Origin: Marixanthotalea marina
GTDB taxonomy: Bacteria > Bacteroidota > Bacteroidia > Flavobacteriales > Flavobacteriaceae
Length of the DNA stretch: 64,000 nt
NCBI GenBank assembly: GCA_018883545.1
Contig: JAHLEH010000001.1
Coordinates: 496,001-560,000, forward strand
Direction: 5' to 3'
Translations under genes and position numbers: made by a program
Shown: one piece after another, positions 1 through 64,000 of the stretch
How positions within the stretch are numbered: the first letter of the stretch is position 1
How the letters are laid out: each line of letters opens with the position of its first letter
The notes under the pieces: model-generated
Seen by the model: only the letters and a program-made list of their open reading frames with translations
Databases searched by the model: none
Told to the model about the DNA's origin: nothing

Positions 1-504
1 CTCACGTTTAATATCTACAACAAACAAAGCGCCTGGTAAACGGGTCATATCTGCTATAGAACCTAAGTTTTTCTCTAACTTAGCTCTTAAACGGTCTACT
101 TGTAAACGTTCTTTTTTAGATAAGGTGTTAAAAGTACCATCTTTCTTCATTCTATCGATAGAAGCCATTTTTTTAACAGCTTTTCTAATAGTTACGAAGT
201 TGGTTAACATACCGCCTGGCCATCTTTCTGTGATGTAAGGCATGTTGATAGCTCCCGCTTTTTCAGCAACAATGTCTTTTGCTTGTTTTTTGGTTGCAAC
301 GAATAAAATTTTACGGCCAGAACTTGCAATTTTGCTAAGTGCTGCATTGGCTTCTTCTATTTTAGCCGCTGTTTTGTAAAGGTTAATAATATGGATGCCG
401 TTGCGCTCCATATATACGTAAGGAGCCATATTTGGATCCCACTTACGTGTAAGGTGACCGAAGTGTACACCTGCTTCAAGTAATTCTTTTACTTCTACTG
501 CCAT
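1..504 (-). CDS. rpsB: 30S ribosomal protein S2 (partial, C-terminus outside window)
   Basis: Translating the minus strand from ATG at 504 gives MAVEVKELLEAGVHFGHLTR, the classic S2 N-terminus, then WDPNMAPYVYMERNGIHIIN and the ERWPGGMLTNF segment typical of the family. S2 is a small-subunit ribosomal protein on the solvent side of the 30S. 168 codons are visible and the gene runs off the left edge, so about a third of the protein is missing. It lies downstream of rplM-rpsI in the same direction, the usual Bacteroidota order; tsf would be expected next, outside the window. The 190-bp gap to rpsI holds one dispersed repeat and no TAnnTTTG promoter that I can see, so it is probably read with rplM-rpsI. 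Confidence 0.97.
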   Translation of the reverse strand, partial: MAVEVKELLEAGVHFGHLTRKWDPNMAPYVYMERNGIHIINLYKTAAKIEEANAALSKIASSGRKILFVATKKQAKDIVAEKAGAINMPYITERWPGGMLTNFVTIRKAVKKMASIDRMKKDGTFNTLSKKERLQVDRLRAKLEKNLGSIADMTRLPGALFVVDIKRE

Positions 505-658
505 TTTGTAATAGTTTACGTTCTGTTGAATTAGCAATGTTCCTTTTGGCTGTTAGCTTTCGCTTTTGCTCTAGGCTTCATTTAGATGCTAAACTAAATC
601 CCGTTCGGTTAAAAACTGGGCAACAATAACTGGTTATAAATTTTTGTTTGAAATGAAA

Positions 659-684
659 GTGCTTCGACTGCGCTCAGCATAACA
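659..684 (-). repeat. Dispersed repeat, copy 1 (core CTGAGCGCAGTCGAAG)
   Basis: The minus strand carries the core at 662-677, preceded by TGTTATG and followed by CAC. It lies in the rpsI-rpsB gap. Six other copies with the same core, some with one or two changes, occur in this window, all between genes. Confidence 0.8.
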
Positions 685-696
685 TTTCGAATAATA

Positions 697-1083
697 TTAA
701 CGTTTAGAGAACTGGAATTTCTTACGCGCTTTCTTCTGACCGAATTTTTTACGCTCTACCATTCTTGGATCTCTTGTTAATAAGCCTTCTGGTTTTAGTG
801 TTAATCTGTTCTCTGCATCTACTTCACACATTGCGCGAGAGATAGCTAAACGAACAGCTTCTGCCTGACCAGTAATACCGCCTCCAAATACATTTACAGT
901 AATATCAAAGTTACCTTCGTTATTGGTCATTGCCAATGGTTGGTTTACTTTATATTGTAAAGTAGATGTAGTGAAGTAAGCGTTTAAATCTTTTTTGTTT
1001 ACTGTGATATTGCCTTTTCCTGGGGCAACATATACACGAGCAACTGCCGTTTTTCTACGGCCAATTTTGTGAATTACTTCCAT
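697..1083 (-). CDS. rpsI: 30S ribosomal protein S9
   Basis: 128 aa. Starts MEVIHKIGRRKTAVARVYV and ends with the basic tail RKKFGQKKARKKFQFSKR, whose last residues contact P-site tRNA in the family. The GGGITGQAEAVRLAISRA segment is the conserved S9 core. The start codon shares one base with the rplM stop (TAATG), so the two are translationally coupled in the conserved L13-S9 pair. The start is firm because of this overlap and the normal family length. Confidence 0.98.
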   Translation of the reverse strand: MEVIHKIGRRKTAVARVYVAPGKGNITVNKKDLNAYFTTSTLQYKVNQPLAMTNNEGNFDITVNVFGGGITGQAEAVRLAISRAMCEVDAENRLTLKPEGLLTRDPRMVERKKFGQKKARKKFQFSKR

Positions 1084-1538
1084 TAGTTGAATTCGTTTAA
1101 GTTAATGGTTTTTGGTTTTTGAGCGGCATATTTATGCTCGCTACCAACAACAACATTTAAATTACGGAATAAATCTGCACCTAATTTGTTTTTAGGTAAC
1201 ATACCTTTTACCGATTTTTCTACCAATCTTGCTGGGTCTTTTCCAAACATTTCGGTAGCTGATAAGCTTCTTTGACCACCAGGGTAACCAGTGTGACGAA
1301 TGTACGTTTTGTCATTCCATTTGTTACCTGTTAAGTTGATTTTTTCTGAGTTAATAACAATAACGTTATCTCCACAATCAACGTGTGGTGTGAAGCTAGG
1401 CTTGTGCTTTCCTCTTAGCAATTTTGCCACTTTAGAAGCCAAGCGTCCCAAATTTTGACCTTCAGCGTCTACCAAAACCCATTGCTTATCTGCAGTAGCT
1501 TTGTTTGCCGAAATCGTTTTGTAGCTTAATGTGTCCAC
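1083..1538 (-). CDS. rplM: 50S ribosomal protein L13
   Basis: Large-subunit ribosomal protein with the signatures WVLVDAEGQNLGRLASKVA and LRGKHKPSFTPHVDCGD. I chose the GTG at 1538 (V/M-DTLSYKTISANKA), giving 151 aa. The frame is open to an ATG at 1577, but that would add MREECLIKKKLIT and lie only a few bases after the transcription start predicted from the promoter at 1588-1617. Flavobacterial L13 proteins, as I recall them, begin at the DTLSYKT segment. First gene of the rplM-rpsI(-rpsB) operon. Confidence 0.95.
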   Translation of the reverse strand: MDTLSYKTISANKATADKQWVLVDAEGQNLGRLASKVAKLLRGKHKPSFTPHVDCGDNVIVINSEKINLTGNKWNDKTYIRHTGYPGGQRSLSATEMFGKDPARLVEKSVKGMLPKNKLGADLFRNLNVVVGSEHKYAAQKPKTINLNEFN

Positions 1539-1587
1539 AGTTATTAATTTTTTCTTAATTAAACATTCCTCTCTCAAAAAGAGTTTG

Positions 1588-1617
1588 CAAATTTACAATT
1601 ATATATTTGATTACCAA
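1588..1617 (-). promoter_or_regulatory. Promoter of the rplM-rpsI operon
   Basis: On the minus strand TTG (1617-1615) is followed after 19 bp by TAAATTTG (1595-1588). This matches the Bacteroidota -33/-7 consensus TTG-N17-21-TAnnTTTG. Predicted start of transcription is near 1581, leaving a leader of about 43 nt before the GTG of rplM. Confidence 0.75.
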
Positions 1618-1731
1618 ATAGAGAACTAATAATATTTGTGGCCGATTTTAAAGTGGTAATTAAATAGGTTTTGTCATATTTATAGTATCACATTTCTTAA
1701 TTTGAAATTGAACATAAAATTTTAAACATTT

Positions 1732-2037
1732 TTAATCAACAAACCCCATCAAGGCATATACTAAAGATGCCTGCCAATTAATGGCTATTTCGTTATGGCT
1801 GTAAGATTCTTGGTCGTCAATCCAATCGGTAGCAGTGTGGCCACCACCAACCAAATAACCAGGCCAAGGTGCTTCAACACCATCGGCACCTGAGCGTCTG
1901 TCGTGTGGGTGCATGGGTGGGTTAATGCCTAAACCCGTTACAAACGAACGATTGTAGTAATTATCACCAAAAATATGGTTTATTATTCCCAGAGAAGTTT
2001 CTCTATATATTCTTTTTTTGGCGAAATAAGGTTTGTT
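1732..2037 (-). pseudogene. GH9 endoglucanase, C-terminal remnant
   Basis: About 100 codons, open from an in-frame TGA (2040-2038) to TAA (1734-1732). The peptide has the end of a glycoside hydrolase family 9 catalytic domain: FVTGLGINPPMHPHDRRSGA, then PWPGYLVGGG, then SYSHNEIAINWQASLVYALM. These match the conserved GH9 blocks HPHHR, PGLLVGGP and NEIAINWNA, the last carrying the catalytic Glu. GH9 enzymes are normally 500-800 aa, so the N-terminal part with the catalytic Asp is gone. The first ATG (1914) is internal to the fold. The remnant begins directly behind the hydrolase gene and in the same frame, separated by two TGA codons. I read it as a deletion relic of a cellulose or glucan degradation gene. 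GH9 family assignment is strong; the history is inferred. Confidence 0.82.
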
Positions 2038-2043
2038 TCATGG

Positions 2044-2937
2044 TCAAGGCATGTTCTTTTTATCAACTGTCCAAATATCCGATTTTGATAAACCGCTGGG
2101 ATTGCCCTTAAACATTTTGGCAGCCTGCTCGTCGCCTTTTAGTTGCCATTGGTACCAAGCTGTAGCAACTTTGGCAAATTCGCCACCATGTGGTTTGCTG
2201 TATGTGCCGCCATGGCCAACGTCCATATTGGCAACAAAAACAGGTACATGATTTATTTTGTTAAAATCGTCCATACCGTTGTTATAGGCAATATCGGTTT
2301 CACCGCCCAAAACGTAAAGGGTAGGGGTATGTAATTTTTTTAAATCGTCTTTAACCAAAGCGGGCATACCGGGCATACCGCCGCCATCGCCAATAATGCC
2401 ACTGTTGTAAATAACAGCAGTAGTAATGCGGGGGTCTGGTGCCATTTCCAACGTTTGCAAACCGCCACAAGACATACCGCTTACGGCAATTTTAGAAGTG
2501 TCTATTTTGTTGTAATAAGGGCTGGAACTGTCATTGTTTTGTGCAATTGCCCAGTCTATGGCATCAATAAGTTGTTTAGATTCTGACCGCCCTCTGCCAC
2601 GCTCGCCTTCTTGCGGCATAGGGCCAATGGCAATGACCAAAAAGCCATAAGACGATACTTCCGAAAGGAAATTAACGTGTTCCCAAGGCGAATTGGCACA
2701 AGCACCATTGCCCCAAGCAATAATAGGGAGTTTGTTGTTGTCGCCAATTTCGCTGAGGTCTTGTGGTCTGAAAACAGTATGGGTTGGCAATGAGGCTTCC
2801 TGAATCATCAGGGCGCTGTACGGGCCCGTGCCGCCATCTTCAATAACTCTGGTAGTTGGTTTGTCTTGTGCATTGGTAAAAGAAATAAAGCCCATTGCAA
2901 AAATTGAAAAGGTCAATAGTAAATGTGTTTTTTTCAT
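2044..2937 (-). CDS. Secreted alpha/beta hydrolase (dienelactone hydrolase/esterase-like)
   Basis: 297 aa with a signal peptide (MKKTHLLLTFSIFAMGFISF, cleaved near TNA-QDK), so exported. It has an alpha/beta hydrolase fold: a GMSCG nucleophile elbow (Ser), acid candidate in GGETDIAY and a His in DVGHGG. LPIIAWGNGACAN resembles the oxyanion-hole strand of dienelactone-hydrolase-like and PET-hydrolase-like esterases. Such proteins sit beside glycoside hydrolases in Bacteroidota polysaccharide loci, and here a GH9 remnant follows directly, so a carbohydrate-esterase role is plausible. Substrate is unknown. The coding sequence looks somewhat richer in G+C than its neighbours, which may reflect transfer. 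No clear TAnnTTTG promoter upstream. Confidence 0.85.
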   Translation of the reverse strand: MKKTHLLLTFSIFAMGFISFTNAQDKPTTRVIEDGGTGPYSALMIQEASLPTHTVFRPQDLSEIGDNNKLPIIAWGNGACANSPWEHVNFLSEVSSYGFLVIAIGPMPQEGERGRGRSESKQLIDAIDWAIAQNNDSSSPYYNKIDTSKIAVSGMSCGGLQTLEMAPDPRITTAVIYNSGIIGDGGGMPGMPALVKDDLKKLHTPTLYVLGGETDIAYNNGMDDFNKINHVPVFVANMDVGHGGTYSKPHGGEFAKVATAWYQWQLKGDEQAAKMFKGNPSGLSKSDIWTVDKKNMP

Positions 2938-2980
2938 CGTATTTAGTTTAGTATTAGTATATTATTCATTTCAATCTATC

Positions 2981-5845
2981 TTAATGCGCCTCCAGCCAAT
3001 TGTTGCCTATGCCTAAATCGACATCCAAAGGCACCTCCAATGTATAGGCGTTTTCCATTTCGGTTTTTACCAAGGTTTTAATAGCTTCCAATTCGGGCTT
3101 GTATACATCAAACACCAATTCATCATGCACTTGAAGCAGCATTTTGGTTTTATAATTACCCGATTCTAATTTATTGTAAATATTAATCATGGCTATTTTA
3201 ATAATATCGGCCGCACTCCCTTGTATGGGGGCATTTACGGCATTGCGCTCGGCCGCACCACGAACCACGGCATTGCGTGAATTGATGTCTTTTAAATAAC
3301 GGCGCCTACCCAAAACGGTTTGTACATAACCATGTTCTCTGGCAAAATCTATTTGTTCGCTTACAAAACTTCGTAATTTAGGGTAAGTGGTGTAATAGGT
3401 ATCAATAAGCTCTTTGGCTTCACTACGTGATAAATTAGTTTGATTGCTTAAGCCAAAGGCTGAAACGCCATAGATAATACCAAAGTTTACCGTTTTGGCA
3501 TTGCTGCGTTGCTCACGGGTAACATCGGCAATAGGCACATTGAATACTTTTGAAGCGGTTGAGGCGTGAATGTCCTCCCCGTTTTTAAATGCGTCAATCA
3601 TGGTTTCTTCCTTGCTTAAAGCGGCAATAATACGTAATTCTATTTGCGAGTAATCGGCGGCCATTAGGGTATAATCGTCATTTCTTGATATGAATGCTTT
3701 TCTTAATTTTCTGCCTTCTTCAGTTCTAATGGTGATATTTTGAAGATTAGGATTATTACTGCTTAAACGACCAGTGGCAGCAACAATTTGACTAAATTCA
3801 GTATGTATTTTTTTTGTTATTGGGTTAACTTGATTAGGGAGAGGTGTTAAATATGATGTTTGCAATTTGTTTAAACTTCTCCAAAGTATCAAATCATCAA
3901 TTATCGGATGCTTTCCTTTCAAAGAAGTCAAAACTTCAATTCCAGTAGCATATTGTCCCGTTTTGGTTTTTTTTGGTTTATCAACTAGTTTTAATTCATC
4001 GAATAATACTTCACCTAATTGTTTAGGTGATGATAAATTGAACTCATTTTTAGAATATGTTTTTATTTTTGACTCTAGGCTTTTAATTTCTAGTTGATTT
4101 TTTTCAGATAAAGAGTTAATTATATTGATATCTACTCTAATGCCTTCCAGTTCCATAGCTGCCAAAACCCGCAATAGCGGAATTTCAATTTCATCAAATA
4201 GTTTTTGGATATTGGCCTCGCCCAGTTCTTTTTCAAAATGTTCTTTAAGCTGAAGCGTGATGTCGGCATCTTCTACGGCATATTCGGTTTGCTTTTCTAA
4301 AGGCACCTCACGCATGGTCAATTGGTTTTTGCCACTTTTGCCAATAAGCTCGGTAATGGAAATGGGGGTGTAGTTTAAATAGGTTTCGGCCAGTACATCC
4401 ATATTGTGGCGCATATCGGGGTTAATTAAATAGTGCGCCAACATGGTATCGAACAATTTGCCTTTTACTTTCACATTGTATTTATGAAGTACCTTAATGT
4501 CGTATTTTAAATTCTGACCAATTTTTTGGATGGATTCATCTTCAAAAAACGGACGTAGTTGTTCGATGAGGTCTTGGGCCTGATCCTTGTTTTCAGGAAA
4601 AGGCAAGTAATACCCTTTACCGGTTTCCCAAGAAAACGCAATGCCCACCAATTCTGCAACAATGGGGTCTATGTTGGTGGTTTCGGTATCAAAACACACA
4701 CTTTTTTGAGCTAGTAAATTTTTAATGAACAGTTTTGTGGCCATGCCCGGTGCCACGCTTTGGTAAAAATGAGAGGTGTTGTCGGCCGTATCCCTGCTGC
4801 TGAAATTGGCAACGGTTTCTGTATTATCATCACCACCAAAAAGTGAAAACTGACCTGCACCAGCGGTCCCCTTTTGTCCTTCGGACGTTTTCCCCTTGGG
4901 GGAAATTTTTTCTGATTTATTTGAGGCTGTATCGGTTTGTGTTTCTACTGCGTTAGAAGTTTCAACCGCAAAGGTTTTTACGAAATTGTTTAACAATTGC
5001 CTAAACTCCAGTTCTTCAAAAATTTCGGTTACTTTTTGAATATCGGGTTGTTCCAATTCAAAATCCTTGGCGTCAAAATCTACAGGAACATCCAACATAA
5101 TGGTTGCCAATTTTTTAGAGAGCATGCCCAATTCTTTATTGGCTTCAATTTTTTCCTTCATTTTACCTTTTAGTTCATGGGTATTGGCCAAAAGGTTTTC
5201 CATGCTGCCATATTGCGCCAATAGTTTTTTGGCTGTTTTTTCACCCACGCCTGGGAGTCCGGGAATGTTATCGCTCGAGTCGCCCATCATGCCTAGAAAG
5301 TCTATCACTTGCAAAGGGTCTTCAACTTCAAATTTCTTTTTAACCTCCTCAATACCCCAAGTTTCGTATCCACCGCCAAACACAGGTCGGTACATAAAAA
5401 TATTATCGGAAACCAATTGCGCAAAATCCTTATCGGGTGTTACCATAAAGGTTTGGTAGCCTTCTTTTTCGGCTTGTTTGGATAGCGTACCTATAACATC
5501 ATCGGCCTCGTAACCTTCTTTCACCATAATGGGAATGTGCATGGCCTTTAAAATGCTTTCAATATAGGGAACCGCTATTTTAATGGCTTCGGGCGTTTCA
5601 TCGCGGTTGGCCTTGTAGGCTTCAAACATTTCAACCCGATCGGCACTGCCACCTTTATCAAAACAAACGGCTAAATGGTCGGGGCGTTCCCGTTTAATAA
5701 CATCTAAAAGGGAATTCATAAATCCCATAATAGCAGAGGTGTCTGTTCCCTTAGAATTTATTCGAGGGTTTTTTATAAAGGCATAATAGCCGCGAAAAAT
5801 TAAAGCATAAGCATCAACTAAAAAAAGACGTTTTTGATGTGACAT
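2981..5845 (-). CDS. polA: DNA polymerase I
   Basis: 954 aa with three domains. The 5'-3' exonuclease/FEN domain is at about 1-290 (LFLVDAYALIFRGYYA, GYEADDVIGTL, GDSSDNIPGLPGVGEKTA). The 3'-5' exonuclease is at about 365-550 and appears active: FDTETT near 385, NLKYDIKVLHKY and YAVEDADI supply the acidic residues. The polymerase domain follows, with motif A DYSQIELRI near 731, motif B RSNAKTVNFGIIYG near 780 and motif C QVHDELVF near 906. It fills gaps and removes primers in repair and lagging-strand synthesis. The linker between exonuclease domains is low in complexity and at residues ~313-326 reads ISPKGKTSEGQKG, encoded by a C/G-rich stretch that looks like an inserted repeat (see findings). 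Single gene, firm start. Confidence 0.98.
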   Translation of the reverse strand: MSHQKRLFLVDAYALIFRGYYAFIKNPRINSKGTDTSAIMGFMNSLLDVIKRERPDHLAVCFDKGGSADRVEMFEAYKANRDETPEAIKIAVPYIESILKAMHIPIMVKEGYEADDVIGTLSKQAEKEGYQTFMVTPDKDFAQLVSDNIFMYRPVFGGGYETWGIEEVKKKFEVEDPLQVIDFLGMMGDSSDNIPGLPGVGEKTAKKLLAQYGSMENLLANTHELKGKMKEKIEANKELGMLSKKLATIMLDVPVDFDAKDFELEQPDIQKVTEIFEELEFRQLLNNFVKTFAVETSNAVETQTDTASNKSEKISPKGKTSEGQKGTAGAGQFSLFGGDDNTETVANFSSRDTADNTSHFYQSVAPGMATKLFIKNLLAQKSVCFDTETTNIDPIVAELVGIAFSWETGKGYYLPFPENKDQAQDLIEQLRPFFEDESIQKIGQNLKYDIKVLHKYNVKVKGKLFDTMLAHYLINPDMRHNMDVLAETYLNYTPISITELIGKSGKNQLTMREVPLEKQTEYAVEDADITLQLKEHFEKELGEANIQKLFDEIEIPLLRVLAAMELEGIRVDINIINSLSEKNQLEIKSLESKIKTYSKNEFNLSSPKQLGEVLFDELKLVDKPKKTKTGQYATGIEVLTSLKGKHPIIDDLILWRSLNKLQTSYLTPLPNQVNPITKKIHTEFSQIVAATGRLSSNNPNLQNITIRTEEGRKLRKAFISRNDDYTLMAADYSQIELRIIAALSKEETMIDAFKNGEDIHASTASKVFNVPIADVTREQRSNAKTVNFGIIYGVSAFGLSNQTNLSRSEAKELIDTYYTTYPKLRSFVSEQIDFAREHGYVQTVLGRRRYLKDINSRNAVVRGAAERNAVNAPIQGSAADIIKIAMINIYNKLESGNYKTKMLLQVHDELVFDVYKPELEAIKTLVKTEMENAYTLEVPLDVDLGIGNNWLEAH
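4869..4909 (-). repeat. Repeat-like insertion within the polA linker
   Basis: A C-run/G-run stretch with two small inverted repeats (GTCC-TTC-GGAC and CCCC-TT-GGGG) lies in frame in the non-conserved linker of polA. Its composition differs from the rest of the gene and resembles intergenic repeats seen in related genomes (recollection, not searched). No second copy is in this window. Confidence 0.4.
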
Positions 5846-5867
5846 TGGGTTTGTTTTGATAGAGAAC

Positions 5868-5875
5868 CAAAGCTA
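5868..5875 (-). promoter_or_regulatory. Possible polA -7 element
   Basis: TAGCTTTG on the minus strand, 22 bp before the polA ATG, fits TAnnTTTG. No TTG is found at the expected -33 distance, so the call is weak. Confidence 0.4.
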
Positions 5876-5989
5876 CAAAAAGTTAATGGTAAAATGGATA
5901 TAATTGAAAAGTACTATTACTTTCAATTTTTATTATTTCTGTAAGTATTCTGCTAAAATCTTAACTAAGCGTTAAATAAAATTGGCTTA

Positions 5990-6021
5990 TTGGCTATTAA
6001 CTTAGGATACTATTATATTTG
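5990..6021 (+). promoter_or_regulatory. Promoter of the metallophosphoesterase gene
   Basis: TTG at 5990-5992, 21 bp spacer, TATATTTG at 6014-6021. The final TTG of the -7 box is the same TTG that opens the longest reading frame, which argues against that codon as the start. Transcription would begin near 6028, leaving a very short leader before the ATG at 6034. Confidence 0.6.
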
Positions 6022-6033
6022 AAAAAAATACCT

Positions 6034-7269
6034 ATGCTGCGCTGGATTATCTTTCTAGTTATTTTTGGAATACTTGATTACTATGCATTCCAAACGTTTA
6101 AAACCATTTTTAAAAGCAATTGGATACTGGCCATTTATTGGATTGTTACCTTATTGGTAGTTGGTAATTTTGTTTATAACTATTACGATTTTAGTAGACG
6201 GGATGGTTTCACACATGCTAACTCCTATGCAGTAGGTTTTTTTATAGCAATTCTTATTCCTAAATTGATTTTGCTTTTTACTGTATTTGCTGAGGATGTA
6301 TTTAGGGTGCCTATGGCTTTGTACCGCTATTTTACAGTGGGCGAAATGGCCAAGGGCAATTATTTTCCCGCAAGACGTGAGTTTATTAGTAAAATTGCGT
6401 TGGGCTTAGCTGCCATACCTTTGGCATCTGTACTTTACGGAATTTATAAGGGTCGCTATAATTATAAGGTACTGAAATATACTTTGGAGTTTGATGATTT
6501 ACCAAAAGCATTTGATGGCTATAAAATCACACAAATTAGTGATATACATTCTGGGAGTTTTGATGATAAAGAAAAAGTAGCCTATGCAGTAAACTTAATA
6601 AACGAACAAAAAGGAGACGTTATTTTGTTCACAGGCGATATGGTAAATAACAGAGCCGAAGAGATGTATGATTATATGGATATTTTTGGTAAGCTTGAGG
6701 CAAGGGACGGGTTGTTTTCCATTTTAGGAAATCACGATTACGGGGATTATGTGTCTTGGGAATCGGAGGAAGCCAAACACCAAAATCTTGAAAATTTAAA
6801 AGATATTCAAAAAAAGTTGGGCTTCGATTTGTTGCTTAATGAAAATAGGTACTTAGAGAAAGATGGTGAAAAAATTGCATTAATTGGTGTAGAGAATTGG
6901 GGCTCTGGTGGGTTTAAACAAGCAGGAGATCTCAAAAAAGCATCCCAAAACATTAGTGAGAACGATTTTAAAATATTGATGAGTCATGACCCAACCCATT
7001 GGGAAAACCAAGTTTTAAAAGATAAATACCATTACCACTTAACGTTGAGTGGTCATACACATGGTATGCAGTTTGGCATAGAAATACCAGGTTGGATAAA
7101 ATGGAGTCCTTCAAAATGGCGTTACAAATATTGGGCAGGCATATATAATGTTAATGGAGAATATATTAATGTAAATCGTGGGTTTGGCTACTTGGCATTT
7201 CCTGGTCGCGTTGGTATTTGGCCAGAAATAACTGTTATAGAGCTTAAAAAGCGTAATAAGGTGGCATAA
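6034..7269 (+). CDS. Membrane-anchored metallophosphoesterase (YkuE-like)
   Basis: 411 aa from ATG 6034. The first ~140 residues hold four hydrophobic segments (LRWIIFLVIFGILDYYAF, WILAIYWIVTLLVVGNFV, YAVGFFIAILIPKLILLF, and one at IALGLAAIPLASVLYGIY). The catalytic domain then has the full set of calcineurin-type metal ligands: SDIHSG near 169, GDMV near 201, GNHD near 232, MSHDP and GHTHG near 340. YkuE-type enzymes of this layout act on lipid-linked phosphates such as UDP-diacylglucosamine, but the substrate here cannot be told from sequence. The frame extends 5 codons to a TTG at 6019, which overlaps the promoter -7 box and is rejected. Monocistronic by context. Confidence 0.9.
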   Translation: MLRWIIFLVIFGILDYYAFQTFKTIFKSNWILAIYWIVTLLVVGNFVYNYYDFSRRDGFTHANSYAVGFFIAILIPKLILLFTVFAEDVFRVPMALYRYFTVGEMAKGNYFPARREFISKIALGLAAIPLASVLYGIYKGRYNYKVLKYTLEFDDLPKAFDGYKITQISDIHSGSFDDKEKVAYAVNLINEQKGDVILFTGDMVNNRAEEMYDYMDIFGKLEARDGLFSILGNHDYGDYVSWESEEAKHQNLENLKDIQKKLGFDLLLNENRYLEKDGEKIALIGVENWGSGGFKQAGDLKKASQNISENDFKILMSHDPTHWENQVLKDKYHYHLTLSGHTHGMQFGIEIPGWIKWSPSKWRYKYWAGIYNVNGEYINVNRGFGYLAFPGRVGIWPEITVIELKKRNKVA

Positions 7270-7344
7270 TTGCTATTCTTACAGAGAATTTATGTATTTT
7301 TATGTCAATACATTGTGAATTTCCTTTTCAAATATTGCAAATAT

Positions 7345-7373
7345 TTGTAATATGAAAAAAAAATGTAGGTTTG
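7345..7373 (+). promoter_or_regulatory. Promoter of the thioredoxin-fold gene
   Basis: TTG at 7345-7347, 18 bp, TAGGTTTG at 7366-7373. A second TAnnTTTG (TATATTTG, 7380-7387) lies just downstream without a matching -33 TTG. Confidence 0.55.
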
Positions 7374-7405
7374 TATAAGTATATTTGACTCATAAACAAT
7401 AAAAT

Positions 7406-7702
7406 ATGTCAAAATTTGGGGAGCTTATAGATGTTAACATTCCGGTTTTATTAGACTTTTTCACAGAATGGAATGAGCAATCTACCGCCATGCACGCTGT
7501 GTTAAGGGATGTAGCTGCAGCTTTGGGAGATAAAGCCAAAGTGATAAAAATTGATGTTGAAAAGAACCAGGAGCTTGCCGAAGCTTTGAGGGTGAAAGGA
7601 TTGCCGACATTAATTATCTACAAGAATGGCGAAATGAAATGGCGCCAAAGTGGCGAACAGGATGCCAATACACTTATAGGCATTATTCAGCAGTACATTT
7701 AG
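7406..7702 (+). CDS. Thioredoxin-fold protein lacking the catalytic cysteines
   Basis: 98 aa that align with thioredoxin from strand beta-1 onward: VLLDFFTEW (residues 14-22), VIKIDVEKNQELAEALRVKG, then the cis-proline at LPTLIIY (Pro67) and a C-terminal helix. The active-site WCGPC is replaced by WNEQS (22-26), so both redox cysteines are absent (Asn23, Ser26), and no other cysteine is present in the protein. It cannot act as a disulfide reductase. It may bind thioredoxin partners or be structural. The intact fold, the retained cis-Pro and its own promoter argue for a functional gene, not decay. It is convergent with the deacetylase gene. Confidence 0.85.
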   Translation: MSKFGELIDVNIPVLLDFFTEWNEQSTAMHAVLRDVAAALGDKAKVIKIDVEKNQELAEALRVKGLPTLIIYKNGEMKWRQSGEQDANTLIGIIQQYI

Positions 7703-7707
7703 TTTTC

Positions 7708-7756
7708 TGTCATTGACTTTGTCAAATCTTCGATTTCCTGCGTAGGCAAGAATCCA
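7708..7756. repeat. Second dispersed repeat type (core TCCTGCGTAGGCAAGAATCC)
   Basis: In the gap between two convergent genes, TGTCATTGAC is followed by an imperfect palindrome around CCTGCGTAGGCAAGAATCC. A related segment, ATAGGCAGGAATCT, stands next to a CTGAGCGCAGTCGAAG copy at 36965-36978. I recognise this as a type common between genes in flavobacteria, from recollection only. Confidence 0.5.
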
Positions 7757-7795
7757 TTTTTACCAATAAAATTATGTGAATTTGGAAAACTATTT

Positions 7796-8449
7796 TTAAG
7801 TTAATGTCTTAAAAACATAACCTTTTTCACTAAAATATTCCAAAACTTTAGGCAACGCGTATTGCATATTTTTGGAAGCCTTCACACTGTCGTGAAACAC
7901 GATAATACTACCTTTGGTGGCTTTGTTGGTCACGTTTTTTAAACAGGTTTCTTTGCTAATATTCTTATCCCAATCAAAAGAAATTATATCCCACATTATT
8001 ATTTTATAACCTTGACCCAACAATGCTTTGCCTTGAGCGGGTTTAATTTGTCCGTAAGGCGGACGAAATAGTTGGGTGTTTCCCGAAAAATCTTTGGGTA
8101 TTATAGCATCAATGGTATTCTGGGCTTTGGTGACGTTAGCCAGATAGTCGCTGGTTAATGTTTTCCAGCCTTTCAAGTGATTGTTGGTATGATTGCCAAT
8201 GGCATGCCCCTCGTTTAAAATGGCCTTAAAAATATCTGGATGTTTCTCAATATTTTTACCAATACAAAAAAAAGTAGCTTTGGCTTGGTAGTTGTTTAAA
8301 GTGTCGAGCGTCCAGTTCGTGATTTCGGGGGTTGGCCCGTCATCAAAAGTTAAATACAGTACCTTTTCGTTAGTTGCTATGTCCCAAACATAGTTTGGGA
8401 ACATTTTTTTTGCAACTAAAGGGGTTTTTATGGGTGTTAACATACCCAC
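7796..8449 (-). CDS. Polysaccharide deacetylase (NodB domain, CE4)
   Basis: 217 aa, nearly all NodB homology domain. Motif 1 is TFDDGPTPEIT (catalytic base Asp36, metal Asp37), motif 2 GHAIGNHTNNH (the two metal His), motif 3 RPPYGQ, motif 4 MWDIISFDW and motif 5 IIVFHDS. All CE4 metal ligands are present, so it should remove N- or O-acetyl groups from a glycan such as peptidoglycan or an exopolysaccharide. No signal peptide is evident; the first residues are basic and the start could also be Met3. Its start lies 1 bp past the stop of the DUF2723 gene, so the two are co-transcribed. Deacetylation of a glycan handled by that membrane protein is a reasonable but unproven link. Confidence 0.93.
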   Translation of the reverse strand: MGMLTPIKTPLVAKKMFPNYVWDIATNEKVLYLTFDDGPTPEITNWTLDTLNNYQAKATFFCIGKNIEKHPDIFKAILNEGHAIGNHTNNHLKGWKTLTSDYLANVTKAQNTIDAIIPKDFSGNTQLFRPPYGQIKPAQGKALLGQGYKIIMWDIISFDWDKNISKETCLKNVTNKATKGSIIVFHDSVKASKNMQYALPKVLEYFSEKGYVFKTLT

Positions 8450-8450
8450 A

Positions 8451-11400
8451 TTATTCTATCGGTTCAATCTCTATCGTTCCACTGTCTAACGGAATGTCTA
8501 CATCATTCAATTCTTCTTCTTCAATAGTTTCCCCTCCTAGAAAATGTTTGAACATGCTTAAATTATCATTAAAAATATCGCCTTCTTTCTCAGCCAGTTC
8601 GGGGTCGTATTTAACCAAGACATCTACTAAAGCTTTATAACGTTGAATGTCTACATATATGTCTTCAAAAAAGAGCTCTTGGTTTTCTATGGATAAGTTT
8701 GCGTAAAAAGTTAAACTTTCCTGGTATTTTTCGGCCAGCTGGTGGAACAGTTTTACGGCCTTTTCTTTGTTTCCAACTTCGTAATAGGCACTTATGTATG
8801 GTTCTAAAAGGGTATAATATCCAAAATAATCAACTGGCATATTGGTCATGGCAATATCGGCTATTTCTTCCGCTTTTTCTACCTTATCTTCATTAATTAA
8901 CTGTTCTATAAGCCTTGCCAAATTGCCTCTGTAAGTAATAGAGTTTTTACGAGTTTCTATGTCGTGGTAAATATTTGGGTCACCACTATTGCCCCAATCC
9001 CAGTTTTTAACTTTCTCATACATGAGGTCGCTGTCCACACGGCCCATATCAAACGGGTTGGCTTCACTAACAGGTGTTTTTATAGGTACCAGTTTGTAGC
9101 ACAATCCGTCTAATTGTAAATAATCTTTCATCCAGATATAATCATCATCACCAAAGCTACCGCCAGTAAAATAAATAGGGCGTTTCCAATCGTTATTGGC
9201 AACAATATCCAACATAAGCAATCTGTTTTTTAGCAAAGCACCGCCAGTAAGAGTGATGTCGATGTAAGGCACAATCTTACTACTGTCCTTTGGTTTAACA
9301 ATACCGCTTTTAAGAACATTATCTTTATTAACTGCCAAACGGAGGTTTCGCGTAGGCACATAACTTGCATTTAAATCTTGTGACCTCACTTGGTTTATAT
9401 CGTACCCCTCCCGTTCTAGGGCATATTTATATTTAGTGTTTGGGTTGTCGCTTTGAATAAAATCTAATAATTGCTTTACTCTAATGGTGTCTTGTATGAA
9501 ATCTTCAATTCTAACATATTCGTTGGTTCCGTACTTGTAATCATCATGCGTAAGCTGTGATGGAATAGGGTCGCTTTCGTAAGCTTTACGTTTCATTTGG
9601 TCTATATACCAATCGGTTTGGAACAAACTGGTGTTTACCACACGTACATCGGTTCTATAGCCTTCAATTTCTTGGGCGTACCACAGGGCAAAGGTGTCGT
9701 TGTCGCCTATGGTGAACAAAATGGCATTTTCGGCACAGGAATCCAGATACATTTTGGCCATAGAGTTGGCAGTGTATTTATCAGACCTATCGTGGTCGTC
9801 CCAGTTATTGGCAGCTAAAATGCCCGGTACTAAAACCAAGCAAACAAGTGTTATGGAAATAGCCGAGAACTTAGAAGGGATGTATTTTTTTAAAGCATCA
9901 TAAAGTGCATAAACCCCAAACCCAATCCAAAGCGCAAAGACATAAAATGAGCCTACAACCGAATAATCACGTTCTCTTGGTTCAAATGGACGTACATTGG
10001 TATAAAACTGAATGGCCAAGCCTGTAAACAGGAAAAATACCAACATGGTCCAGAACAGTTTTTTGTCTTTGTTGAACAAAAAGAAAAAGCCAATTAAGCC
10101 CAATATAAAAGGTAACAAATAATAAGTGTTTCTTGCTTTGTTATTCTTTACATCACTTGGCAAATTGTCTTGGGAATAGCCTAAAAGGATTTCATCTAAA
10201 GGGTTAATACCCGTAATCCAGTTACCGTGGGTATCGTACCTGCCTTGAATGTCGTCTTGCCTTCCAGAAAAATTCCACATAAAATAACGCCAGTACATGT
10301 AACCTAACTGATATTGGAACATAAAGGTGATGTTATCCCATAAAGATGGTTTTTCAATATCAAGTATACTGCTGTAGCGCTTTAAAAAAGCATTGAATTG
10401 TTCGTAATCCACATTACCTTGGGCCATTTGCGATTTGAAATCGGATATTAAGGCTCTGAAGTTGTTGTCCATTTGGTGTTCAGGTCTTAATTTAAAGTCC
10501 AAATAACCAATAAACAACTGCATGTAATTTTCAGCGTGTTCGGCACTCCACATTCTAGGCAAAATGGCCGCATGGTCTGAATTGTAATTTTGTTTGGCGT
10601 TTTTGTAATCGTTTACAATAACATATTTGCCTAGGTCTTCGTCTTTTTCGTATTTAGGTTTTTCGTCGGAATACGGATTTTCTTCATCTAATGAAGCGTA
10701 GATATCTGTAAACAGAGGGCCGTAAAACAAGTGTGTTTCAGGATATTGTTCTAAGTTGTAGTAAGCCAACAATTCCCTGGCACTAGAGGGATTGTTTTCA
10801 TTTATAACCGTGTTTGCGTTAGCACGAATGGGCAGCATAAGCCAAGTCGAAAAACCGATTATAATGAAAGTAATACATAAAATGCCCGTATTTAGATGCA
10901 CAAAATTCTTTTTACGGGTATATTTTAGTGCATAATAAATGATGGCTACTAAAGCAATACCGGCAATAATAGAACCTGAATTAAAAGGAAGGCCTATGGT
11001 ATTTACGAAAAAGATTTCGGAAGCACTGAATATTTTTAAAATATTTGGTGCCAATAGTTTAAAAATGAATAATAATATGGCCGCCGAAACCAAATTGGCA
11101 ACAATAAAGTTTTTTACGGTAATAGTTTTGTAATTCTTAAAATAATAAATCAAGCCAATAGCTGGAATTGTAAGAAGCCCCATAAAATGTACGCCAAAAG
11201 ACAAACCAATAATAAAGGCTATTAAAATAAGCCATTTGTTGCCTCGTGGTTTATCCATATCTTGTTCCCAACGTAGTGCTAACCAAAACAAAACTGACAT
11301 GATAAAGGTGGCCATAGCATACACTTCGGTTTCAACGGCATTAAACCAAAACGAATCGGTAAATGTAAAGGCCAAACTACCAACCAAGCCGCTTCCAAGT

Positions 11401-11765
11401 ATTGCCAAAGCTTTTTGTTGACTTATGTCTCCATCATTCTTAACCAATTTTTTAAGAAGTAAAGTAATGGTCCAGAACATAAATAAAATGGTAAAGGCAC
11501 TGGAAGCTGCACTCATCATGTTGAGCATTCTACCAACCAATTCGCCATTGCCAAAAGTAAAAATGGAAAAGAATGCTCCTAGCATTTGAAAAAGAGGAGC
11601 TCCTGGAGGGTGGCCAACTTGCAGTTTTGATGAGGTTAAAATGTATTCCCCGGCATCCCAGAAACTTACAGTAGGCTCAACGGTAAGGCTATACGTTATA
11701 AAGGCTATTAAAAAAGCGAACCACCCTAATATGGTGTTCCATTTTTTAAAGATAGATGGTGTCAT
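8451..11765 (-). CDS. DUF2723 polytopic membrane protein (GT-C/protein O-mannosyltransferase-like)
   Basis: 1104 aa. The N-terminal DUF2723 region (about 10-200) starts with a membrane segment and then PTVSFWDAGEYILTSSKLQV and GHPPGAPLFQ, an acidic first loop (WDAGE) as in GT-C glycosyltransferases. About a dozen hydrophobic helices follow to residue ~650 (for example AIGLIYYF, FILGLIGFFFLF, FYVFALWIGFGVYAL). The C-terminal ~450 residues are soluble and include ITLTGGALLKNRLLMLDIVA and TPR-like helices (VEKAEEIADIAMTNM). DUF2723 is classed with the mannosyltransferase-type membrane enzymes in Bacteroidota, presumably using a lipid-linked sugar, but substrate and product are unknown. The downstream deacetylase shares its operon. 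Confidence 0.88.
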   Translation of the reverse strand: MTPSIFKKWNTILGWFAFLIAFITYSLTVEPTVSFWDAGEYILTSSKLQVGHPPGAPLFQMLGAFFSIFTFGNGELVGRMLNMMSAASSAFTILFMFWTITLLLKKLVKNDGDISQQKALAILGSGLVGSLAFTFTDSFWFNAVETEVYAMATFIMSVLFWLALRWEQDMDKPRGNKWLILIAFIIGLSFGVHFMGLLTIPAIGLIYYFKNYKTITVKNFIVANLVSAAILLFIFKLLAPNILKIFSASEIFFVNTIGLPFNSGSIIAGIALVAIIYYALKYTRKKNFVHLNTGILCITFIIIGFSTWLMLPIRANANTVINENNPSSARELLAYYNLEQYPETHLFYGPLFTDIYASLDEENPYSDEKPKYEKDEDLGKYVIVNDYKNAKQNYNSDHAAILPRMWSAEHAENYMQLFIGYLDFKLRPEHQMDNNFRALISDFKSQMAQGNVDYEQFNAFLKRYSSILDIEKPSLWDNITFMFQYQLGYMYWRYFMWNFSGRQDDIQGRYDTHGNWITGINPLDEILLGYSQDNLPSDVKNNKARNTYYLLPFILGLIGFFFLFNKDKKLFWTMLVFFLFTGLAIQFYTNVRPFEPRERDYSVVGSFYVFALWIGFGVYALYDALKKYIPSKFSAISITLVCLVLVPGILAANNWDDHDRSDKYTANSMAKMYLDSCAENAILFTIGDNDTFALWYAQEIEGYRTDVRVVNTSLFQTDWYIDQMKRKAYESDPIPSQLTHDDYKYGTNEYVRIEDFIQDTIRVKQLLDFIQSDNPNTKYKYALEREGYDINQVRSQDLNASYVPTRNLRLAVNKDNVLKSGIVKPKDSSKIVPYIDITLTGGALLKNRLLMLDIVANNDWKRPIYFTGGSFGDDDYIWMKDYLQLDGLCYKLVPIKTPVSEANPFDMGRVDSDLMYEKVKNWDWGNSGDPNIYHDIETRKNSITYRGNLARLIEQLINEDKVEKAEEIADIAMTNMPVDYFGYYTLLEPYISAYYEVGNKEKAVKLFHQLAEKYQESLTFYANLSIENQELFFEDIYVDIQRYKALVDVLVKYDPELAEKEGDIFNDNLSMFKHFLGGETIEEEELNDVDIPLDSGTIEIEPIE

Positions 11766-11869
11766 TAAGAATTTTGTTATTTTACTACGGCGAATTTACT
11801 AATTATTATGTTATAGCATAATGCTTTTAAGTAAACGTTAAGGTTTGTAGATTATTTTTAAAAAAATTC

Positions 11870-11899
11870 TTGTGCAAACAAAACTTTGTGCTAAATTTG
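11870..11899 (+). promoter_or_regulatory. Promoter of tRNA-Gln
   Basis: TTG at 11870-11872, 19 bp, TAAATTTG at 11892-11899; the tRNA begins 17 bp further on. A clean match to the Bacteroidota consensus. Confidence 0.75.
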
Positions 11900-11916
11900 C
11901 ACCCTCAATAAGGTAT

Positions 11917-11989
11917 TGGCCTATGGTGTAACTGGCAACACGTCTGGTTTTGGTCCAGAAGAGTCTAGGTTCGAGCCCTAGTAGGCCAA
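11917..11989 (+). tRNA. tRNA-Gln (anticodon TTG)
   Basis: Acceptor stem TGGCCTA (11917-11923) pairs with TAGGCCA (11982-11988), with discriminator A at 11989. The anticodon arm TCTGG-TTTTGGT-CCAGA shows TTG at positions 34-36, which reads CAA/CAG. The T arm CTAGG-TTCGAGC-CCTAG is perfect. CCA is not encoded. Its 3' part from GAGCCC onward is repeated at 12088. Confidence 0.96.
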
Positions 11990-12037
11990 CAAAAATTGAA
12001 GAAGAAGACTTAACTTTTGGTTAGGTCTTTTTTGTTT
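11973..12037 (+). repeat. Direct repeat copy A: tRNA-Gln 3' end plus terminator
   Basis: About 65 bp, from GAGCCC in the T arm through the acceptor stem and the terminator. Repeated at 12088-12156 with one substitution (GAAGAAG versus GAGGAAG) and a longer T run. Confidence 0.9.
12005..12033 (+). terminator. Rho-independent terminator of tRNA-Gln
   Basis: Stem AAGACTTAAC / GTTAGGTCTT (one G-U pair) with a TTTTG loop, followed by a T run. Confidence 0.8.
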
Positions 12038-12067
12038 GAATAAGAATTCGCTTAGGGCGAGAAGTTT

Positions 12068-12087
12068 ATCCTGAGCGTAGCCGAAGG
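12068..12087 (+). repeat. Dispersed repeat, copy 2 (diverged)
   Basis: ATCCTGAGCGTAGCCGAAGG, with two changes from the core CTGAGCGCAGTCGAAG. It abuts the second copy of the tRNA-Gln 3' end, where the missing 5' part of that tRNA would be. Confidence 0.7.
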
Positions 12088-12156
12088 GAGCCCTAGTAGG
12101 CCAACAAAAATTGAAGAGGAAGACTTAACTTTTGGTTAGGTCTTTTTTTGTTTTTA
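12088..12156 (+). repeat. Direct repeat copy B: orphan tRNA-Gln 3' fragment plus terminator
   Basis: GAGCCCTAGTAGGCCAAC and the following terminator are repeated 115 bp downstream of copy A. The first ~56 nt of a tRNA are absent, so no functional tRNA is encoded. Confidence 0.9.
12120..12149 (+). terminator. Duplicated tRNA terminator
   Basis: Same hairpin as 12005-12033 with seven T residues. It now lies between tRNA-Gln and the convergent universal stress gene. Confidence 0.7.
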
Positions 12157-12163
12157 AGTGTTT

Positions 12164-12988
12164 TTAAATCTTAAAGGTAATAACAGGACGATGAGCATGG
12201 TTTACCAAATCTTCACTAATGCTGCCATTAAAGAAATGCGAAATGCCTTGTCTGCCATGGGTACTCATGGCGATTAAATCAGCATTTATAGATTCTGAAA
12301 AATGCATAATGCCTTTTTCGATGGTTTCATCGTTATAAATGTTAACTGTGTAATTTTTAAAATCCGAACTTTTTGTGAAAGCTTCGATTTGCTTTTCGGC
12401 TTCAATGGTGGTTAAAAATTTATTGGGTGTGTTTACCATAAGCAAATGTAATTTTGCTTTTAGTAGTTTGGCGAAATCGACGGCTTTTTTGTAGGTGCTT
12501 TTACTTTCTTCATTAAAATCGGAAGCGAAAACTATACTTTTAATATCAAAAACGGGATGTTCTTTTTTTACTACTAAAACAGGCACTTCAGAGGTTCTAA
12601 CAACTTTTTCAGTGTTAGAGCCAATAAGCAGCTCCTTAAGTCCATTGGCGCCTTGTGAGCCCATAAGGACGAGGTCGATATTTTGTTTTTTGCAAACATC
12701 GGCAATGCCCCTAAATATTTCATGAAACTCTACATGTTCATGTACTTTTATGTTTTTTAAAAAGTCTTTTTGAGCCAGTTTTTCAAAATGTTTTTGAGCC
12801 AGTTTCATAAAAAAGATAGCCTCTGGCAATTCGCTATAAGTGCTCATGGCATCAACTTGCTGTAACGGCAGCTCTATAATGTGGAGTAAGTGTATTTCAG
12901 AATTATGTTTTTTGGCCAATTGAACAGCAGCGCCAAGAGCATAATCGGCCTGTTCAGAAAAATCAGTAGGAACAAGTATTTTTTTCAT
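12164..12988 (-). CDS. Universal stress protein, two tandem UspA domains
   Basis: 274 aa from ATG 12988. Domain 1 (1-~145) begins MKKILVPTDFSEQADYALGA and ends with the ATP-loop GSQGANGLKELLIGSNTEKV. Domain 2 begins SIVFASDFNEESKSTYKKAV and ends with STHGRQGISHFFNGS. Both have the G-x2-G-x9-G-S type nucleotide-binding pattern, so both halves may bind ATP. Tandem Usp proteins are common stress-response proteins in Bacteroidota. The frame is open 18 codons further (MIIKAIIHKFIK...), but that part has no family match and runs into AT-rich intergenic sequence, so I use the internal Met. Confidence 0.93.
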   Translation of the reverse strand: MKKILVPTDFSEQADYALGAAVQLAKKHNSEIHLLHIIELPLQQVDAMSTYSELPEAIFFMKLAQKHFEKLAQKDFLKNIKVHEHVEFHEIFRGIADVCKKQNIDLVLMGSQGANGLKELLIGSNTEKVVRTSEVPVLVVKKEHPVFDIKSIVFASDFNEESKSTYKKAVDFAKLLKAKLHLLMVNTPNKFLTTIEAEKQIEAFTKSSDFKNYTVNIYNDETIEKGIMHFSESINADLIAMSTHGRQGISHFFNGSISEDLVNHAHRPVITFKI

Positions 12989-13053
12989 ATTTAAAGGGCT
13001 ATGGTTTTTTATAAATTTATGAATTATTGCTTTAATAATCAATTATAATATCA

Positions 13054-13061
13054 TATATTTG
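13054..13061 (+). promoter_or_regulatory. -7 element of the rimP-nusA-infB operon
   Basis: TATATTTG. The nearest upstream TTG (13027-13029) is 24 bp away, slightly long. Predicted start near 13068, which gives a ~56-nt leader containing the hairpin at 13089-13114. Confidence 0.55.
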
Positions 13062-13088
13062 CGGCGTTGTTAGGGAAAACAGTAATAC

Positions 13089-13114
13089 GAGGGGACGAGA
13101 AGTCCCCTCTTTTT
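13089..13114 (+). promoter_or_regulatory. Leader hairpin before rimP
   Basis: Perfect 8-bp stem GAGGGGAC / GTCCCCTC with a 5-nt loop and five T residues, 10 bp before the rimP ATG. It has terminator form but lies inside the operon leader, so it may be an attenuator or a 5' stabilising element. No known riboswitch is recognised. Confidence 0.6.
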
Positions 13115-13123
13115 ATAATAAAA

Positions 13124-13585
13124 ATGTTTAAAGCTACCGTTGAGAATTTATTGGAAAAAGCATTGCAAGAACGAAAAGATTTGTTCTTAATAGATTTTTC
13201 TATACAAGCAGACAATCATATAAAAGTGGTGATTGATGGAGATAATGGCGTGACCGTAGATGATTGCATTTTTATAAGCAGAGCTGTAGAGCATAATCTG
13301 GATAGGGAAGAACAGGATTTTTCATTGGATGTTATGTCGGCAGGAGCAGCGTCGCCATTGGTTAATAAAAGACAGTACGCCAAAAACAAGAACAGAATCT
13401 TGAAAGTGAAGACAGATTCTGAAACTGTTGAGGGTGTACTTGTGGATGCAACCGAGGATGCAATTTTAATAGAATGGAAAGCTAGGGAGCCCAAGCCTGT
13501 TGGAAAAGGTAAGGTAACCGTAAAAAAACAAGCGAATATCGCTTATAATGATATAGTAGAAGCAAAAGTGATGATTAAATTTTAA
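13124..13585 (+). CDS. rimP: Ribosome maturation factor RimP
   Basis: 153 aa from ATG 13124. RimP assists late 30S assembly. Family marks: FLIDFSIQADNHIKVVIDGD, VTVDDCIFISRAVEHNLD and FSLDVMSAGAASPL (the YxLEVSSPG-type motif in Bacteroidota form), then the C-terminal SH3-like part. The frame extends 19 codons upstream across the leader hairpin (MLGKTVIRGDEKSPLFIIK), which is discarded because it starts at the predicted transcription start. Heads the rimP-nusA-infB operon, 12 bp before nusA. Confidence 0.95.
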   Translation: MFKATVENLLEKALQERKDLFLIDFSIQADNHIKVVIDGDNGVTVDDCIFISRAVEHNLDREEQDFSLDVMSAGAASPLVNKRQYAKNKNRILKVKTDSETVEGVLVDATEDAILIEWKAREPKPVGKGKVTVKKQANIAYNDIVEAKVMIKF

Positions 13586-13597
13586 TTCAAGAGAGTT

Positions 13598-14830
13598 ATG
13601 GAAAATATTGCGTTAATTGAATCTTTTTCAGAGTTTAAAGACGATAAACTAATAGATCGTGTTACGCTGATGGCTATTTTAGAAGATGTTTTTAGAAACG
13701 CACTAAAGAAAAAATTTGGAGATGACGATAATTTTGATATCATTGTTAACCCAGATAAAGGTGATTTGGAGATTTGGAGAAATAGGGTGGTTGTTGCCGA
13801 TGGTGATGTGGAAGACCCAAACCAAGAGATTTCATTAACTGAAGCTAGAAAGATAGAGCCAGACTTTGAAGTTGGGGAAGATGTATCTGAAGAAGTTAAG
13901 TTGGCCGATTTGGGAAGAAGGGCTATTTTAGCACTGCGTCAAAATTTAATCTCTAAAATACACGAGCACGATAATACTATTGTTTATAAGCAATTTAAAG
14001 ATTTAATTGGCGAAATATATACGGCAGAAGTTCATCACATACGTCATAGAGCCGTTATTTTATTGGACGACGAAGGCAATGAAATTGTATTGCCAAAGGA
14101 AAAACAAATCCCGTCAGATTTCTTTAGAAAAGGCGACAACGTAAGAGGGGTTATAGACAATGTGGAGCTTAAAGGTGCCAAGCCTACCATTATCATGTCT
14201 AGAAGTTCCCCTGTGTTTTTAGAGAAACTTTTTGAACAAGAAATCCCAGAGGTTTTCGACGGCCTAATCACCATTAAAAATGTGGTTAGAATTCCTGGAG
14301 AAAAAGCCAAGGTGGCGGTTGATTCTTATGATGATAGAATAGATCCTGTTGGTGCTTGCGTTGGTATGAAAGGTTCCAGAATTCACGGTATTGTTCGAGA
14401 ATTGGGTAACGAAAACATCGATGTTATCAACTATACAAACAATTTACAGTTGTACATCACACGAGCGTTAAGTCCGGCACGTGTTACCTCTATTAAAATA
14501 GATGAAGAAAACAAACGCGCCGAAGTTATCCTAAAACCGGAAGAGGTTAGTAAGGCCATTGGTAGAGGCGGACACAACATTCGTTTGGCTGGTCAATTAA
14601 CTGGTTATGAAATAGATGTATTTAGAGAAGGTGCTGAAGAAGATGTTGAGCTTTCTGAATTCTCCGATGAAATAGAAGGCTGGATTATTCAAGAATTCAG
14701 CAAAGCTGGATTAGATACGGCCAAGAGTATTTTAGAACAGGATGTGGACGATTTGGTTAAGAGAACAGATTTAGAGGAAGAAACAATAAATGAAGTAATT
14801 AGAATTCTTAGAGAAGAATTTGAAGAATAA
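13598..14830 (+). CDS. nusA: Transcription termination/antitermination factor NusA
   Basis: 410 aa. N-terminal RNA-polymerase-binding domain (~1-125), S1 domain (~130-200, TAEVHHIRHRAVILLDDEGN), KH1/KH2 (DPVGACVGMKGSRI and KAIGRGGHNIRLAGQLTGYEI, both with the GxxG loop), then a C-terminal helical segment (SKAGLDTAKSILEQDVDDLV, one AR/HhH-like repeat). It modulates pausing and termination and couples to translation. It lacks the two full acidic repeats of E. coli NusA, normal for this phylum. Confidence 0.97.
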   Translation: MENIALIESFSEFKDDKLIDRVTLMAILEDVFRNALKKKFGDDDNFDIIVNPDKGDLEIWRNRVVVADGDVEDPNQEISLTEARKIEPDFEVGEDVSEEVKLADLGRRAILALRQNLISKIHEHDNTIVYKQFKDLIGEIYTAEVHHIRHRAVILLDDEGNEIVLPKEKQIPSDFFRKGDNVRGVIDNVELKGAKPTIIMSRSSPVFLEKLFEQEIPEVFDGLITIKNVVRIPGEKAKVAVDSYDDRIDPVGACVGMKGSRIHGIVRELGNENIDVINYTNNLQLYITRALSPARVTSIKIDEENKRAEVILKPEEVSKAIGRGGHNIRLAGQLTGYEIDVFREGAEEDVELSEFSDEIEGWIIQEFSKAGLDTAKSILEQDVDDLVKRTDLEEETINEVIRILREEFEE

Positions 14831-14858
14831 CTATATTTGAGTATTTTAAAGGCAATTT

Positions 14859-17558
14859 ATGGCTGAAACAGTAAGATTAAATAAGGTATTAAGAGAGTTA
14901 AACATTTCTATAGACCGTGCAACTGACTTTTTGAAAGATCAGGGCATTGAGATAGAAAAAAGTCCTAATACCAAAATATCAGAGGAAGTTCACTCACTTC
15001 TTTCCAACGAATTTCAAACAGATGCAAACAAAAAAGTAGCATCTCTAGAAGTTAGTGAGGCAAAGCAAAAGGAAAAGGAAGTGTTGCGCGAACAGCGTGA
15101 GCGTGAACTCGAAGAGAAACAAAAAGAAGCAGCCAAAAAAGAAGAGGTCTTAAAAGCTACCAAAATACTTTCTGGGCCTAAACAGGTAGGTAAAATAGAT
15201 TTGGAACCGCAAAAGAAAGAACCAAAACCAGAGCCTGTAAAAGAACCAGAAAAAGCTAAAGAAGTTGCTAATAAGGAGGAAGAGGTAAAACAACCTGAAG
15301 TAAAAAAGGTGGAGCAGGTTAAGCCTTCAAAAAAAGAAGAGAGAAAAGAGGATAAGAAAGAAGCTCCTGTTACAACGGACGAAAAACTTAAAACCAAATA
15401 CCAAAAGCTTACAGGGCCTAAAATTGCTGGAGATAAAATAGATTTAAGCCAATTTAATAAGCCTAAAAAAGCTAAAGAAGATAAAAAAGGAGATTCAAAG
15501 CAAGATGGATCTTCCAATAAGAAAAAGCGTCGTAGAATAAGCAAGGTTGGTGGTCCTCAAAGTAGAACCGAAGGAGGCAGGTCTAATGATAGAGATGATA
15601 GGTTTAAAGGGAAAAAATCAGGTCAAAGACGTCCTGTTCTAAAAGAGGAGCCAAGCGAGGAAGATGTTAAAAAACAAGTAAGGGAGACGCTTGAAAAGTT
15701 ACAAGGAAAAGGGTCTAAAGGAAAAGGAGCTAAGTACCGAAGAGAGAAAAGAGATTATCACCGTGATCAAACAGAAAAAACTCTTGAACAGGAAGCAGCA
15801 GAAAGCAAAATTCTTAAGGTAACCGAGTTCGTTACAGCCAGTGAGGTCGCAACCATGATGGATGTGCCCGTAACCCAAATTATATCGGCTTGTATGTCGT
15901 TGGGTATGATGGTAACCATGAATCAACGTTTAGATGCCGAAACATTATCAATAGTTGCGGAAGAGTTCGGTTATAAGGTAGAATTTGTAACAGCCGATAT
16001 TGAAGAGGCTATTGAAGAAATTGAAGATAAAGAAGAAGATTTATTGACCAGAGCGCCCATTGTAACAGTAATGGGACATGTGGATCATGGTAAAACCTCC
16101 TTATTAGACTATATCCGGAAAGAAAATGTAATTGCTGGAGAATCCGGAGGTATTACCCAACATATTGGGGCTTATGGCGTGGAGCTTGAAGATGGACAAA
16201 AGATTGCGTTTTTGGATACTCCGGGTCACGAGGCATTTACCGCTATGCGTGCTCGTGGTGCTCAAGTAACGGATTTAGCCATTATTGTAGTGGCTGCCGA
16301 CGATGATATCATGCCACAAACAAAAGAGGCCATTGCCCATGCACAAGCAGCAGGAGTGCCTATTGTTTTTGCCATCAATAAAATTGATAAACCAGATGCC
16401 AACCCTGATAAGATTAAGGAAGGATTGGCGCAAATGAATTTGTTGGTAGAAGATTGGGGGGGGAAAATACAATCCCACGATATTTCTGCTAAGAAAGGTA
16501 CTGGTGTAAAAGAGTTGTTGGAAAAAGTATTGCTAGAAGCTGAATTATTGGAGCTTAAAGCGAATCCTAATAAAAATGCGATAGGAACTGTAGTTGAGGC
16601 CTTTTTGGATAAAGGGCGAGGTTATGTGGCAACAGTATTGGTGCAGGCTGGTACGTTAAGAGTTGGAGATTACGTGCTTGCAGGTAAGAACAGTGGCAAG
16701 GTGAAGGCTATGCACGATGAACGTGGTAACGATGTTGCAGCGGCGGGTCCTTCAACGCCAGTATCCATTTTAGGTTTGGACGGAGCACCACAAGCAGGTG
16801 ATAAGTTTACAGTGTTTGATGACGAGCGTGAAGCCAAGCAAATTGCAACTAAACGTGCGCAATTACAGCGAGAGCAATCCGTTAGAACGCAACGCCATAT
16901 TACGCTTGACGAAATTGGCCGTCGAATTGCATTGGGCGATTTCCAAGAGCTAAATATCATCCTTAAAGGTGATGTGGATGGTTCTGTAGAAGCGTTAACA
17001 GATTCGTTCCAAAAACTGTCTACTGAAGAAATACAAGTGAATATATTACACAAAGGTGTTGGAGCCATTACAGAAAGTGATGTATTGTTGGCTTCGGCGT
17101 CAGATGCTATTATAGTTGGATTTAATGTGCGTCCTGTTGGCAATGCCCGATCTGTAGCTGATAAAGAGGAAATTGATATCAGAACCTATTCCATTATTTA
17201 CGATGCCATAAATGATCTTAAAGATGCTATGGAAGGTATGTTGTCTCCAGAACTTAAGGAGGAAATTACCGGAACTGCAGAAATCAGGGAGATATTTAAG
17301 GTTAGCAAAGTTGGTAGTATTGCAGGATGTATGGTAACCAACGGAAAAATACTAAGAAACTCAGGTATCCGATTAATTAGGGATGGCGTGGTTGTGCATA
17401 CAGGTGAACTTACATCATTAAAACGATTTAAGGATGATGTTAAGGAGGTAACGAAAGGGTACGATTGCGGTATGCAGATAAAAAACTTTAACGATATTAA
17501 GGAAGGCGATATTATAGAAGCGTTCCAAGAAGTTGAGGTTAAAAAGAAATTGAAATAA
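14859..17558 (+). CDS. infB: Translation initiation factor IF-2
   Basis: 899 aa. Starts [20 protein letters not shown] (IF2 N-terminal fold), then a Lys/Glu-rich linker of ~300 residues and a basic [12 protein letters not shown] patch. The GTPase domain has G1 [10 protein letters not shown]3 DTPGHEAF, G4 NKID and G5 SAKKGTG. Domains II-IV follow ([32 protein letters not shown]), ending in the fMet-tRNA-binding C-domain ([13 protein letters not shown]). Places initiator tRNA on the 30S subunit. The skewed linker produces several long antisense frames that are not genes. Confidence 0.98.
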
Positions 17559-17580
17559 TTAATTTCTAACTTGATAATAA

Positions 17581-17613
17581 AAAAACGGCGGTTCCATTGG
17601 AACCGCCGTTTTT
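17581..17613. terminator. Bidirectional terminator between infB and the SPOR gene
   Basis: 15-bp perfect stem AAAAACGGCGGTTCC / GGAACCGCCGTTTTT with a 3-nt loop. A/T tails on both sides allow it to stop both convergent transcripts. Confidence 0.92.
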
Positions 17614-17634
17614 TTATGAATAATTTTTAAGGTT

Positions 17635-18024
17635 TTATTTTTTAGGCTGAAACACAAAGGCATTAGGGAATTTCAATTTTATTTCCTTTAGGGCTCTGTC
17701 GGCTTCTAAACGGTTTCTAAAGTTTCCTGCCCAAACTTTGTAATTCGGCGTTTCAAATTCTACTATAGTGGGAAATTTATCAAACTTAGACTTGAAATCA
17801 GATTCAGTTGATTCTGCGCTTACACGATTTCCAGAGTAAATTTGGATTTTATAGCGATCTGAAGCATTTTTGTTCATTTCCTTTTTCAGTTCCAGAAGTT
17901 TTGTTATCCTTTTATCTTGGTTTACGGTAACATTACCTTGCTGAGCGTAGCCATAAATAGATGTAGAAATGATGCAAAAAAGAGCCAATCGGATGGTTTT
18001 CAAATTCAATGTTTTCATTTTCAA
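17635..18024 (-). CDS. SPOR domain-containing exported protein
   Basis: 129 aa, signal peptide (LALFCIISTSIYGYAQQ), then a single SPOR domain (~55-127): YKIQIYSGNR, FKSKFDKFPTIVEFETPNYK, VWAGNFRNRLEADRALKEIK and FPNAFVFQPKK. SPOR domains bind denuded peptidoglycan glycan strands, often at division sites. As there is nothing else in the mature protein, it would be a small periplasmic wall-binding protein. TACATTTG at 18043-18036 on the minus strand could be its -7 box. Start could be Met1 or Met3. Confidence 0.9.
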   Translation of the reverse strand: MKMKTLNLKTIRLALFCIISTSIYGYAQQGNVTVNQDKRITKLLELKKEMNKNASDRYKIQIYSGNRVSAESTESDFKSKFDKFPTIVEFETPNYKVWAGNFRNRLEADRALKEIKLKFPNAFVFQPKK

Positions 18025-18141
18025 ATATATTAGTACAAATGTATAAGTTATAAACTTAAATTAGTGTATTTTTATTATTTAGAATCCCTCTAAATTAATA
18101 ATTAACGCTTATCTAGCGTTTCTAAAATCGACTTTTAATAT

Positions 18142-18149
18142 TACTTTTG
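18142..18149 (+). promoter_or_regulatory. Possible -7 element of the act-cox operon
   Basis: TACTTTTG, 81 bp before actA. It fits TAnnTTTG, but no TTG stands at the -33 distance. Confidence 0.45.
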
Positions 18150-18230
18150 CCAGAGATTATATAACTGTGTTTTTTCCGTTTATTACAGAAAAAATCGTAC
18201 CAAAGTTTAGAAGTTAATTTAGCCAACAAT

Positions 18231-19526
18231 ATGAAACAGGTGATTCACCGTAAGTTAAGTAAAAGCATTCTTCGTTTAATCTTAATTTTAGTAGTAGCGT
18301 TTACAACCTCACTTTCTGCACAAGAAGGAGATCCAGCAAAAGGAAAATCATTATTTAATGCCAACTGTGCTGCTTGTCACCAATTAGACAAGAAAATGAC
18401 AGGGCCAGCTTTGCGTAATATAGAGCAACGATTGGCGGACGAGCAAGGATTGGACAGAGCTTGGTTGACCGATTGGATTCATAACAGTGCAGGGCTTATT
18501 AAGTCTGGGGATGCTTATGCCAATAAGATTTATAGCGAGTACAATAATACAGCCATGACTGCTTTTCCACAGCTGTCAGATCAAGATATCAGTGATATTT
18601 TAGCGTATACAGCAGAAGAAAAAGCAGCGCCACCAACACCAGAAGCTGGTGTAGGAGCGGTAGCCCAAAACGGTGGAGGGTCTAGTGGTATTTCTAATGA
18701 AATTATTTTAGGAGCTCTTGCTATTTTATTTATTCTATTGGCGGCTGGACTGTATTTGGTTAATAAAACGTTGCGTCGTTTTGCTACGGCCCAAAATATT
18801 GAGTTGCCAGAAGAAACTAAAAGAACACCGCTTTGGAAGGCCTTTGTTAAAAACCAATTTTTAATGTTGGTTACAGCCATTTTCTTTTTGTTGGCAAGTG
18901 CGTATTTTGTTTATGGTTATTTAATGCAAGTGGGCGTAGATCAAGGGTACCAACCGGTACAACCAATTCACTTTTCGCATAAAATACACGCAGGTGATAA
19001 TGGTATTGATTGTAAATACTGTCACTCTTCAGCAAGAGTTAGTAAAACTTCTGGTATTCCATCATTGAATGTCTGTATGAACTGTCATAAATCTATTTAT
19101 GAATACAATGGTGAAACCACTCCAGAGCATTCAAAAGAGTTCTATGATGGTGAAATTAAAAAATTATATGCAGCTGCTGGATGGGACGATGCTGCTCAAA
19201 AGTATACTGGAGAAACCCAACCTGTAAAATGGGTTAGAATCCACAATTTACCAGACTTTGTTTATTTTAACCACTCACAACACGTTACTGTGGCGGGTGT
19301 TGAATGTCAAACTTGTCATGGCCAAATTCAAGAAATGGAAGTTGTGGAGCAATTTGCGCCATTAACTATGGGTTGGTGTATTGATTGCCATAGAACAACC
19401 AACGTAAATATGAAAGACAATGCTTATTATGCAAAAATACATGAGCAATTGGCTAAGAAATATGGAGTTGACGAAGTCACTGAAGCTCAAATGGGTGGAT
19501 TGGAATGTGGCAAGTGTCATTATTAA
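18231..19526 (+). CDS. actA: Alternative complex III multihaem cytochrome c subunit ActA
   Basis: 431 aa. After a signal peptide there is a class-I-like monohaem domain (NCAACH, Cys46/49-His50), a linker, a membrane helix (~160-180), another (~205-230), then five CxxCH sites in the cytochrome c3-like part: CKYCH ~261, CMNCH ~282, CQTCH ~359, CIDCH ~383 and CGKCH ~426. Total six haem sites; ActA is usually described as pentahaem, so the N-terminal haem domain is an addition. It carries electrons from quinol oxidation towards cytochrome oxidase in the periplasm. First gene of the act-cox operon. Confidence 0.95.
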   Translation: MKQVIHRKLSKSILRLILILVVAFTTSLSAQEGDPAKGKSLFNANCAACHQLDKKMTGPALRNIEQRLADEQGLDRAWLTDWIHNSAGLIKSGDAYANKIYSEYNNTAMTAFPQLSDQDISDILAYTAEEKAAPPTPEAGVGAVAQNGGGSSGISNEIILGALAILFILLAAGLYLVNKTLRRFATAQNIELPEETKRTPLWKAFVKNQFLMLVTAIFFLLASAYFVYGYLMQVGVDQGYQPVQPIHFSHKIHAGDNGIDCKYCHSSARVSKTSGIPSLNVCMNCHKSIYEYNGETTPEHSKEFYDGEIKKLYAAAGWDDAAQKYTGETQPVKWVRIHNLPDFVYFNHSQHVTVAGVECQTCHGQIQEMEVVEQFAPLTMGWCIDCHRTTNVNMKDNAYYAKIHEQLAKKYGVDEVTEAQMGGLECGKCHY

Positions 19527-19556
19527 TTTATTAAAGAAGTAATTCAATTATATAAT

Positions 19557-22500
19557 ATGTCATCAAACAAGAAATACTGGAAAAGTGTTGAAGAGCTAAA
19601 CGAGAATAGCTCTATTGTTGAGACGCTAAAACAAAACGAGTTTGTAGAACCATTGCCAACCGATGAGTTTTTAGGTGATAAAAACATATTGGAGTCAACC
19701 TCTACTACACGTCGCGATTTCTTAAAATTTGTTGGTTTTAGTACAGCTGCTGCTTCATTGGCGGCTTGTGAAGGGCCAGTGGTAAAATCGATACCTTATG
19801 TTGTACAGCCAGAGGAAATTGTACCAGGTGTTGCTAATTACTATGCAACGACTATTGCAGATGGTTACGATTTTGCGAGTGTTTTAGTTAAAACCCGAGA
19901 GGGGCGTCCAATTAAGATTGAGAGAAATACCATGGCGATTGTCAATGGTAGTGCAAATGCTAGGGTGAATGCTTCGGTTTTAGGCTTGTACGATAGTTTA
20001 AGAGTACAAGGGCCTAAAAAAGGAGGGGAGTATATTTCTTGGAGTACGTTTGATGCTGAGACAAACCAAAAACTAACAGATATAAAAGCATCTGGCAAAG
20101 CTATTGTGTTGTTAACGCAAACTTATGCCAGTCCTTCAACAAGTAAGTTGATTTCTGAATTTAAAGAAAAATACGGAAACGTACGTCATGTAGTATATGA
20201 TGCAGTTTCTGAATCTGCTGCTTTGGAAGCTTACCAAGCAAAATATGGTGAACGTGGATTGGCAGATTACGATTTTTCTAAAGTTATGACCATTGTGTCT
20301 GTTGGTGCCGATTTCTTAGGTGATTGGCAAGGTGGCGGCTTCGATTCAGGATATTCTAAAAAAAGAATTCCAGACCATGGAAAAATGTCACGTCATATTC
20401 AGTTCGAATCTAATATGACGTTAACTGGTGCTAATGCAGATAAGCGTGTGCCTTTAACACCTAGTCAGCAAAAATTGGCGCTTGCTAAATTGTATAGTTA
20501 TGTAGTTGGTGGTTCTGTTTCTGGAAGTTTGCCAGAAGCCGTTGAGAGCGCTGTAAAAAGTGCCGCTAATGAAATTAAAAAAGCCGGAAGTAATGCAGTT
20601 GTTGTAACGGGTATTCAAGATGTAAATGCTCAAACCGTTGCGTTAGAAATCAATGCGTTTTTAAGTAGTAAAGCTTTCAATCCGTCTACACCAATAAAGG
20701 TAAGACAAGGTAATGATAAAGAAGTAGCCAAATTGGTTGCAGATATGAAATCTGGAACCGTAGGTGCAATTATCATGAGTGGTGTAAATCCTATTTACAC
20801 GTTGCCTAATGCATCAGATTTTGCTGAAGGATTAAAGAAAACAGAATTGTCGATTGCCTTTTCATTGAAAGAGGATGAAACATCTTCTGAAACACAATAT
20901 ATTGCTGCTGCTCCTCATTATTTAGAGTCTTGGGGAGATGTAGAACTTAAGAAAGGCCATTATGCCTTAACACAACCGACTATTCGTCCGTTGTTCAATA
21001 CAAGACAATTTCAAGAAGCTTTATTAAAGTGGACAGGAAACGATGTGTCTTACCATGATTATATCAAGGAAGCTTGGGGAACCACTATTTTAGGTGGTAG
21101 TTCATTTAACCAAGCCTTACACGATGGTGTTTTTGTTGGAACTATAGCAACCGAGACCGAAGATACTACTGTTTCAGAAGAAGGTGAAACTACCCAAGAG
21201 ATGCCGTCTGGAAATGCAGCCCAAGCTTTAGCCGCTTCAGCAAAAAGTAACGGACTTGAATTGGTGCTTTATGCCAAAACCGGTATGGGTGATGGACAAC
21301 AAGCCAACAACCCTTGGTTACAGGAGTTTCCAGATCCAATTACAAGAACGACTTGGGATAACTATTTAACCATTTCTAAAGCCGATGCAGATGAATTAGG
21401 ATTGGAAAATTCGCATGTAGCCAATGGCGGATTAAATGGTAGTTATGCCAAAGTTACTGTGAATGGCGTTTCGGTTACTGCACCGGTTATCATCCAACCA
21501 GGTCAAGCAAAAGGTTCTGTAGGTCTTGCTGTTGGTTACGGAAAAACAAAAGGCTTAAAAGAAGAAATGCAAGTAGGTGTTAATGCCTACCCACTATATC
21601 AAAACTTTAACAACGTTCAAAATGTAACCATTGAAAAAGTAGCTGGATCGCACGAATTTGCGTGTATCCAGTTGCACAATACCTTGATGGGGCGTGGCGA
21701 TATTGTTAAGGAAACCACATTGGAAATCTTCAATACCTACGATAGGGAAGATGAGGAACACGGATGGAATAAAGTGCCAAAAGTATCTTTAAACCATGAA
21801 GAAACACCAGTAACTTCTCCAGAAGTTGATTTGTGGGATGAGTTCGATAGATCTATAGGGCATCATTTCAATTTGTCAATTGATTTGAATGCTTGTACAG
21901 GATGTGGAGCTTGTGTTATTGCTTGTCATTCTGAAAATAACGTTCCAGTAGTAGGTAAAGACGAAGTAAGAAAGAGCCGTGATATGCACTGGTTGCGTAT
22001 CGATAGATATTATTCTTCTGAAGCGTCGTTTGAAGGAGATAATGAAAAGAAAGACAATATTTCTGGTTTAGGAAGTTCTTTAAGTGAGTTTGGTGAAATG
22101 GAAAATGCTTCTGAAAACCCACAAGTATCATTCCAGCCAGTTATGTGTCAGCACTGTAACCATGCGCCTTGTGAAACAGTTTGTCCGGTAGCGGCAACAT
22201 CGCACGGTCGTCAAGGTCAAAACCACATGGCATACAACCGTTGTGTTGGTACTAGATATTGTGCAAACAACTGTCCGTATAAAGTACGTCGTTTTAACTG
22301 GTTCTTATACAACGGCAATGATGAGTTTGATTACCACATGAATGACGATCTAGGCCGTATGGTATTGAATCCAGATGTTGTGGTACGTTCAAGAGGTGTT
22401 ATGGAAAAATGTTCAATGTGTATCCAAAAAACACAAAAAACCATTTTAGATGCCAAACGAGAAGGTCGCCCAGTAAAAGATGGTGAATTCCAAACAGCAT

Positions 22501-22670
22501 GTTCTGCAGCTTGTAGCAGTGGCGCCATGATATTTGGAGACATCAACGATAAGGGAAGCCAAGTGGCAAAACTAAAAGAAGATAATCGTATGTATCACTT
22601 GTTAGAGCATGTGGGAACTAAACCAAATGTGATGTATCAAACAAAAGTGAGAAATACAACAGAAGTATAA
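19557..22670 (+). CDS. actB: Alternative complex III subunit ActB (Tat-type molybdopterin-like/Fe-S protein)
   Basis: 1037 aa. The export signal is unusual: ~50 residues precede TTRRDFLKF (Arg52-Arg53), followed by the lipobox SLAAC (Cys71), the 'TAT-variant' type, giving a lipoprotein. The long middle part (~80-740) is the molybdopterin-oxidoreductase-like B1 domain; I see no obvious cofactor ligand, as is usual for ActB. The C-terminal ferredoxin part (from ~770) holds four Cys clusters: CTGCGACVIAC, CQHCNHAPCETVC, CVGTRYCANNC and CSMCIQ, fitting three 4Fe-4S and one 3Fe-4S centre. It relays electrons within the complex to ActA. Confidence 0.96.
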   Translation: MSSNKKYWKSVEELNENSSIVETLKQNEFVEPLPTDEFLGDKNILESTSTTRRDFLKFVGFSTAAASLAACEGPVVKSIPYVVQPEEIVPGVANYYATTIADGYDFASVLVKTREGRPIKIERNTMAIVNGSANARVNASVLGLYDSLRVQGPKKGGEYISWSTFDAETNQKLTDIKASGKAIVLLTQTYASPSTSKLISEFKEKYGNVRHVVYDAVSESAALEAYQAKYGERGLADYDFSKVMTIVSVGADFLGDWQGGGFDSGYSKKRIPDHGKMSRHIQFESNMTLTGANADKRVPLTPSQQKLALAKLYSYVVGGSVSGSLPEAVESAVKSAANEIKKAGSNAVVVTGIQDVNAQTVALEINAFLSSKAFNPSTPIKVRQGNDKEVAKLVADMKSGTVGAIIMSGVNPIYTLPNASDFAEGLKKTELSIAFSLKEDETSSETQYIAAAPHYLESWGDVELKKGHYALTQPTIRPLFNTRQFQEALLKWTGNDVSYHDYIKEAWGTTILGGSSFNQALHDGVFVGTIATETEDTTVSEEGETTQEMPSGNAAQALAASAKSNGLELVLYAKTGMGDGQQANNPWLQEFPDPITRTTWDNYLTISKADADELGLENSHVANGGLNGSYAKVTVNGVSVTAPVIIQPGQAKGSVGLAVGYGKTKGLKEEMQVGVNAYPLYQNFNNVQNVTIEKVAGSHEFACIQLHNTLMGRGDIVKETTLEIFNTYDREDEEHGWNKVPKVSLNHEETPVTSPEVDLWDEFDRSIGHHFNLSIDLNACTGCGACVIACHSENNVPVVGKDEVRKSRDMHWLRIDRYYSSEASFEGDNEKKDNISGLGSSLSEFGEMENASENPQVSFQPVMCQHCNHAPCETVCPVAATSHGRQGQNHMAYNRCVGTRYCANNCPYKVRRFNWFLYNGNDEFDYHMNDDLGRMVLNPDVVVRSRGVMEKCSMCIQKTQKTILDAKREGRPVKDGEFQTACSAACSSGAMIFGDINDKGSQVAKLKEDNRMYHLLEHVGTKPNVMYQTKVRNTTEV

Positions 22671-22698
22671 ATTAATTAAGAAACACTTATAGAGGATT

Positions 22699-24156
22699 AT
22701 GGCGTCTCATTACGAAGCACCTATTAGAAGACCCTTAGTTGCAGGCGATAAATCGTATCACGATGTTACTGTAGATGTGGCAAAGCCTATAGAAGGGAAA
22801 GCCAACAAACAGTGGTGGATTGTATTTTCAATTTCACTAGCCGCTTTTCTTTGGGGAATTGGATGTATTATTTATACAATATCTACGGGTATTGGTACTT
22901 GGGGTTTGAATAAAACCGTTGGTTGGGCCTGGGATATTACCAATTTTGTTTGGTGGGTAGGTATTGGTCACGCAGGAACACTTATTTCTGCAGTACTTTT
23001 ATTATTCCGTCAAAAATGGAGAATGGCAATTAACCGTTCTGCAGAGGCGATGACTATCTTCTCCGTAGTACAAGCTGGATTATTTCCAATTATACACATG
23101 GGCCGTCCATGGTTAGGGTATTGGGTATTGCCAATTCCAAACCAATTTGGGTCACTTTGGGTTAACTTTAACTCACCATTATTATGGGACGTGTTTGCAA
23201 TTTCAACATACCTATCGGTTTCATTGGTGTTCTGGTGGACTGGTTTATTACCTGATTTTGCTATGATTCGCGATAGAGCTGTTAAACCTTTCCAAAAGAA
23301 AATATATTCATTATTGAGTTTTGGATGGTCTGGCCGTGCTAAAGATTGGCAACGTTTTGAGGAAGTATCATTAGTACTTGCTGGTTTAGCAACACCTTTG
23401 GTACTTTCTGTACACACTATTGTATCGTTCGACTTTGCTACATCGGTTATACCAGGATGGCATACTACCATATTCCCACCATACTTTGTTGCTGGTGCGG
23501 TATTCTCTGGTTTTGCTATGGTAAACACACTGCTTATTATTATGAGAAAGGTGTGTAATTTTGAAGACTATATCACAGTTCAGCACATAGAATTGATGAA
23601 CATCATCATTATGATTACAGGTTCTATTGTTGGTGTGGCTTATATTACCGAGTTGTTTATTGCTTGGTATTCTGGAGTAGAGTATGAGCAATATGCGTTC
23701 TTAAACAGAGCAACTGGACCTTACTGGTGGGCTTATTGGGCGATGATGACTTGTAATGTGTTTTCGCCACAGTTTATGTGGTTTAAGAAACTTAGAACTA
23801 GTATCATGTTCTCTTTCTTTATTTCTATTGTAGTAAATATAGGTATGTGGTTTGAGCGTTTTGTAATTATTGTGACCTCGTTGCACAGGGATTACTTGCC
23901 ATCTTCTTGGACGATGTTCTCACCAACATTTGTAGATATAGGTATTTTTATTGGAACTATCGGATTTTTCTTTGTACTGTTTTTATTGTACTCAAGAACA
24001 TTCCCAGTAATAGCTCAAGCAGAGGTTAAAACCATTTTAAAATCTTCTGGAGAGAAATACAAAAAGATAAGAGAAACTGGAGGTAGCTTAGTAGGTGCTG
24101 GAGCAGACGAAAGAACTTCTGGTGGAAATGATAATAACTCAAACATTAACAAGTAG
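22699..24156 (+). CDS. actC: Alternative complex III subunit ActC (NrfD-like, quinol site)
   Basis: 485 aa, NrfD/PsrC family integral membrane protein with about ten helices, for example WWIVFSISLAAFLWGIGCII, FVWWVGIGHAGTLISAVLLL and FFVLFLLYSR. The conserved GIGHAGTLISA loop and the segment AVQAGLFPIIHMGRP-type (VVQAGLFPIIHMGRPW) are typical of the quinone-binding subunits of complex III. The C-terminus is hydrophilic and ends in GGNDNNSNINK. It follows actB by 28 bp, and the actD ATG starts 1 bp after its stop. Confidence 0.96.
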   Translation: MASHYEAPIRRPLVAGDKSYHDVTVDVAKPIEGKANKQWWIVFSISLAAFLWGIGCIIYTISTGIGTWGLNKTVGWAWDITNFVWWVGIGHAGTLISAVLLLFRQKWRMAINRSAEAMTIFSVVQAGLFPIIHMGRPWLGYWVLPIPNQFGSLWVNFNSPLLWDVFAISTYLSVSLVFWWTGLLPDFAMIRDRAVKPFQKKIYSLLSFGWSGRAKDWQRFEEVSLVLAGLATPLVLSVHTIVSFDFATSVIPGWHTTIFPPYFVAGAVFSGFAMVNTLLIIMRKVCNFEDYITVQHIELMNIIIMITGSIVGVAYITELFIAWYSGVEYEQYAFLNRATGPYWWAYWAMMTCNVFSPQFMWFKKLRTSIMFSFFISIVVNIGMWFERFVIIVTSLHRDYLPSSWTMFSPTFVDIGIFIGTIGFFFVLFLLYSRTFPVIAQAEVKTILKSSGEKYKKIRETGGSLVGAGADERTSGGNDNNSNINK

Positions 24157-24157
24157 T

Positions 24158-24691
24158 ATGGAAGCATCTTCAAAAGTTATTCACGCTATTTATACAGATG
24201 ATGATATTTTAATGTCTGCTGTTAAAAAAGTAAAGTCAGAGAAACATCATATCGAAGAAATATATACACCTTTTCCTGTACATGGTTTAGATAAGGCTAT
24301 GGGATTGGCACCAACACGTATTGCAATAACATCTTTTTTGTATGGATTGGTTGGTTTAACAGTTGCAATTGTTATGATGAATTTTATCATGATAAAAGAC
24401 TGGCCTCAAAACATAGGTGGAAAGCCAAGTTTCAGTTATTTAGAGAACATGCCCGCTTTTGTACCAATTATGTTTGAGTTAACCGTGTTTTTTGCAGCCC
24501 ATTTAATGGTAATTACGTTTTATTTACGTAGTAGAATGTGGCCGTTTAAAAAAGCAGAAAACCCAGACCCTAGAACAACAGACGATCATTTTTTAATGGA
24601 AATAGCTGTTGATGGCAATGAGAAAGAACTTGAAAGCTTGTTAAAAGAAACGGGTGCGGTAGAAATTAATTTAGTTGATAAAGCACATTAA
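24158..24691 (+). CDS. actD: Alternative complex III subunit ActD (DUF3341)
   Basis: 177 aa. Soluble N-terminus (IYTDDDILMSAVKKVKSE, YTPFPVHGLDKAMGL), then two membrane helices (ITSFLYGLVGLTVAIVMMNF, AFVPIMFELTVFFAAHLMVI), the DUF3341 layout. ATG at 24158 is chosen because it lies 1 bp after the actC stop and gives a normal N-terminus; the frame's earlier Met (24095) lies inside actC and adds an unrelated peptide. Confidence 0.95.
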   Translation: MEASSKVIHAIYTDDDILMSAVKKVKSEKHHIEEIYTPFPVHGLDKAMGLAPTRIAITSFLYGLVGLTVAIVMMNFIMIKDWPQNIGGKPSFSYLENMPAFVPIMFELTVFFAAHLMVITFYLRSRMWPFKKAENPDPRTTDDHFLMEIAVDGNEKELESLLKETGAVEINLVDKAH

Positions 24692-24698
24692 TATACAG

Positions 24699-25256
24699 AT
24701 GAAAAGCTTAATTAAAATAACAGCAGTAGCAATCGTTTTAATATCTGTTGTGTCTTGTAAAAAAGATACAAGACCTAACTACCAATTCATGCCAAATATG
24801 TATGAATCTGTAGGATATGAAACATACGGAGAAAATGCAATGTTTGAAAATGGTATGGAAGCCAGAACACCAGTAGAAGGATCTGTACCAAGAGGATATG
24901 TGCCATTTGATATAGAAAACACGTTGGAAGGATACGAATTGGCTAAAGAAACTTTAAAAAGTTCTTTAGATTCTACTCAAGTAGACCTGGATAGAGGTAA
25001 AGCGCTTTACGATGTTTATTGTGCTATTTGCCACGGTACGAAAGGTGATGGCCAAGGTAATTTAGTAAAAAGGGAAAAAATTCTAGGTATTCCATCTTAT
25101 GACGATGCCGGAAGAGCGATAACAGAAGGTAGTATTTACCATACCATTCATTATGGTAAGAATGCCATGGGGTCTTATGCAAACCAACTAAGTATCGAAG
25201 AGCGTTGGCAAGTTGTGGCTTATGTATTAAAGTTAAAAGCAGATTTAGAAAAGTAA
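24699..25256 (+). CDS. actE: Alternative complex III monohaem cytochrome c subunit ActE
   Basis: 185 aa lipoprotein: MKSLIKITAVAIVLISVVSC, with Cys20 as the lipidation site. One cytochrome c domain with CAICH haem attachment (YCAICHGTKGDGQG) and a likely axial Met in NAMGSYANQLS. NYQFMPNMYESVGYETY after the lipid anchor is characteristic of ActE proteins. ATG at 24699 is used because it gives the lipoprotein signal; an earlier Met at 24675 overlaps actD. Confidence 0.95.
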   Translation: MKSLIKITAVAIVLISVVSCKKDTRPNYQFMPNMYESVGYETYGENAMFENGMEARTPVEGSVPRGYVPFDIENTLEGYELAKETLKSSLDSTQVDLDRGKALYDVYCAICHGTKGDGQGNLVKREKILGIPSYDDAGRAITEGSIYHTIHYGKNAMGSYANQLSIEERWQVVAYVLKLKADLEK

Positions 25257-25268
25257 GGTTATTTAGAT

Positions 25269-26618
25269 ATGTACACGTTTTCAAATAAATTAAAGACATT
25301 ATCCATCATTCTAATAATTTTAGGAGCTTTAGGAGTTGGTTATAGTTTTATGACATCCCATAAATCTTTGGAAGATGTAAAAACAATGTTAGCTGAAGAA
25401 GCATCGCATCATGGAGGTGGTCGTGCAGAAGAAGCATCACACGAGGCTGTTGCTACCGATGCACATGGAGCACATGCAGAAGCAGGACATGAAACGGAAG
25501 CTCATGGCGATGCACATGCCGAACATGTAATGCACCAAATTAGTAATCGCCCTTGGGCCGCTCTTTATGTAGCTGCGTTTTTCTTTATGATGATAGCATT
25601 GGGGGTATTGGCTTTTTACGCCATTCAATTTGCTTCCCAAGCAGGTTGGTCGCCAGTATTGTTCCGTGTTATGGAAGGTATTACAGCATATTTATTACCT
25701 GGCGCTTTAATAGTATTAGCCATTGCATTGGCATCCGGAACTATCGGACATTATAACCTATTTGTTTGGATGGATCCCGAAGTAGTAGCACATGATAAAT
25801 TGATTCAAGGTAAATCAGGATGGTTAAATTTGACAGGTTTTGTAATTAGAGGATTGATTTTTATTGCAGGATGGTGTCTGTACAGACATTTTTCCCGTAA
25901 ATTTTCAATTGCTCAAGACAGTGCTGAAGGCATAAGTAATTATAAAAAAACCTTCCGTATTTCAGCAGCATTCTTGGTATTCTTCATTTATACAGAATCT
26001 ATGATGTCTTGGGATTGGATTATGAGTGTAGACCCACACTGGTTTAGTACATTGTTTGGGTGGTATGTTTTTGCTTCTATGTTTGTAAGTGGAATAACAG
26101 TGATTGCGTTAATTTCTATTTATTTAAAATCTAGAGGTTATTTAGAGTTTGTTAATGAAAACCATTTGCACGATGTGGCTAAGTTTATGTTCGCATTCAG
26201 TATTTTCTGGACATACCTATGGTTCTCACAATTCATGCTTATTTGGTATTCGAATATACCAGAAGAGGTTACTTATTTTATAACACGTTTTAACGATTAC
26301 AAATTACCTTTCTTAGGCATGGTAGTTATGAATTTTGTATTCCCAATACTTATGTTGATGAATGCAGATTACAAACGTGTGCCTTGGTTTGTGGTTATGG
26401 CAGGCTTGGTGATATTAGCAGGGCATTATATAGATATATTCAATATGATTATGCCAGCAACAGTAGGCGATAGATGGTTTATTGGTATTCCTGAAATCAG
26501 TTCGGTATTATTATTTGCGGGATTGTTCATATTTGTAGTATTTACAGCTTTAACTAAAGCTCCATTACTCGCTAAAGGCAATCCACTTTTAAAAGAGAGT
26601 GAAGAGTTCCATTATTAA
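25269..26618 (+). CDS. actF: Alternative complex III subunit ActF (NrfD-like)
   Basis: 449 aa, paralogue of ActC with about ten helices (TLSIILIILGALGVGYSFM, AALYVAAFFFMMIALGVLAF, ITAYLLPGALIVLAIALASG, YLWFSQFMLIWYSN). Between helices 1 and 2 (~46-88) there is a stretch rich in His, Ala and Glu (HHGGGRAEEASHEA, GHETEAHGDAHAEH). That loop may bind metal, though acidic/His loops of low complexity are common. Acts as the second membrane core of complex III. Confidence 0.95.
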   Translation: MYTFSNKLKTLSIILIILGALGVGYSFMTSHKSLEDVKTMLAEEASHHGGGRAEEASHEAVATDAHGAHAEAGHETEAHGDAHAEHVMHQISNRPWAALYVAAFFFMMIALGVLAFYAIQFASQAGWSPVLFRVMEGITAYLLPGALIVLAIALASGTIGHYNLFVWMDPEVVAHDKLIQGKSGWLNLTGFVIRGLIFIAGWCLYRHFSRKFSIAQDSAEGISNYKKTFRISAAFLVFFIYTESMMSWDWIMSVDPHWFSTLFGWYVFASMFVSGITVIALISIYLKSRGYLEFVNENHLHDVAKFMFAFSIFWTYLWFSQFMLIWYSNIPEEVTYFITRFNDYKLPFLGMVVMNFVFPILMLMNADYKRVPWFVVMAGLVILAGHYIDIFNMIMPATVGDRWFIGIPEISSVLLFAGLFIFVVFTALTKAPLLAKGNPLLKESEEFHY

Positions 26619-26647
26619 TAAGATATAAGTAAAGAAGAAAGATAACG

Positions 26648-27715
26648 ATGACTACTTTATTAACAATTATAGTTTTAATATTCATTTTAGTTGCTATCTG
26701 GCAAATGGTCAAGATATTTGATTTGGCTCAAGCTAAAGTTGAAAATTCAGGTGTTGCTACAGATAAAGACAATACTATAAATGGATATTTAATGATGGGC
26801 TTTTTAGCTTTTATCTACATTATTACCATTGTATGTTTTATTAAATGGGGCGATTTACCGTTGTTGTCTAACTCGGCCTCAGAGCATGGTCCAGGTATAG
26901 ATAATCTAATGATAATCTCGTTGGTAATTATCTTTTTCGTGCAAACAATTACACAGTTTTTATTGCACTATTTTGCTTTTAAATACAAAGGTGAAAAAGG
27001 TAAAAAAGCATTATTCTTTGCAGACAATAATAAACTGGAGTTCATTTGGACCATTATTCCTGTAATTGTATTAGCTGGTCTTATTATTTATGGACTTGCA
27101 AACTGGATTAATATTATGGGTGTTGACGATAGCGACGATCCATTGGTAGTAGAGCTTTACGCCCAACAGTTTAACTGGACAGCTCGTTACGCAGGCGACG
27201 ATAATACCTTAGGTAAAGCCAATGTACGTTTAATCGATATAGACAGAGCCAATGTATTGGGTGTCGATGAGTCTGATCCTTATGCAGAAGATGATGTTAT
27301 AACTAAAGAATTGCATTTGCCAGTTGGAAAACCAGTACTTTTTAAAATGCGTTCGCAAGATGTTTTACACTCGGCTTATATGCCTCATTTTAGAGCGCAA
27401 ATGAACTGTGTTCCTGGCATGATAACCCAATTTGGTTTTACGCCTACAGTGACTACTGAAGAAATGAGACAAACGCCTGATATTGTCGAAAAAGTAGCTA
27501 ACATTAATAAAATTAGAGCAGAAAAGAGTGAAGATTTGATAGCTAGTGGAGAGGATGCTCTTGAAAGATATGAGTTTGACTATTTGTTATTGTGTAATAA
27601 AATATGTGGAAAATCACATTACAATATGCAAATGAAAATAGTAGTAGAGACTCAGGAAGAATATGAGGCTTGGTTGAAAGAACAAAAAACTTTCAAAAAT
27701 TCTCTAGTAAACTAA
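26648..27715 (+). CDS. coxB: Cytochrome c oxidase subunit II
   Basis: 355 aa. N-terminal helix (TLLTIIVLIFILVAIWQMV), further hydrophobic segments and the pair IWTIIPVIVLAGLIIYGL. The periplasmic cupredoxin domain holds the CuA site: SQDVLHSAYMPHFRAQMN and CNKICGKSHYNM (C-x3-C-x3-H-x2-M complete). QQFNWTARYAG is the aromatic patch for cytochrome c electron entry. An extra insertion around TTEEMRQTPDIVEKVANI before the Cys motif is characteristic of Bacteroidota CoxB. Follows actF by 29 bp, which supports the complex III-IV supercomplex known from Flavobacterium. Confidence 0.97.
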   Translation: MTTLLTIIVLIFILVAIWQMVKIFDLAQAKVENSGVATDKDNTINGYLMMGFLAFIYIITIVCFIKWGDLPLLSNSASEHGPGIDNLMIISLVIIFFVQTITQFLLHYFAFKYKGEKGKKALFFADNNKLEFIWTIIPVIVLAGLIIYGLANWINIMGVDDSDDPLVVELYAQQFNWTARYAGDDNTLGKANVRLIDIDRANVLGVDESDPYAEDDVITKELHLPVGKPVLFKMRSQDVLHSAYMPHFRAQMNCVPGMITQFGFTPTVTTEEMRQTPDIVEKVANINKIRAEKSEDLIASGEDALERYEFDYLLLCNKICGKSHYNMQMKIVVETQEEYEAWLKEQKTFKNSLVN

Positions 27716-27748
27716 ATTATTAAAAAAAGATAAACACGATATAAGATT

Positions 27749-29548
27749 ATGTCAGCACACGAAGATAATCACGCACACGAAGCTCACGACGATCACGGAC
27801 ATCATCATAAGGAAACTTTTGTAACAAAGTATATATTTAGTCAAGATCATAAAATGATAGCCAAACAGTACCTTGTTACAGGTACTATAATGGGTGTTAT
27901 TGGTGTATTAATGTCTTTAATGTTCCGTATGCAAATTGCATGGCCAGAAGAACCAAATGTACTCTTCGAAGCCTTATTAGGTAAATGGGCGCCAGATGGT
28001 GTTATGGATGCAGATATTTATTTGGCATTGGTAACAATACATGGTACCATCATGGTATTCTTTGTATTAACTGCGGGATTAAGTGGTACGTTTAGTAATT
28101 TATTGATTCCATTGCAAATTGGAGCAAGGGATATGGCATCAGGGTTTCTTAATATGATTTCATATTGGTTGTTCTTTTTGTCAAGTGTCATTATGATTAT
28201 TTCACTATTCGTTGAAGCAGGTCCGGCTGCAGCTGGATGGACAATTTATCCACCATTGAGTGCGCTGCCTATGGCACAGGGAGGTTCTGGTATGGGTATG
28301 ACACTTTGGTTGGTGTCTATGGCGATATTTATCGCTTCATCATTACTAGGTTCGCTTAACTATATTGTTACCGTTATTAACTTACGTACCAAAGGAATGT
28401 CTATGACTAGACTTCCGTTAACAATTTGGGCGTTTTTCATAACTGCAATTATTGGTGTTGTTTCATTCCCAGTATTATTATCAGCGGCACTTTTATTAAT
28501 AATGGATAGAAGTTTTGGAACCTCATTCTTTCTTTCAGATATATTCATACAAGGGGAAGTGTTGCATTATCAAGGAGGTTCGCCGGTATTATTTGAACAC
28601 CTATTTTGGTTCTTAGGCCACCCAGAGGTATATATTGTTATTTTACCTGCGATGGGACTGGTTTCAGAAATTATGGCTTCAAACTCACGTAAACCAATCT
28701 TTGGTTACCGAGCGATGATTGCTTCAATATTAGCCATTGCATTTTTATCGACTATTGTTTGGGGTCACCACATGTTTATTTCTGGAATGAATCCATTCTT
28801 AGGTTCTGTATTTACTTTTACAACATTGTTAATTGCAATTCCATCAGCCGTTAAAGCCTTCAACTGGATAACCACCCTATGGAAAGGTAATTTGCAAATG
28901 AACCCTGCTATGTTATTCTCAATAGGTTTTGTATCTACATTTATAACAGGAGGTTTAACAGGTATTATTCTAGGAGATAGTGCATTGGATATTAACGTAC
29001 ATGATACTTATTTTGTGGTTGCACACTTCCACTTAGTAATGGGTATATCGGCACTATACGGTATGTTTGCAGGTATTTACCATTGGTTCCCAAGAATGTT
29101 TGGAAGAATGTTGAATAAAAATTTAGGTTATATCCATTTTTGGATTACTGCTGTGTGTGCATATGGCGTATTCTTCCCAATGCATTTTATTGGAATGGCA
29201 GGCTTACCGCGTAGATATTATACAAACAGTAATTTCCCATTGTTTGACGATTTAGCAAATGTGAATGTAGTAATTACTATGTTCGCGTTAATAGGAGGTG
29301 TGGTACAATTGATTTATTTATATAATTTCTTTTCTAGTATTTTCTTTGGAAAAAAGGCGCCTCAGAATCCTTGGCGTTCCACAACTCTAGAGTGGACAGC
29401 TCCTGTTGAGCACATACACGGTAACTGGCCAGGCGAAATACCTCATGTACACCGTTGGGCTTACGATTATAGCAAGCCAGGGCACGATGTAGATTTTGTG
29501 CCTCAAAATATTCCGTTAAAGGAAGGCGAAGAAGAATTACAGCATTAG
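27749..29548 (+). CDS. coxA: Cytochrome c oxidase subunit I
   Basis: 599 aa haem-copper oxidase. Haem a ligand in IHGTIMVFF, CuB His and cross-linked Tyr in GHPEVYI, the CuB pair in WGHHMFISGMNP, haem a3/a ligands in HDTYFVVAHFHLVMG. All metal ligands present. The first ~22 residues are very His-rich (HEDNHAHEAHDDHGHHHKE), which might help copper loading. Final gene of the act-cox operon, followed by a strong terminator. Subunit III and haem O synthase lie apart, at 62.6-64 kb. Confidence 0.98.
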   Translation: MSAHEDNHAHEAHDDHGHHHKETFVTKYIFSQDHKMIAKQYLVTGTIMGVIGVLMSLMFRMQIAWPEEPNVLFEALLGKWAPDGVMDADIYLALVTIHGTIMVFFVLTAGLSGTFSNLLIPLQIGARDMASGFLNMISYWLFFLSSVIMIISLFVEAGPAAAGWTIYPPLSALPMAQGGSGMGMTLWLVSMAIFIASSLLGSLNYIVTVINLRTKGMSMTRLPLTIWAFFITAIIGVVSFPVLLSAALLLIMDRSFGTSFFLSDIFIQGEVLHYQGGSPVLFEHLFWFLGHPEVYIVILPAMGLVSEIMASNSRKPIFGYRAMIASILAIAFLSTIVWGHHMFISGMNPFLGSVFTFTTLLIAIPSAVKAFNWITTLWKGNLQMNPAMLFSIGFVSTFITGGLTGIILGDSALDINVHDTYFVVAHFHLVMGISALYGMFAGIYHWFPRMFGRMLNKNLGYIHFWITAVCAYGVFFPMHFIGMAGLPRRYYTNSNFPLFDDLANVNVVITMFALIGGVVQLIYLYNFFSSIFFGKKAPQNPWRSTTLEWTAPVEHIHGNWPGEIPHVHRWAYDYSKPGHDVDFVPQNIPLKEGEEELQH

Positions 29549-29570
29549 TTATTAAAGACATATAAAACAA

Positions 29571-29600
29571 AAAACCCACTTGATATCAAGTGGGTTTTTT
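29571..29600 (+). terminator. Terminator of the act-cox operon
   Basis: Perfect palindrome CCCACTTGATATCAAGTGGG with A run before and T run after; it can work in both directions. Confidence 0.9.
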
Positions 29601-29768
29601 GTTGGTGTAAGTTTTTTTATAAAAATATTTTAAAAAATATCGATGAAATACAAATAAATTCGTTAAATTGCACGACAATAAATAAATTTGATGATATCAA
29701 AAACCTGTTTTTAAGGCTTTTTTATCAATATAAATGTCTATTAACCAAATCAATAACTAACCAATGTT

Positions 29769-32700
29769 ATGAAAACAAATTACGTGTTTAGATATGCAAA
29801 GTTATTTGCTGTCTATATTATGGTTTTCTTATGGGGTACAAACATGGCCAATGCGCAATGTCCAACAGTAAATGACCCCAACCCAATAATTTGTGATGCT
29901 TCGGGATATACCTTTTCAAATTTGAGTGCAGATTATGCAACCGATAATGGAGGTGGTATAGTTTGGTACGACCAAAGTTCGGGAGGTACAGCTTTTAATC
30001 CATCACAATTAGTAAATGAAGGAACTTATTATGCAGATGATAGCTCGGGTTCTTGTGGCACTAGAAATTCAATAACAGTCACTTTTACTGTTCCAGTTTC
30101 TGGCCAGAATTTAGATGCTATTTTTTGTAGTAACGAAAACCCAACCATTCAAAGCTATATTAATGAGGCACTCCAGTCTAGTATTCCATCTGGAGGATCT
30201 GTTAAGGTTTACAATGATTTTGCTTTAACAGATGAAGCAATTCCGGCAGATGCCATTCCCAATGGAGGAAAAACCTATTACATTGTTTTTGTTGATAGTG
30301 GTACTTGTGAAAGTCAAATTGAAATTGGCCAAACAGCCATATTTATGTCTCCAGCTGATCCAACACCTAATTCAACCCAAATGTTTTGTTCGGACGCTAC
30401 TCCTACGGTTGCAGATTTAAACCCAGGTACAACGGCATTAAGTTATAGTTGGTATGCAAGTGTAGATGCTTTTGGAGACCCAATACAACCACCATTATCT
30501 GCCTCTACACTATTAGTAGATGGTAATACGTATTATGTGCAGATCGATGATGTTTTTTGTGATAGTAACGCGATACCAGTTACAGTAACCATTAGCTCGC
30601 CTTACGATCCAGGTACAAATGCACCATTGGAATATTGTGATGATAACATACCAGCTTCCGATTTTGACTTATTTGATGAATTAGGAGGCACACCAGATAA
30701 CGTTGGTTCTTGGTCTGGACCTTTAACAACATCTAATGGTTATCAAGGCACGGTTAATATTTCAACTTTAACAACACCGGGAACGTATACGTTTACTTAT
30801 ACAGTGCCTGCCAATGGGGCTTGTCCAGAAAGTTCAGCCAGCATTTCAATTACTATTCACGAAACGTTCACTTCAGGAAACCCCTCAACATTAAATCCAG
30901 CTTCATACTGTGAATCTGGTGCACCTGCTTCATTCGATTTGTTTACACTCATAGAAAATTATGATACAGGTGGTCAATGGACACAAGGCACAACCAGTTC
31001 AGACCCTGTGGTGGCATCGCCTTCGGCTTTGGATTTATCAGGGTTTACGCCGGGCACTTACAATTTCACATATACACAAAACTTAACAACACCTTGTACC
31101 GAGGAATCTACAACGGTACAAGTAGAAATATTAACCGATCCGAATGCAGGAATGGCGGTAAATCAAACGTTTTGTGAAAATGATTTAGCAACCAATTCAC
31201 CATTTAATTTATTTGATGCTTTAGATGGTTCTCAAGATAATAATAGTGGTACTTGGACGGATGCCAGCGACAATACCATTTCAAACACATTAGATTTAAC
31301 AACGCTAACGGTAACAGGAAGCCCATACACTTTTAATTATACAATAGATAATGGAACTTGTTCAGATACCGAAGCAATAACAATTACAGTACAGCCAGCA
31401 CCCGAATCTGGAACGCCAGTGGCAACATTTCCGGAATATTGCGAAGGCAGTGCCCCAGCAAGTTATGATTTATTCGATTTGTTGGAAGGTGAAGACCAAA
31501 CAGGAACTTGGTATGTGGGTACAGATAATACAGGTTCTACCATAACAACCCCAGTTGATTTATCTGCTTATACGGCGGGCACCTACGATTTTACGTTTGA
31601 TGTTAATGCCATAGGAAGTTGTGATGATGTATTGGTAACCGTTTCGGTAACCATAAACCCTTTGCCAAATACAGGCATACCTACGCCGGCTGTTTTCTGT
31701 GAAAACGATTTGGTTAGTAATTCACCACTTGATTTATTCGGGCAACTTTCAGGTGAAGATGCAGGAGGTACTTGGACAGATGATGATGCTACTGGCGCTT
31801 TAAGCGGAAGTAATGTAGATTTAACTTTATTAACTATAGGGAGCTATAGCTTTACATACACAATTACAGACCCAAATAGTTGTACAAACAGTTCAACGGT
31901 GATTGTAAGTGTTCAGGATGCACCAGAATCTGGAACGGCGAATGCACCAGTAGAATTTTGTATGTCGGATATAACAGCAGGTCAAACTTATGATTTGTAT
32001 GATTTGTTAACAGGGGAAGACCAAACCGGAACTTGGAGCGACGATGATGCTACAGGTGCCTTAACAGGAAATACATTAACACTGGATGGTTTAGCTCAAG
32101 GCACTTACAACTTCACATACGATGTTGCTGCCATAGGGTCTTGCGACGATGTAAATGTAACCGTTTCTGTCGTTATAAATGATACACCAGCGCCAACGGC
32201 TGCTACACCACAAGAATTTTGTGACACGGCAACAGTGGGCGAATTGATTGCAACAGGGAACAATATCCAATGGTACGCCGATGCAACAGGTGGAGCGCCT
32301 TTAGCTAGCACAGATGCTTTAGTAGACGGTGAAGATTATTTTTCAACTCAAACAGATGCTACATCAGGTTGCGAATCGTCTGTTAGAACACAAGTGATTG
32401 CAACCATTTACCAATCCCCAAATGCAGGTAATCCTGCAACACCAATAGTAGCTTGTAATACTAATACGAATATTGATTTGAATTCAGGATTAGATGGTAC
32501 ACAAGATACAGGAGGTATTTGGCAAGACACGGATAGCACGGGAGCTGTTTCAGGAAATACTTTTGACGCTTCGGCGGTAGCTCCTGGAAATTATCAGTTT
32601 ACGTACTATGTTGCTGCGAATGCGCCTTGTACAGACGATGCTACAACAATAACGGTGACTGTGGAAGCCCCGTTAAGTACAGGAACAAGTACTACATTAG

Positions 32701-33935
32701 ATATATGTAGTGATGGCGGAACAACCGATTTGTTCATATTGCTTGGAAGTGCTGATATAGGAGGTACTTGGTCACCAGCCTTAGCAAGTGGCACAGGTAT
32801 TTTTGATCCATTGATTGATACTTCAGGAACGTATACTTACACTTTAAATAATGCCTGCGGAACTGTTTCAAGTGATGTGGTGGTTACGGTAACACAAGCC
32901 GCCAATGCAGGTTCAGATAATGATGTAACTGTTTGTGTGATTGATGGCATAACCGATTTATTCCCATCTTTAGGAACATCGGCACAAACAGGAGGTACAT
33001 GGTCACCGGCCTTAGCCAGTGGCACTGGTGAATTCGATCCGTTGGTAGATACGGCAGGTGTTTATACCTATACAGTCACAGCGGTTTCACCATGTACAGC
33101 GGATGCCAGTGCGCAAATAACGGTTGCCATTAGTGACAGTCCAGCCCCTGTGGTTTTGGATGCCAATCCAGAATTCTGTAGAGCAGACAATCCCACGGTT
33201 TCAGATTTAAATGCATCAATAAGAGCGACTGGTACTATTAGTTGGTATGCTGATGCCACGCTAGCATCACCATTAAGTCTAACAGAGGCGTTGGTGGATG
33301 GCATAGATTATTATGCAAGACAAACCACTACAACGGGTTGTGAGTCTTCAGAAAGTGTGATGATAACAGCAACCGTTAACGACGTTGCTACACCAACACT
33401 TGTCAATTCAAATTTAGAATTGTGTATTAATGACGATCCGACCATTTTAGAGTTAACTGAAAATATTGTTGAGTACGATTCAAGTTTAGATAATGTTATT
33501 TGGTATGATGCTGCCACGGGAGGAAATTCATTTAACAGTACAGATATACTAGTTTACGGCGTTACTTACTATGCTTCTTTATACGATGCTTCAACGGGAT
33601 GCGAAAGTAGTGTACGACTTTCTTATACACCAGATCTCACATCGTGTGGCGAGTTGGTGTTGCCAGATGGATTTTCACCAAATGGAGATGGCGTAAATGA
33701 TACGTACGACTATAACAACTTAAATATTTTATATCCGAATTTCAACATTGAAATTTTCAACAGATATGGAACGGTTGTTTATAAAGGTAATGCCAATACA
33801 CCACGTTTTGATGGTTCTTCCAATCAGAGCAGTTTAGGCAAAAAACAGTTGCCGGTTGGAGTTTACTTTTACATCTTCAATTTCAACGACGGAGAAAACA
33901 AACCAAAACAAGGACGCTTATACTTAAGCAGATAA
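29769..33935 (+). CDS. Large secreted adhesin-like protein with CHU_C C-terminal domain (T9SS cargo)
   Basis: 1388 aa, signal peptide ending ANMANAQC. The body is a chain of degenerate ~110-130 aa modules with the pattern YCE...DLFDLLEGEDQTGTW... LTTLTPGTYNFTY... C-x2-...VTV, plus Ig-like CHU_C-associated repeats (WYADATGG.PL.STDALVDG.DYF). The C-terminal ~90 aa is the gliding-motility-associated CHU_C domain: LPDGFSPNGDGVNDTYDY, NIEIFNRYGTVVYKGN, LPVGVYFYIFNF. This domain is a type B T9SS signal, which needs a PorP/SprF partner, encoded 28 bp downstream. Likely surface-displayed, for attachment or movement. Some modules are nearly identical (see findings). Confidence 0.93.
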   Translation: MKTNYVFRYAKLFAVYIMVFLWGTNMANAQCPTVNDPNPIICDASGYTFSNLSADYATDNGGGIVWYDQSSGGTAFNPSQLVNEGTYYADDSSGSCGTRNSITVTFTVPVSGQNLDAIFCSNENPTIQSYINEALQSSIPSGGSVKVYNDFALTDEAIPADAIPNGGKTYYIVFVDSGTCESQIEIGQTAIFMSPADPTPNSTQMFCSDATPTVADLNPGTTALSYSWYASVDAFGDPIQPPLSASTLLVDGNTYYVQIDDVFCDSNAIPVTVTISSPYDPGTNAPLEYCDDNIPASDFDLFDELGGTPDNVGSWSGPLTTSNGYQGTVNISTLTTPGTYTFTYTVPANGACPESSASISITIHETFTSGNPSTLNPASYCESGAPASFDLFTLIENYDTGGQWTQGTTSSDPVVASPSALDLSGFTPGTYNFTYTQNLTTPCTEESTTVQVEILTDPNAGMAVNQTFCENDLATNSPFNLFDALDGSQDNNSGTWTDASDNTISNTLDLTTLTVTGSPYTFNYTIDNGTCSDTEAITITVQPAPESGTPVATFPEYCEGSAPASYDLFDLLEGEDQTGTWYVGTDNTGSTITTPVDLSAYTAGTYDFTFDVNAIGSCDDVLVTVSVTINPLPNTGIPTPAVFCENDLVSNSPLDLFGQLSGEDAGGTWTDDDATGALSGSNVDLTLLTIGSYSFTYTITDPNSCTNSSTVIVSVQDAPESGTANAPVEFCMSDITAGQTYDLYDLLTGEDQTGTWSDDDATGALTGNTLTLDGLAQGTYNFTYDVAAIGSCDDVNVTVSVVINDTPAPTAATPQEFCDTATVGELIATGNNIQWYADATGGAPLASTDALVDGEDYFSTQTDATSGCESSVRTQVIATIYQSPNAGNPATPIVACNTNTNIDLNSGLDGTQDTGGIWQDTDSTGAVSGNTFDASAVAPGNYQFTYYVAANAPCTDDATTITVTVEAPLSTGTSTTLDICSDGGTTDLFILLGSADIGGTWSPALASGTGIFDPLIDTSGTYTYTLNNACGTVSSDVVVTVTQAANAGSDNDVTVCVIDGITDLFPSLGTSAQTGGTWSPALASGTGEFDPLVDTAGVYTYTVTAVSPCTADASAQITVAISDSPAPVVLDANPEFCRADNPTVSDLNASIRATGTISWYADATLASPLSLTEALVDGIDYYARQTTTTGCESSESVMITATVNDVATPTLVNSNLELCINDDPTILELTENIVEYDSSLDNVIWYDAATGGNSFNSTDILVYGVTYYASLYDASTGCESSVRLSYTPDLTSCGELVLPDGFSPNGDGVNDTYDYNNLNILYPNFNIEIFNRYGTVVYKGNANTPRFDGSSNQSSLGKKQLPVGVYFYIFNFNDGENKPKQGRLYLSR

Positions 33936-33963
33936 TTTTTAGATGACTCAAAATTTAGAAACG

Positions 33964-34920
33964 ATGAAAAATTTAAATATATATCAAAAAATAGCTGCTT
34001 TAATAGGATTGACGTTCTTGTCATACCAAACCTTCGCGCAGCAAGATCCACAATTCACACAATACATGTATAACATGAGTGTAATTAACCCAGCTTATGC
34101 AACGGCCGACCAAGGTATTTTAAATCTTGGTGGCTTATACAGAACCCAATGGGTAGGATTTGAAGGAGCCCCAAAAACGGCTACCTTTTTTGCCCACACA
34201 CCAGTGAATGATAAAATAGAACTTGGCATATCGTTTACCAACGACAATATTGGTGATATTGTAAATGAAAATAACATTTATGCCGATTTTGCCTATGTAT
34301 TGCCCGTTGGTTTGGAAAGCAAACTTTCTTTAGGTATCAAAGCTGGTTTTACCATTTTCGACACCAATTTTGATGGTTTTAATTTACAATCGGGTGGACC
34401 AAATACCGATATTGCCTTTAATGAAAATGTAAGTAGAACATTCCCCAATTTAGGAATTGGCGCTTTTTTCTTTGCCGACAACTATTACATAGGTCTGTCG
34501 GCTCCCAATATGTTATCTACAAAACATTTGGAAACCGAAAATGGTATTAAGGCAACAGGGGTTGAAAGTGTGCATTATTTCCTAACGGGTGGTTATGTGT
34601 TCGACATCAATCCCGATTTAAAATTGAAACCAGCCTTTATGGCAAAAGGCGTTGGAGGCGCTCCAATAGCACTCGACCTTACGGCTAATGTATTGATAAA
34701 AGAACGTTTGGAAGCTGGTTTGGGTTACAGATTGGGCGATGCTGTAAGTGCCTTGGTCAACTTTAAAGTAACGCCACAGTTACGAATAGGCTATGCTTAC
34801 GATTATACCACAAGCAACTTGAGCAATTACAATTCAGGTTCGCACGAAATATTTATTTTGTTCGACGTGGATTTGTTTGGATTGAAAAGCGGTTACGATC
34901 GTTCACCTAGATTCTTCTAA
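33964..34920 (+). CDS. PorP/SprF family type IX secretion outer membrane protein
   Basis: 318 aa from ATG 33964. Signal peptide (MKNLNIYQKIAALIGLTFLS...FAQQ), then the family signature DPQFTQYMYNMSVINPAYAT and GLYRTQWVGFEGAPKTATFF. Beta-strand-rich and ends in IFILFDVDLFGLKSGYDRSPRFF. SprF-type proteins bring one specific CHU_C adhesin to the T9SS, and its position directly behind such an adhesin fits this pairing. The frame has an earlier Met (33943), which would put seven residues before a normal signal peptide. Confidence 0.94.
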   Translation: MKNLNIYQKIAALIGLTFLSYQTFAQQDPQFTQYMYNMSVINPAYATADQGILNLGGLYRTQWVGFEGAPKTATFFAHTPVNDKIELGISFTNDNIGDIVNENNIYADFAYVLPVGLESKLSLGIKAGFTIFDTNFDGFNLQSGGPNTDIAFNENVSRTFPNLGIGAFFFADNYYIGLSAPNMLSTKHLETENGIKATGVESVHYFLTGGYVFDINPDLKLKPAFMAKGVGGAPIALDLTANVLIKERLEAGLGYRLGDAVSALVNFKVTPQLRIGYAYDYTTSNLSNYNSGSHEIFILFDVDLFGLKSGYDRSPRFF

Positions 34921-34926
34921 TTTTTA

Positions 34927-36825
34927 ATGACGACAATTATGAACACAAATAAATACATACTTGCAGGCCTTTTATTAGTTAGTGGAATTTCATTGGCTCA
35001 AAAGGATAATTCAAAAAGAGTTGATAAACTTTTTGAGATGAGAGCTTACAGTCAAGCGGCCGAGATTTATGAAACCAAAGATAGAACTCAGCACGTGTTG
35101 CAAAACCTGGCCGATAGTTATTACTATAATGCCAGTTTACAGAAAGCCGTTAAAACTTACAGGGAGTTGTTTACAACCTATGGCGATTCTTTGGATTTGG
35201 ATTATTATTTCAGATATGGACAGGCACTTAAAGGCCTTCAAAATTATGATGAAGCCGATAAATACTTGAGTATATACCATAAAGAAGCTATAAACACAAA
35301 AGCGTTTATTGAAAAAAATACTAAAACCACACCCCATGTATTCAATTTAAAACAAGTTGAAATAGGGGATTCTTACAGCGATTTTGGACTGTCTTTTTAT
35401 GGAGATAATAAAGTAGCTTTTGCGTCCACAAGGAATACGGAGAGTCCTAATTATGTTTGGAACGATCAGCCTTATTTGGATTTGTACAGTGCTACGCTTT
35501 CACCAAATGGTCAGCTGGAAAACGTCACGCCTTTTTCTGATGCTATCAATACAGATACCCACGAAAGTAATGCGGTGTTTACAAGAGATGGGAAAACTAT
35601 GTATTTCAATAGAACCAACGCCACCCGAAAAAAGGGTGACGAAGAAAAAATAGCCCATATAAAAATTTATAAAGCAGAATTGGTGGATGGTAATTGGACC
35701 AATGTAACGGCATTGCCATTTACGTCAAACGCTTACAGTACTGAACATCCAGCTTTGAGCAAAGATGGAAAAACATTGTATTTTGCCAGTGATATGCCAG
35801 GAACTTATGGTAGTTTCGATATTTATAAAGTGGCCATCAATGAGGATGGTACTTATGGTGAACCTGAAAATTTAGGATCTACTATTAACACCAAACAAAG
35901 GGAGCAATTTCCTTTTGTAAGTGATTTGGATGTGCTTTATTTTTCATCGATTGGTCATGAGGGTTTTGGAGGTTTGGACGTTTTTAGAAGCAATATGGTT
36001 AATGGTGTTTTTGATAAACCGGTAAATTTAGGAAGCTCCATAAACAGTAACCTGGACGATTTTGCCTATGTGATTAGGGAAAAAGACAATAAAGGTTTTG
36101 TGTCTTCCAATAGGTCTGGTTTTGATAGAATGATGGCCTTTGCCAGAGAGGATAATATCTTAACTAAATATCAGGTAGAAGGTATTGTGCAGGATAAAAA
36201 TAGTAAAGAACTTTTAACGGGGTCGTTAGTTACATTGTTTGATGATGCCGGCAATGTACTTCAAGATACTTTGGTGGGTGATAAAGCGTATTATTTGTTT
36301 AAAATTGAACCAAACAAAAAGTATAAAGTAAGAGGAACACGCAAAGCATACATTCCGCAGGATGTAGAGTTTTCAACCGATAGCGATGGAAAGGTACAAC
36401 ATAATATTTACCTGTCTTTAGAGTCTTTTGCCGATGCTGAAGAGCGCGTTAAAAAAGATGATGCGGGCGAGTCTAAAATTGAATTGGATAAAATTTATTT
36501 TGATTTTGATAAATCCAACATCCGAAACGATGCAGCTACCACTTTAAATGTGTTGGTAGATTTAATGACCAAGTATCCATCTATGGAAGTAGAAGTGTCT
36601 GCACATACCGATGCGAAAGGTAACGACCAATATAATTTAGATTTATCGAAACGTAGGGCGGCTTCAACATTAGAATATTTGGTAAGTAAAGGGATTGAGA
36701 GAAACCGATTGAAAAGCATTGGTTATGGCGAAATGCAACCACTTAATAATTGCACAGAGCCTAATATGTGTACCGATGAAGAGTACGATGTGAACAGACG
36801 TTGCGAATTCAAAATTTTGAACTAG
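34927..36825 (+). CDS. OmpA-family outer membrane protein with beta-propeller and TPR-like N-terminus
   Basis: 632 aa. Signal peptide (NKYILAGLLLVSGISLAQ), TPR-like helices (~25-130), PD40/WD40-like propeller repeats (~150-410: SKDGKTLYFASDMPGTYGSF, LDVLYFSSIGHEGFGGLDVF), a carboxypeptidase-regulatory-like beta domain (~415-500) and the OmpA peptidoglycan-binding domain (~520-632: IYFDFDKSNIRNDAATTLNV, HTDAKGNDQYNLDLSKRRA). It would tie the adhesin/SprF pair to the cell wall. Third gene of the standard adhesin-PorP/SprF-OmpA trio. Met at 34939 is an equally good start and would remove four residues. Confidence 0.93.
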   Translation: MTTIMNTNKYILAGLLLVSGISLAQKDNSKRVDKLFEMRAYSQAAEIYETKDRTQHVLQNLADSYYYNASLQKAVKTYRELFTTYGDSLDLDYYFRYGQALKGLQNYDEADKYLSIYHKEAINTKAFIEKNTKTTPHVFNLKQVEIGDSYSDFGLSFYGDNKVAFASTRNTESPNYVWNDQPYLDLYSATLSPNGQLENVTPFSDAINTDTHESNAVFTRDGKTMYFNRTNATRKKGDEEKIAHIKIYKAELVDGNWTNVTALPFTSNAYSTEHPALSKDGKTLYFASDMPGTYGSFDIYKVAINEDGTYGEPENLGSTINTKQREQFPFVSDLDVLYFSSIGHEGFGGLDVFRSNMVNGVFDKPVNLGSSINSNLDDFAYVIREKDNKGFVSSNRSGFDRMMAFAREDNILTKYQVEGIVQDKNSKELLTGSLVTLFDDAGNVLQDTLVGDKAYYLFKIEPNKKYKVRGTRKAYIPQDVEFSTDSDGKVQHNIYLSLESFADAEERVKKDDAGESKIELDKIYFDFDKSNIRNDAATTLNVLVDLMTKYPSMEVEVSAHTDAKGNDQYNLDLSKRRAASTLEYLVSKGIERNRLKSIGYGEMQPLNNCTEPNMCTDEEYDVNRRCEFKILN

Positions 36826-36830
36826 TAATA

Positions 36831-36858
36831 GTCGCCCTGAGCGCAATCGAAGGGTCTT
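36831..36858 (+). repeat. Dispersed repeat, copy 3
   Basis: GTCGCCCTGAGCGCAATCGAAG followed by GGTCTT, starting just after the OmpA-family stop. One change (A for G) from the core. Confidence 0.8.
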
Positions 36859-36868
36859 ATAAAACTAT

Positions 36869-36902
36869 AAAAAGCCTTTCTAGAAATAGAAAGGCTTTTT
36901 CT
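36869..36902 (+). terminator. Terminator after the OmpA-family gene
   Basis: Stem AAAAGCCTTTCTA / TAGAAAGGCTTTT with loop GAAA and T run. Confidence 0.88.
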
Positions 36903-36929
36903 TTATATTTGCTAAGTAATGATTACATT

Positions 36930-36978
36930 GTCATTCCATAGTTTATGCTGAGCGCAGTCGAAGTATAGGCAGGAATCT
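36930..36978 (+). repeat. Dispersed repeat, copy 4, joined to a second repeat type
   Basis: TGTCATTCC, then the core at 36948-36963, then TATAGGCAGGAATCT. The last part matches the second repeat type at 7708-7756, so this is a composite unit. Confidence 0.7.
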
Positions 36979-36998
36979 GTTAAAAATTTGAAACGAAA

Positions 36999-37030
36999 TG
37001 TCACCCTGAGCGCAGTCGAAGGGTCTCTCC
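36999..37030 (+). repeat. Dispersed repeat, copy 5
   Basis: TGTCACC, core at 37006-37021, then GGTCTCTCC. It ends 2 bp before the ruvB ATG and forms most of the apparent N-terminal extension of that frame (translated as [10 protein letters not shown]). Confidence 0.85.
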
Positions 37031-37032
37031 AT

Positions 37033-38055
37033 ATGAACGAAAACTTAGATCCAACAAACGATAATTTTTCTCCGGAAGAACTTGATGTAGAGAAAAAGCT
37101 AAGACCCTTATCTTTTGATGATTTTACGGGCCAGGATCAAGTGTTGGAAAATCTCCAAATCTTCGTAAAAGCGGCTAACCTGCGTAATGAGGCGTTAGAC
37201 CACACCTTGTTTCATGGCCCTCCGGGTTTGGGTAAAACCACATTGGCTCATATTTTATCCAATGAATTGAATGTTGGTATTAAAGTCACTTCGGGTCCCG
37301 TATTGGATAAACCTGGCGATTTGGCAGGATTGCTTACCAATCTGGAAGAACGCGATGTCTTATTTATAGATGAGATTCATCGACTAAGTCCCATTGTAGA
37401 GGAATATTTGTACTCCGCGATGGAGGATTATAAAATTGATATTATGATCGAGTCTGGCCCTAATGCCAGAACCGTTCAAATAAATTTGAACCCATTTACT
37501 CTAGTAGGAGCAACCACACGTTCTGGTTTGTTAACCTCACCAATGCGTGCCCGTTTTGGTATTCAAAGTCGGTTGGAATATTACAATAAAGAATTGCTTA
37601 CTACCATTATAGAGCGTAGTGCGTCCATTTTAAACGTGCCCATTTCTATGGAAGCAGCTGTTGAAATTGCTGGAAGAAGTCGAGGCACGCCACGAATCGC
37701 TAATGCACTGTTAAGGCGGGTACGCGATTTTGCCCAAATAAAAGGTAATGGAAAGATAGACATCAAAATAGCGAAATACGCTTTGGAAGCCCTAAATGTT
37801 GATGCTCATGGCTTGGATGAAATGGATAATAAAATACTTTCAACCATTATCGAAAAATTTAAAGGGGGCCCTGTTGGCATTACAACTATTGCCACGGCAG
37901 TGAGTGAAAGTCCAGAAACCATTGAAGAAGTTTACGAGCCGTTTTTAATTCAACAAGGCTTTATTATGCGTACGCCTAGAGGTAGGGAAGTAACCGAGTT
38001 AGCATATAAGCATCTCGGAAAAATAAAAGGGAATATTCAAGGGGGATTGTTTTAA
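37033..38055 (+). CDS. ruvB: Holliday junction ATP-dependent DNA helicase RuvB
   Basis: 340 aa from ATG 37033, starting [20 protein letters not shown]. RuvB is an AAA+ hexamer that drives branch migration with RuvA. Seen: Walker [10 protein letters not shown], Walker [10 protein letters not shown], sensor 1 VGATTRSG, arginine finger region SPMRARFG, and the C-terminal winged helix ([20 protein letters not shown]). The frame runs 15 codons further upstream, but those codons are made of dispersed repeat copy 5, so the upstream Met is not the start. ruvA lies separately at 50.0 kb. Confidence 0.97.
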
Positions 38056-38067
38056 TTTCGGTTCTTA

Positions 38068-38092
38068 TGTCAGGCTGAGCGCAGTCGAAGCC
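38068..38092 (+). repeat. Dispersed repeat, copy 6 (left flank of GIY-YIG gene)
   Basis: TGTCAGG, core CTGAGCGCAGTCGAAG at 38074-38089, then CC. Direct orientation, 15 bp before the GIY-YIG start. Confidence 0.88.
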
Positions 38093-38107
38093 TATATATC
38101 ACATACT

Positions 38108-38419
38108 ATGCACTTTTACTACGTTTATATATTGAAATGTTCAGATAGTTCCTACTATACTGGAATTACAAATGACATTCAAAAAAGATTCGTTGAACAT
38201 CAGTCTGGATTAAAAAAAGATTCATATACATTTAATAGAAGGCCTTTATCTTTAGAGTTTTATCAAGAATTTAATGATGTTTTGCAAGCTATTTATTTTG
38301 AAAAGAAAATAAAAGGCTGGTCTAGATCTAAAAAGAAAGCTTTGATAGATGGTGATTTTGATATGCTTCAAATGCTTTCAGAATGTAGAAATGCAACTCA
38401 TTATAAATATAAAAGTTAA
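38108..38419 (+). CDS. Small GIY-YIG nuclease domain protein
   Basis: 103 aa, only a GIY-YIG domain. FYYVYILKCSDSSYYTGITN carries the paired motifs (YVY at 5-7, YTG at 17-19), Arg27 and His31 (QKRFVEHQSG) follow, and Glu65 in YFEKKIKGWSRSKKKALI is the metal-binding Glu. All catalytic residues are present. Single-domain proteins of this group are numerous in Bacteroidota and mostly uncharacterised. The gene sits between two inverted copies of the dispersed repeat (38068-38092 and 38424-38448). No DNA-binding domain is attached. A structure-specific nickase or repeat-associated nuclease is possible; function unknown. Confidence 0.88.
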   Translation: MHFYYVYILKCSDSSYYTGITNDIQKRFVEHQSGLKKDSYTFNRRPLSLEFYQEFNDVLQAIYFEKKIKGWSRSKKKALIDGDFDMLQMLSECRNATHYKYKS

Positions 38420-38423
38420 GTTT

Positions 38424-38448
38424 GCACTTCGACTGCGCTCAGTGTGAC
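38424..38448 (-). repeat. Dispersed repeat, copy 7 (right flank of GIY-YIG gene, inverted)
   Basis: On the minus strand TGTCACA, core CTGAGCGCAGTCGAAG (38442-38427), then TGC. Inverted relative to copy 6, starting 5 bp after the nuclease stop codon. It runs to within 10 bp of the queG ATG. Confidence 0.88.
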
Positions 38449-38458
38449 ACTACAATCG

Positions 38459-39379
38459 ATGGATAATAAACAAAAAAATACCAATCTAATAAAAACCGAA
38501 GCCAAACGCCTCGGTTTTTTATCATGTGGTATTAGCAAAGCTGGTTTTTTGGAGGAGGAAGCCCCACGATTGGAAAAATGGTTAAAAAACAACATGCACG
38601 GCCAAATGCAGTACATGGAAAACCATTTTGATAAAAGGCTAGATCCAACCAAACTGGTGGAAGACTCCAAAAGTGTAATTTCCTTATTGCTCAATTATTA
38701 TCCCAACCAAGAGCAAACGGTTGATAGCTATAAGCTTTCCAAATATGCTTATGGCACCGATTATCATTTTGTGATAAAAGATAAATTAAAAGAACTTTTA
38801 AATTTTATTCAAGAAGGAATTGGCAAGGTTCATGGACGCGCTTTTGTAGATTCTGCACCTGTGCTGGACAAAGCTTGGGCTGCTAAAAGTGGGTTAGGTT
38901 GGATTGGGAAACATAGCAATTTATTAACTCAGCAAGTGGGTTCTTTTTATTTTATTGCTGAATTAATTGTCGACTTAGAACTGGAATATGACACCCCAAC
39001 TACCAATCATTGTGGCAGCTGCACCGCATGCATCGATGCCTGCCCAACAGAGGCAATTATGGAACCTTATGTGGTAGACGGCAGTAAATGCATTTCATAT
39101 GTAACCATTGAATTGAAAGATAATATCCCGACCGAGTTTAAAGGTAAAATGGATGACTGGATGTTTGGCTGTGATGTGTGTCAAGACGTGTGTCCTTGGA
39201 ACCGCTTTTCAAAATCACACAACGAACCGTTGTTTAATCCGCACCCAGAATTACTGTCCATGACCAAAAAAGATTGGGAGGAAATCACAGGGGAGGTTTT
39301 TCAAAAATTATTCAAAAATTCAGCAGTAAAGCGTACCAAGTTTTCCGGTTTAAAACGGAACATTGATTTTTTAAAATAA
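38459..39379 (+). CDS. queG: Epoxyqueuosine reductase QueG
   Basis: 306 aa from ATG 38459. Cobalamin- and Fe-S-dependent enzyme of the last step of queuosine tRNA modification. Seen: [19 protein letters not shown] and [20 protein letters not shown] (DUF1730), [20 protein letters not shown] (conserved substrate/B12 loop with catalytic Asp), then two 4Fe-4S motifs, [16 protein letters not shown] and [11 protein letters not shown]. It lacks the HEAT-repeat tail of E. coli QueG, as usual here. The frame's earlier Met adds MTLQS from the flank of repeat copy 7 and is not used. Confidence 0.96.
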
Positions 39380-39381
39380 TC

Positions 39382-40419
39382 TTATACTACCATTTCTTTA
39401 GTAGATTCTCTTTTAACAAGTTTAGTATCTAAAACAATTTCTTTGAATACTACGGGTTTACTTTTTTTGCGCTGTTTTATTTCCTTAAAAAGTTGTTTAA
39501 AAGCAGCTTTGCCCATTTCATAACCTGGTTGATCAATGGTGGTGAGTGTTGGAGATATCACTGAAGACATAAACCAATTGCTAAAACCAACAATAGAGAT
39601 GTCTTCTGGTATTTTAACCCCCTGTTTATTAAATTCTGTCATAGCGCCTATAGCTACTAAATCTGTGTTAATAAAGATACCATCAACATCGTTGTGATCC
39701 TTTAATAATTGTTGGGCGTTTTTTTTCCCTTCCTCAAAACTCATATCGCCACATTCGCAGATATAAACTAAGGAAGGGTCGTAAGGAAAATTGTTATCTA
39801 GTAATGCTTTTTTGTAACCAAGAAATCTATCGATTGAATTTTGAGGTAATAATGCCCCTCTAAAATGAGCAATACGCTTGCAACCAGTATCTATTAAATG
39901 TTGTGTTGCTAAGTATGCAGCTTTTCTATCATCAATTATTACTTTAGAACATTTTACTATTTTGGCAATTTTATCAAACATAACCAAAGGTTTATCTTGG
40001 GATAAGACCTCTTTCAAATGGCTAAAATCTGCTGTGCCGTTTGCTAATGAAATTAAAATGCCATCAACCCGCTGACTCATCAATAAATCAATTTGCTTTT
40101 TTTCAAGCTCGTACGATTCATTGGACTGTAGAATAATAACTAAATAACCCTTTTTTTCGGCTTGTGAAACAATACCTTTTATAACACTTGAAAAAAAATG
40201 ATGAACAATAACGGGAATAATCAAGCCAATGGTCTTAGATTCTTTTGTTCTTAAATTGACAGCAAAGGTATTTGGTTTATAATTTAAAGTTTTTGCAAGT
40301 TCTTTAACAAGAGCTTTGGTTTTAGGACTTACATCGGGATAATCTTTTAATGCCTTTGAAACAGTTGTAATTGAGATATTTAAGTGTTCCGCAATTTGTT
40401 TGAGGGTGATTTGTTTCAT
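39382..40419 (-). CDS. LacI-family transcriptional regulator
   Basis: 345 aa. N-terminal helix-turn-helix ITLKQIAEHLNISITTVSKA followed by the hinge helix (NYKPNTFAVNLRTKESKTIG), then a periplasmic-binding-protein-like ligand domain (IGLIIPVIVHHFFSSVIKGI, VDGIFINTDLVAIGAM). Faces the sucrose genes divergently, with two identical palindromes in between, so it most likely controls them with sucrose or a product as effector. Its stop is 2 bp from the queG stop (convergent). Ligand is inferred from context only. Confidence 0.95.
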   Translation of the reverse strand: MKQITLKQIAEHLNISITTVSKALKDYPDVSPKTKALVKELAKTLNYKPNTFAVNLRTKESKTIGLIIPVIVHHFFSSVIKGIVSQAEKKGYLVIILQSNESYELEKKQIDLLMSQRVDGILISLANGTADFSHLKEVLSQDKPLVMFDKIAKIVKCSKVIIDDRKAAYLATQHLIDTGCKRIAHFRGALLPQNSIDRFLGYKKALLDNNFPYDPSLVYICECGDMSFEEGKKNAQQLLKDHNDVDGIFINTDLVAIGAMTEFNKQGVKIPEDISIVGFSNWFMSSVISPTLTTIDQPGYEMGKAAFKQLFKEIKQRKKSKPVVFKEIVLDTKLVKRESTKEMVV

Positions 40420-40466
40420 ACAAAACTCATTTTATGGAACTTTAAATATAACGAAAAATAGGAAAT

Positions 40467-40502
40467 CGAAAACGTTTTCGGTAAAATCGAAAACGTTTTC
40501 GA
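40467..40502. promoter_or_regulatory. Tandem LacI-type operators
   Basis: Two copies of the palindrome CGAAAACGTTTTCG (40467-40480 and 40488-40501), centres 21 bp apart, so on the same helix face. The central AACGTT with an outer CGAAA/TTTCG is a LacI/CcpA-class operator shape. Located between the regulator gene and the receptor gene. Confidence 0.88.
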
Positions 40503-40535
40503 TAAGAATTTCATATTTTAAATGGTCTTTAAATA

Positions 40536-40543
40536 TAAATTTG
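40536..40543 (+). promoter_or_regulatory. Possible -7 element of the sucrose operon
   Basis: TAAATTTG, 48 bp before the receptor ATG; no clear -33 TTG. The operators would sit at about -76 and -55 relative to the predicted start, upstream of the polymerase site, which fits activation better than simple blocking. Confidence 0.45.
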
Positions 40544-40590
40544 CTACGTAATCAAAAGCATTTTTATTAAATAACTAAATTAAAGACAAA

Positions 40591-43218
40591 ATGAATACAA
40601 CAAAAAGAAAATGGATTTTTTCACTTTTAATGATGTTTTCAGTATCTGTGGTTTGTGCTCAGACCACAATTTCTGGAAATGTTAGTGATCAAGATGGAGT
40701 GCCTCTTGGTGGTGTAAATATTATTTTAGAAAATACTGCTAAAGGAGCGGTTACAGACTTTGATGGTAACTATGCAATTAATAATGTAGAAGACGGAAAT
40801 TATACATTATTGGCTACCTATATAGGGTATAAGAAATACACTCAAAGTATCACCGCCAATGGTACTGATATAACATTGGATTTCACAATGGCTGAAGATG
40901 CTGCCTCATTAGACGAAATTGTCATCACTGGGGTTGTTAACCCAAAATCTAAATTGGAATCCAGTGTATCTGTTTCAACGATGGATATAGAACTAATAGA
41001 ACAAGCGTCTCCTAGAAGTGCTGGTGAGCTTTTTAGAAATATTCCCGGTATTCGTGCTGAATCATCTGGGGGTGAAGGTAATGCCAATTTTAATGTTCGC
41101 GGTGTGCCAATTTCTTCAGGAGGCTCAAGATATTTTCAAATACAAGAAGATGGTTTACCATTAAATTTGTTTGGTGATACATCCTTTGGTAACTCTGATA
41201 ACTTTTTAAGAATTGATTCAAACATTAGTAGAGTGGAGGCCATAAGAGGGGGTTCTGCATCAACTCAAACATCTAACGGTCCTGCAGGTATCATTAACAT
41301 GATTAGTAAAACAGGTTCTAAAGAGGAGGGTTCTTTGGGTACAACTTTTGGATTGGACTACCAAACTAGCAGATTGGATTTTGAGTATGGTACACCTATT
41401 GGAAATGGTTTGTCTTATCACATTGGTGGATTTATGCGCTCTGGAGAAGGGCCAAGAGAAATTGGCTACCAAGGAAACAAAGGTGGACAATTTAAGGCAA
41501 ATATAACTAAGACTTTTGAGAATGGTTATGTGCGAGTTTACACTAAGTTCTTAAACGATAAATCGGTTATGTATTTACCAATGCCAATGTTACTTAAGGG
41601 AAGTAATTCCAATCCAACATTTGCAAATCTTCCGGGTTTCGATATTACTACTGATGCCGTACAGTCTGCTTATTTACAGCAAAGTGCTGGAACATCTCCC
41701 TTTACTGGCGAAAGACATGTTAATGATGTGAGAAATGGAAATAATCCAATTTCTAAAGCTTTAGGGGCAGAGTTTTCATTTGATTTAGGTGATGATTGGA
41801 AAGTTAATGGAAAAGCTAGGTATTCTAATAATTCAGGGGAATGGGTTGCACCATTTACAGCTGCTGTAGGAACAGTTTCAGAAATTGAAACAACTGCAAG
41901 AAATGCATCAAATGCTACAGGTTCGCTTGTTTATTCAGATGGTAACAGAGGAGTTTTTGCTCCAGTAAACGGGTTAGCACAAATTATACATATGTTTGAT
42001 GTTACAGTTGACGATTTAAGCAACTTTTTCAGTGATTTTAAAGTAACTAAGAAAATTGGTGATAACGTAGGTGTAACTGCTGGGTTGTTTACCGCTACTC
42101 AAAATACTAAAATTGGATGGCAATGGAGTTCTTTCATTTCTGAAGTGAAAGGAGGCGGACAAGCCAGATTGGCAGATTTTGATGGGTTTTCTAGAAATGG
42201 CCAATACTCCTACGGTACGCCTGTTTGGGGTAACTGTTGCCAAAGAAAATATAACACAGTACATAATGTAAGTTCTCCTTATGTAGGTGTTGATGCAGAT
42301 ATTACTGAAAAATTAAATTTTGATGGTAGTATTCGTTTTGAGAATGTTAAGGTAAATGGTAATATACAAGCAGGCCCAACAAGCCAAGGTAGCTTTGATT
42401 ATAATGGTGATGGTATAATTCAAGGAATTGAAGAAGTGGTGCCAGTGATTACAGGTAATGCAGGGCAAATCATTAATGACAAATACAACTTTGTTTCTTA
42501 CTCTGCTGGTCTTAACTACAAGTTAAATGAAGGTGCTGCGGTTTTTGCACGCTATAGTTCTGGAGCTTCAGGAAGAGCAGCCGATAGAAATACGTATGGA
42601 GCCGATGGTAAAGCAGATGTTCAATATGACGAAGTATCTCAACTAGAGGTGGGTTACAAAAAAAGACTTAATAATGGCATACTTAATTTAACAGGATTTA
42701 TGAGTAAAACTGACGAAGGGTTAAGTAATGAGCTTAATAGATCTGTTGGAAATCCATTTAAAGCCCTTGGTATTGAAGCCGAAACTGCATTGGCATTTGG
42801 TGATAACTTCTCGGTTAATGGTTCAGTTACTTGGACTAAAGCTGAAATTGATGGTGATACAAATAAGGGTAATACGCCAAGAAGACAGGCAGATTTCGTT
42901 TATAATGTATCACCTACCTATAGTTTTGGTAAAATGAGTCAACACTTGTTGGGCTTGAGTATGTTGGGCACATCAAAATCCTATGCACAAGATGATAATG
43001 CATTGGTTATGCCAGGCTATGCTTACCTTAACTTGTTTGCTAAGGTTGGTTTAACTAAAGGTCTTTCAGTAGTTCTTAATGTTAACAATATGTTTGATAC
43101 CGTTGGTATTACAGAAGTAGAAGGCAATGGTGATGGTGCTTTTGGTTCAGACCGTTTGGTTAGGGCAAGATCTATCAGTGGTCGTTCATCAACAATTTCC
43201 CTTCAATATAAATTTTAA
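40591..43218 (+). CDS. TonB-dependent outer membrane receptor (sucrose locus)
   Basis: 875 aa. Signal peptide (WIFSLLMMFSVSVVCAQ), CarboxypepD-like domain (~25-110: ISGNVSDQDGVPLGGVNIIL), TonB box region near SLDEIVITGVV, plug domain (SPRSAGELFRNIPGIRAES, VEAIRGGSASTQTSNGPAGI) and a 22-strand-type barrel ending in SLQYKF. No SusD lipoprotein gene follows, so it is a stand-alone TonB-dependent receptor. Context suggests uptake of sucrose or a sucrose-containing oligosaccharide across the outer membrane. Confidence 0.94.
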   Translation: MNTTKRKWIFSLLMMFSVSVVCAQTTISGNVSDQDGVPLGGVNIILENTAKGAVTDFDGNYAINNVEDGNYTLLATYIGYKKYTQSITANGTDITLDFTMAEDAASLDEIVITGVVNPKSKLESSVSVSTMDIELIEQASPRSAGELFRNIPGIRAESSGGEGNANFNVRGVPISSGGSRYFQIQEDGLPLNLFGDTSFGNSDNFLRIDSNISRVEAIRGGSASTQTSNGPAGIINMISKTGSKEEGSLGTTFGLDYQTSRLDFEYGTPIGNGLSYHIGGFMRSGEGPREIGYQGNKGGQFKANITKTFENGYVRVYTKFLNDKSVMYLPMPMLLKGSNSNPTFANLPGFDITTDAVQSAYLQQSAGTSPFTGERHVNDVRNGNNPISKALGAEFSFDLGDDWKVNGKARYSNNSGEWVAPFTAAVGTVSEIETTARNASNATGSLVYSDGNRGVFAPVNGLAQIIHMFDVTVDDLSNFFSDFKVTKKIGDNVGVTAGLFTATQNTKIGWQWSSFISEVKGGGQARLADFDGFSRNGQYSYGTPVWGNCCQRKYNTVHNVSSPYVGVDADITEKLNFDGSIRFENVKVNGNIQAGPTSQGSFDYNGDGIIQGIEEVVPVITGNAGQIINDKYNFVSYSAGLNYKLNEGAAVFARYSSGASGRAADRNTYGADGKADVQYDEVSQLEVGYKKRLNNGILNLTGFMSKTDEGLSNELNRSVGNPFKALGIEAETALAFGDNFSVNGSVTWTKAEIDGDTNKGNTPRRQADFVYNVSPTYSFGKMSQHLLGLSMLGTSKSYAQDDNALVMPGYAYLNLFAKVGLTKGLSVVLNVNNMFDTVGITEVEGNGDGAFGSDRLVRARSISGRSSTISLQYKF

Positions 43219-43260
43219 GTGATTAGTTAGTAGTTAATAGTTTGTTTGGTTTTTAATTGA

Positions 43261-43302
43261 AAAAAGGGTTGATGTTATGTCAGCATTATGTCAACTCTTT
43301 TT
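43261..43302 (+). terminator. Terminator/attenuator hairpin inside the sucrose operon
   Basis: Stem AAAAAGGGTTGA / TCAACTCTTTTT (one G-U pair) around an 18-nt loop, followed by T and A residues. Lies between the receptor gene and the smaller downstream genes, so it may reduce their expression relative to the receptor. Confidence 0.55.
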
Positions 43303-43315
43303 AAATTGTTTTATC

Positions 43316-43639
43316 ATGAAATATGTAGTATGTCTTTGTCTTACCTTTTTTCTTTTTCTAAAAACAAGTTGGTTTCAAGAAAATAAAGCTATCATTGTTT
43401 ATGGTAGCGATACTTGCCATTATTGTATGGAAACAAAGGCCTATTTAAAAGAAAAAAAGGTAGATTTCATTTATTTTGACGTAGATGTAAATTTAGAGAA
43501 ACAGCAAGAAATGCTCATTAAATTGCAAAAAGCTAAGATTTCAATTGAAACTTTAACATTGCCAGTTATTGATAAAAGGGGAGAACTTTTTACAAATGGA
43601 GAAGATTTTGAAGCGTTTCTAAAAAGAATAACTAAATAA
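43316..43639 (+). CDS. Glutaredoxin-like protein with N-terminal hydrophobic segment
   Basis: 107 aa from ATG 43316. Hydrophobic N-terminus (YVVCLCLTFFLFLKTSWF), likely an export signal or anchor. Then a glutaredoxin fold: IIVYGSDTCHYCMETKAYLK (CxxC = Cys-His-Tyr-Cys), DFIYFDVDVN, and the cis-Pro in TLPVID, followed by a Gly-rich turn ELFTNGEDFEAFLKR. Redox active by sequence. The link to sucrose use is unclear; it lies 6 bp before the transporter gene. An earlier Met (43277) lies within the hairpin and is not used. Confidence 0.8.
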   Translation: MKYVVCLCLTFFLFLKTSWFQENKAIIVYGSDTCHYCMETKAYLKEKKVDFIYFDVDVNLEKQQEMLIKLQKAKISIETLTLPVIDKRGELFTNGEDFEAFLKRITK

Positions 43640-43645
43640 TAAGAC

Positions 43646-44974
43646 ATGAAAATGTTCGGTAAAGTAAAATTAAGTTTTTGGCAAATATTGAACATGAATG
43701 TTGGTTTTTTTGGTATACAATATAGTTTTGGCTTACAGCAAAGTGCCGTAACTCCTATTTATGATTTTTTAGGAGCAAGCCCAGACCAAATACCAATTTT
43801 ACACTTAGCAGGGCCAGTTACCGGATTGCTAATCCAGCCCATCATAGGGGCTTTGAGCGATAAAACTTGGATTCCCAGATTTGGAAGAAGAAAACCTTTT
43901 TTTCTAATAGGAGCCATATTGTGTAGTTTGGCTTTATTGGCATTTCCTTTTAGTAGTACATTATGGATGGCTGCAGGCTTATTATGGATTTTGGATATTG
44001 GGAACAATACAGCTATGGAACCTTATAGGGCATTAATTGCTGATAAATTAGATGAGGAACAGCAACCATTAGGTTTTCAAATGCAAAGTTTTTTTACAGG
44101 TTTAGGACAAGTGTTAGCAAACATTTCATTATTTGTTTTTCCCTTAATATTTATAGGAGCAATAGGGTCTTTGCCAACATGGGTTTATGCCTCATTTTTC
44201 TTGGGTGCTATATGTTCAATAGCTTCTATTTTGTGGAGCATTAGTAAAACAAAAGAAAATCCGCCAACAACAGAAGAATTTTTAAAGCTTAAAGAGAAGA
44301 GAAGTTTTATTGAACCATTGTTGGAAATATTTGCAGCTGTAAAAGATATGCCGAAAGTTATGTGGCAATTGGCTTTGGTTTACTTGTTTCAGTGGTATGC
44401 GCTTTTTTGCTACTGGCAAAATTCTTCTAAAAGTGTTGCCCTTTCAGTTTGGAAAACAACTCCGTTAGACAATGAGGCCTACAGTGAAGCCGTGGGTTGG
44501 ACAGGTTTGGTTAATGGTTGGTATAATGTGGTTACCTTTTTAGTGGCATTTGCCCTTGTTGGGTTTGCAAAAAAGTATAGTGCCAAAAAAGTGCACGCCT
44601 TTTGCTTATTTGTTGCTGCGATTGGGTTTTTAATATTTCCCAATATAGAAAATAAAAACCTATTGTTTTTTGCTATCACTGGTTTTGGTATTGGATGGGC
44701 AAGTATGATGGGGATACCTTATTTAATGGTTGTGTCAGATATACCTAAAGAACGTTATGGTGTTTATATGGGAATCATAAACATGATGATTGTTATACCC
44801 ATGATTATTCAAACCCTATCTTTTGGTTATATTTTAAAGCATTTTTTAAATAATGACCCACGAAATGCTATAACATTTGCGGGAGTGCTTTTAATTATAA
44901 GTGCCATACTTACGCTTTTAATTAAAAGTAAAAAAGTGACTAATGAAATAAATTTTGTTTCTCCAATTCACTAA
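43646..44974 (+). CDS. MFS sugar transporter (SLC45/GPH-like, probable sucrose uptake)
   Basis: 442 aa with twelve hydrophobic segments. The start SFWQILNMNVGFFGIQYSFGLQ and the loop DKTWIPRFGRRKPFFLIG (RxGRR(K/R) MFS signature) match the sucrose/maltose MFS group including SLC45 and plant sucrose carriers. Only the inner-membrane step for uncleaved disaccharide is missing from this locus, so this carrier fills it. Direct experimental substrate unknown. Confidence 0.88.
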   Translation: MKMFGKVKLSFWQILNMNVGFFGIQYSFGLQQSAVTPIYDFLGASPDQIPILHLAGPVTGLLIQPIIGALSDKTWIPRFGRRKPFFLIGAILCSLALLAFPFSSTLWMAAGLLWILDIGNNTAMEPYRALIADKLDEEQQPLGFQMQSFFTGLGQVLANISLFVFPLIFIGAIGSLPTWVYASFFLGAICSIASILWSISKTKENPPTTEEFLKLKEKRSFIEPLLEIFAAVKDMPKVMWQLALVYLFQWYALFCYWQNSSKSVALSVWKTTPLDNEAYSEAVGWTGLVNGWYNVVTFLVAFALVGFAKKYSAKKVHAFCLFVAAIGFLIFPNIENKNLLFFAITGFGIGWASMMGIPYLMVVSDIPKERYGVYMGIINMMIVIPMIIQTLSFGYILKHFLNNDPRNAITFAGVLLIISAILTLLIKSKKVTNEINFVSPIH

Positions 44975-44995
44975 ATCAACTTAATTGAAATTTTA

Positions 44996-45922
44996 ATGAA
45001 ACAAATAGATATTTTATGTGTTGGTGAAGTACTTGTTGATTTTATTGGTCATCAGCAAGAAGTTCAAATTAATAATACTAGGGACTACCATAGATATTTG
45101 GGAGGCTCGCCAGCTAATGTAGCTATAAATTCTTCAAGATTGGGACTGAAATCTGTTATGGTGGCAACGGTTGGGGACGATGGCTTTGGAGAATATATTT
45201 TTAAACGTTTGAATGAAGCTAATGTAGCTACAAATCAGATAAATAAAATTCAAAACAAACCCACTAGTGTTATTTTTGTATCACGAACAGGAGGCACCCC
45301 AGAGTTTATCCCTTTTAGGGAAGCTGATGCATACATAACTGAAGATCAAATTTGTGGGGAGTTGCTTTCGGCTACAAAAATATACCACACAACGTGTTTT
45401 GCTTTAAGTAAAGAGCCGGCGCAAACGACCATTTTAAAAAAGGCACAACAGGCGTTTGATTTGGGTTGCAAACTAAGTATCGATGTAAATTATGCCAAGA
45501 AGTTATGGGAAAGCCAAGATGCAGCCTTAAAAGTTATTAAAGCTTATTGCAAGTTTAATCCGCTAGTAAAAATTAGTGAAGATGATATGCTTAGGCTTTT
45601 TGAAAAGGAAATGCCTCATGAATATATTTTTGATTTTTTCCATTCGGAAGGGGTCCAAACTATTTGTTTAACCTTAGGTGATAAGGGCGTTAAACTGTCA
45701 CAAAAAGGTGAAAAAATAATCTCGTTGCCAGCTATTAAAGTGGATAAAATAATGGATGCTACAGGTGCTGGTGATGCGTTTTGGTCAGGATTTCTATTTG
45801 CCTATATAAAGGAAAAGCCCATTGAAGAATGTTTGCAGATGGCCCTAAAGTTGGCAGCCTTGAAATTGCAAAACGTAGGTAGGTTACCAGACAATATTAA
45901 TATTTTATCAGAACTTTTATAA
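44996..45922 (+). CDS. PfkB-family sugar kinase, probable fructokinase
   Basis: 308 aa ribokinase-fold enzyme. N-terminal GEVLVDFIGH and LGGSPANVAINSSRLG (PfkB signature 1 region), C-terminal DATGAGDAFWSGFL (signature 2, catalytic Asp and anion hole). Phosphorylates fructose to fructose 6-phosphate if the context is right: the sucrose phosphorylase encoded 10 bp downstream releases free fructose. Another hexose or 2-keto-sugar is possible. Confidence 0.9.
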   Translation: MKQIDILCVGEVLVDFIGHQQEVQINNTRDYHRYLGGSPANVAINSSRLGLKSVMVATVGDDGFGEYIFKRLNEANVATNQINKIQNKPTSVIFVSRTGGTPEFIPFREADAYITEDQICGELLSATKIYHTTCFALSKEPAQTTILKKAQQAFDLGCKLSIDVNYAKKLWESQDAALKVIKAYCKFNPLVKISEDDMLRLFEKEMPHEYIFDFFHSEGVQTICLTLGDKGVKLSQKGEKIISLPAIKVDKIMDATGAGDAFWSGFLFAYIKEKPIEECLQMALKLAALKLQNVGRLPDNINILSELL

Positions 45923-45932
45923 AGAACGTCCC

Positions 45933-47495
45933 ATGTTAGAAGAACATACTATTGGTAATGGCGCTATGCTTAATGCTTATCCAGACAGCATAGGGAGTAA
46001 TTTAGCTGATATTGTAAAAATGCTCAATATGCCAGAATTTGAAAATGCTTTTTCATATTTCTACATATTGCCAACTTTTTTTAATAGTGATTTGGATAGG
46101 GGCTTTTCAATAATAGATTACAACTTGAATAAACAATTAGTTTCTCAAGCAGATTTAAAAGCTTTAAATGAACTGAATATAAAACTCAAATTTGATATTG
46201 TTTTAAATCATTTATCTGTTGCATCGCCACAATTTAAAGACTTATTAAAAAATGGGGAGCAATCTGAATACAAGGATTTTTTTATTAACTGGAATGCGTT
46301 TTGGGAAGGTTTTGGCGAGATGGGGGATGATGGTATCATCATTCCCAAAGAAGAATTTTTGGATAAATTATTCATGAGAAAATCTGGACTCCCAATCCTG
46401 AAAGTACCTTTCCCTGATGGAAATGAAAAACCATATTGGAATACATTTTATCAAAAAGTAAATGAGGATAAAAGTTTTTTAGGCCAAATGGATGTCAATG
46501 CGAAATCGGAGTTGGTTTGGGAATTTTATGAACAAACATTAAAAAAAATAAGTAGTTACGGTGGTAAAATTTTAAGATTGGATGCCTTCGCTTATTTACA
46601 CAAAGAAATTGGACAATCAAACTTTTTTAATAAACCAGGAACTTGGGAATATTTAAAGCGTATTAAGCAAATTTCGGATACCTATGGCTTAATACTTTTA
46701 CCAGAAATTCATGCCGAATATGGTCTTCATTTACATGATGAAGTCGCAAACGAAGGCTATTATATCTACGATTTTTTCTTGCCTGGATTAACTATTCATA
46801 CCATCGAAAACAAAAACAGTAAAGCACTTTTAAGCTGGGCTCAAGAAATTATGGATAATGATTATAAAACAGTAAATATGCTGGGATGTCATGACGGAAT
46901 TCCTGTTTTAGATCTAAAAGGAAAAGAAGTCAACGGTGTCTATAATAAAGGATTGCTTGAAGATGTTGAGATTGAAAGCATTATGAATAAAATAATGGAG
47001 CGAGGAGGTCGGGTTAAAAACATTTACGATGCAGCTGGCAAAAAGATTTCCTATTATCAAGTAAACGCTACTTTTTTCAGTGCATTGGGTGAAGATAAAC
47101 AAAAGCTCTTAGTGGCTAGGGCAATTCAAATGTTCATGCCAGGCATACCACAGGTTTGGTATCTGGATATTTTTGCTGGTAAAAATAATTACAAAGCAGC
47201 CGATGAAGGTGGAAGTGCAGGGCATAAAGAAATTAATCGCACAACTTTAACTTTGCATGATGTTGAGGAAGGTTTAAAGAAAGATATTGTCAAAAATCAA
47301 TTAGAATTAATTCGATTACGAAATACATTAAATGCCTTTTCGGGATCCGTAAAAATAAATCCATCTACTGAGAGTGAGATTGATATTTTATGGGTAAATC
47401 AGAATAATTCAGCTCAGTTAAAAGTAAATCTCCAAACACTAGCGTTTAGTATTAACTTCACTGAAGATGGTATCAACCGAAAAATAGAATTTTAA
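45933..47495 (+). CDS. GH13 sucrose phosphorylase-like enzyme
   Basis: 520 aa alpha-amylase-fold protein of the sucrose phosphorylase group (GH13_18). NAYPDSIGSNLADI corresponds to the family's N-terminal YxDS/RxG segment. Catalytic nucleophile Asp217 in LRLDAFAY, acid/base Glu near 256 in LLPEIHAEY, and transition-state Asp near 310 in GCHDGIPVLDL; PGIPQVWYLDIFAG is also typical. Would split sucrose and phosphate into glucose 1-phosphate and fructose in the cytoplasm. Related phosphorylases act on glucosylglycerate or sucrose 6-phosphate, so substrate is inferred from the locus. Met12 could be the true start. Confidence 0.87.
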   Translation: MLEEHTIGNGAMLNAYPDSIGSNLADIVKMLNMPEFENAFSYFYILPTFFNSDLDRGFSIIDYNLNKQLVSQADLKALNELNIKLKFDIVLNHLSVASPQFKDLLKNGEQSEYKDFFINWNAFWEGFGEMGDDGIIIPKEEFLDKLFMRKSGLPILKVPFPDGNEKPYWNTFYQKVNEDKSFLGQMDVNAKSELVWEFYEQTLKKISSYGGKILRLDAFAYLHKEIGQSNFFNKPGTWEYLKRIKQISDTYGLILLPEIHAEYGLHLHDEVANEGYYIYDFFLPGLTIHTIENKNSKALLSWAQEIMDNDYKTVNMLGCHDGIPVLDLKGKEVNGVYNKGLLEDVEIESIMNKIMERGGRVKNIYDAAGKKISYYQVNATFFSALGEDKQKLLVARAIQMFMPGIPQVWYLDIFAGKNNYKAADEGGSAGHKEINRTTLTLHDVEEGLKKDIVKNQLELIRLRNTLNAFSGSVKINPSTESEIDILWVNQNNSAQLKVNLQTLAFSINFTEDGINRKIEF

Positions 47496-47587
47496 AATAA
47501 ATGGCCTTGTTTGTAATTCGATTAAATTTCTTCTTCTTTATCTAAAATCAAACTTAAAAAAGAAATATCAATTTGTTAAAAGATTAG

Positions 47588-47616
47588 TTGTTTCCTTAAT
47601 AGGATTGTTATATTTG
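47588..47616 (+). promoter_or_regulatory. Promoter of maeB-ruvA-sprA
   Basis: TTG at 47588-47590, 18 bp, TATATTTG at 47609-47616. Transcription start near 47623. Confidence 0.7.
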
Positions 47617-47630
47617 TCTTTAAATAACTA

Positions 47631-47665
47631 AATCCCTCATTGTGACTGTGTGGGGATTGTTTTTT
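47631..47665 (+). promoter_or_regulatory. Leader hairpin before maeB
   Basis: AATCCC pairs with GGGATT across a ~17-nt loop (a few further pairs possible), followed by GTTTTTT. Terminator-shaped but within the predicted 82-nt leader, as at rimP. Confidence 0.45.
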
Positions 47666-47704
47666 AAAATCAAGTTTCTTAAACAGAAAAGCGAACCTAA
47701 CTTT

Positions 47705-50002
47705 ATGAGTAAACAGACTAAACGTAGAGAAGCACTAATTTACCACGCAAAACCAACACCAGGAAAAATTCAGGTAGTACCAACAAAAAAGTATGCAACC
47801 CAAAGAGATTTATCATTGGCATATTCTCCGGGTGTAGCAGAACCTTGTTTGGAAATTGAAAAGAAAAAGGAAAATGTTTACAAATATACAGCCAAAGGAA
47901 ATTTAGTGGCTGTTATTTCTAATGGGACAGCCGTTTTAGGTTTGGGAGATATTGGACCAGAAGCCTCTAAACCGGTAATGGAAGGTAAAGGCCTGCTGTT
48001 CAAAATTTTTGCTGATATTGATGTTTTTGACATTGAAATAGACACCAAAAATGTAGACGAGTTTATAAAGACCGTTAAAAACATAGCCCCTACGTTTGGA
48101 GGTATTAATTTAGAAGATATTAAGGCACCTGAAGCCTTTGAGATAGAAAGACGTTTAAAGGAGGAGTTGGATATTCCTGTAATGCACGACGACCAACATG
48201 GTACCGCCATTATTTCGGCCGCTGCTTTGTTGAATGCTTTAGAGCTTACCAACAGAAAAATTGAAGAGGCAAAAATAGTGATTAGTGGTGCTGGAGCAGC
48301 AGCCATTTCATGTTCACGTTTGTACCAATCATTTGGAGCCAAACGCGAAAATATGGTTATGTTGGATAGTAAAGGTGTTATTAGAAATGACAGGGAAAAT
48401 CTTTCTTCTGAAAAAGCTGAGTTTTCAACTCATAGAAAAATAGATACTTTGGAAGAGGCTATGGTCGATGCCGATGTTTTCATTGGTCTCTCTATGGCAA
48501 ATATTGTAAGCCCAGACATGTTGTTGTCTATGGCCAAAGACCCAATTGTGTTTGCTATGGCCAATCCAAACCCTGAAATAGATTATCAGTTGGCCATCGA
48601 TACAAGGGATGACATTATTATGGCAACAGGTCGTTCAGACCATCCTAACCAGGTTAACAATGTGCTAGGTTTTCCATTCATTTTTAGAGGGGCGCTAGAT
48701 GTGCGCGCCACAAAAATAAATGAGGAAATGAAAATGGCTGCGGTTGTAGCATTGGCAAAATTGGCTAAAGAAAGTGTGCCAGAACAAGTTAACATCGCTT
48801 ATGGTGAAACCAGATTGGCATTTGGAAGGGATTATATCATTCCTAAACCATTCGACCCACGTTTAATTGCTGAAGTGCCACCAGCTGTGGCAAAGGCAGC
48901 TATGGAAAGTGGTGTGGCTACCAGTCCAATTGAGAATTGGGATAAATATAGGGATGAGCTATTAGAACGTTTAGGGTCTGATAATAAAATGGTAAGATTG
49001 ATTACCAATAGGGCGAAAATGAATCCAAAACGGGTTGTTTATGCTGAAGCAGACCATTTGGATGTTTTAAAAGCAGCACAAATTGCTCACGATGAAGGTA
49101 TTGCCATTCCAATCCTATTGGGAAGAAGAGAAACAATCAAAAAATTAATGGCCGAAATTGAATTTGATGCAGATATACAAATCATCGATCCTAAATCGGA
49201 TGAAGAAGAGGCTCGTAAAAATAAATATGCCAAGGTTTATTGGGAACAACGCAAACGTAAAGGTGTAACACTCTATGCGGCTGAGCGTATCATGCGAGAG
49301 CGCAACTATTTTGCTGCTATGATGGTTAATGAGGGTGATGCCGATGCTATTATATCTGGATACTCTCGTAGCTATCCATCGGTTGTAAAACCAATGTTAG
49401 AGTTAATTGGATTGGCAAAAAATGCCAAAAGAGTAGCAACCACCAATTTAATGATGACACAGCGCGGCCCTATGTTTTTGAGTGATACCTCTATAAACAT
49501 AGATCCCACAAGTGAAGATTTGGTGAAAATTACCCAAATGACGGCTAAAACCATTAAAATGTTTGGTTTGGAGCCTGTGGTAGCACTCACAACATTCTCT
49601 AATTTTGGGTCTTCTTCAAGTCCAAGAACAACCAAAGTGAAAGAAGCTGTTGCCGTATTGCACGAAACAAATCCCGATTTGTTGGTAGATGGCGATTTAC
49701 AAATAGATTTTGCATTGAATAGCGACATGCTTAAAAGTACCTTTCCATTTTCAAAATTGGTAGGTAAGAAAGTCAATACCTTGATTTTTCCTAATTTAGA
49801 ATCTGCTAATATTACCTATAAACTTCTTAAGGAATTAAACAAAGCAGAGTCCATAGGGCCTATTATGATGGGTATGCGCAAACCTGTACATATTTTACAA
49901 TTGGGTGCTAGTGTAGACGAAATTGTGAATATGACCGCTATTGCTGTTATCGATGCCCAACAAAAAGAAAAATGGGAAAAAGAAAAGGGCAGTGCCCAAT
50001 AA
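47705..50002 (+). CDS. maeB: NADP-dependent malic enzyme, MaeB type
   Basis: 765 aa from ATG 47705 (MSKQTKRREALIYHAKPTPG). N-terminal malic enzyme part (~1-430): YSPGVAEPCLEIEKK, catalytic Lys/Asp region ISNGTAVLGLGDIGP, and HDDQHGTAIISAAA, VISGAGAAAIS (Rossmann). C-terminal phosphotransacetylase-like part (~440-765): VVYAEADHLDVLKAA, ANPNPEIDYQ, DGDLQIDFAL. Converts malate to pyruvate with NADPH; the PTA domain is regulatory in MaeB proteins. The frame extends upstream to a GTG at 47642, which lies in the hairpin leader and is rejected. Confidence 0.96.
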   Translation: MSKQTKRREALIYHAKPTPGKIQVVPTKKYATQRDLSLAYSPGVAEPCLEIEKKKENVYKYTAKGNLVAVISNGTAVLGLGDIGPEASKPVMEGKGLLFKIFADIDVFDIEIDTKNVDEFIKTVKNIAPTFGGINLEDIKAPEAFEIERRLKEELDIPVMHDDQHGTAIISAAALLNALELTNRKIEEAKIVISGAGAAAISCSRLYQSFGAKRENMVMLDSKGVIRNDRENLSSEKAEFSTHRKIDTLEEAMVDADVFIGLSMANIVSPDMLLSMAKDPIVFAMANPNPEIDYQLAIDTRDDIIMATGRSDHPNQVNNVLGFPFIFRGALDVRATKINEEMKMAAVVALAKLAKESVPEQVNIAYGETRLAFGRDYIIPKPFDPRLIAEVPPAVAKAAMESGVATSPIENWDKYRDELLERLGSDNKMVRLITNRAKMNPKRVVYAEADHLDVLKAAQIAHDEGIAIPILLGRRETIKKLMAEIEFDADIQIIDPKSDEEEARKNKYAKVYWEQRKRKGVTLYAAERIMRERNYFAAMMVNEGDADAIISGYSRSYPSVVKPMLELIGLAKNAKRVATTNLMMTQRGPMFLSDTSINIDPTSEDLVKITQMTAKTIKMFGLEPVVALTTFSNFGSSSSPRTTKVKEAVAVLHETNPDLLVDGDLQIDFALNSDMLKSTFPFSKLVGKKVNTLIFPNLESANITYKLLKELNKAESIGPIMMGMRKPVHILQLGASVDEIVNMTAIAVIDAQQKEKWEKEKGSAQ

Positions 50003-50044
50003 ATTTTAAGTTAAATGCTAATATTGAAATAAATAAAACCCCAA

Positions 50045-50626
50045 ATGATAACACACATTCAAGGAAAATTAGTAACTAAGAGTCCAACCGATGTTGTTAT
50101 TGAATGTAATGGTGTGGGATATCACATAAATATTTCACTACATACTTTTTCGCAAATTCCAGATAACGAACATTTAAAATTATTTACCCATTTACAGGTT
50201 AAAGAAGATTCGCATACACTCTATGGATTTTCGTCTTTGGCCGAGCGTGAAATTTTCAGATTGTTAATTTCCGTTAGTGGTATAGGTGCCAATATTGCCA
50301 GAACTATGCTTTCGTCATTAACACCCGTGCAGGTTAGAGAAGGCATAGCTTCAGAAGATGTGGCGCTTATACAATCTGTTAAGGGGATTGGGGCCAAAAC
50401 AGCACAGCGGGTTATTATCGATTTAAAAGATAAGGTATTGAAAATTTATGATATTGATGAAGTTTCAATTTCGAAAGGCAATACCAACAAAAATGAAGCG
50501 TTATCTGCATTAGAAGTACTTGGTTTTGTGAAAAAGCAAGCAGAACGTGTTGTGGACAAAATTTTGATTTCACAACCAGATGCTAATGTTGAAACCATTA
50601 TAAAACAGGCCTTAAAAAATTTATAA
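50045..50626 (+). CDS. ruvA: Holliday junction DNA helicase subunit RuvA
   Basis: 193 aa. Domain I MITHIQGKLVTKSPTDVVIE and YGFSSLAEREIFRLLISVSG (OB fold), domain II with two helix-hairpin-helix motifs (VSGIGANIARTML, VKGIGAKTAQRVIIDLKDK), domain III SALEVLGFVKKQAERVVDKI, which contacts RuvB. Binds four-way junctions as a tetramer. Separated from ruvB by 12 kb, usual in this family; sprA follows by 5 bp. Confidence 0.97.
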   Translation: MITHIQGKLVTKSPTDVVIECNGVGYHINISLHTFSQIPDNEHLKLFTHLQVKEDSHTLYGFSSLAEREIFRLLISVSGIGANIARTMLSSLTPVQVREGIASEDVALIQSVKGIGAKTAQRVIIDLKDKVLKIYDIDEVSISKGNTNKNEALSALEVLGFVKKQAERVVDKILISQPDANVETIIKQALKNL

Positions 50627-50631
50627 AAGAT

Positions 50632-53600
50632 TTGAATACAGCCAACCAAAATTTTTATAAAGACACTAAAAAATATTTTCTTTTATTTTTAGTTCTTTTT
50701 TTCTCTCTTATGGCTTGGTCCCAAGAACCTGCTCAAGATTCAGTTCAAACAGGTTTTAGCTTGGGAAACTTACAAATTCCCAATCCTAATAGTGTACAAT
50801 CTAAGTATACCTACGATCCTGAGACAAACCGATATATTTACACAGAGAAAATAGGAAACTACAATATTAATTATCCACTAATTTTAACACCAAAAGAGTA
50901 TCAGGATTTGGTGCTTAAAGAAAGTCGGCGGTCTTATTACAAAGAAAAAATAGATGCTTTCGATGGTAGAAAAGATGGCACGCAGGATGGACAAAAAAAC
51001 CTATTGCCAGAGTTCTATGTAAACAACAATTTTTTTAAATCTATTTTTGGTAGCGATACCATACAGGTAGTGCCACAGGGTACTGTAGAAATGGATTTAG
51101 GAGTGCTTTTTTCGAAACAGGATAACCCTTCCTTTTCACCTAGAAACCGCAGTAATTTTACGTTCGATTTTGATCAACGTATTAGTTTAAGTTTGTTGGG
51201 TAAAGTTGGGACACGGCTTCAGGTAACGGCCAATTACGATACACAGGCCAGTTTCGATTTCCAGAACTTAATAAAACTAGAATACACACCCACAGAAGAT
51301 GATATCATCCAAAAAATTGAGGTGGGTAACGTAAGTATGCCTTTAAATAGTTCCTTAATATCTGGAGCCCAAAGTTTGTTTGGTGTAAAAACGCAGTTGC
51401 AATTTGGTAAAACAACCATTACGGGTGTGTTTTCAGAGCAAAAATCCCAATCAACGTCGGTGGTGGCACAAGGCGGTGGTACGGTTGAAGATTTTGAAAT
51501 GTTTATTAGGGAATACGACGAAAATAGGCACTTTTTTTTATCGCAGTATTTTAGGGATAATTATGACCAAGCCCTAGAAACATATCCATTTATCAATAAC
51601 AGGGGTATTCAAATTACAAGGTTGGAAGTTTGGATTACCAACAGAAGCAATAGAACGGAGAACGTTAGAAACATTGTAGCGCTACAGGATTTGGGTGAAA
51701 ACGAAAAAATAGGGAATCCGGGCGTTAATGTGTTTGCAGGTCCAGGAGCATTCCCTAGTAATAAAAATAACGGGCTCGACCCTACCAATATTGGAGGGGC
51801 GGGGTCGCAATTAACCAATGCTGTTAGGGATATTGCAACCGTACAATCGGGTATTTTAGTACCAGGGGTTAATGAGGGCTTCGATTATGCTAAATTGGAA
51901 AATGCCAGAAAGCTGACTGAAGGACAAGAGTATATCTTGAATAAAGATTTAGGTTATATATCCTTAAACCAACGTTTAAATAACGATGAGGTTTTGGCAG
52001 TGGCGTTCCAATTTACAGTTGGCGGGCAGGTATACCAAGTGGGTGAGTTTGCCAACGATGGTGTTGATGCCACGGATGTTACTACCAACGGCTCTGGTCA
52101 GGTAACCAATGTGGTTAATACAAGCTTGGTGCTTAAAATGCTTAAAAGTAGCATTACAAATGTAACGCTTCCGGTTTGGGATTTAATGATGAAAAATATT
52201 TATGATATTGGGGCTTATAACTTAACACCAGAAGACTTCAAATTAAATATTTTCTACAACGAAGCATCGCCTTTAAATTACATTACGCCAGTTGGTTCAA
52301 CGCCTTTTCCAACGCCTGGGCCTAATGAAAAGCCAATAGAGGACACACCTTTGCTGCGATTTTTTGGTTTAGATAAGTTGAATTATAATAACGACCCCCA
52401 ATCTGGAGGAGATGGCTTTTTCGATTTTGTTTCGGGTATTACAGTCTTGCCACAAAACGGGAAAATTATTTTTACTAAGGCAGAACCGTTTGGGGCGTAT
52501 CTTTTTGACAAACTATCCTTAAATGCCACTGAAGATTATAACGATACTTCTACATACAACGAAAACCAAGCTAAGTATGTTTACGATGTGCTTTACAAAA
52601 GTACCAAAACGGCAGCTTTAGAAGAAATTGAGAAAAATAAGTTTTTGTTAAAAGGGCGTTATAAGTCAACTGGTGCTGATGGTATACCAATTGGGGCTTT
52701 TAATGCACCTCAAGGTTCGGTAAAAGTAACAGCTGGTGGGCGTGTTTTGGTAGAAGGAATCGATTATACCGTAAATTACCAATTAGGACGTGTTTATATT
52801 TTAGATGAAGCGTTGAAAGCTTCCAATACGCCTATAAATATTTCAACTGAAAGCAACACTTTTTTTAATCAGCAAACTAGACGGTTTACAGGGTTGAACA
52901 TTGAACATCAATTCAATGAAAATTTTGTTTTGGGAGGTACGCTTTTAAATCTTAATGAACGCCCCATAACCCAAAAGGCTAATTACGGAACAGAACCGAT
53001 TAACAATACTATTTTTGGCTTAAATGGTAATTATGCAACCAAAGTACCATTTTTAACCCGTTTGGTAAACAAATTGCCCAATATAGATACCGATGTAGAA
53101 TCTAATTTATCCTTACGTGGGGAATTTGCCTATTTATTGCCAGGAGCACCAAAGGGAACTAACTTAAATGGAGAGGTAACGTCGTATGTTGATGATTTTG
53201 AAGGCACCCAAAATGCTATCGATTTGAGGTCGCAATTATCATGGAATTTATCCAGTAGGCCTATTGGTTTAGGTGTGCCTAGTAATCCCAATGAAGATGC
53301 CAATGGCATTCAAAATGGGTATCAAAGAGCCATGTTGAACTGGTACACGATCGATCCTATTTTTTATACCAGCCAGAGACCTAATGGTATTTCTGACGAT
53401 GACTTATCAGGCTTGTATACCAGTAGGGTTTTTATTAACGAACTATTTCCAGAACGGGACTTGGTGCAGGGGCAAAATTCAGTTTTAAATACTTTAGATT
53501 TAGCTTACTATCCAGCAGAGCGTGGTCCATACAATTTTGACCCTAATGCTGCAAGCGGTGTTATTAGTAATCCTGAAGATTCTTGGGCAGGTATTACACG

Positions 53601-56600
53601 CCAGTTAACATCAACCGATTTAGAGCAGGCCAACGTAGAGTATATTGAATTTTGGTTGCAAGACCCCTTTCAGGAAAGTCCAAACAATCCAGGTGGAAAA
53701 CTGGTTTTTAACTTGGGTAATATTTCAGAAGACATCATTAAAGATGGCAGAAAGCTCTACGAAAATGGATTACCCAAAAACGGCGATGTTAGTTTGTTGC
53801 CAACTACAGCTTGGGGGTCGGTGGTACCACAAAACCAATCGTTGGTGTATGCCTTTGATAGTTCTGGACAAGAGAGAATTAATCAAGATGTTGGTTACGA
53901 TGGTTATGATGATACCGAAGAGGCAGCGGTTTTTGGAGCGCAATTTGGAGCAGACCCAGCCAATGATAATTACACCTATTTCTTAAATGCCGATGGAAAC
54001 ATTTTTGAAAGGTATAAAAAATACAATGGTGTGGAAGGTAATACACCTGATACTTTTAGCAATACAGATAGAGGCGCCAATACCCAACCGGATGTAGAAG
54101 ACATTAATCGTGATAACACCATGAACACGATTGATAGCTATTTCGAATATGAACTCGATATTACGAGACAAAATTTACCAGAAGATCAAGCAAGTTTTGA
54201 CAATGTTCCAAATAGTAACCCTTTAAAGGAATTCTTGAGGGATTTTAAAATAAAATCAAGGCAACTACCTAACGGAGATACCAAAGATGTACGTTGGTAT
54301 TTACTTAGAATCCCCGTACAGGGAAGTCATGTTACTGCTGTTGGAGGTATTACCGATTTGCGTTCGGTTCGCTTTGTGCGTATGTATTTAAAGGAGTTTA
54401 CGCAAAATACAGTCTTCCGATTTGGAACGCTCGATTTGGTAAGAAGCGATTGGCGACGTTATAAATTAGCTTTAGATAAAAATGACCCAACACCAGACGA
54501 TCCCCAAACCGATTTTTCAGTGGGCGTTATAGGTACTTTAGAAAATGAGGGTAGTTACCAAAGGCCACCAGGCATAGAACCGGAACAGCTTTTCAATAAT
54601 AATACGGTAGTTAGGCAAAACGAGCAATCGTTGGTAGTAAAAGTATGTGATTTAGAGTCTGAAGACGCCAAAGGAGTGTATAAAAACATCAGTATCGATA
54701 TGCGCCAGTTTAAACGTCTTAGAATGTTTATGCATGCTGGACAGGGCGATTCTGGAAACAATTTAATAGACAATCAGTTGGTAGGTTTTGTAAGGATGGG
54801 TAACGATTTAACCCAAAACTATTATCAAATTGAAATTCCACTTCAAGTGTCTACATCAAATTCCAGAGAAGGTCTTTGGCCAGAGGCCAATGAAATTAAT
54901 TTACCTATTGAACTCTTGGGGCAGATAAAATCCAATGGTATTTCAGACGGCACTTTAACCAATGAAGACCCTACATTTTATGATGTGGTAAATGGCGAAT
55001 TGTTGGCAGTAACAGATCCATTTTCGGGTTATGTGGCTGGGCAACACCGTATAGGTGTTAAAGGGAACCCTAACTTTGGAGATATTAGAACCTTGATGGT
55101 TGGGGTGAAAAATGCCACAACCAATGATGACATTTGTGGGGAAGTTTGGTTTAATGAATTGCGGTTGTCTGATATGGACAATGAAGGCGGTTGGGCTGCT
55201 GTAGTGAGTATGGATTCTAATTTAGCCGATTTTGCAAACATTAGCGCCACTGGCCGCCAAAGTACATCCGGATTTGGTAGTTTAGACCAAGGGCCAACGC
55301 AACGTAGCCTTGAGGATGTACAGCAGTATGATGTGGTAACCAATGTGAATGTGGGACAACTGCTTCCAAAGAAATGGGGCATAGAAATCCCGTTTAATTA
55401 TGCGCAAAGCGAAGAATTGATTACGCCTAAGTTCGATCAGTTTTATGAAGACTTAACACTTCAGTCACGATTGGATGCTGCAAATAGCAGTGAAGAAAAA
55501 GAAACCATAAGGCAACAATCGGAAGACTATACCAAACGCCAAAGCATTAATTTTATTGGTGTGCGAAAAACCAGAACTACTGAAGCTACGCCACGTTTTT
55601 ACGATGTGGAGAATTTAACCCTTAATTATTCCTATAACGAAGTAGAGCACCGCGATTTTGAAATTGAGAATTCCATTAACAAAACGGTAAGGGTAGGAGC
55701 CAACTATGCCTTCAATTTCAATCAGGTGAAAGTGGAACCCTTTAGAAAGAATGATTCTTTGTTTACTGGTAGATATTGGAGATTTTTAAAAGATTTTAAT
55801 TTTAATTTACTGCCCACTAGTTTTACAGTTAATTCTAATATTAATAGACAGTTCAATAGACAAAAGTTTAGGGATATTGATTTGGGCGGTAATAATATTG
55901 GTATTGAAGAGTTATTCCGCAGAAATTATACTTTCGATTTCCAGTATACCATTAACTATGCTCTCACAAATTCGTTACAATTTAATTTTACGGCAGCCAA
56001 TAACAACATTGTTAGAAATTATTTTAAGGATGGTATTCTTAATGGCGAACAAGACCCTGAGTTAGATGTTTGGGATGGCTTCTTAGACTTTGGAGACCCT
56101 AATAGGCAAATGCAAACATTAGGTGTTACATACCAACTACCCATCAATAAAATACCAACGTTTGAATTTATTGATGCAACATACCAATACACAGGTGATT
56201 TCCTATGGCAAAAAGGTTCGGACTTGTATGGTAATTTAGAAATTGATGGGCAGACGTATGATTTAGGGAATAACATTCAAAACTCAAATTCCCACAACTT
56301 CAATTCTAATCTGGATATGACCAGACTCTATAGGTATTTAGGGTTGGTTAAAAAACCAATTACACGAGCTAGAACCACAAATACAAGTAGGGGTGGGCCT
56401 CCAGCAGCTGGCCAAGACAATAATGCGTCGCAAACAAACAGTAATAAACAAACGGGCACTAAAATAATGAATGCTGGCATAGATATATTGACTAGCATTA
56501 AGAGAATTCAGTTCAATTATACAGAGAATAGTGGTACGTTTTTACCTGGCTATTTACAAACGCCAGGATTTATTGGCACTCTAAAACCAACCTTGGGCTA

Positions 56601-57843
56601 TACCTTTGGAAGTCAGAAAGACATTAGGTATTTAGCGGCCAATAGAGGTTGGTTAACATTATACCCAGAATTTAACCAGCAATATACAGAAACACATAGT
56701 GAACAGTTAGATATTTCTGCGAGTATTCAGCCGATGAGCGATTTACAAATTGACGTAATTGGAAATAGAACCTATTACGAGAACTATACAGAAAACTTTA
56801 GGGTAAACGCAGTGGGCAATGGTTACGAATACGAATCGTTAACACCAAATACCTTTGGAAACTTCAATATTTCAACTGTATTAATTAAAACAGCTTTTAG
56901 TAAAAGTGACGAAAACACATCAGATGCTTTTAACGATTTTAGGGAAAACAGATTAATTATAGCCAGAAGGCTGGCTCAAGAAAGAGGCGCCAATGTAAAC
57001 GATGTAGATGCCGATGGTTACCCAAGAGGGTTTGGTAAAAAGAGCCAAGCCGTATTATTGCCAGCATTTATGGCGGCTTATTTAGGGCAGGATGCCAATA
57101 ATGTGAAGTTGGGAGCGTTTAGGAGTTTCCCAATCCCAAATTGGGATTTAAAATATACAGGTTTTATGAAGTTTGCCTGGTTTAAAAAGAACTTTAGACG
57201 TTTTTCTGTAAATCATGGTTACCGTTCTACTTATACCATTAATCAATTTAGGACCAATTTGGATTTTAATGGGATTAATTATGGTTTGGATTATAATTCG
57301 CAACCATTAGAAGATTTAGACCAATCTGGCAATTTCAAAAATGAGAAATTATACAGTAACATAAACCTGGCAGAGATGTTTAGTCCATTAATCAGGATAG
57401 AAATGGAAATGCAAAATTCCATTAGGACGAACATTGAGATTAGAAAAGATAGGTTACTGTCGCTTAGTTTTGATAATAACCTGCTCACCGAAATTCAAGG
57501 AAACGAATACATAGTAGGTTTGGGCTATAGAATTAAAGATTTACGTATTCGTTCTAATTTGGCAGGTCCAAGCAAACGTATTGTGAGCGATTTGAATATG
57601 AAAGCCGATGTTTCAATAAGAGACAATAAAACCATTATTAGATACCTTGATTTAGAAAACAATCAAGTAACTTCGGGGCAAACCATTTGGAGTGTGAAGT
57701 ACTCAGCTGATTATGCTTTCAGCAAAAATCTAACAGCCTTGTTTTATTTTGATTATTCATTCTCTGAATACGCCATTTCTACGGCATTTCCGCAAACAAC
57801 CATTCGCTCAGGATTTACTTTAAGATATAATTTTGGAAATTAA
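50632..57843 (+). CDS. sprA: Type IX secretion translocon/cell surface protein SprA
   Basis: 2403 aa, the length known for SprA, the large outer membrane barrel of the T9SS needed for gliding in Flavobacterium. N-terminal signal KYFLLFLVLFFSLMAWSQ, then SprA_N signatures (NLLPEFYVNNNFFKSIFGSD, GTVEMDLGVLFSKQDNPSFS, YLLPGAPKGTNLNGEVTSYV DDFEGTQ). The second SprA_N-like block and long strand-rich barrel reach the C-terminus RSGFTLRYNFGN. Start is TTG at 50632: the next ATG is inside the signal peptide, so the export signal requires it. Probably co-transcribed with maeB and ruvA, a gene order common in the family. Confidence 0.95.
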   Translation: MNTANQNFYKDTKKYFLLFLVLFFSLMAWSQEPAQDSVQTGFSLGNLQIPNPNSVQSKYTYDPETNRYIYTEKIGNYNINYPLILTPKEYQDLVLKESRRSYYKEKIDAFDGRKDGTQDGQKNLLPEFYVNNNFFKSIFGSDTIQVVPQGTVEMDLGVLFSKQDNPSFSPRNRSNFTFDFDQRISLSLLGKVGTRLQVTANYDTQASFDFQNLIKLEYTPTEDDIIQKIEVGNVSMPLNSSLISGAQSLFGVKTQLQFGKTTITGVFSEQKSQSTSVVAQGGGTVEDFEMFIREYDENRHFFLSQYFRDNYDQALETYPFINNRGIQITRLEVWITNRSNRTENVRNIVALQDLGENEKIGNPGVNVFAGPGAFPSNKNNGLDPTNIGGAGSQLTNAVRDIATVQSGILVPGVNEGFDYAKLENARKLTEGQEYILNKDLGYISLNQRLNNDEVLAVAFQFTVGGQVYQVGEFANDGVDATDVTTNGSGQVTNVVNTSLVLKMLKSSITNVTLPVWDLMMKNIYDIGAYNLTPEDFKLNIFYNEASPLNYITPVGSTPFPTPGPNEKPIEDTPLLRFFGLDKLNYNNDPQSGGDGFFDFVSGITVLPQNGKIIFTKAEPFGAYLFDKLSLNATEDYNDTSTYNENQAKYVYDVLYKSTKTAALEEIEKNKFLLKGRYKSTGADGIPIGAFNAPQGSVKVTAGGRVLVEGIDYTVNYQLGRVYILDEALKASNTPINISTESNTFFNQQTRRFTGLNIEHQFNENFVLGGTLLNLNERPITQKANYGTEPINNTIFGLNGNYATKVPFLTRLVNKLPNIDTDVESNLSLRGEFAYLLPGAPKGTNLNGEVTSYVDDFEGTQNAIDLRSQLSWNLSSRPIGLGVPSNPNEDANGIQNGYQRAMLNWYTIDPIFYTSQRPNGISDDDLSGLYTSRVFINELFPERDLVQGQNSVLNTLDLAYYPAERGPYNFDPNAASGVISNPEDSWAGITRQLTSTDLEQANVEYIEFWLQDPFQESPNNPGGKLVFNLGNISEDIIKDGRKLYENGLPKNGDVSLLPTTAWGSVVPQNQSLVYAFDSSGQERINQDVGYDGYDDTEEAAVFGAQFGADPANDNYTYFLNADGNIFERYKKYNGVEGNTPDTFSNTDRGANTQPDVEDINRDNTMNTIDSYFEYELDITRQNLPEDQASFDNVPNSNPLKEFLRDFKIKSRQLPNGDTKDVRWYLLRIPVQGSHVTAVGGITDLRSVRFVRMYLKEFTQNTVFRFGTLDLVRSDWRRYKLALDKNDPTPDDPQTDFSVGVIGTLENEGSYQRPPGIEPEQLFNNNTVVRQNEQSLVVKVCDLESEDAKGVYKNISIDMRQFKRLRMFMHAGQGDSGNNLIDNQLVGFVRMGNDLTQNYYQIEIPLQVSTSNSREGLWPEANEINLPIELLGQIKSNGISDGTLTNEDPTFYDVVNGELLAVTDPFSGYVAGQHRIGVKGNPNFGDIRTLMVGVKNATTNDDICGEVWFNELRLSDMDNEGGWAAVVSMDSNLADFANISATGRQSTSGFGSLDQGPTQRSLEDVQQYDVVTNVNVGQLLPKKWGIEIPFNYAQSEELITPKFDQFYEDLTLQSRLDAANSSEEKETIRQQSEDYTKRQSINFIGVRKTRTTEATPRFYDVENLTLNYSYNEVEHRDFEIENSINKTVRVGANYAFNFNQVKVEPFRKNDSLFTGRYWRFLKDFNFNLLPTSFTVNSNINRQFNRQKFRDIDLGGNNIGIEELFRRNYTFDFQYTINYALTNSLQFNFTAANNNIVRNYFKDGILNGEQDPELDVWDGFLDFGDPNRQMQTLGVTYQLPINKIPTFEFIDATYQYTGDFLWQKGSDLYGNLEIDGQTYDLGNNIQNSNSHNFNSNLDMTRLYRYLGLVKKPITRARTTNTSRGGPPAAGQDNNASQTNSNKQTGTKIMNAGIDILTSIKRIQFNYTENSGTFLPGYLQTPGFIGTLKPTLGYTFGSQKDIRYLAANRGWLTLYPEFNQQYTETHSEQLDISASIQPMSDLQIDVIGNRTYYENYTENFRVNAVGNGYEYESLTPNTFGNFNISTVLIKTAFSKSDENTSDAFNDFRENRLIIARRLAQERGANVNDVDADGYPRGFGKKSQAVLLPAFMAAYLGQDANNVKLGAFRSFPIPNWDLKYTGFMKFAWFKKNFRRFSVNHGYRSTYTINQFRTNLDFNGINYGLDYNSQPLEDLDQSGNFKNEKLYSNINLAEMFSPLIRIEMEMQNSIRTNIEIRKDRLLSLSFDNNLLTEIQGNEYIVGLGYRIKDLRIRSNLAGPSKRIVSDLNMKADVSIRDNKTIIRYLDLENNQVTSGQTIWSVKYSADYAFSKNLTALFYFDYSFSEYAISTAFPQTTIRSGFTLRYNFGN

Positions 57844-57852
57844 CAGTATCTG

Positions 57853-57883
57853 TTTGAATTTTACGTTTGAATAAATACTTTTG
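57853..57883 (+). promoter_or_regulatory. Promoter of gcvH
   Basis: TTTG at 57853-57856, 19 bp, TACTTTTG at 57876-57883; 26 bp before the ATG. Confidence 0.7.
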
Positions 57884-57909
57884 TCCGAAACTAACATTAT
57901 AATAAAAAC

Positions 57910-58290
57910 ATGAATATTCCATCAGATTTAAAATACACCAAAGACCACGAATGGGTTAAAATGGACGGCGATATTGCAACCATTGGCATTACAGATTTTG
58001 CGCAAAGTGAATTGGGCGATATTGTATACGTAGAAGTTGAAACTTTAGACGAAACACTACAGGCAGAAGAGATTTTTGGAACTGTAGAAGCCGTAAAAAC
58101 AGTATCAGATTTGTTTTTGCCGCTTTCTGGAGAAATCATAGAATTTAACGAAGCCTTAGAAGATGAACCTGAAAAAGTAAATACCGATCCTTATGGCGAT
58201 GGTTGGATGATAAAAGTAAAATGTTCAGATTTAGCAGAGGTAGAAAATTTGCTTTCTGCCGAAGCATATAAAACATTGGTGGGTGCTTAA
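57910..58290 (+). CDS. gcvH: Glycine cleavage system H protein
   Basis: 126 aa lipoyl carrier. [38 protein letters not shown] and [20 protein letters not shown] place the lipoylated Lys in EAVKTVSD; the C-terminal [12 protein letters not shown] is conserved. Shuttles the aminomethyl group between GcvP, GcvT and GcvL, which are not in this window. Full length. Confidence 0.98.
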
Positions 58291-58294
58291 AAAA

Positions 58295-58648
58295 ATGGCA
58301 ATGCCAGCGGCAATAGGTTATTCTATTGTTTTGTTGGTGGTATGTTTAAGGCCTTTAAAGTTGCCTAATTTAGGCGTGTCTTTTGGCGATAAAGTACTTC
58401 ATACTTTAGCTTATGTTGTGTTGGCTTTTTTGTGGTACGCTGCCTTTATTTACCAAAGCAAATTCAATTCAAGAAAAGCCTTGTTATGGGCTTGTGTTTT
58501 TTCCATTTTTTTTGGTATGGTTATTGAGGTATTTCAAGAAGTGTTTACAACTACAAGACAGGCAGATGTTATGGATGTAGTTGCCAATACGGTGGGTGTC
58601 TTGTTTTCGGCATTCCTAATCATGTTAAAAAATAGAATTACAAGTTAA
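58295..58648 (+). CDS. VanZ-like family membrane protein
   Basis: 117 aa from ATG 58295, with about four hydrophobic helices (AIGYSIVLLVVCLRPL, TLAYVVLAFLWYAAFIY, ALLWACVFSIFFGMVIEVFQ, DVVANTVGVLFSAFLIML). The VanZ pattern GDKVLH, F-x2-G-x2-IEVFQ and R-x-AD-x2-DVVANT-G is present. Role unknown outside vancomycin/teicoplanin systems. A GTG at 58283 would overlap gcvH by 8 bp; the ATG 4 bp after the gcvH stop is preferred. Confidence 0.88.
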   Translation: MAMPAAIGYSIVLLVVCLRPLKLPNLGVSFGDKVLHTLAYVVLAFLWYAAFIYQSKFNSRKALLWACVFSIFFGMVIEVFQEVFTTTRQADVMDVVANTVGVLFSAFLIMLKNRITS

Positions 58649-58719
58649 AAAATTATAAACACTTGCAATTTTGATAAATAAATAGTTATTTTAGCAATCT
58701 TCTAAAAACAGAATAAATT

Positions 58720-59445
58720 ATGGAACCTAAAAAGAATCCTAAAGCTAATGTTGGTCGAAATAGCGCACTCTATTTCGCAATAGGGTTGGCTTTAATGTTA
58801 TTTTTAACAAATTTTGCGATTAATTATAAGACCTATGACAAGTCTGATATAGACATAGGGCAATTAAATTTGGACGATGAATTGGAAGAAGAAATTCCAA
58901 TTATAGAAAATAAAATAACACCACCACCACCACCGCCGCCGCCGCCGCCAGCTCCTGAAGTTATCGAGGTTGTGGAAGATGATGAAGAAGTGGAAGAAAC
59001 CATTATTGAATCTACAGAATCTAGCCAAGATGATGAAATTGTTGAGATAGAGGAAATGGTAGTAGAAGAAGTAGAAGAAGACGTTCCAGTACCATTCGCA
59101 GTTATTGAAAACGTACCAGTATTCCCTGGTTGTGAAAACCAGAAATCTAATGATGCAAAAAGAAAATGTATGTCTGATAAAATTACAGACATTGTTCAGA
59201 AAAGGTTCAATAAGGATTTAGCATCCGATTTAGGTTTGTCAGGAATACAACGAATCAATGTAATGTTTAAAATAGACAAAAGTGGAAACATTGCAGAGGT
59301 TATGGCTAGAGGTCCGCACCCAGCACTTTCTAAAGAAGGAGAAAAAGTGGTTAGTTACATTCCAAAAATGAAACCGGGACAACAAAGAGGTAAGCCGGTA
59401 ACTGTACAATACGTGCTGCCAATTATTTTCCAAGTTGTAGACTAA
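58720..59445 (+). CDS. TonB-family energy transducer (paralogue 1)
   Basis: 241 aa. Membrane anchor ALYFAIGLALMLFLTNFAI (~16-35), a run of ten prolines at 68-77, a Glu/Val-rich acidic stretch, then the C-terminal TonB domain (~125-241): PVFPGCENQKSNDAKRKCMS, FKIDKSGNIAEVMARGPHPA and VTVQYVLPIIF. Transfers proton-motive force to TonB-dependent receptors such as those for sugars. Two Cys in the PVFPGC...KC segment recur in the paralogue and the RemB-like protein. The proline run is coded by CCA/CCG repeats (58921-58950). Confidence 0.93.
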   Translation: MEPKKNPKANVGRNSALYFAIGLALMLFLTNFAINYKTYDKSDIDIGQLNLDDELEEEIPIIENKITPPPPPPPPPPAPEVIEVVEDDEEVEETIIESTESSQDDEIVEIEEMVVEEVEEDVPVPFAVIENVPVFPGCENQKSNDAKRKCMSDKITDIVQKRFNKDLASDLGLSGIQRINVMFKIDKSGNIAEVMARGPHPALSKEGEKVVSYIPKMKPGQQRGKPVTVQYVLPIIFQVVD

Positions 59446-59468
59446 TTCTTAACACCCTTATAAATATA

Positions 59469-59505
59469 AAATCCCGTTACAGTTTTGTAACGGGATTTCT
59501 TTTTT
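59469..59505 (+). terminator. Terminator after TonB paralogue 1
   Basis: Stem AAATCCCGTTAC / GTAACGGGATTT, loop AGTTTT, then CTTTTTT. Confidence 0.9.
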
Positions 59506-59556
59506 GGTATGCTTATTGTGATTTAAGATAATATTAACATTTAAACTATTATCATT

Positions 59557-60339
59557 ATGAAAACTCCAAAAAAGAGCCACGACACCATTCGGCAAAATGG
59601 TAATGTCGTGAAAAAACCACAAAAGCACGACGCAAATTTACAAAAAAACACAACCCTTTATTTTCAGGTGGGGCTAATAGTGTGTTTACTGGCAGCGTAT
59701 GGCCTGTTCGAAATGAAATTTGAAACCAAAGCAGAGCCAATTGCTGACTTTTACATCCCGAAGGATGAGGATTTGTACGTATTTGATGAACAATTTACAA
59801 CTTATGAAGAAGAAGTGAAGCGGAAAGAAGTTAAGAAAAGGACCCTTACTTACAAAGCCCCAGTAATTAAAGAAGATGATCCTATTTTTGATACTCCCGA
59901 GTTTATTAACGAAGCACCTGTAAGTGACGCAACACCATTAACGCCAGACGCTGTTCCTGACATAAAAATTGAAGAAGAAGTACCAATACCTATCTTAATT
60001 ATAGAGCAAGTTCCTGTTTATCCAGGTTGTGAAAATGAAAAAACCAACGATGATAAGCGAAAATGTATGTCCGATAAAATCACCAAATTGGTGCAAAAAC
60101 AGTTTAACACTGATCTAGCAAATGATTTGGGTTTAACAGGACGGCAAACCATTTTAACTCAATTTAAAATAGACAATATTGGGCACGTAACAGAAATTCA
60201 GTCAAGAGCGCCACACCCAAAATTGCAGGAAGAAGCCGAGCGTGTCATCAATAAAATACCAGAAATGAAACCTGGTCTACAAAGAAATAAGCCAGTTGGT
60301 GTTATTTATTCGTTGCCCATAATTTTTGAGGTTAATTAA
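59557..60339 (+). CDS. TonB-family energy transducer (paralogue 2)
   Basis: 260 aa, homologous to the upstream protein over the anchor (TLYFQVGLIVCLLAAYGLF, ~34-52) and the C-terminal TonB domain (PVYPGCENEKTNDDKRKCMS, FKIDNIGHVTEIQSRAPHPK, GVIYSLPIIFEVN). The proline run is replaced by mixed linker sequence. Each gene has its own terminator, so this is a tandem duplicate under separate control, not one operon. Confidence 0.92.
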   Translation: MKTPKKSHDTIRQNGNVVKKPQKHDANLQKNTTLYFQVGLIVCLLAAYGLFEMKFETKAEPIADFYIPKDEDLYVFDEQFTTYEEEVKRKEVKKRTLTYKAPVIKEDDPIFDTPEFINEAPVSDATPLTPDAVPDIKIEEEVPIPILIIEQVPVYPGCENEKTNDDKRKCMSDKITKLVQKQFNTDLANDLGLTGRQTILTQFKIDNIGHVTEIQSRAPHPKLQEEAERVINKIPEMKPGLQRNKPVGVIYSLPIIFEVN

Positions 60340-60362
60340 TGCATTAAGAATTTTATTTTTAT

Positions 60363-60394
60363 AAACCGTTATCGTTTCGATAACGGTTTTTTTT
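60363..60394 (+). terminator. Terminator after TonB paralogue 2
   Basis: Stem AAACCGTTATCG / CGATAACGGTTT with a 3-nt loop and a long T run. Confidence 0.9.
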
Positions 60395-60453
60395 AATGGG
60401 TTCATTCTTAAAAATATAGTATCTTTCGGTTTTAAAACATTTCTTTTATTGCT

Positions 60454-62556
60454 ATGTCAAAAAGATTTTTTGTCTTAAGTCTTCTGTTTGTTCAATACGC
60501 CTTATTCTCTCAAGATAATACTTTTAGTGAAAGACCGCCTGTTTTTACCGATTGTGAAAGTGTTTTGTTTTCAGAGCTAAAAAACTGTTTTAACACAAAG
60601 GTTTATGAGTTTGTTTATGCAAATTTTGAAGTACCTGAAAAGGTTGTTGAAGAAGATTACAAGGGGAAGATAGCTGTTGTTTTTGAAGTTGATGAAAAAG
60701 GAGTCTTCAAAGTAATTTATTCAGATGCTGTATACGATGAACTTAAAGATGAGGTAAACCGTGTGTTTTCGCTGTTGCCACACATACAGCCAGCGACCTA
60801 TAATGGTCAGCCTACTTTCAGTCAGTATTCCATAACAATTAATATTCCATTAGATGGTAATATGGGTTCAAATGAAGCCGTTTCAAAAACAAATACAATA
60901 TCTGTATTAGAGCAACAGGCTAAAATGGAATTTGACAATGTTAATAAAGACCTAGAAGAATTTACCCCTAAAGCATACAAAAGTCAATTAAACATTCCGT
61001 TTGTTCATAGTGAATATGCTAGGTTTGATATGAATATGAATCGGGTTGGCACCAATAGCCATACTGCTTCTAAACCGTTTCTTTATGAAGATGTCTCCAG
61101 ATATTACGATTTTGAAAAAGAAAAGAAAGCGTTAAAAAAAGAAAAAGAAACCTGGGCGGGCAAGAAACTTTGGAACGAACATTTGGTGCAGGTACAAGGA
61201 AAAGATTACTGGTTTACCATAGACCCTATTTTCGATTTGCAGGTAGGGAAAGATACAGAAGCTGATTTTAGTTCTATCTATAACAACACGCGTGGTATTC
61301 TGGTTCAAGGTGGATTGGGCAAAAATTTTAATTTTTATACATCGGTATTTGAAAGTCAGGGGCGTTTTGCGCAATATGTAAATAACTATGCCGAAAGTTT
61401 AAAGGCTTTTGGTCCAGACCCAGCTATTATTCCCGGACGAGGTATAGCTAAAAGATTTAAAACCGATAGTTACGATTATCCGGTAGCCGAAGCGTATTTA
61501 TCGTATTCGCCAGCCAAATTTTTAAATATTCAATTTGGGCATGGCAAGAATTTTATAGGAGATGGCTATCGCTCATTGTTTTTAAGTGATGTGGCCAGTC
61601 CGCGTCCTTTTTTAAAGTTAAATACAACATTCTGGAAAATAAAATATACCAATACATGGATGTGGCTTAAAGATGTGAGGCCAGAAGTAGAACAAGACAA
61701 GGCCTTTTTAACCAAATATATGGCAACCCATTATTTGAGTTGGAACGTATCCAAACGTTTTAACCTAGGGTTGTTTGAGTCTGTGTTATGGACAAACTCA
61801 AACAATCGAGGTTTTGATATTAATTATTTAAACCCAATTATATTTTATAGGGCTATAGAGTTCGAAACTGGCCAAGGAGCGGGTAATGCCATTTTGGGAG
61901 CTTCCGCAAAATACAAGTGGAATGACAACATCAATCTATACAGTCAGTTTATTTTAGATGAATTTGCGCTAAACGATGTAAAAGCTGGGGAAAAAAGCTG
62001 GAGGAATAAGTTCGGTTATCAATTAGGTATTAAGTATTTTGATGCCTTTAGAGTAGATAATCTCTTGCTGCAATTTGAATACAATAGAATAAGGCCCTAT
62101 ACCTATTCGCACAATACGATTGTTTTAAATTACGGCCACAACAACCAATCGATGGCGCATTTATGGGGAGCCAATTTAAGTGAGGCCATACTTATTGGGC
62201 GTTACCATTATAAACGCTGGTTTGCCAATGCAAAATTGGTTTTTGGAACCAGAGGCTTTGATTATAACGACGGTACTGATAATTTTAGTTACGGAGGCGA
62301 TATTTACCGAGACTATAATGAAAGACCTTACGATACAGGTGTGGGAATAGGCCAAGGTATAAAAACAAAAACATTTTACGCCAACTTGCAAGGAGGGTAT
62401 TTAATAAATCCGGCTACAAACCTAAAAGTATTTGCCGATATTACTTTTAGAAATTTCAATCCAGAAACAGAAACGTCACAAACATTTAAGAGCAATACTG
62501 TTTGGTTCAATTTAGGCATACGAACCGATTTGTTTAATTGGTACTTCGATTTTTAA
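60454..62556 (+). CDS. RemB-like outer membrane protein with N-terminal TonB-like domain
   Basis: 700 aa. Signal peptide (RFFVLSLLFVQYALFSQD). Residues ~25-130 resemble the TonB C-terminal domain next door: PPVFTDCESV, ELKNCFN with the same Cys spacing pattern, VFEVDEKGVFKVI and VNRVFSLLPHIQPATYNGQP. From ~170 a strand-rich part follows with FGHGKNFIGDGYRSLFLSDV, LGASAKYKWNDNINLYSQFI, ending TDLFNWYFDF, as in gliding-motility RemB/capsule-assembly-like proteins of Flavobacterium. The RemB naming is from recollection of the family and less sure than the barrel call. Its partner in motility may be the SprA-T9SS machinery. Confidence 0.78.
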   Translation: MSKRFFVLSLLFVQYALFSQDNTFSERPPVFTDCESVLFSELKNCFNTKVYEFVYANFEVPEKVVEEDYKGKIAVVFEVDEKGVFKVIYSDAVYDELKDEVNRVFSLLPHIQPATYNGQPTFSQYSITINIPLDGNMGSNEAVSKTNTISVLEQQAKMEFDNVNKDLEEFTPKAYKSQLNIPFVHSEYARFDMNMNRVGTNSHTASKPFLYEDVSRYYDFEKEKKALKKEKETWAGKKLWNEHLVQVQGKDYWFTIDPIFDLQVGKDTEADFSSIYNNTRGILVQGGLGKNFNFYTSVFESQGRFAQYVNNYAESLKAFGPDPAIIPGRGIAKRFKTDSYDYPVAEAYLSYSPAKFLNIQFGHGKNFIGDGYRSLFLSDVASPRPFLKLNTTFWKIKYTNTWMWLKDVRPEVEQDKAFLTKYMATHYLSWNVSKRFNLGLFESVLWTNSNNRGFDINYLNPIIFYRAIEFETGQGAGNAILGASAKYKWNDNINLYSQFILDEFALNDVKAGEKSWRNKFGYQLGIKYFDAFRVDNLLLQFEYNRIRPYTYSHNTIVLNYGHNNQSMAHLWGANLSEAILIGRYHYKRWFANAKLVFGTRGFDYNDGTDNFSYGGDIYRDYNERPYDTGVGIGQGIKTKTFYANLQGGYLINPATNLKVFADITFRNFNPETETSQTFKSNTVWFNLGIRTDLFNWYFDF

Positions 62557-62583
62557 GGGGCAAAAAATTACCACTTAAAAGCA

Positions 62584-62614
62584 TTGCTCAAAACGCTTTA
62601 ATAAAGTATCTTTG
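62584..62614 (+). promoter_or_regulatory. Promoter of ctaB-coxC
   Basis: TTG at 62584-62586, 20 bp, TATCTTTG at 62607-62614; transcription start near 62621. Confidence 0.7.
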
Positions 62615-62649
62615 CCCTCGCATTAAAAAGCCCATTTAGAAACAAAACG

Positions 62650-63543
62650 TTGAGCGATTCAAATTCTTCATTAACAGTGTATTCTGTTGTTTCAGACTTC
62701 AAGGAAATCACAAAAATGCGATTGGCATTAAGTGTGGTATTTTCCTCTTTGGCTGGTTATTTATTGGGTGTAGAAACGGTAGATTTTAAAACATTGATTT
62801 TATTGGCTTTTGGAGGGTACTTTATGGTGGGGGCTTCTAATGCCTATAACCAAATAATAGAAAAGGATTTGGATGCATTAATGGACCGTACTAAAAACAG
62901 ACCTATACCTTCAGGGCGTATGTCGGTAACTACAGCGTTTGTTATTGCCAGTGTGTTTACACTGTTGGGGGTTATTGTGTTGTACATTATTAACAAGCAA
63001 ACGGCCATGTTTGGTGCCATATCAATATTTTTATACACTTGTGTGTATACACCACTAAAAACTAAGACGCCTTTAGCTGTTTTTGTGGGAGCTATTCCTG
63101 GGGCGATTCCGTTTATGTTAGGTTGGGTAGCCGCTACGGACGATTTTGGTATTGAACCGGGCACCTTATTTGCATTACAATTTTTTTGGCAGTTCCCGCA
63201 TTTTTGGGCCATAGGCTGGTTTTTGTATAATGATTATAAAAAAGCAGGTTTCTTTATGTTACCAACAGGAAAACAAGATAGAGGGACAGCTGTACAGACC
63301 ATTATGTATACTATTTGGACAATCTTAGTATCCATAATTCCTGTTTTTGGATTTACTGGGCGGTTACAATTATCCGTTGTTTCTGCGGTTGTCGTTTTAG
63401 GTTTAGGTTTGTGGATGTTGTACTATGCCGTTAGACTGTTTAAAATAATGACAGAGAAAGCAGCAAAGCAACTTATGTTGGTGAGTGTATCTTACATTTC
63501 TTTGGTGCAAATTGTTTATGTGATTGATAAATTTATAAGATAA
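62650..63543 (+). CDS. ctaB: Haem O synthase (protohaem IX farnesyltransferase)
   Basis: 297 aa UbiA-family membrane prenyltransferase, nine hydrophobic segments. First Asp motif NAYNQIIEKDLDALMDRTKN (N-x3-DxxxD type), second DYKKAGFFMLP; RPIPSGRM is typical. Attaches the farnesyl chain to haem b for the oxidase. The start is TTG at 62650: no ATG occurs until residue 23 (MRLALSV), inside the first conserved part (DFKEITKMRLALSVVFSSLA). Followed 3 bp later by coxC. Confidence 0.95.
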   Translation: MSDSNSSLTVYSVVSDFKEITKMRLALSVVFSSLAGYLLGVETVDFKTLILLAFGGYFMVGASNAYNQIIEKDLDALMDRTKNRPIPSGRMSVTTAFVIASVFTLLGVIVLYIINKQTAMFGAISIFLYTCVYTPLKTKTPLAVFVGAIPGAIPFMLGWVAATDDFGIEPGTLFALQFFWQFPHFWAIGWFLYNDYKKAGFFMLPTGKQDRGTAVQTIMYTIWTILVSIIPVFGFTGRLQLSVVSAVVVLGLGLWMLYYAVRLFKIMTEKAAKQLMLVSVSYISLVQIVYVIDKFIR

Positions 63544-63546
63544 GCC

Positions 63547-64000
63547 ATGGATTTAACACAAGGTAATTTAGAAGAGAAAAATAACAGGGCAAAAAAAATG
63601 ATGCTTTGGTTTGGTATCATTTCGTTGATTATGTCGTTTGCAGGATGGACGAGTGCTTTTGTGGTTAGTAGCTCAAGACCCGATTGGCTTAAGGATTTTC
63701 AATTGCCAAATGCATTTATATATAGTACCGTGGTTATTATTATAAGCAGTGTTACAATTTTATTGGCCAAACAGGCTTTAAGAAAAAACAATAGGCAATT
63801 AACAACCATTTGGCTAATGGCAACATTCGTTTTAGGTTGTGTGTTTATTTTTAACCAATTTTCAGGCTTTCAACAAATAATAGACCTAGGGTATAATTTT
63901 ACAGGCCCTACCAGTAATGTAACGATGTCTTACATTTATTTAATAGCTATTGTGCATATTTTGCACGTGGTTGTTGGGCTAATTTGCTTATTGGTGGTAA
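63547..64000 (+). CDS. coxC: Cytochrome c oxidase subunit III (partial, C-terminus outside window)
   Basis: ATG at 63547, 151 codons before the window ends. MDLTQGNLEEKNNRAKKMML, then membrane helices (FGIISLIMSFAGWTSAFVV, STVVIIISSVTILLAKQAL, YIYLIAIVHILHVVVGLICL); FNQFSGFQQI and the HxLHVVVG helix are typical of subunit III. Starts 3 bp after the ctaB stop; co-transcribed with it. Probably the subunit III for the CoxBA at 26.6-29.5 kb. Confidence 0.93.
   Translation, partial: MDLTQGNLEEKNNRAKKMMLWFGIISLIMSFAGWTSAFVVSSSRPDWLKDFQLPNAFIYSTVVIIISSVTILLAKQALRKNNRQLTTIWLMATFVLGCVFIFNQFSGFQQIIDLGYNFTGPTSNVTMSYIYLIAIVHILHVVVGLICLLVV

What the first reader, a model, noticed from the sequence alone, without database searches (positions are those of the whole stretch)
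38068..38448. GIY-YIG nuclease gene bracketed by inverted copies of a dispersed intergenic repeat
The 103-aa GIY-YIG gene lies between repeat copies TGTCA-N2-CTGAGCGCAGTCGAAG on one side and its inverse on the other, so the ~380-bp unit has terminal inverted repeats of about 24 bp that begin and end with TGTCA. Catalytic residues are intact. In REP/RAYT systems a single-copy enzyme works on short non-autonomous palindromes scattered between genes; here a different nuclease family is in the same relation to a scattered repeat. This could be a repeat-mobilising or repeat-maintaining system of Bacteroidota. Three further repeat copies lie within 1.3 kb upstream. Alternative: the gene is a mere neighbour of a repeat-rich gap.
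Basis: partly seen in the sequence, partly recalled or inferred. Interest (0 to 1): 0.75.

Follow-up and report, generated by a model that had tools for sequence, protein, structure and literature searches.

The report
Nuclease gene wrapped in hairpin repeats
In a flavobacterial genome a small nuclease gene sits between two outward-facing copies of a short DNA repeat that is scattered between its genes, the same arrangement recurs in most close relatives of this nuclease, and the enzyme is therefore likely the one that recognises, and may help to spread, that repeat.

Summary
The repeat is a tagged hairpin: TGTC, one base, a 4-base arm, GAGCGCAGTCGA, the complementary arm. Arms differ between copies but pair: all four pairs are Watson-Crick in 281 of 316 distinct copies, with 39 different arms. 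In 80 named relatives of the nuclease, 63 have copies on both sides, tags outward, 15 on one side, 2 on neither; of 383 other ORFs in the same loci 1 has both. Nuclease subclades match repeat subtypes, 3 changes among 115 labelled rows, also inside single genomes. Copy number is higher in nuclease carriers in 35 of 46 mixed genera, lower in 6. Gene-less inverted pairs exist, one where a sister species has the gene. So nuclease and repeat are partners, as RAYT and REP are. Not shown: cleavage or mobility. The gene mostly keeps its place (ruvB-queG), and 139 of 312 genomes scored as lacking it hold copies. Closest known: Ssn ssDNA nucleases (recalled, paper not held) and CGTC/TGTC-tagged REPs, reported to lack a dedicated transposase (PMC3733652).

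The parts
38108..38419 (+). small GIY-YIG nuclease, 103 aa, with C-terminal signature SECRNATHYKYKS of the repeat-associated clade
38068..38093 (+). tagged hairpin repeat TGTC-A-GGCT-GAGCGCAGTCGA-AGCC-T, upstream end of the unit, tag outward
38424..38449 (-). tagged hairpin repeat TGTC-A-CACT-GAGCGCAGTCGA-AGTG-C, downstream end of the unit, tag outward
36999..37024 (+). intact single copy TGTC-A-CCCT-GAGCGCAGTCGA-AGGG-T just before ruvB
36941..36966 (+). copy of the core with another 5' side (GTTTATG instead of the TGTC tag)
36830..36855 (+). degenerate copy (AGTC tag, one core change)
659..684 (-). single copy with tag TGTT, far from the unit
37033..38055 (+). ruvB (name recalled from the sequence), left neighbour (context); next to queG without the unit in ten other genomes
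38462..39379 (+). queG (epoxyqueuosine reductase type; name recalled), right neighbour (context)

Best explanation
This is a nuclease-repeat partnership: a small GIY-YIG nuclease gene bracketed by two outward-tagged inverted copies of a dispersed hairpin repeat, an arrangement shared by most members of its clade, and the enzyme is predicted to recognise that repeat as a single-stranded DNA hairpin and to cut beside the TGTC tag. Shown here: the anatomy, covarying arms, clade-specific flanking, matching of nuclease subclade to repeat subtype, linked copy number, gene-less inverted pairs, and places without the unit. Inferred: when the region is single-stranded (replication, repair or DNA uptake) the arm-GAG-loop-CGA-arm' hairpin forms, probably with tandem G.A pairs because the bases around them are kept as YGAR/YGAR, and the nuclease nicks it. 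Further inferred, with less confidence: nicking of two inverted copies lets the short pair, and rarely the long form with the gene, be copied or recombined to new intergenic places, so that the nuclease is to these repeats what RAYT is to REPINs; a genome that loses the gene would keep decaying copies.
For: Flanking: 63 of 80 named loci both sides, 15 one, 2 none, against 1 of 383 other ORFs and 16 of 14165 random 309-bp segments with both. Among 178 GIY-YIG loci, 94 of 118 with the C-terminal signature have both flanks, 22 one, 2 none; 50 of 60 without it have none. Covariation: 281 of 316 distinct copies with four Watson-Crick arm pairs, G.T in at most 2.5% per pair. Co-divergence: a 59-row clade is almost wholly CT-type and a 51-row clade almost wholly TC-type, 3 changes among 115 labelled rows; G121, G176 and G142 carry one nuclease of each clade, each with its own repeat type. 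Copy number: median 11 in 83 carriers against 0 in 312 others; higher in carriers in 35 of 46 mixed genera, lower in 6, tied in 5; 33, 7 and 6 after taking off two copies per nuclease. Extra copies within 1.5 kb of the gene: 32 against 0.52 expected, in 14 of 30 loci, 16 of the 32 in two loci. Places with and without the gene: G351 against G182; G246 with the gene where G369 has only an inverted pair and G017 a more worn one. Same arrangement in one Sphingomonas plasmid, the pair being dispersed over that strain's replicons.
Against: No cleavage or movement was seen. The gene mostly keeps one place (ruvB-queG) across genera. 139 of 312 genomes scored as nuclease-negative hold at least one copy and 44 hold ten or more; 8 of 83 carriers hold none of the exact pattern. 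In six genera the non-carriers have more; after taking off four copies per nuclease the genera stand 26, 10 and 10. Thermodynamic DNA folding of four copies is no better than shuffles. No short target-site duplication was recognised at the two sites aligned, though a longer stretch is doubled in G246, and neither pair can tell gain from loss. Four of seven proteobacterial GIY-YIG loci looked at have no flanking inverted repeat.
Confidence: 0.75

Rival explanations
1. The nuclease uses the repeats as recognition marks in the cell's own DNA, for example to limit or shape DNA taken up by transformation, as recalled for Neisseria Ssn and its NTS repeats; it does not spread them.
For: Matched nuclease and repeat subtypes, inheritance at a fixed place and the recalled biology of Ssn fit a resident regulator as well as a mobiliser.
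Against: Does not by itself explain why the gene is bracketed by inverted copies, why gene-less inverted pairs of the same build exist, or the local excess of copies.
Confidence: 0.4
2. The unit is a selfish homing-like element: the nuclease cuts repeat copies elsewhere and the unit is copied in by recombination between repeats, so repeats are landing sites.
For: In G246 the gene lies where its genus mates have only a repeat pair, and the surrounding stretch is doubled. Several carriers have two or three units.
Against: The ruvB-queG unit keeps its place over genera; G182 has no repeat at the place where G351 has the unit.
Confidence: 0.2
3. A REP-associated tyrosine transposase (RAYT) moves these repeats and the GIY-YIG gene is a passenger.
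For: The window's genome has one Y1_Tnp gene.
Against: That gene has no copy of the core, up to 2 mismatches, within 1.5 kb. Repeat subtype follows nuclease subclade. Y1_Tnp genes of other genomes were not looked at.
Confidence: 0.05
4. The gene is a mere neighbour of a repeat-rich gap.
For: Other GIY-YIG genes of this genome lack the flanking copies, so being a GIY-YIG gene alone is not enough.
Against: 63 of 80 against 1 of 383; subtype matching.
Confidence: 0.01

Closest known systems
Ssn, site-specific single-stranded DNA nucleases of the GIY-YIG superfamily, with NTS repeats in Neisseria (Chenal et al., Nat Commun 2025; recalled, nothing of the paper seen; not held or not found)
   Same: Small GIY-YIG protein paired with a short repeat dispersed in the genome; specificity differs between homologues (as recalled).
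   Different: Here the partnership is read from anatomy in Flavobacteriaceae: gene bracketed by outward-tagged hairpins, covarying arms, subtype matching, gene-less inverted pairs. No activity tested. Whether the Ssn paper includes these members could not be checked.
CGTC-tagged REPs (Di Nocera et al. 2013, PMC3733652; abstract, section 16 and passages read)
   Same: Unpaired CGTC or TGTC motif at one end of a short intergenic palindrome; dimers of opposite orientation; present in Bacteroidetes; Neisseria dRS3 belongs to it.
   Different: Stem here is 4 variable pairs around a fixed 12-base core, not 8-9 pairs with a 4-5 base loop. The paper reports no associated transposase; here a nuclease gene is associated. 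Its Figure 2 with the consensus sequences is not held, so sequence identity with its families was not checked.
REP/RAYT REPtrons and REPINs (PMC3733652 section 16; PMC3116915 seen only in the listing)
   Same: Enzyme gene flanked by inverted repeats; short gene-less inverted pairs elsewhere; enzyme and repeat types match.
   Different: Enzyme is GIY-YIG, not an HUH tyrosine transposase; tag TGTC, not GTAG.
UPF0213 proteins BH0048 (1zg2) and EF2693 (1ywl)
   Same: Same sequence family (E 3.7e-12 and 3e-7) and fold (Foldseek ranks 1 and 2).
   Different: Named hypothetical in the PDB; repeat association not tested for them.

Membership tests
GIY-YIG superfamily, small single-domain (UPF0213) type | GIY-YIG catalytic domain as nearly the whole protein | tested here: met
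   Pfam PF01541 E 5.9e-18 over residues 4-76 of 103; Y7, Y17, G19, R27, E65, N95 invariant in 22 sequences (catalytic roles recalled)
Ssn | cuts single-stranded DNA at a specific sequence, not double-stranded DNA | not testable with these tools
   no assay possible
Ssn | cognate sequence present in many genomic copies | tested here: met
   11 copies in this genome, median 11 in 83 carriers; that the repeat is the cognate sequence is inferred
Ssn | sequence homology to the characterised Neisseria protein | not tested
   paper not held; no Neisseria protein fetched
CGTC-tagged REP | unpaired CGTC/TGTC motif at one end | tested here: met
   10 of 13 copies found in this genome by the core alone have TGTCA at the same distance; no fixed base lies further out in 316 tagged copies
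CGTC-tagged REP | stem of 8-9 bp with A-T in the first pairs, loop 4-5 | tested here: not met
   4 variable pairs, outermost pair mostly G-C or C-G, 12-base core
REP/RAYT REPtron | HUH tyrosine transposase gene flanked by REPs | tested here: not met
   flanked gene is GIY-YIG; the one Y1_Tnp gene of this genome lacks the repeat nearby
insertion sequence with terminal inverted repeats | matching TIRs and frequent change of place | tested here: not met
   arms of the two ends differ; the ruvB-queG unit keeps its place over genera
insertion sequence with terminal inverted repeats | target-site duplication | tested here: inconclusive
   none recognised for G351/G182; a longer doubled stretch in G246

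The most novel reading that the evidence does not exclude
Small GIY-YIG nucleases are the missing mobilising enzymes of the CGTC/TGTC-tagged repeats: a second, independently evolved REPtron system, in Bacteroidota and Alphaproteobacteria, in which a nuclease without transposase chemistry spreads and maintains paired hairpins, each nuclease subclade with its own arm code.
Probability: 0.45. Interest if true: 0.85.

Novelty: new variant of a known kind. Interest (0 to 1): 0.68.

Why it matters
CGTC-tagged REPs were left without an enzyme in 2013 (PMC3733652). These data name a candidate, and give matched nuclease and repeat pairs, including two types within one genome, which make the specificity question directly testable with oligonucleotides. 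They would also explain a common anonymous repeat of Flavobacteriaceae genomes (214 of 395 genomes hold it).

Tried and rejected
Rejected: chance neighbour; RAYT as the mover in this genome. Not supported: known RNA family (five weak matches, none at its gathering score); defence system (no PADLOC family); spread on plasmids or viruses (10 plasmid records, all under 60% identity; 1 viral locus, 48%). Led nowhere: energy folding of single copies; NCBIfam; literature on the repeat sequence itself (0 papers for six spellings) and on Bacteroidetes repeats; the Ssn paper in the library (and 81, a review without the word).

Of seven proteobacterial plasmid GIY-YIG loci examined (L147, L148, L336-L340), one has this repeat architecture (L147), two have another inverted repeat on both sides (L148, L340), four have neither; so the wider claim rests on few cases. 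L339 and L340 also look broken in frame.

Limits of the counts. The C-terminal signature was chosen after seeing the alignment and misses some truncated or variant members (L038, L052, L135, L180, L206, L224, L225). Eight rows (L014, L015, L018-L022, L139) were left out of the tree; of its 190 rows 75 carry no CT/TC label, 11 of these because the two ends disagree. The 3 changes have no shuffle of their own; the finer labels of the same call need 8 (CT) and 10 (TC) changes against shuffled means of 45.6 and 48.6. The carrier label was read from the match list by a rule (match to residue 99 or later, no stop), a list that ends near E = 9e-30, so weaker members count as negatives; another label set (199 genomes) gave 37 intact carriers with median 13 against 158 with median 0, four pseudogene carriers set aside. 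Counts and labels were typed from outputs into scripts. In one search, 10 of the 32 extra copies lie at L050, beside a second nuclease copy, and 6 at L047. The 80 loci are the best 80 of 430 and include near-copies (L149, L151, L152, L164). The dimer loci were picked from close pairs seen in the capped listing. Of the 20 stretches only two (L280, L281) were used to look for places without the unit; both gave one.

Full report
What is there. The window holds a 103-aa GIY-YIG ORF at 38108-38419 between ruvB and queG. It is bracketed by 38068-38093 (+) and 38424-38449 (-), two copies of a 26-base repeat whose TGTC tags face outward. Three more copies of unequal quality lie upstream of ruvB, and one lies at 659-684. 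The genome holds 13 exact 16-mer cores and 11 tagged copies, with none of the reversed control pattern. The ten other GIY-YIG genes of the genome have no 16-mer with up to 3 mismatches nearby; one, L017, has a one-mismatch tagged copy on one side under a looser scan.

What the repeat is. Over 316 distinct copies, collected with tag and core from the loci then held, the four bases before the core GAGCGCAGTCGA pair with the four after it: 98.1, 95.9, 97.8 and 92.7% Watson-Crick from the core outward against 32-50% expected from column make-up. All four pair in 281 of 316, with 39 different arms. G.T pairs are at most 2.5% per position, which suggests (inference) that the DNA rather than an RNA hairpin is what is kept. 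The two pairs next to the core are nearly always pyrimidine on the 5' side and purine on the 3' side; with the fixed GAG and CGA this is the YGAR/YGAR setting of tandem G.A pairs (motif recalled). Energy folding of four single copies is no better than shuffles, so the case for structure rests on covariation.

Flanking is a property of the nuclease clade. In 80 named loci found by protein similarity (the best 80 of 430), 55 have exact cores on both sides within 200 bp, 20 on one, 5 on none. With one mismatch allowed and 250 bp, 63, 15 and 2; of 383 other ORFs in the same loci, 1 has both, 41 one, 341 none; of 14165 random segments 16 have both. Over 178 loci, members with the C-terminal signature [SA]EC[RK]NxxH or near it are 94 both, 22 one, 2 none of 118; the rest are 50 none, 5 one, 5 both of 60, seven of those ten being truncated or variant clade members by their sequence. 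Paralogues ending like LPNLAKKKF have no tag-outward copy; one (L100) has an untagged core 192 bp away.

Nuclease type matches repeat type. On a tree of 190 rows, a 59-row clade (SH-aLRT 95) carries almost only arms ending in CT, a 51-row clade (98) arms ending in TC; 3 changes suffice for 115 labelled rows. G121, G176 and G142 have one nuclease of each clade, each with its own repeat type; G091 has both repeat types too, but its CT-type nuclease (L047) stands outside the CT clade. A further clade (L260-L273) lies among hairpins with a similar core but another outer sequence, such as GGTGGCTGAGCG[TG]AGTCGAAGCCA. Many forks of the tree are weak because there are only 103 columns.

Presence and number. 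In 395 genomes of the family the tagged pattern has median 11 copies in 83 nuclease carriers and 0 in 312 others; at least five copies in 64 of 83 against 69 of 312. Of 46 genera with both kinds, carriers have more in 35, fewer in 6, equal in 5, sign test p = 5e-6; after taking two copies per nuclease off, 33, 7 and 6; after taking four off, 26, 10 and 10. The link is clear but loose: 139 of 312 scored non-carriers hold copies, 44 of them ten or more. Near the gene, beyond the two flanks, 32 further copies lie within 1.5 kb in 30 loci where 0.52 would be expected; they fall in 14 loci, half of them in two.

Gene-less pairs and places without the unit. In the capped listing, neighbouring copies that start within 150 bp of each other are 15 times tag-outward, 2 times tag-inward and 7 times in the same direction, 6 of these in one genome (my count from the listing). 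Twenty stretches were fetched. The 15 tag-outward pairs are 58-79 bp long; 12 of them join a CC-type arm with a GG- or GT-type arm, the other three an AC, TC or CA arm with a GG arm. Of the TC-type nuclease units, 14 have CCTC before and GGTC after the gene and 15 have GGTC on both sides. Among 29 other genomes whose queG locus was fetched (of 58 with a match), ten have ruvB next to queG with at most 247 bp between and no nuclease. A closer pair, G351 with and G182 without, aligns on both sides of an extra stretch of about 730 bp that holds the unit and further repeats. At a third place G246 has the gene where its genus mate G369 carries only an inverted repeat pair and G017 a more worn one, and the surrounding stretch is doubled in G246 (read by eye, the rest of that alignment being unreliable). 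These places show that the unit is present or absent but not which way it went. Against a hopping element, the ruvB-nuclease-queG arrangement of the window is matched on both sides by ten other loci of several genera, some of them near-copies of each other.

Other phyla. A Sphingomonas parapaucimobilis plasmid GIY-YIG gene has CGTTC-AGGCT-GAGCGAAGTCGA-AGCC before it and an inverted relative overlapping its end. A search with this stretch gave 138 places in 19 records; nine records, all S. parapaucimobilis, match it by the part that holds the repeat pair (128 places by the table, the query's own among them), while the other ten match the neighbouring methyltransferase gene. Two Methylobacterium genes have another inverted repeat; four other proteobacterial loci have none.

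Protein. AlphaFold gives a confident model (mean pLDDT 90), with lower confidence over the C-terminal signature. The nearest solved structures are two UPF0213 proteins, then Slx1.

Place in knowledge. Di Nocera et al. 2013 (PMC3733652; abstract, section 16 and passages read) define CGTC or TGTC-tagged REPs, list Bacteroidetes among their hosts, equate the Neisseria members with dRS3, and state that they lack a dedicated transposase. From recall, the Ssn paper of 2025 describes GIY-YIG nucleases that cut single-stranded DNA at a repeat of Neisseria; it is not held, so overlap with this finding cannot be excluded, and novelty is scored accordingly. The membership tests for a tyrosine-transposase REPtron and for an insertion sequence fail; that it works like a REPtron remains open and testable.

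Noticed in passing
L149 and L152: Contigs titled Rhodobacteraceae and Saprospiraceae carry a nuclease unit with the same flanking repeats as Flavobacteriaceae loci L151 and L164; likely mis-binned metagenome contigs.
   Followed up: no
L260-L273: A second GIY-YIG clade, several members ending like ECQNxTH, lies among hairpins such as GGTGGCTGAGCG[TG]AG[TC]CGAAGCCA, in L267 as a 31-bp inverted repeat around the gene.
   Followed up: partly
window 36941-36966 and 12071-12086; L002: Copies of a similar core with GTTTAT in place of the TGTC tag: possibly another tag family of the same hairpin.
   Followed up: no
L147 (Sphingomonas parapaucimobilis plasmid): GIY-YIG gene with inverted CGTTC-tagged hairpins; the 3' copy overlaps the gene end, so the protein's C-terminus is encoded by repeat.
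   Followed up: partly
L148 and L340 (Methylobacterium): GIY-YIG genes between inverted copies of another repeat with CACCTCAGGATGAGG.
   Followed up: partly
window 36988-37033: The repeat copy at 36999-37024 runs in frame into the ruvB ORF and would lengthen it by 15 codons if the TTG start were used.
   Followed up: no
L050 and L090 (G181): Two nuclease copies about 0.8 kb apart (one with a stop) inside a cluster of 12 repeat copies in 3.3 kb.
   Followed up: no
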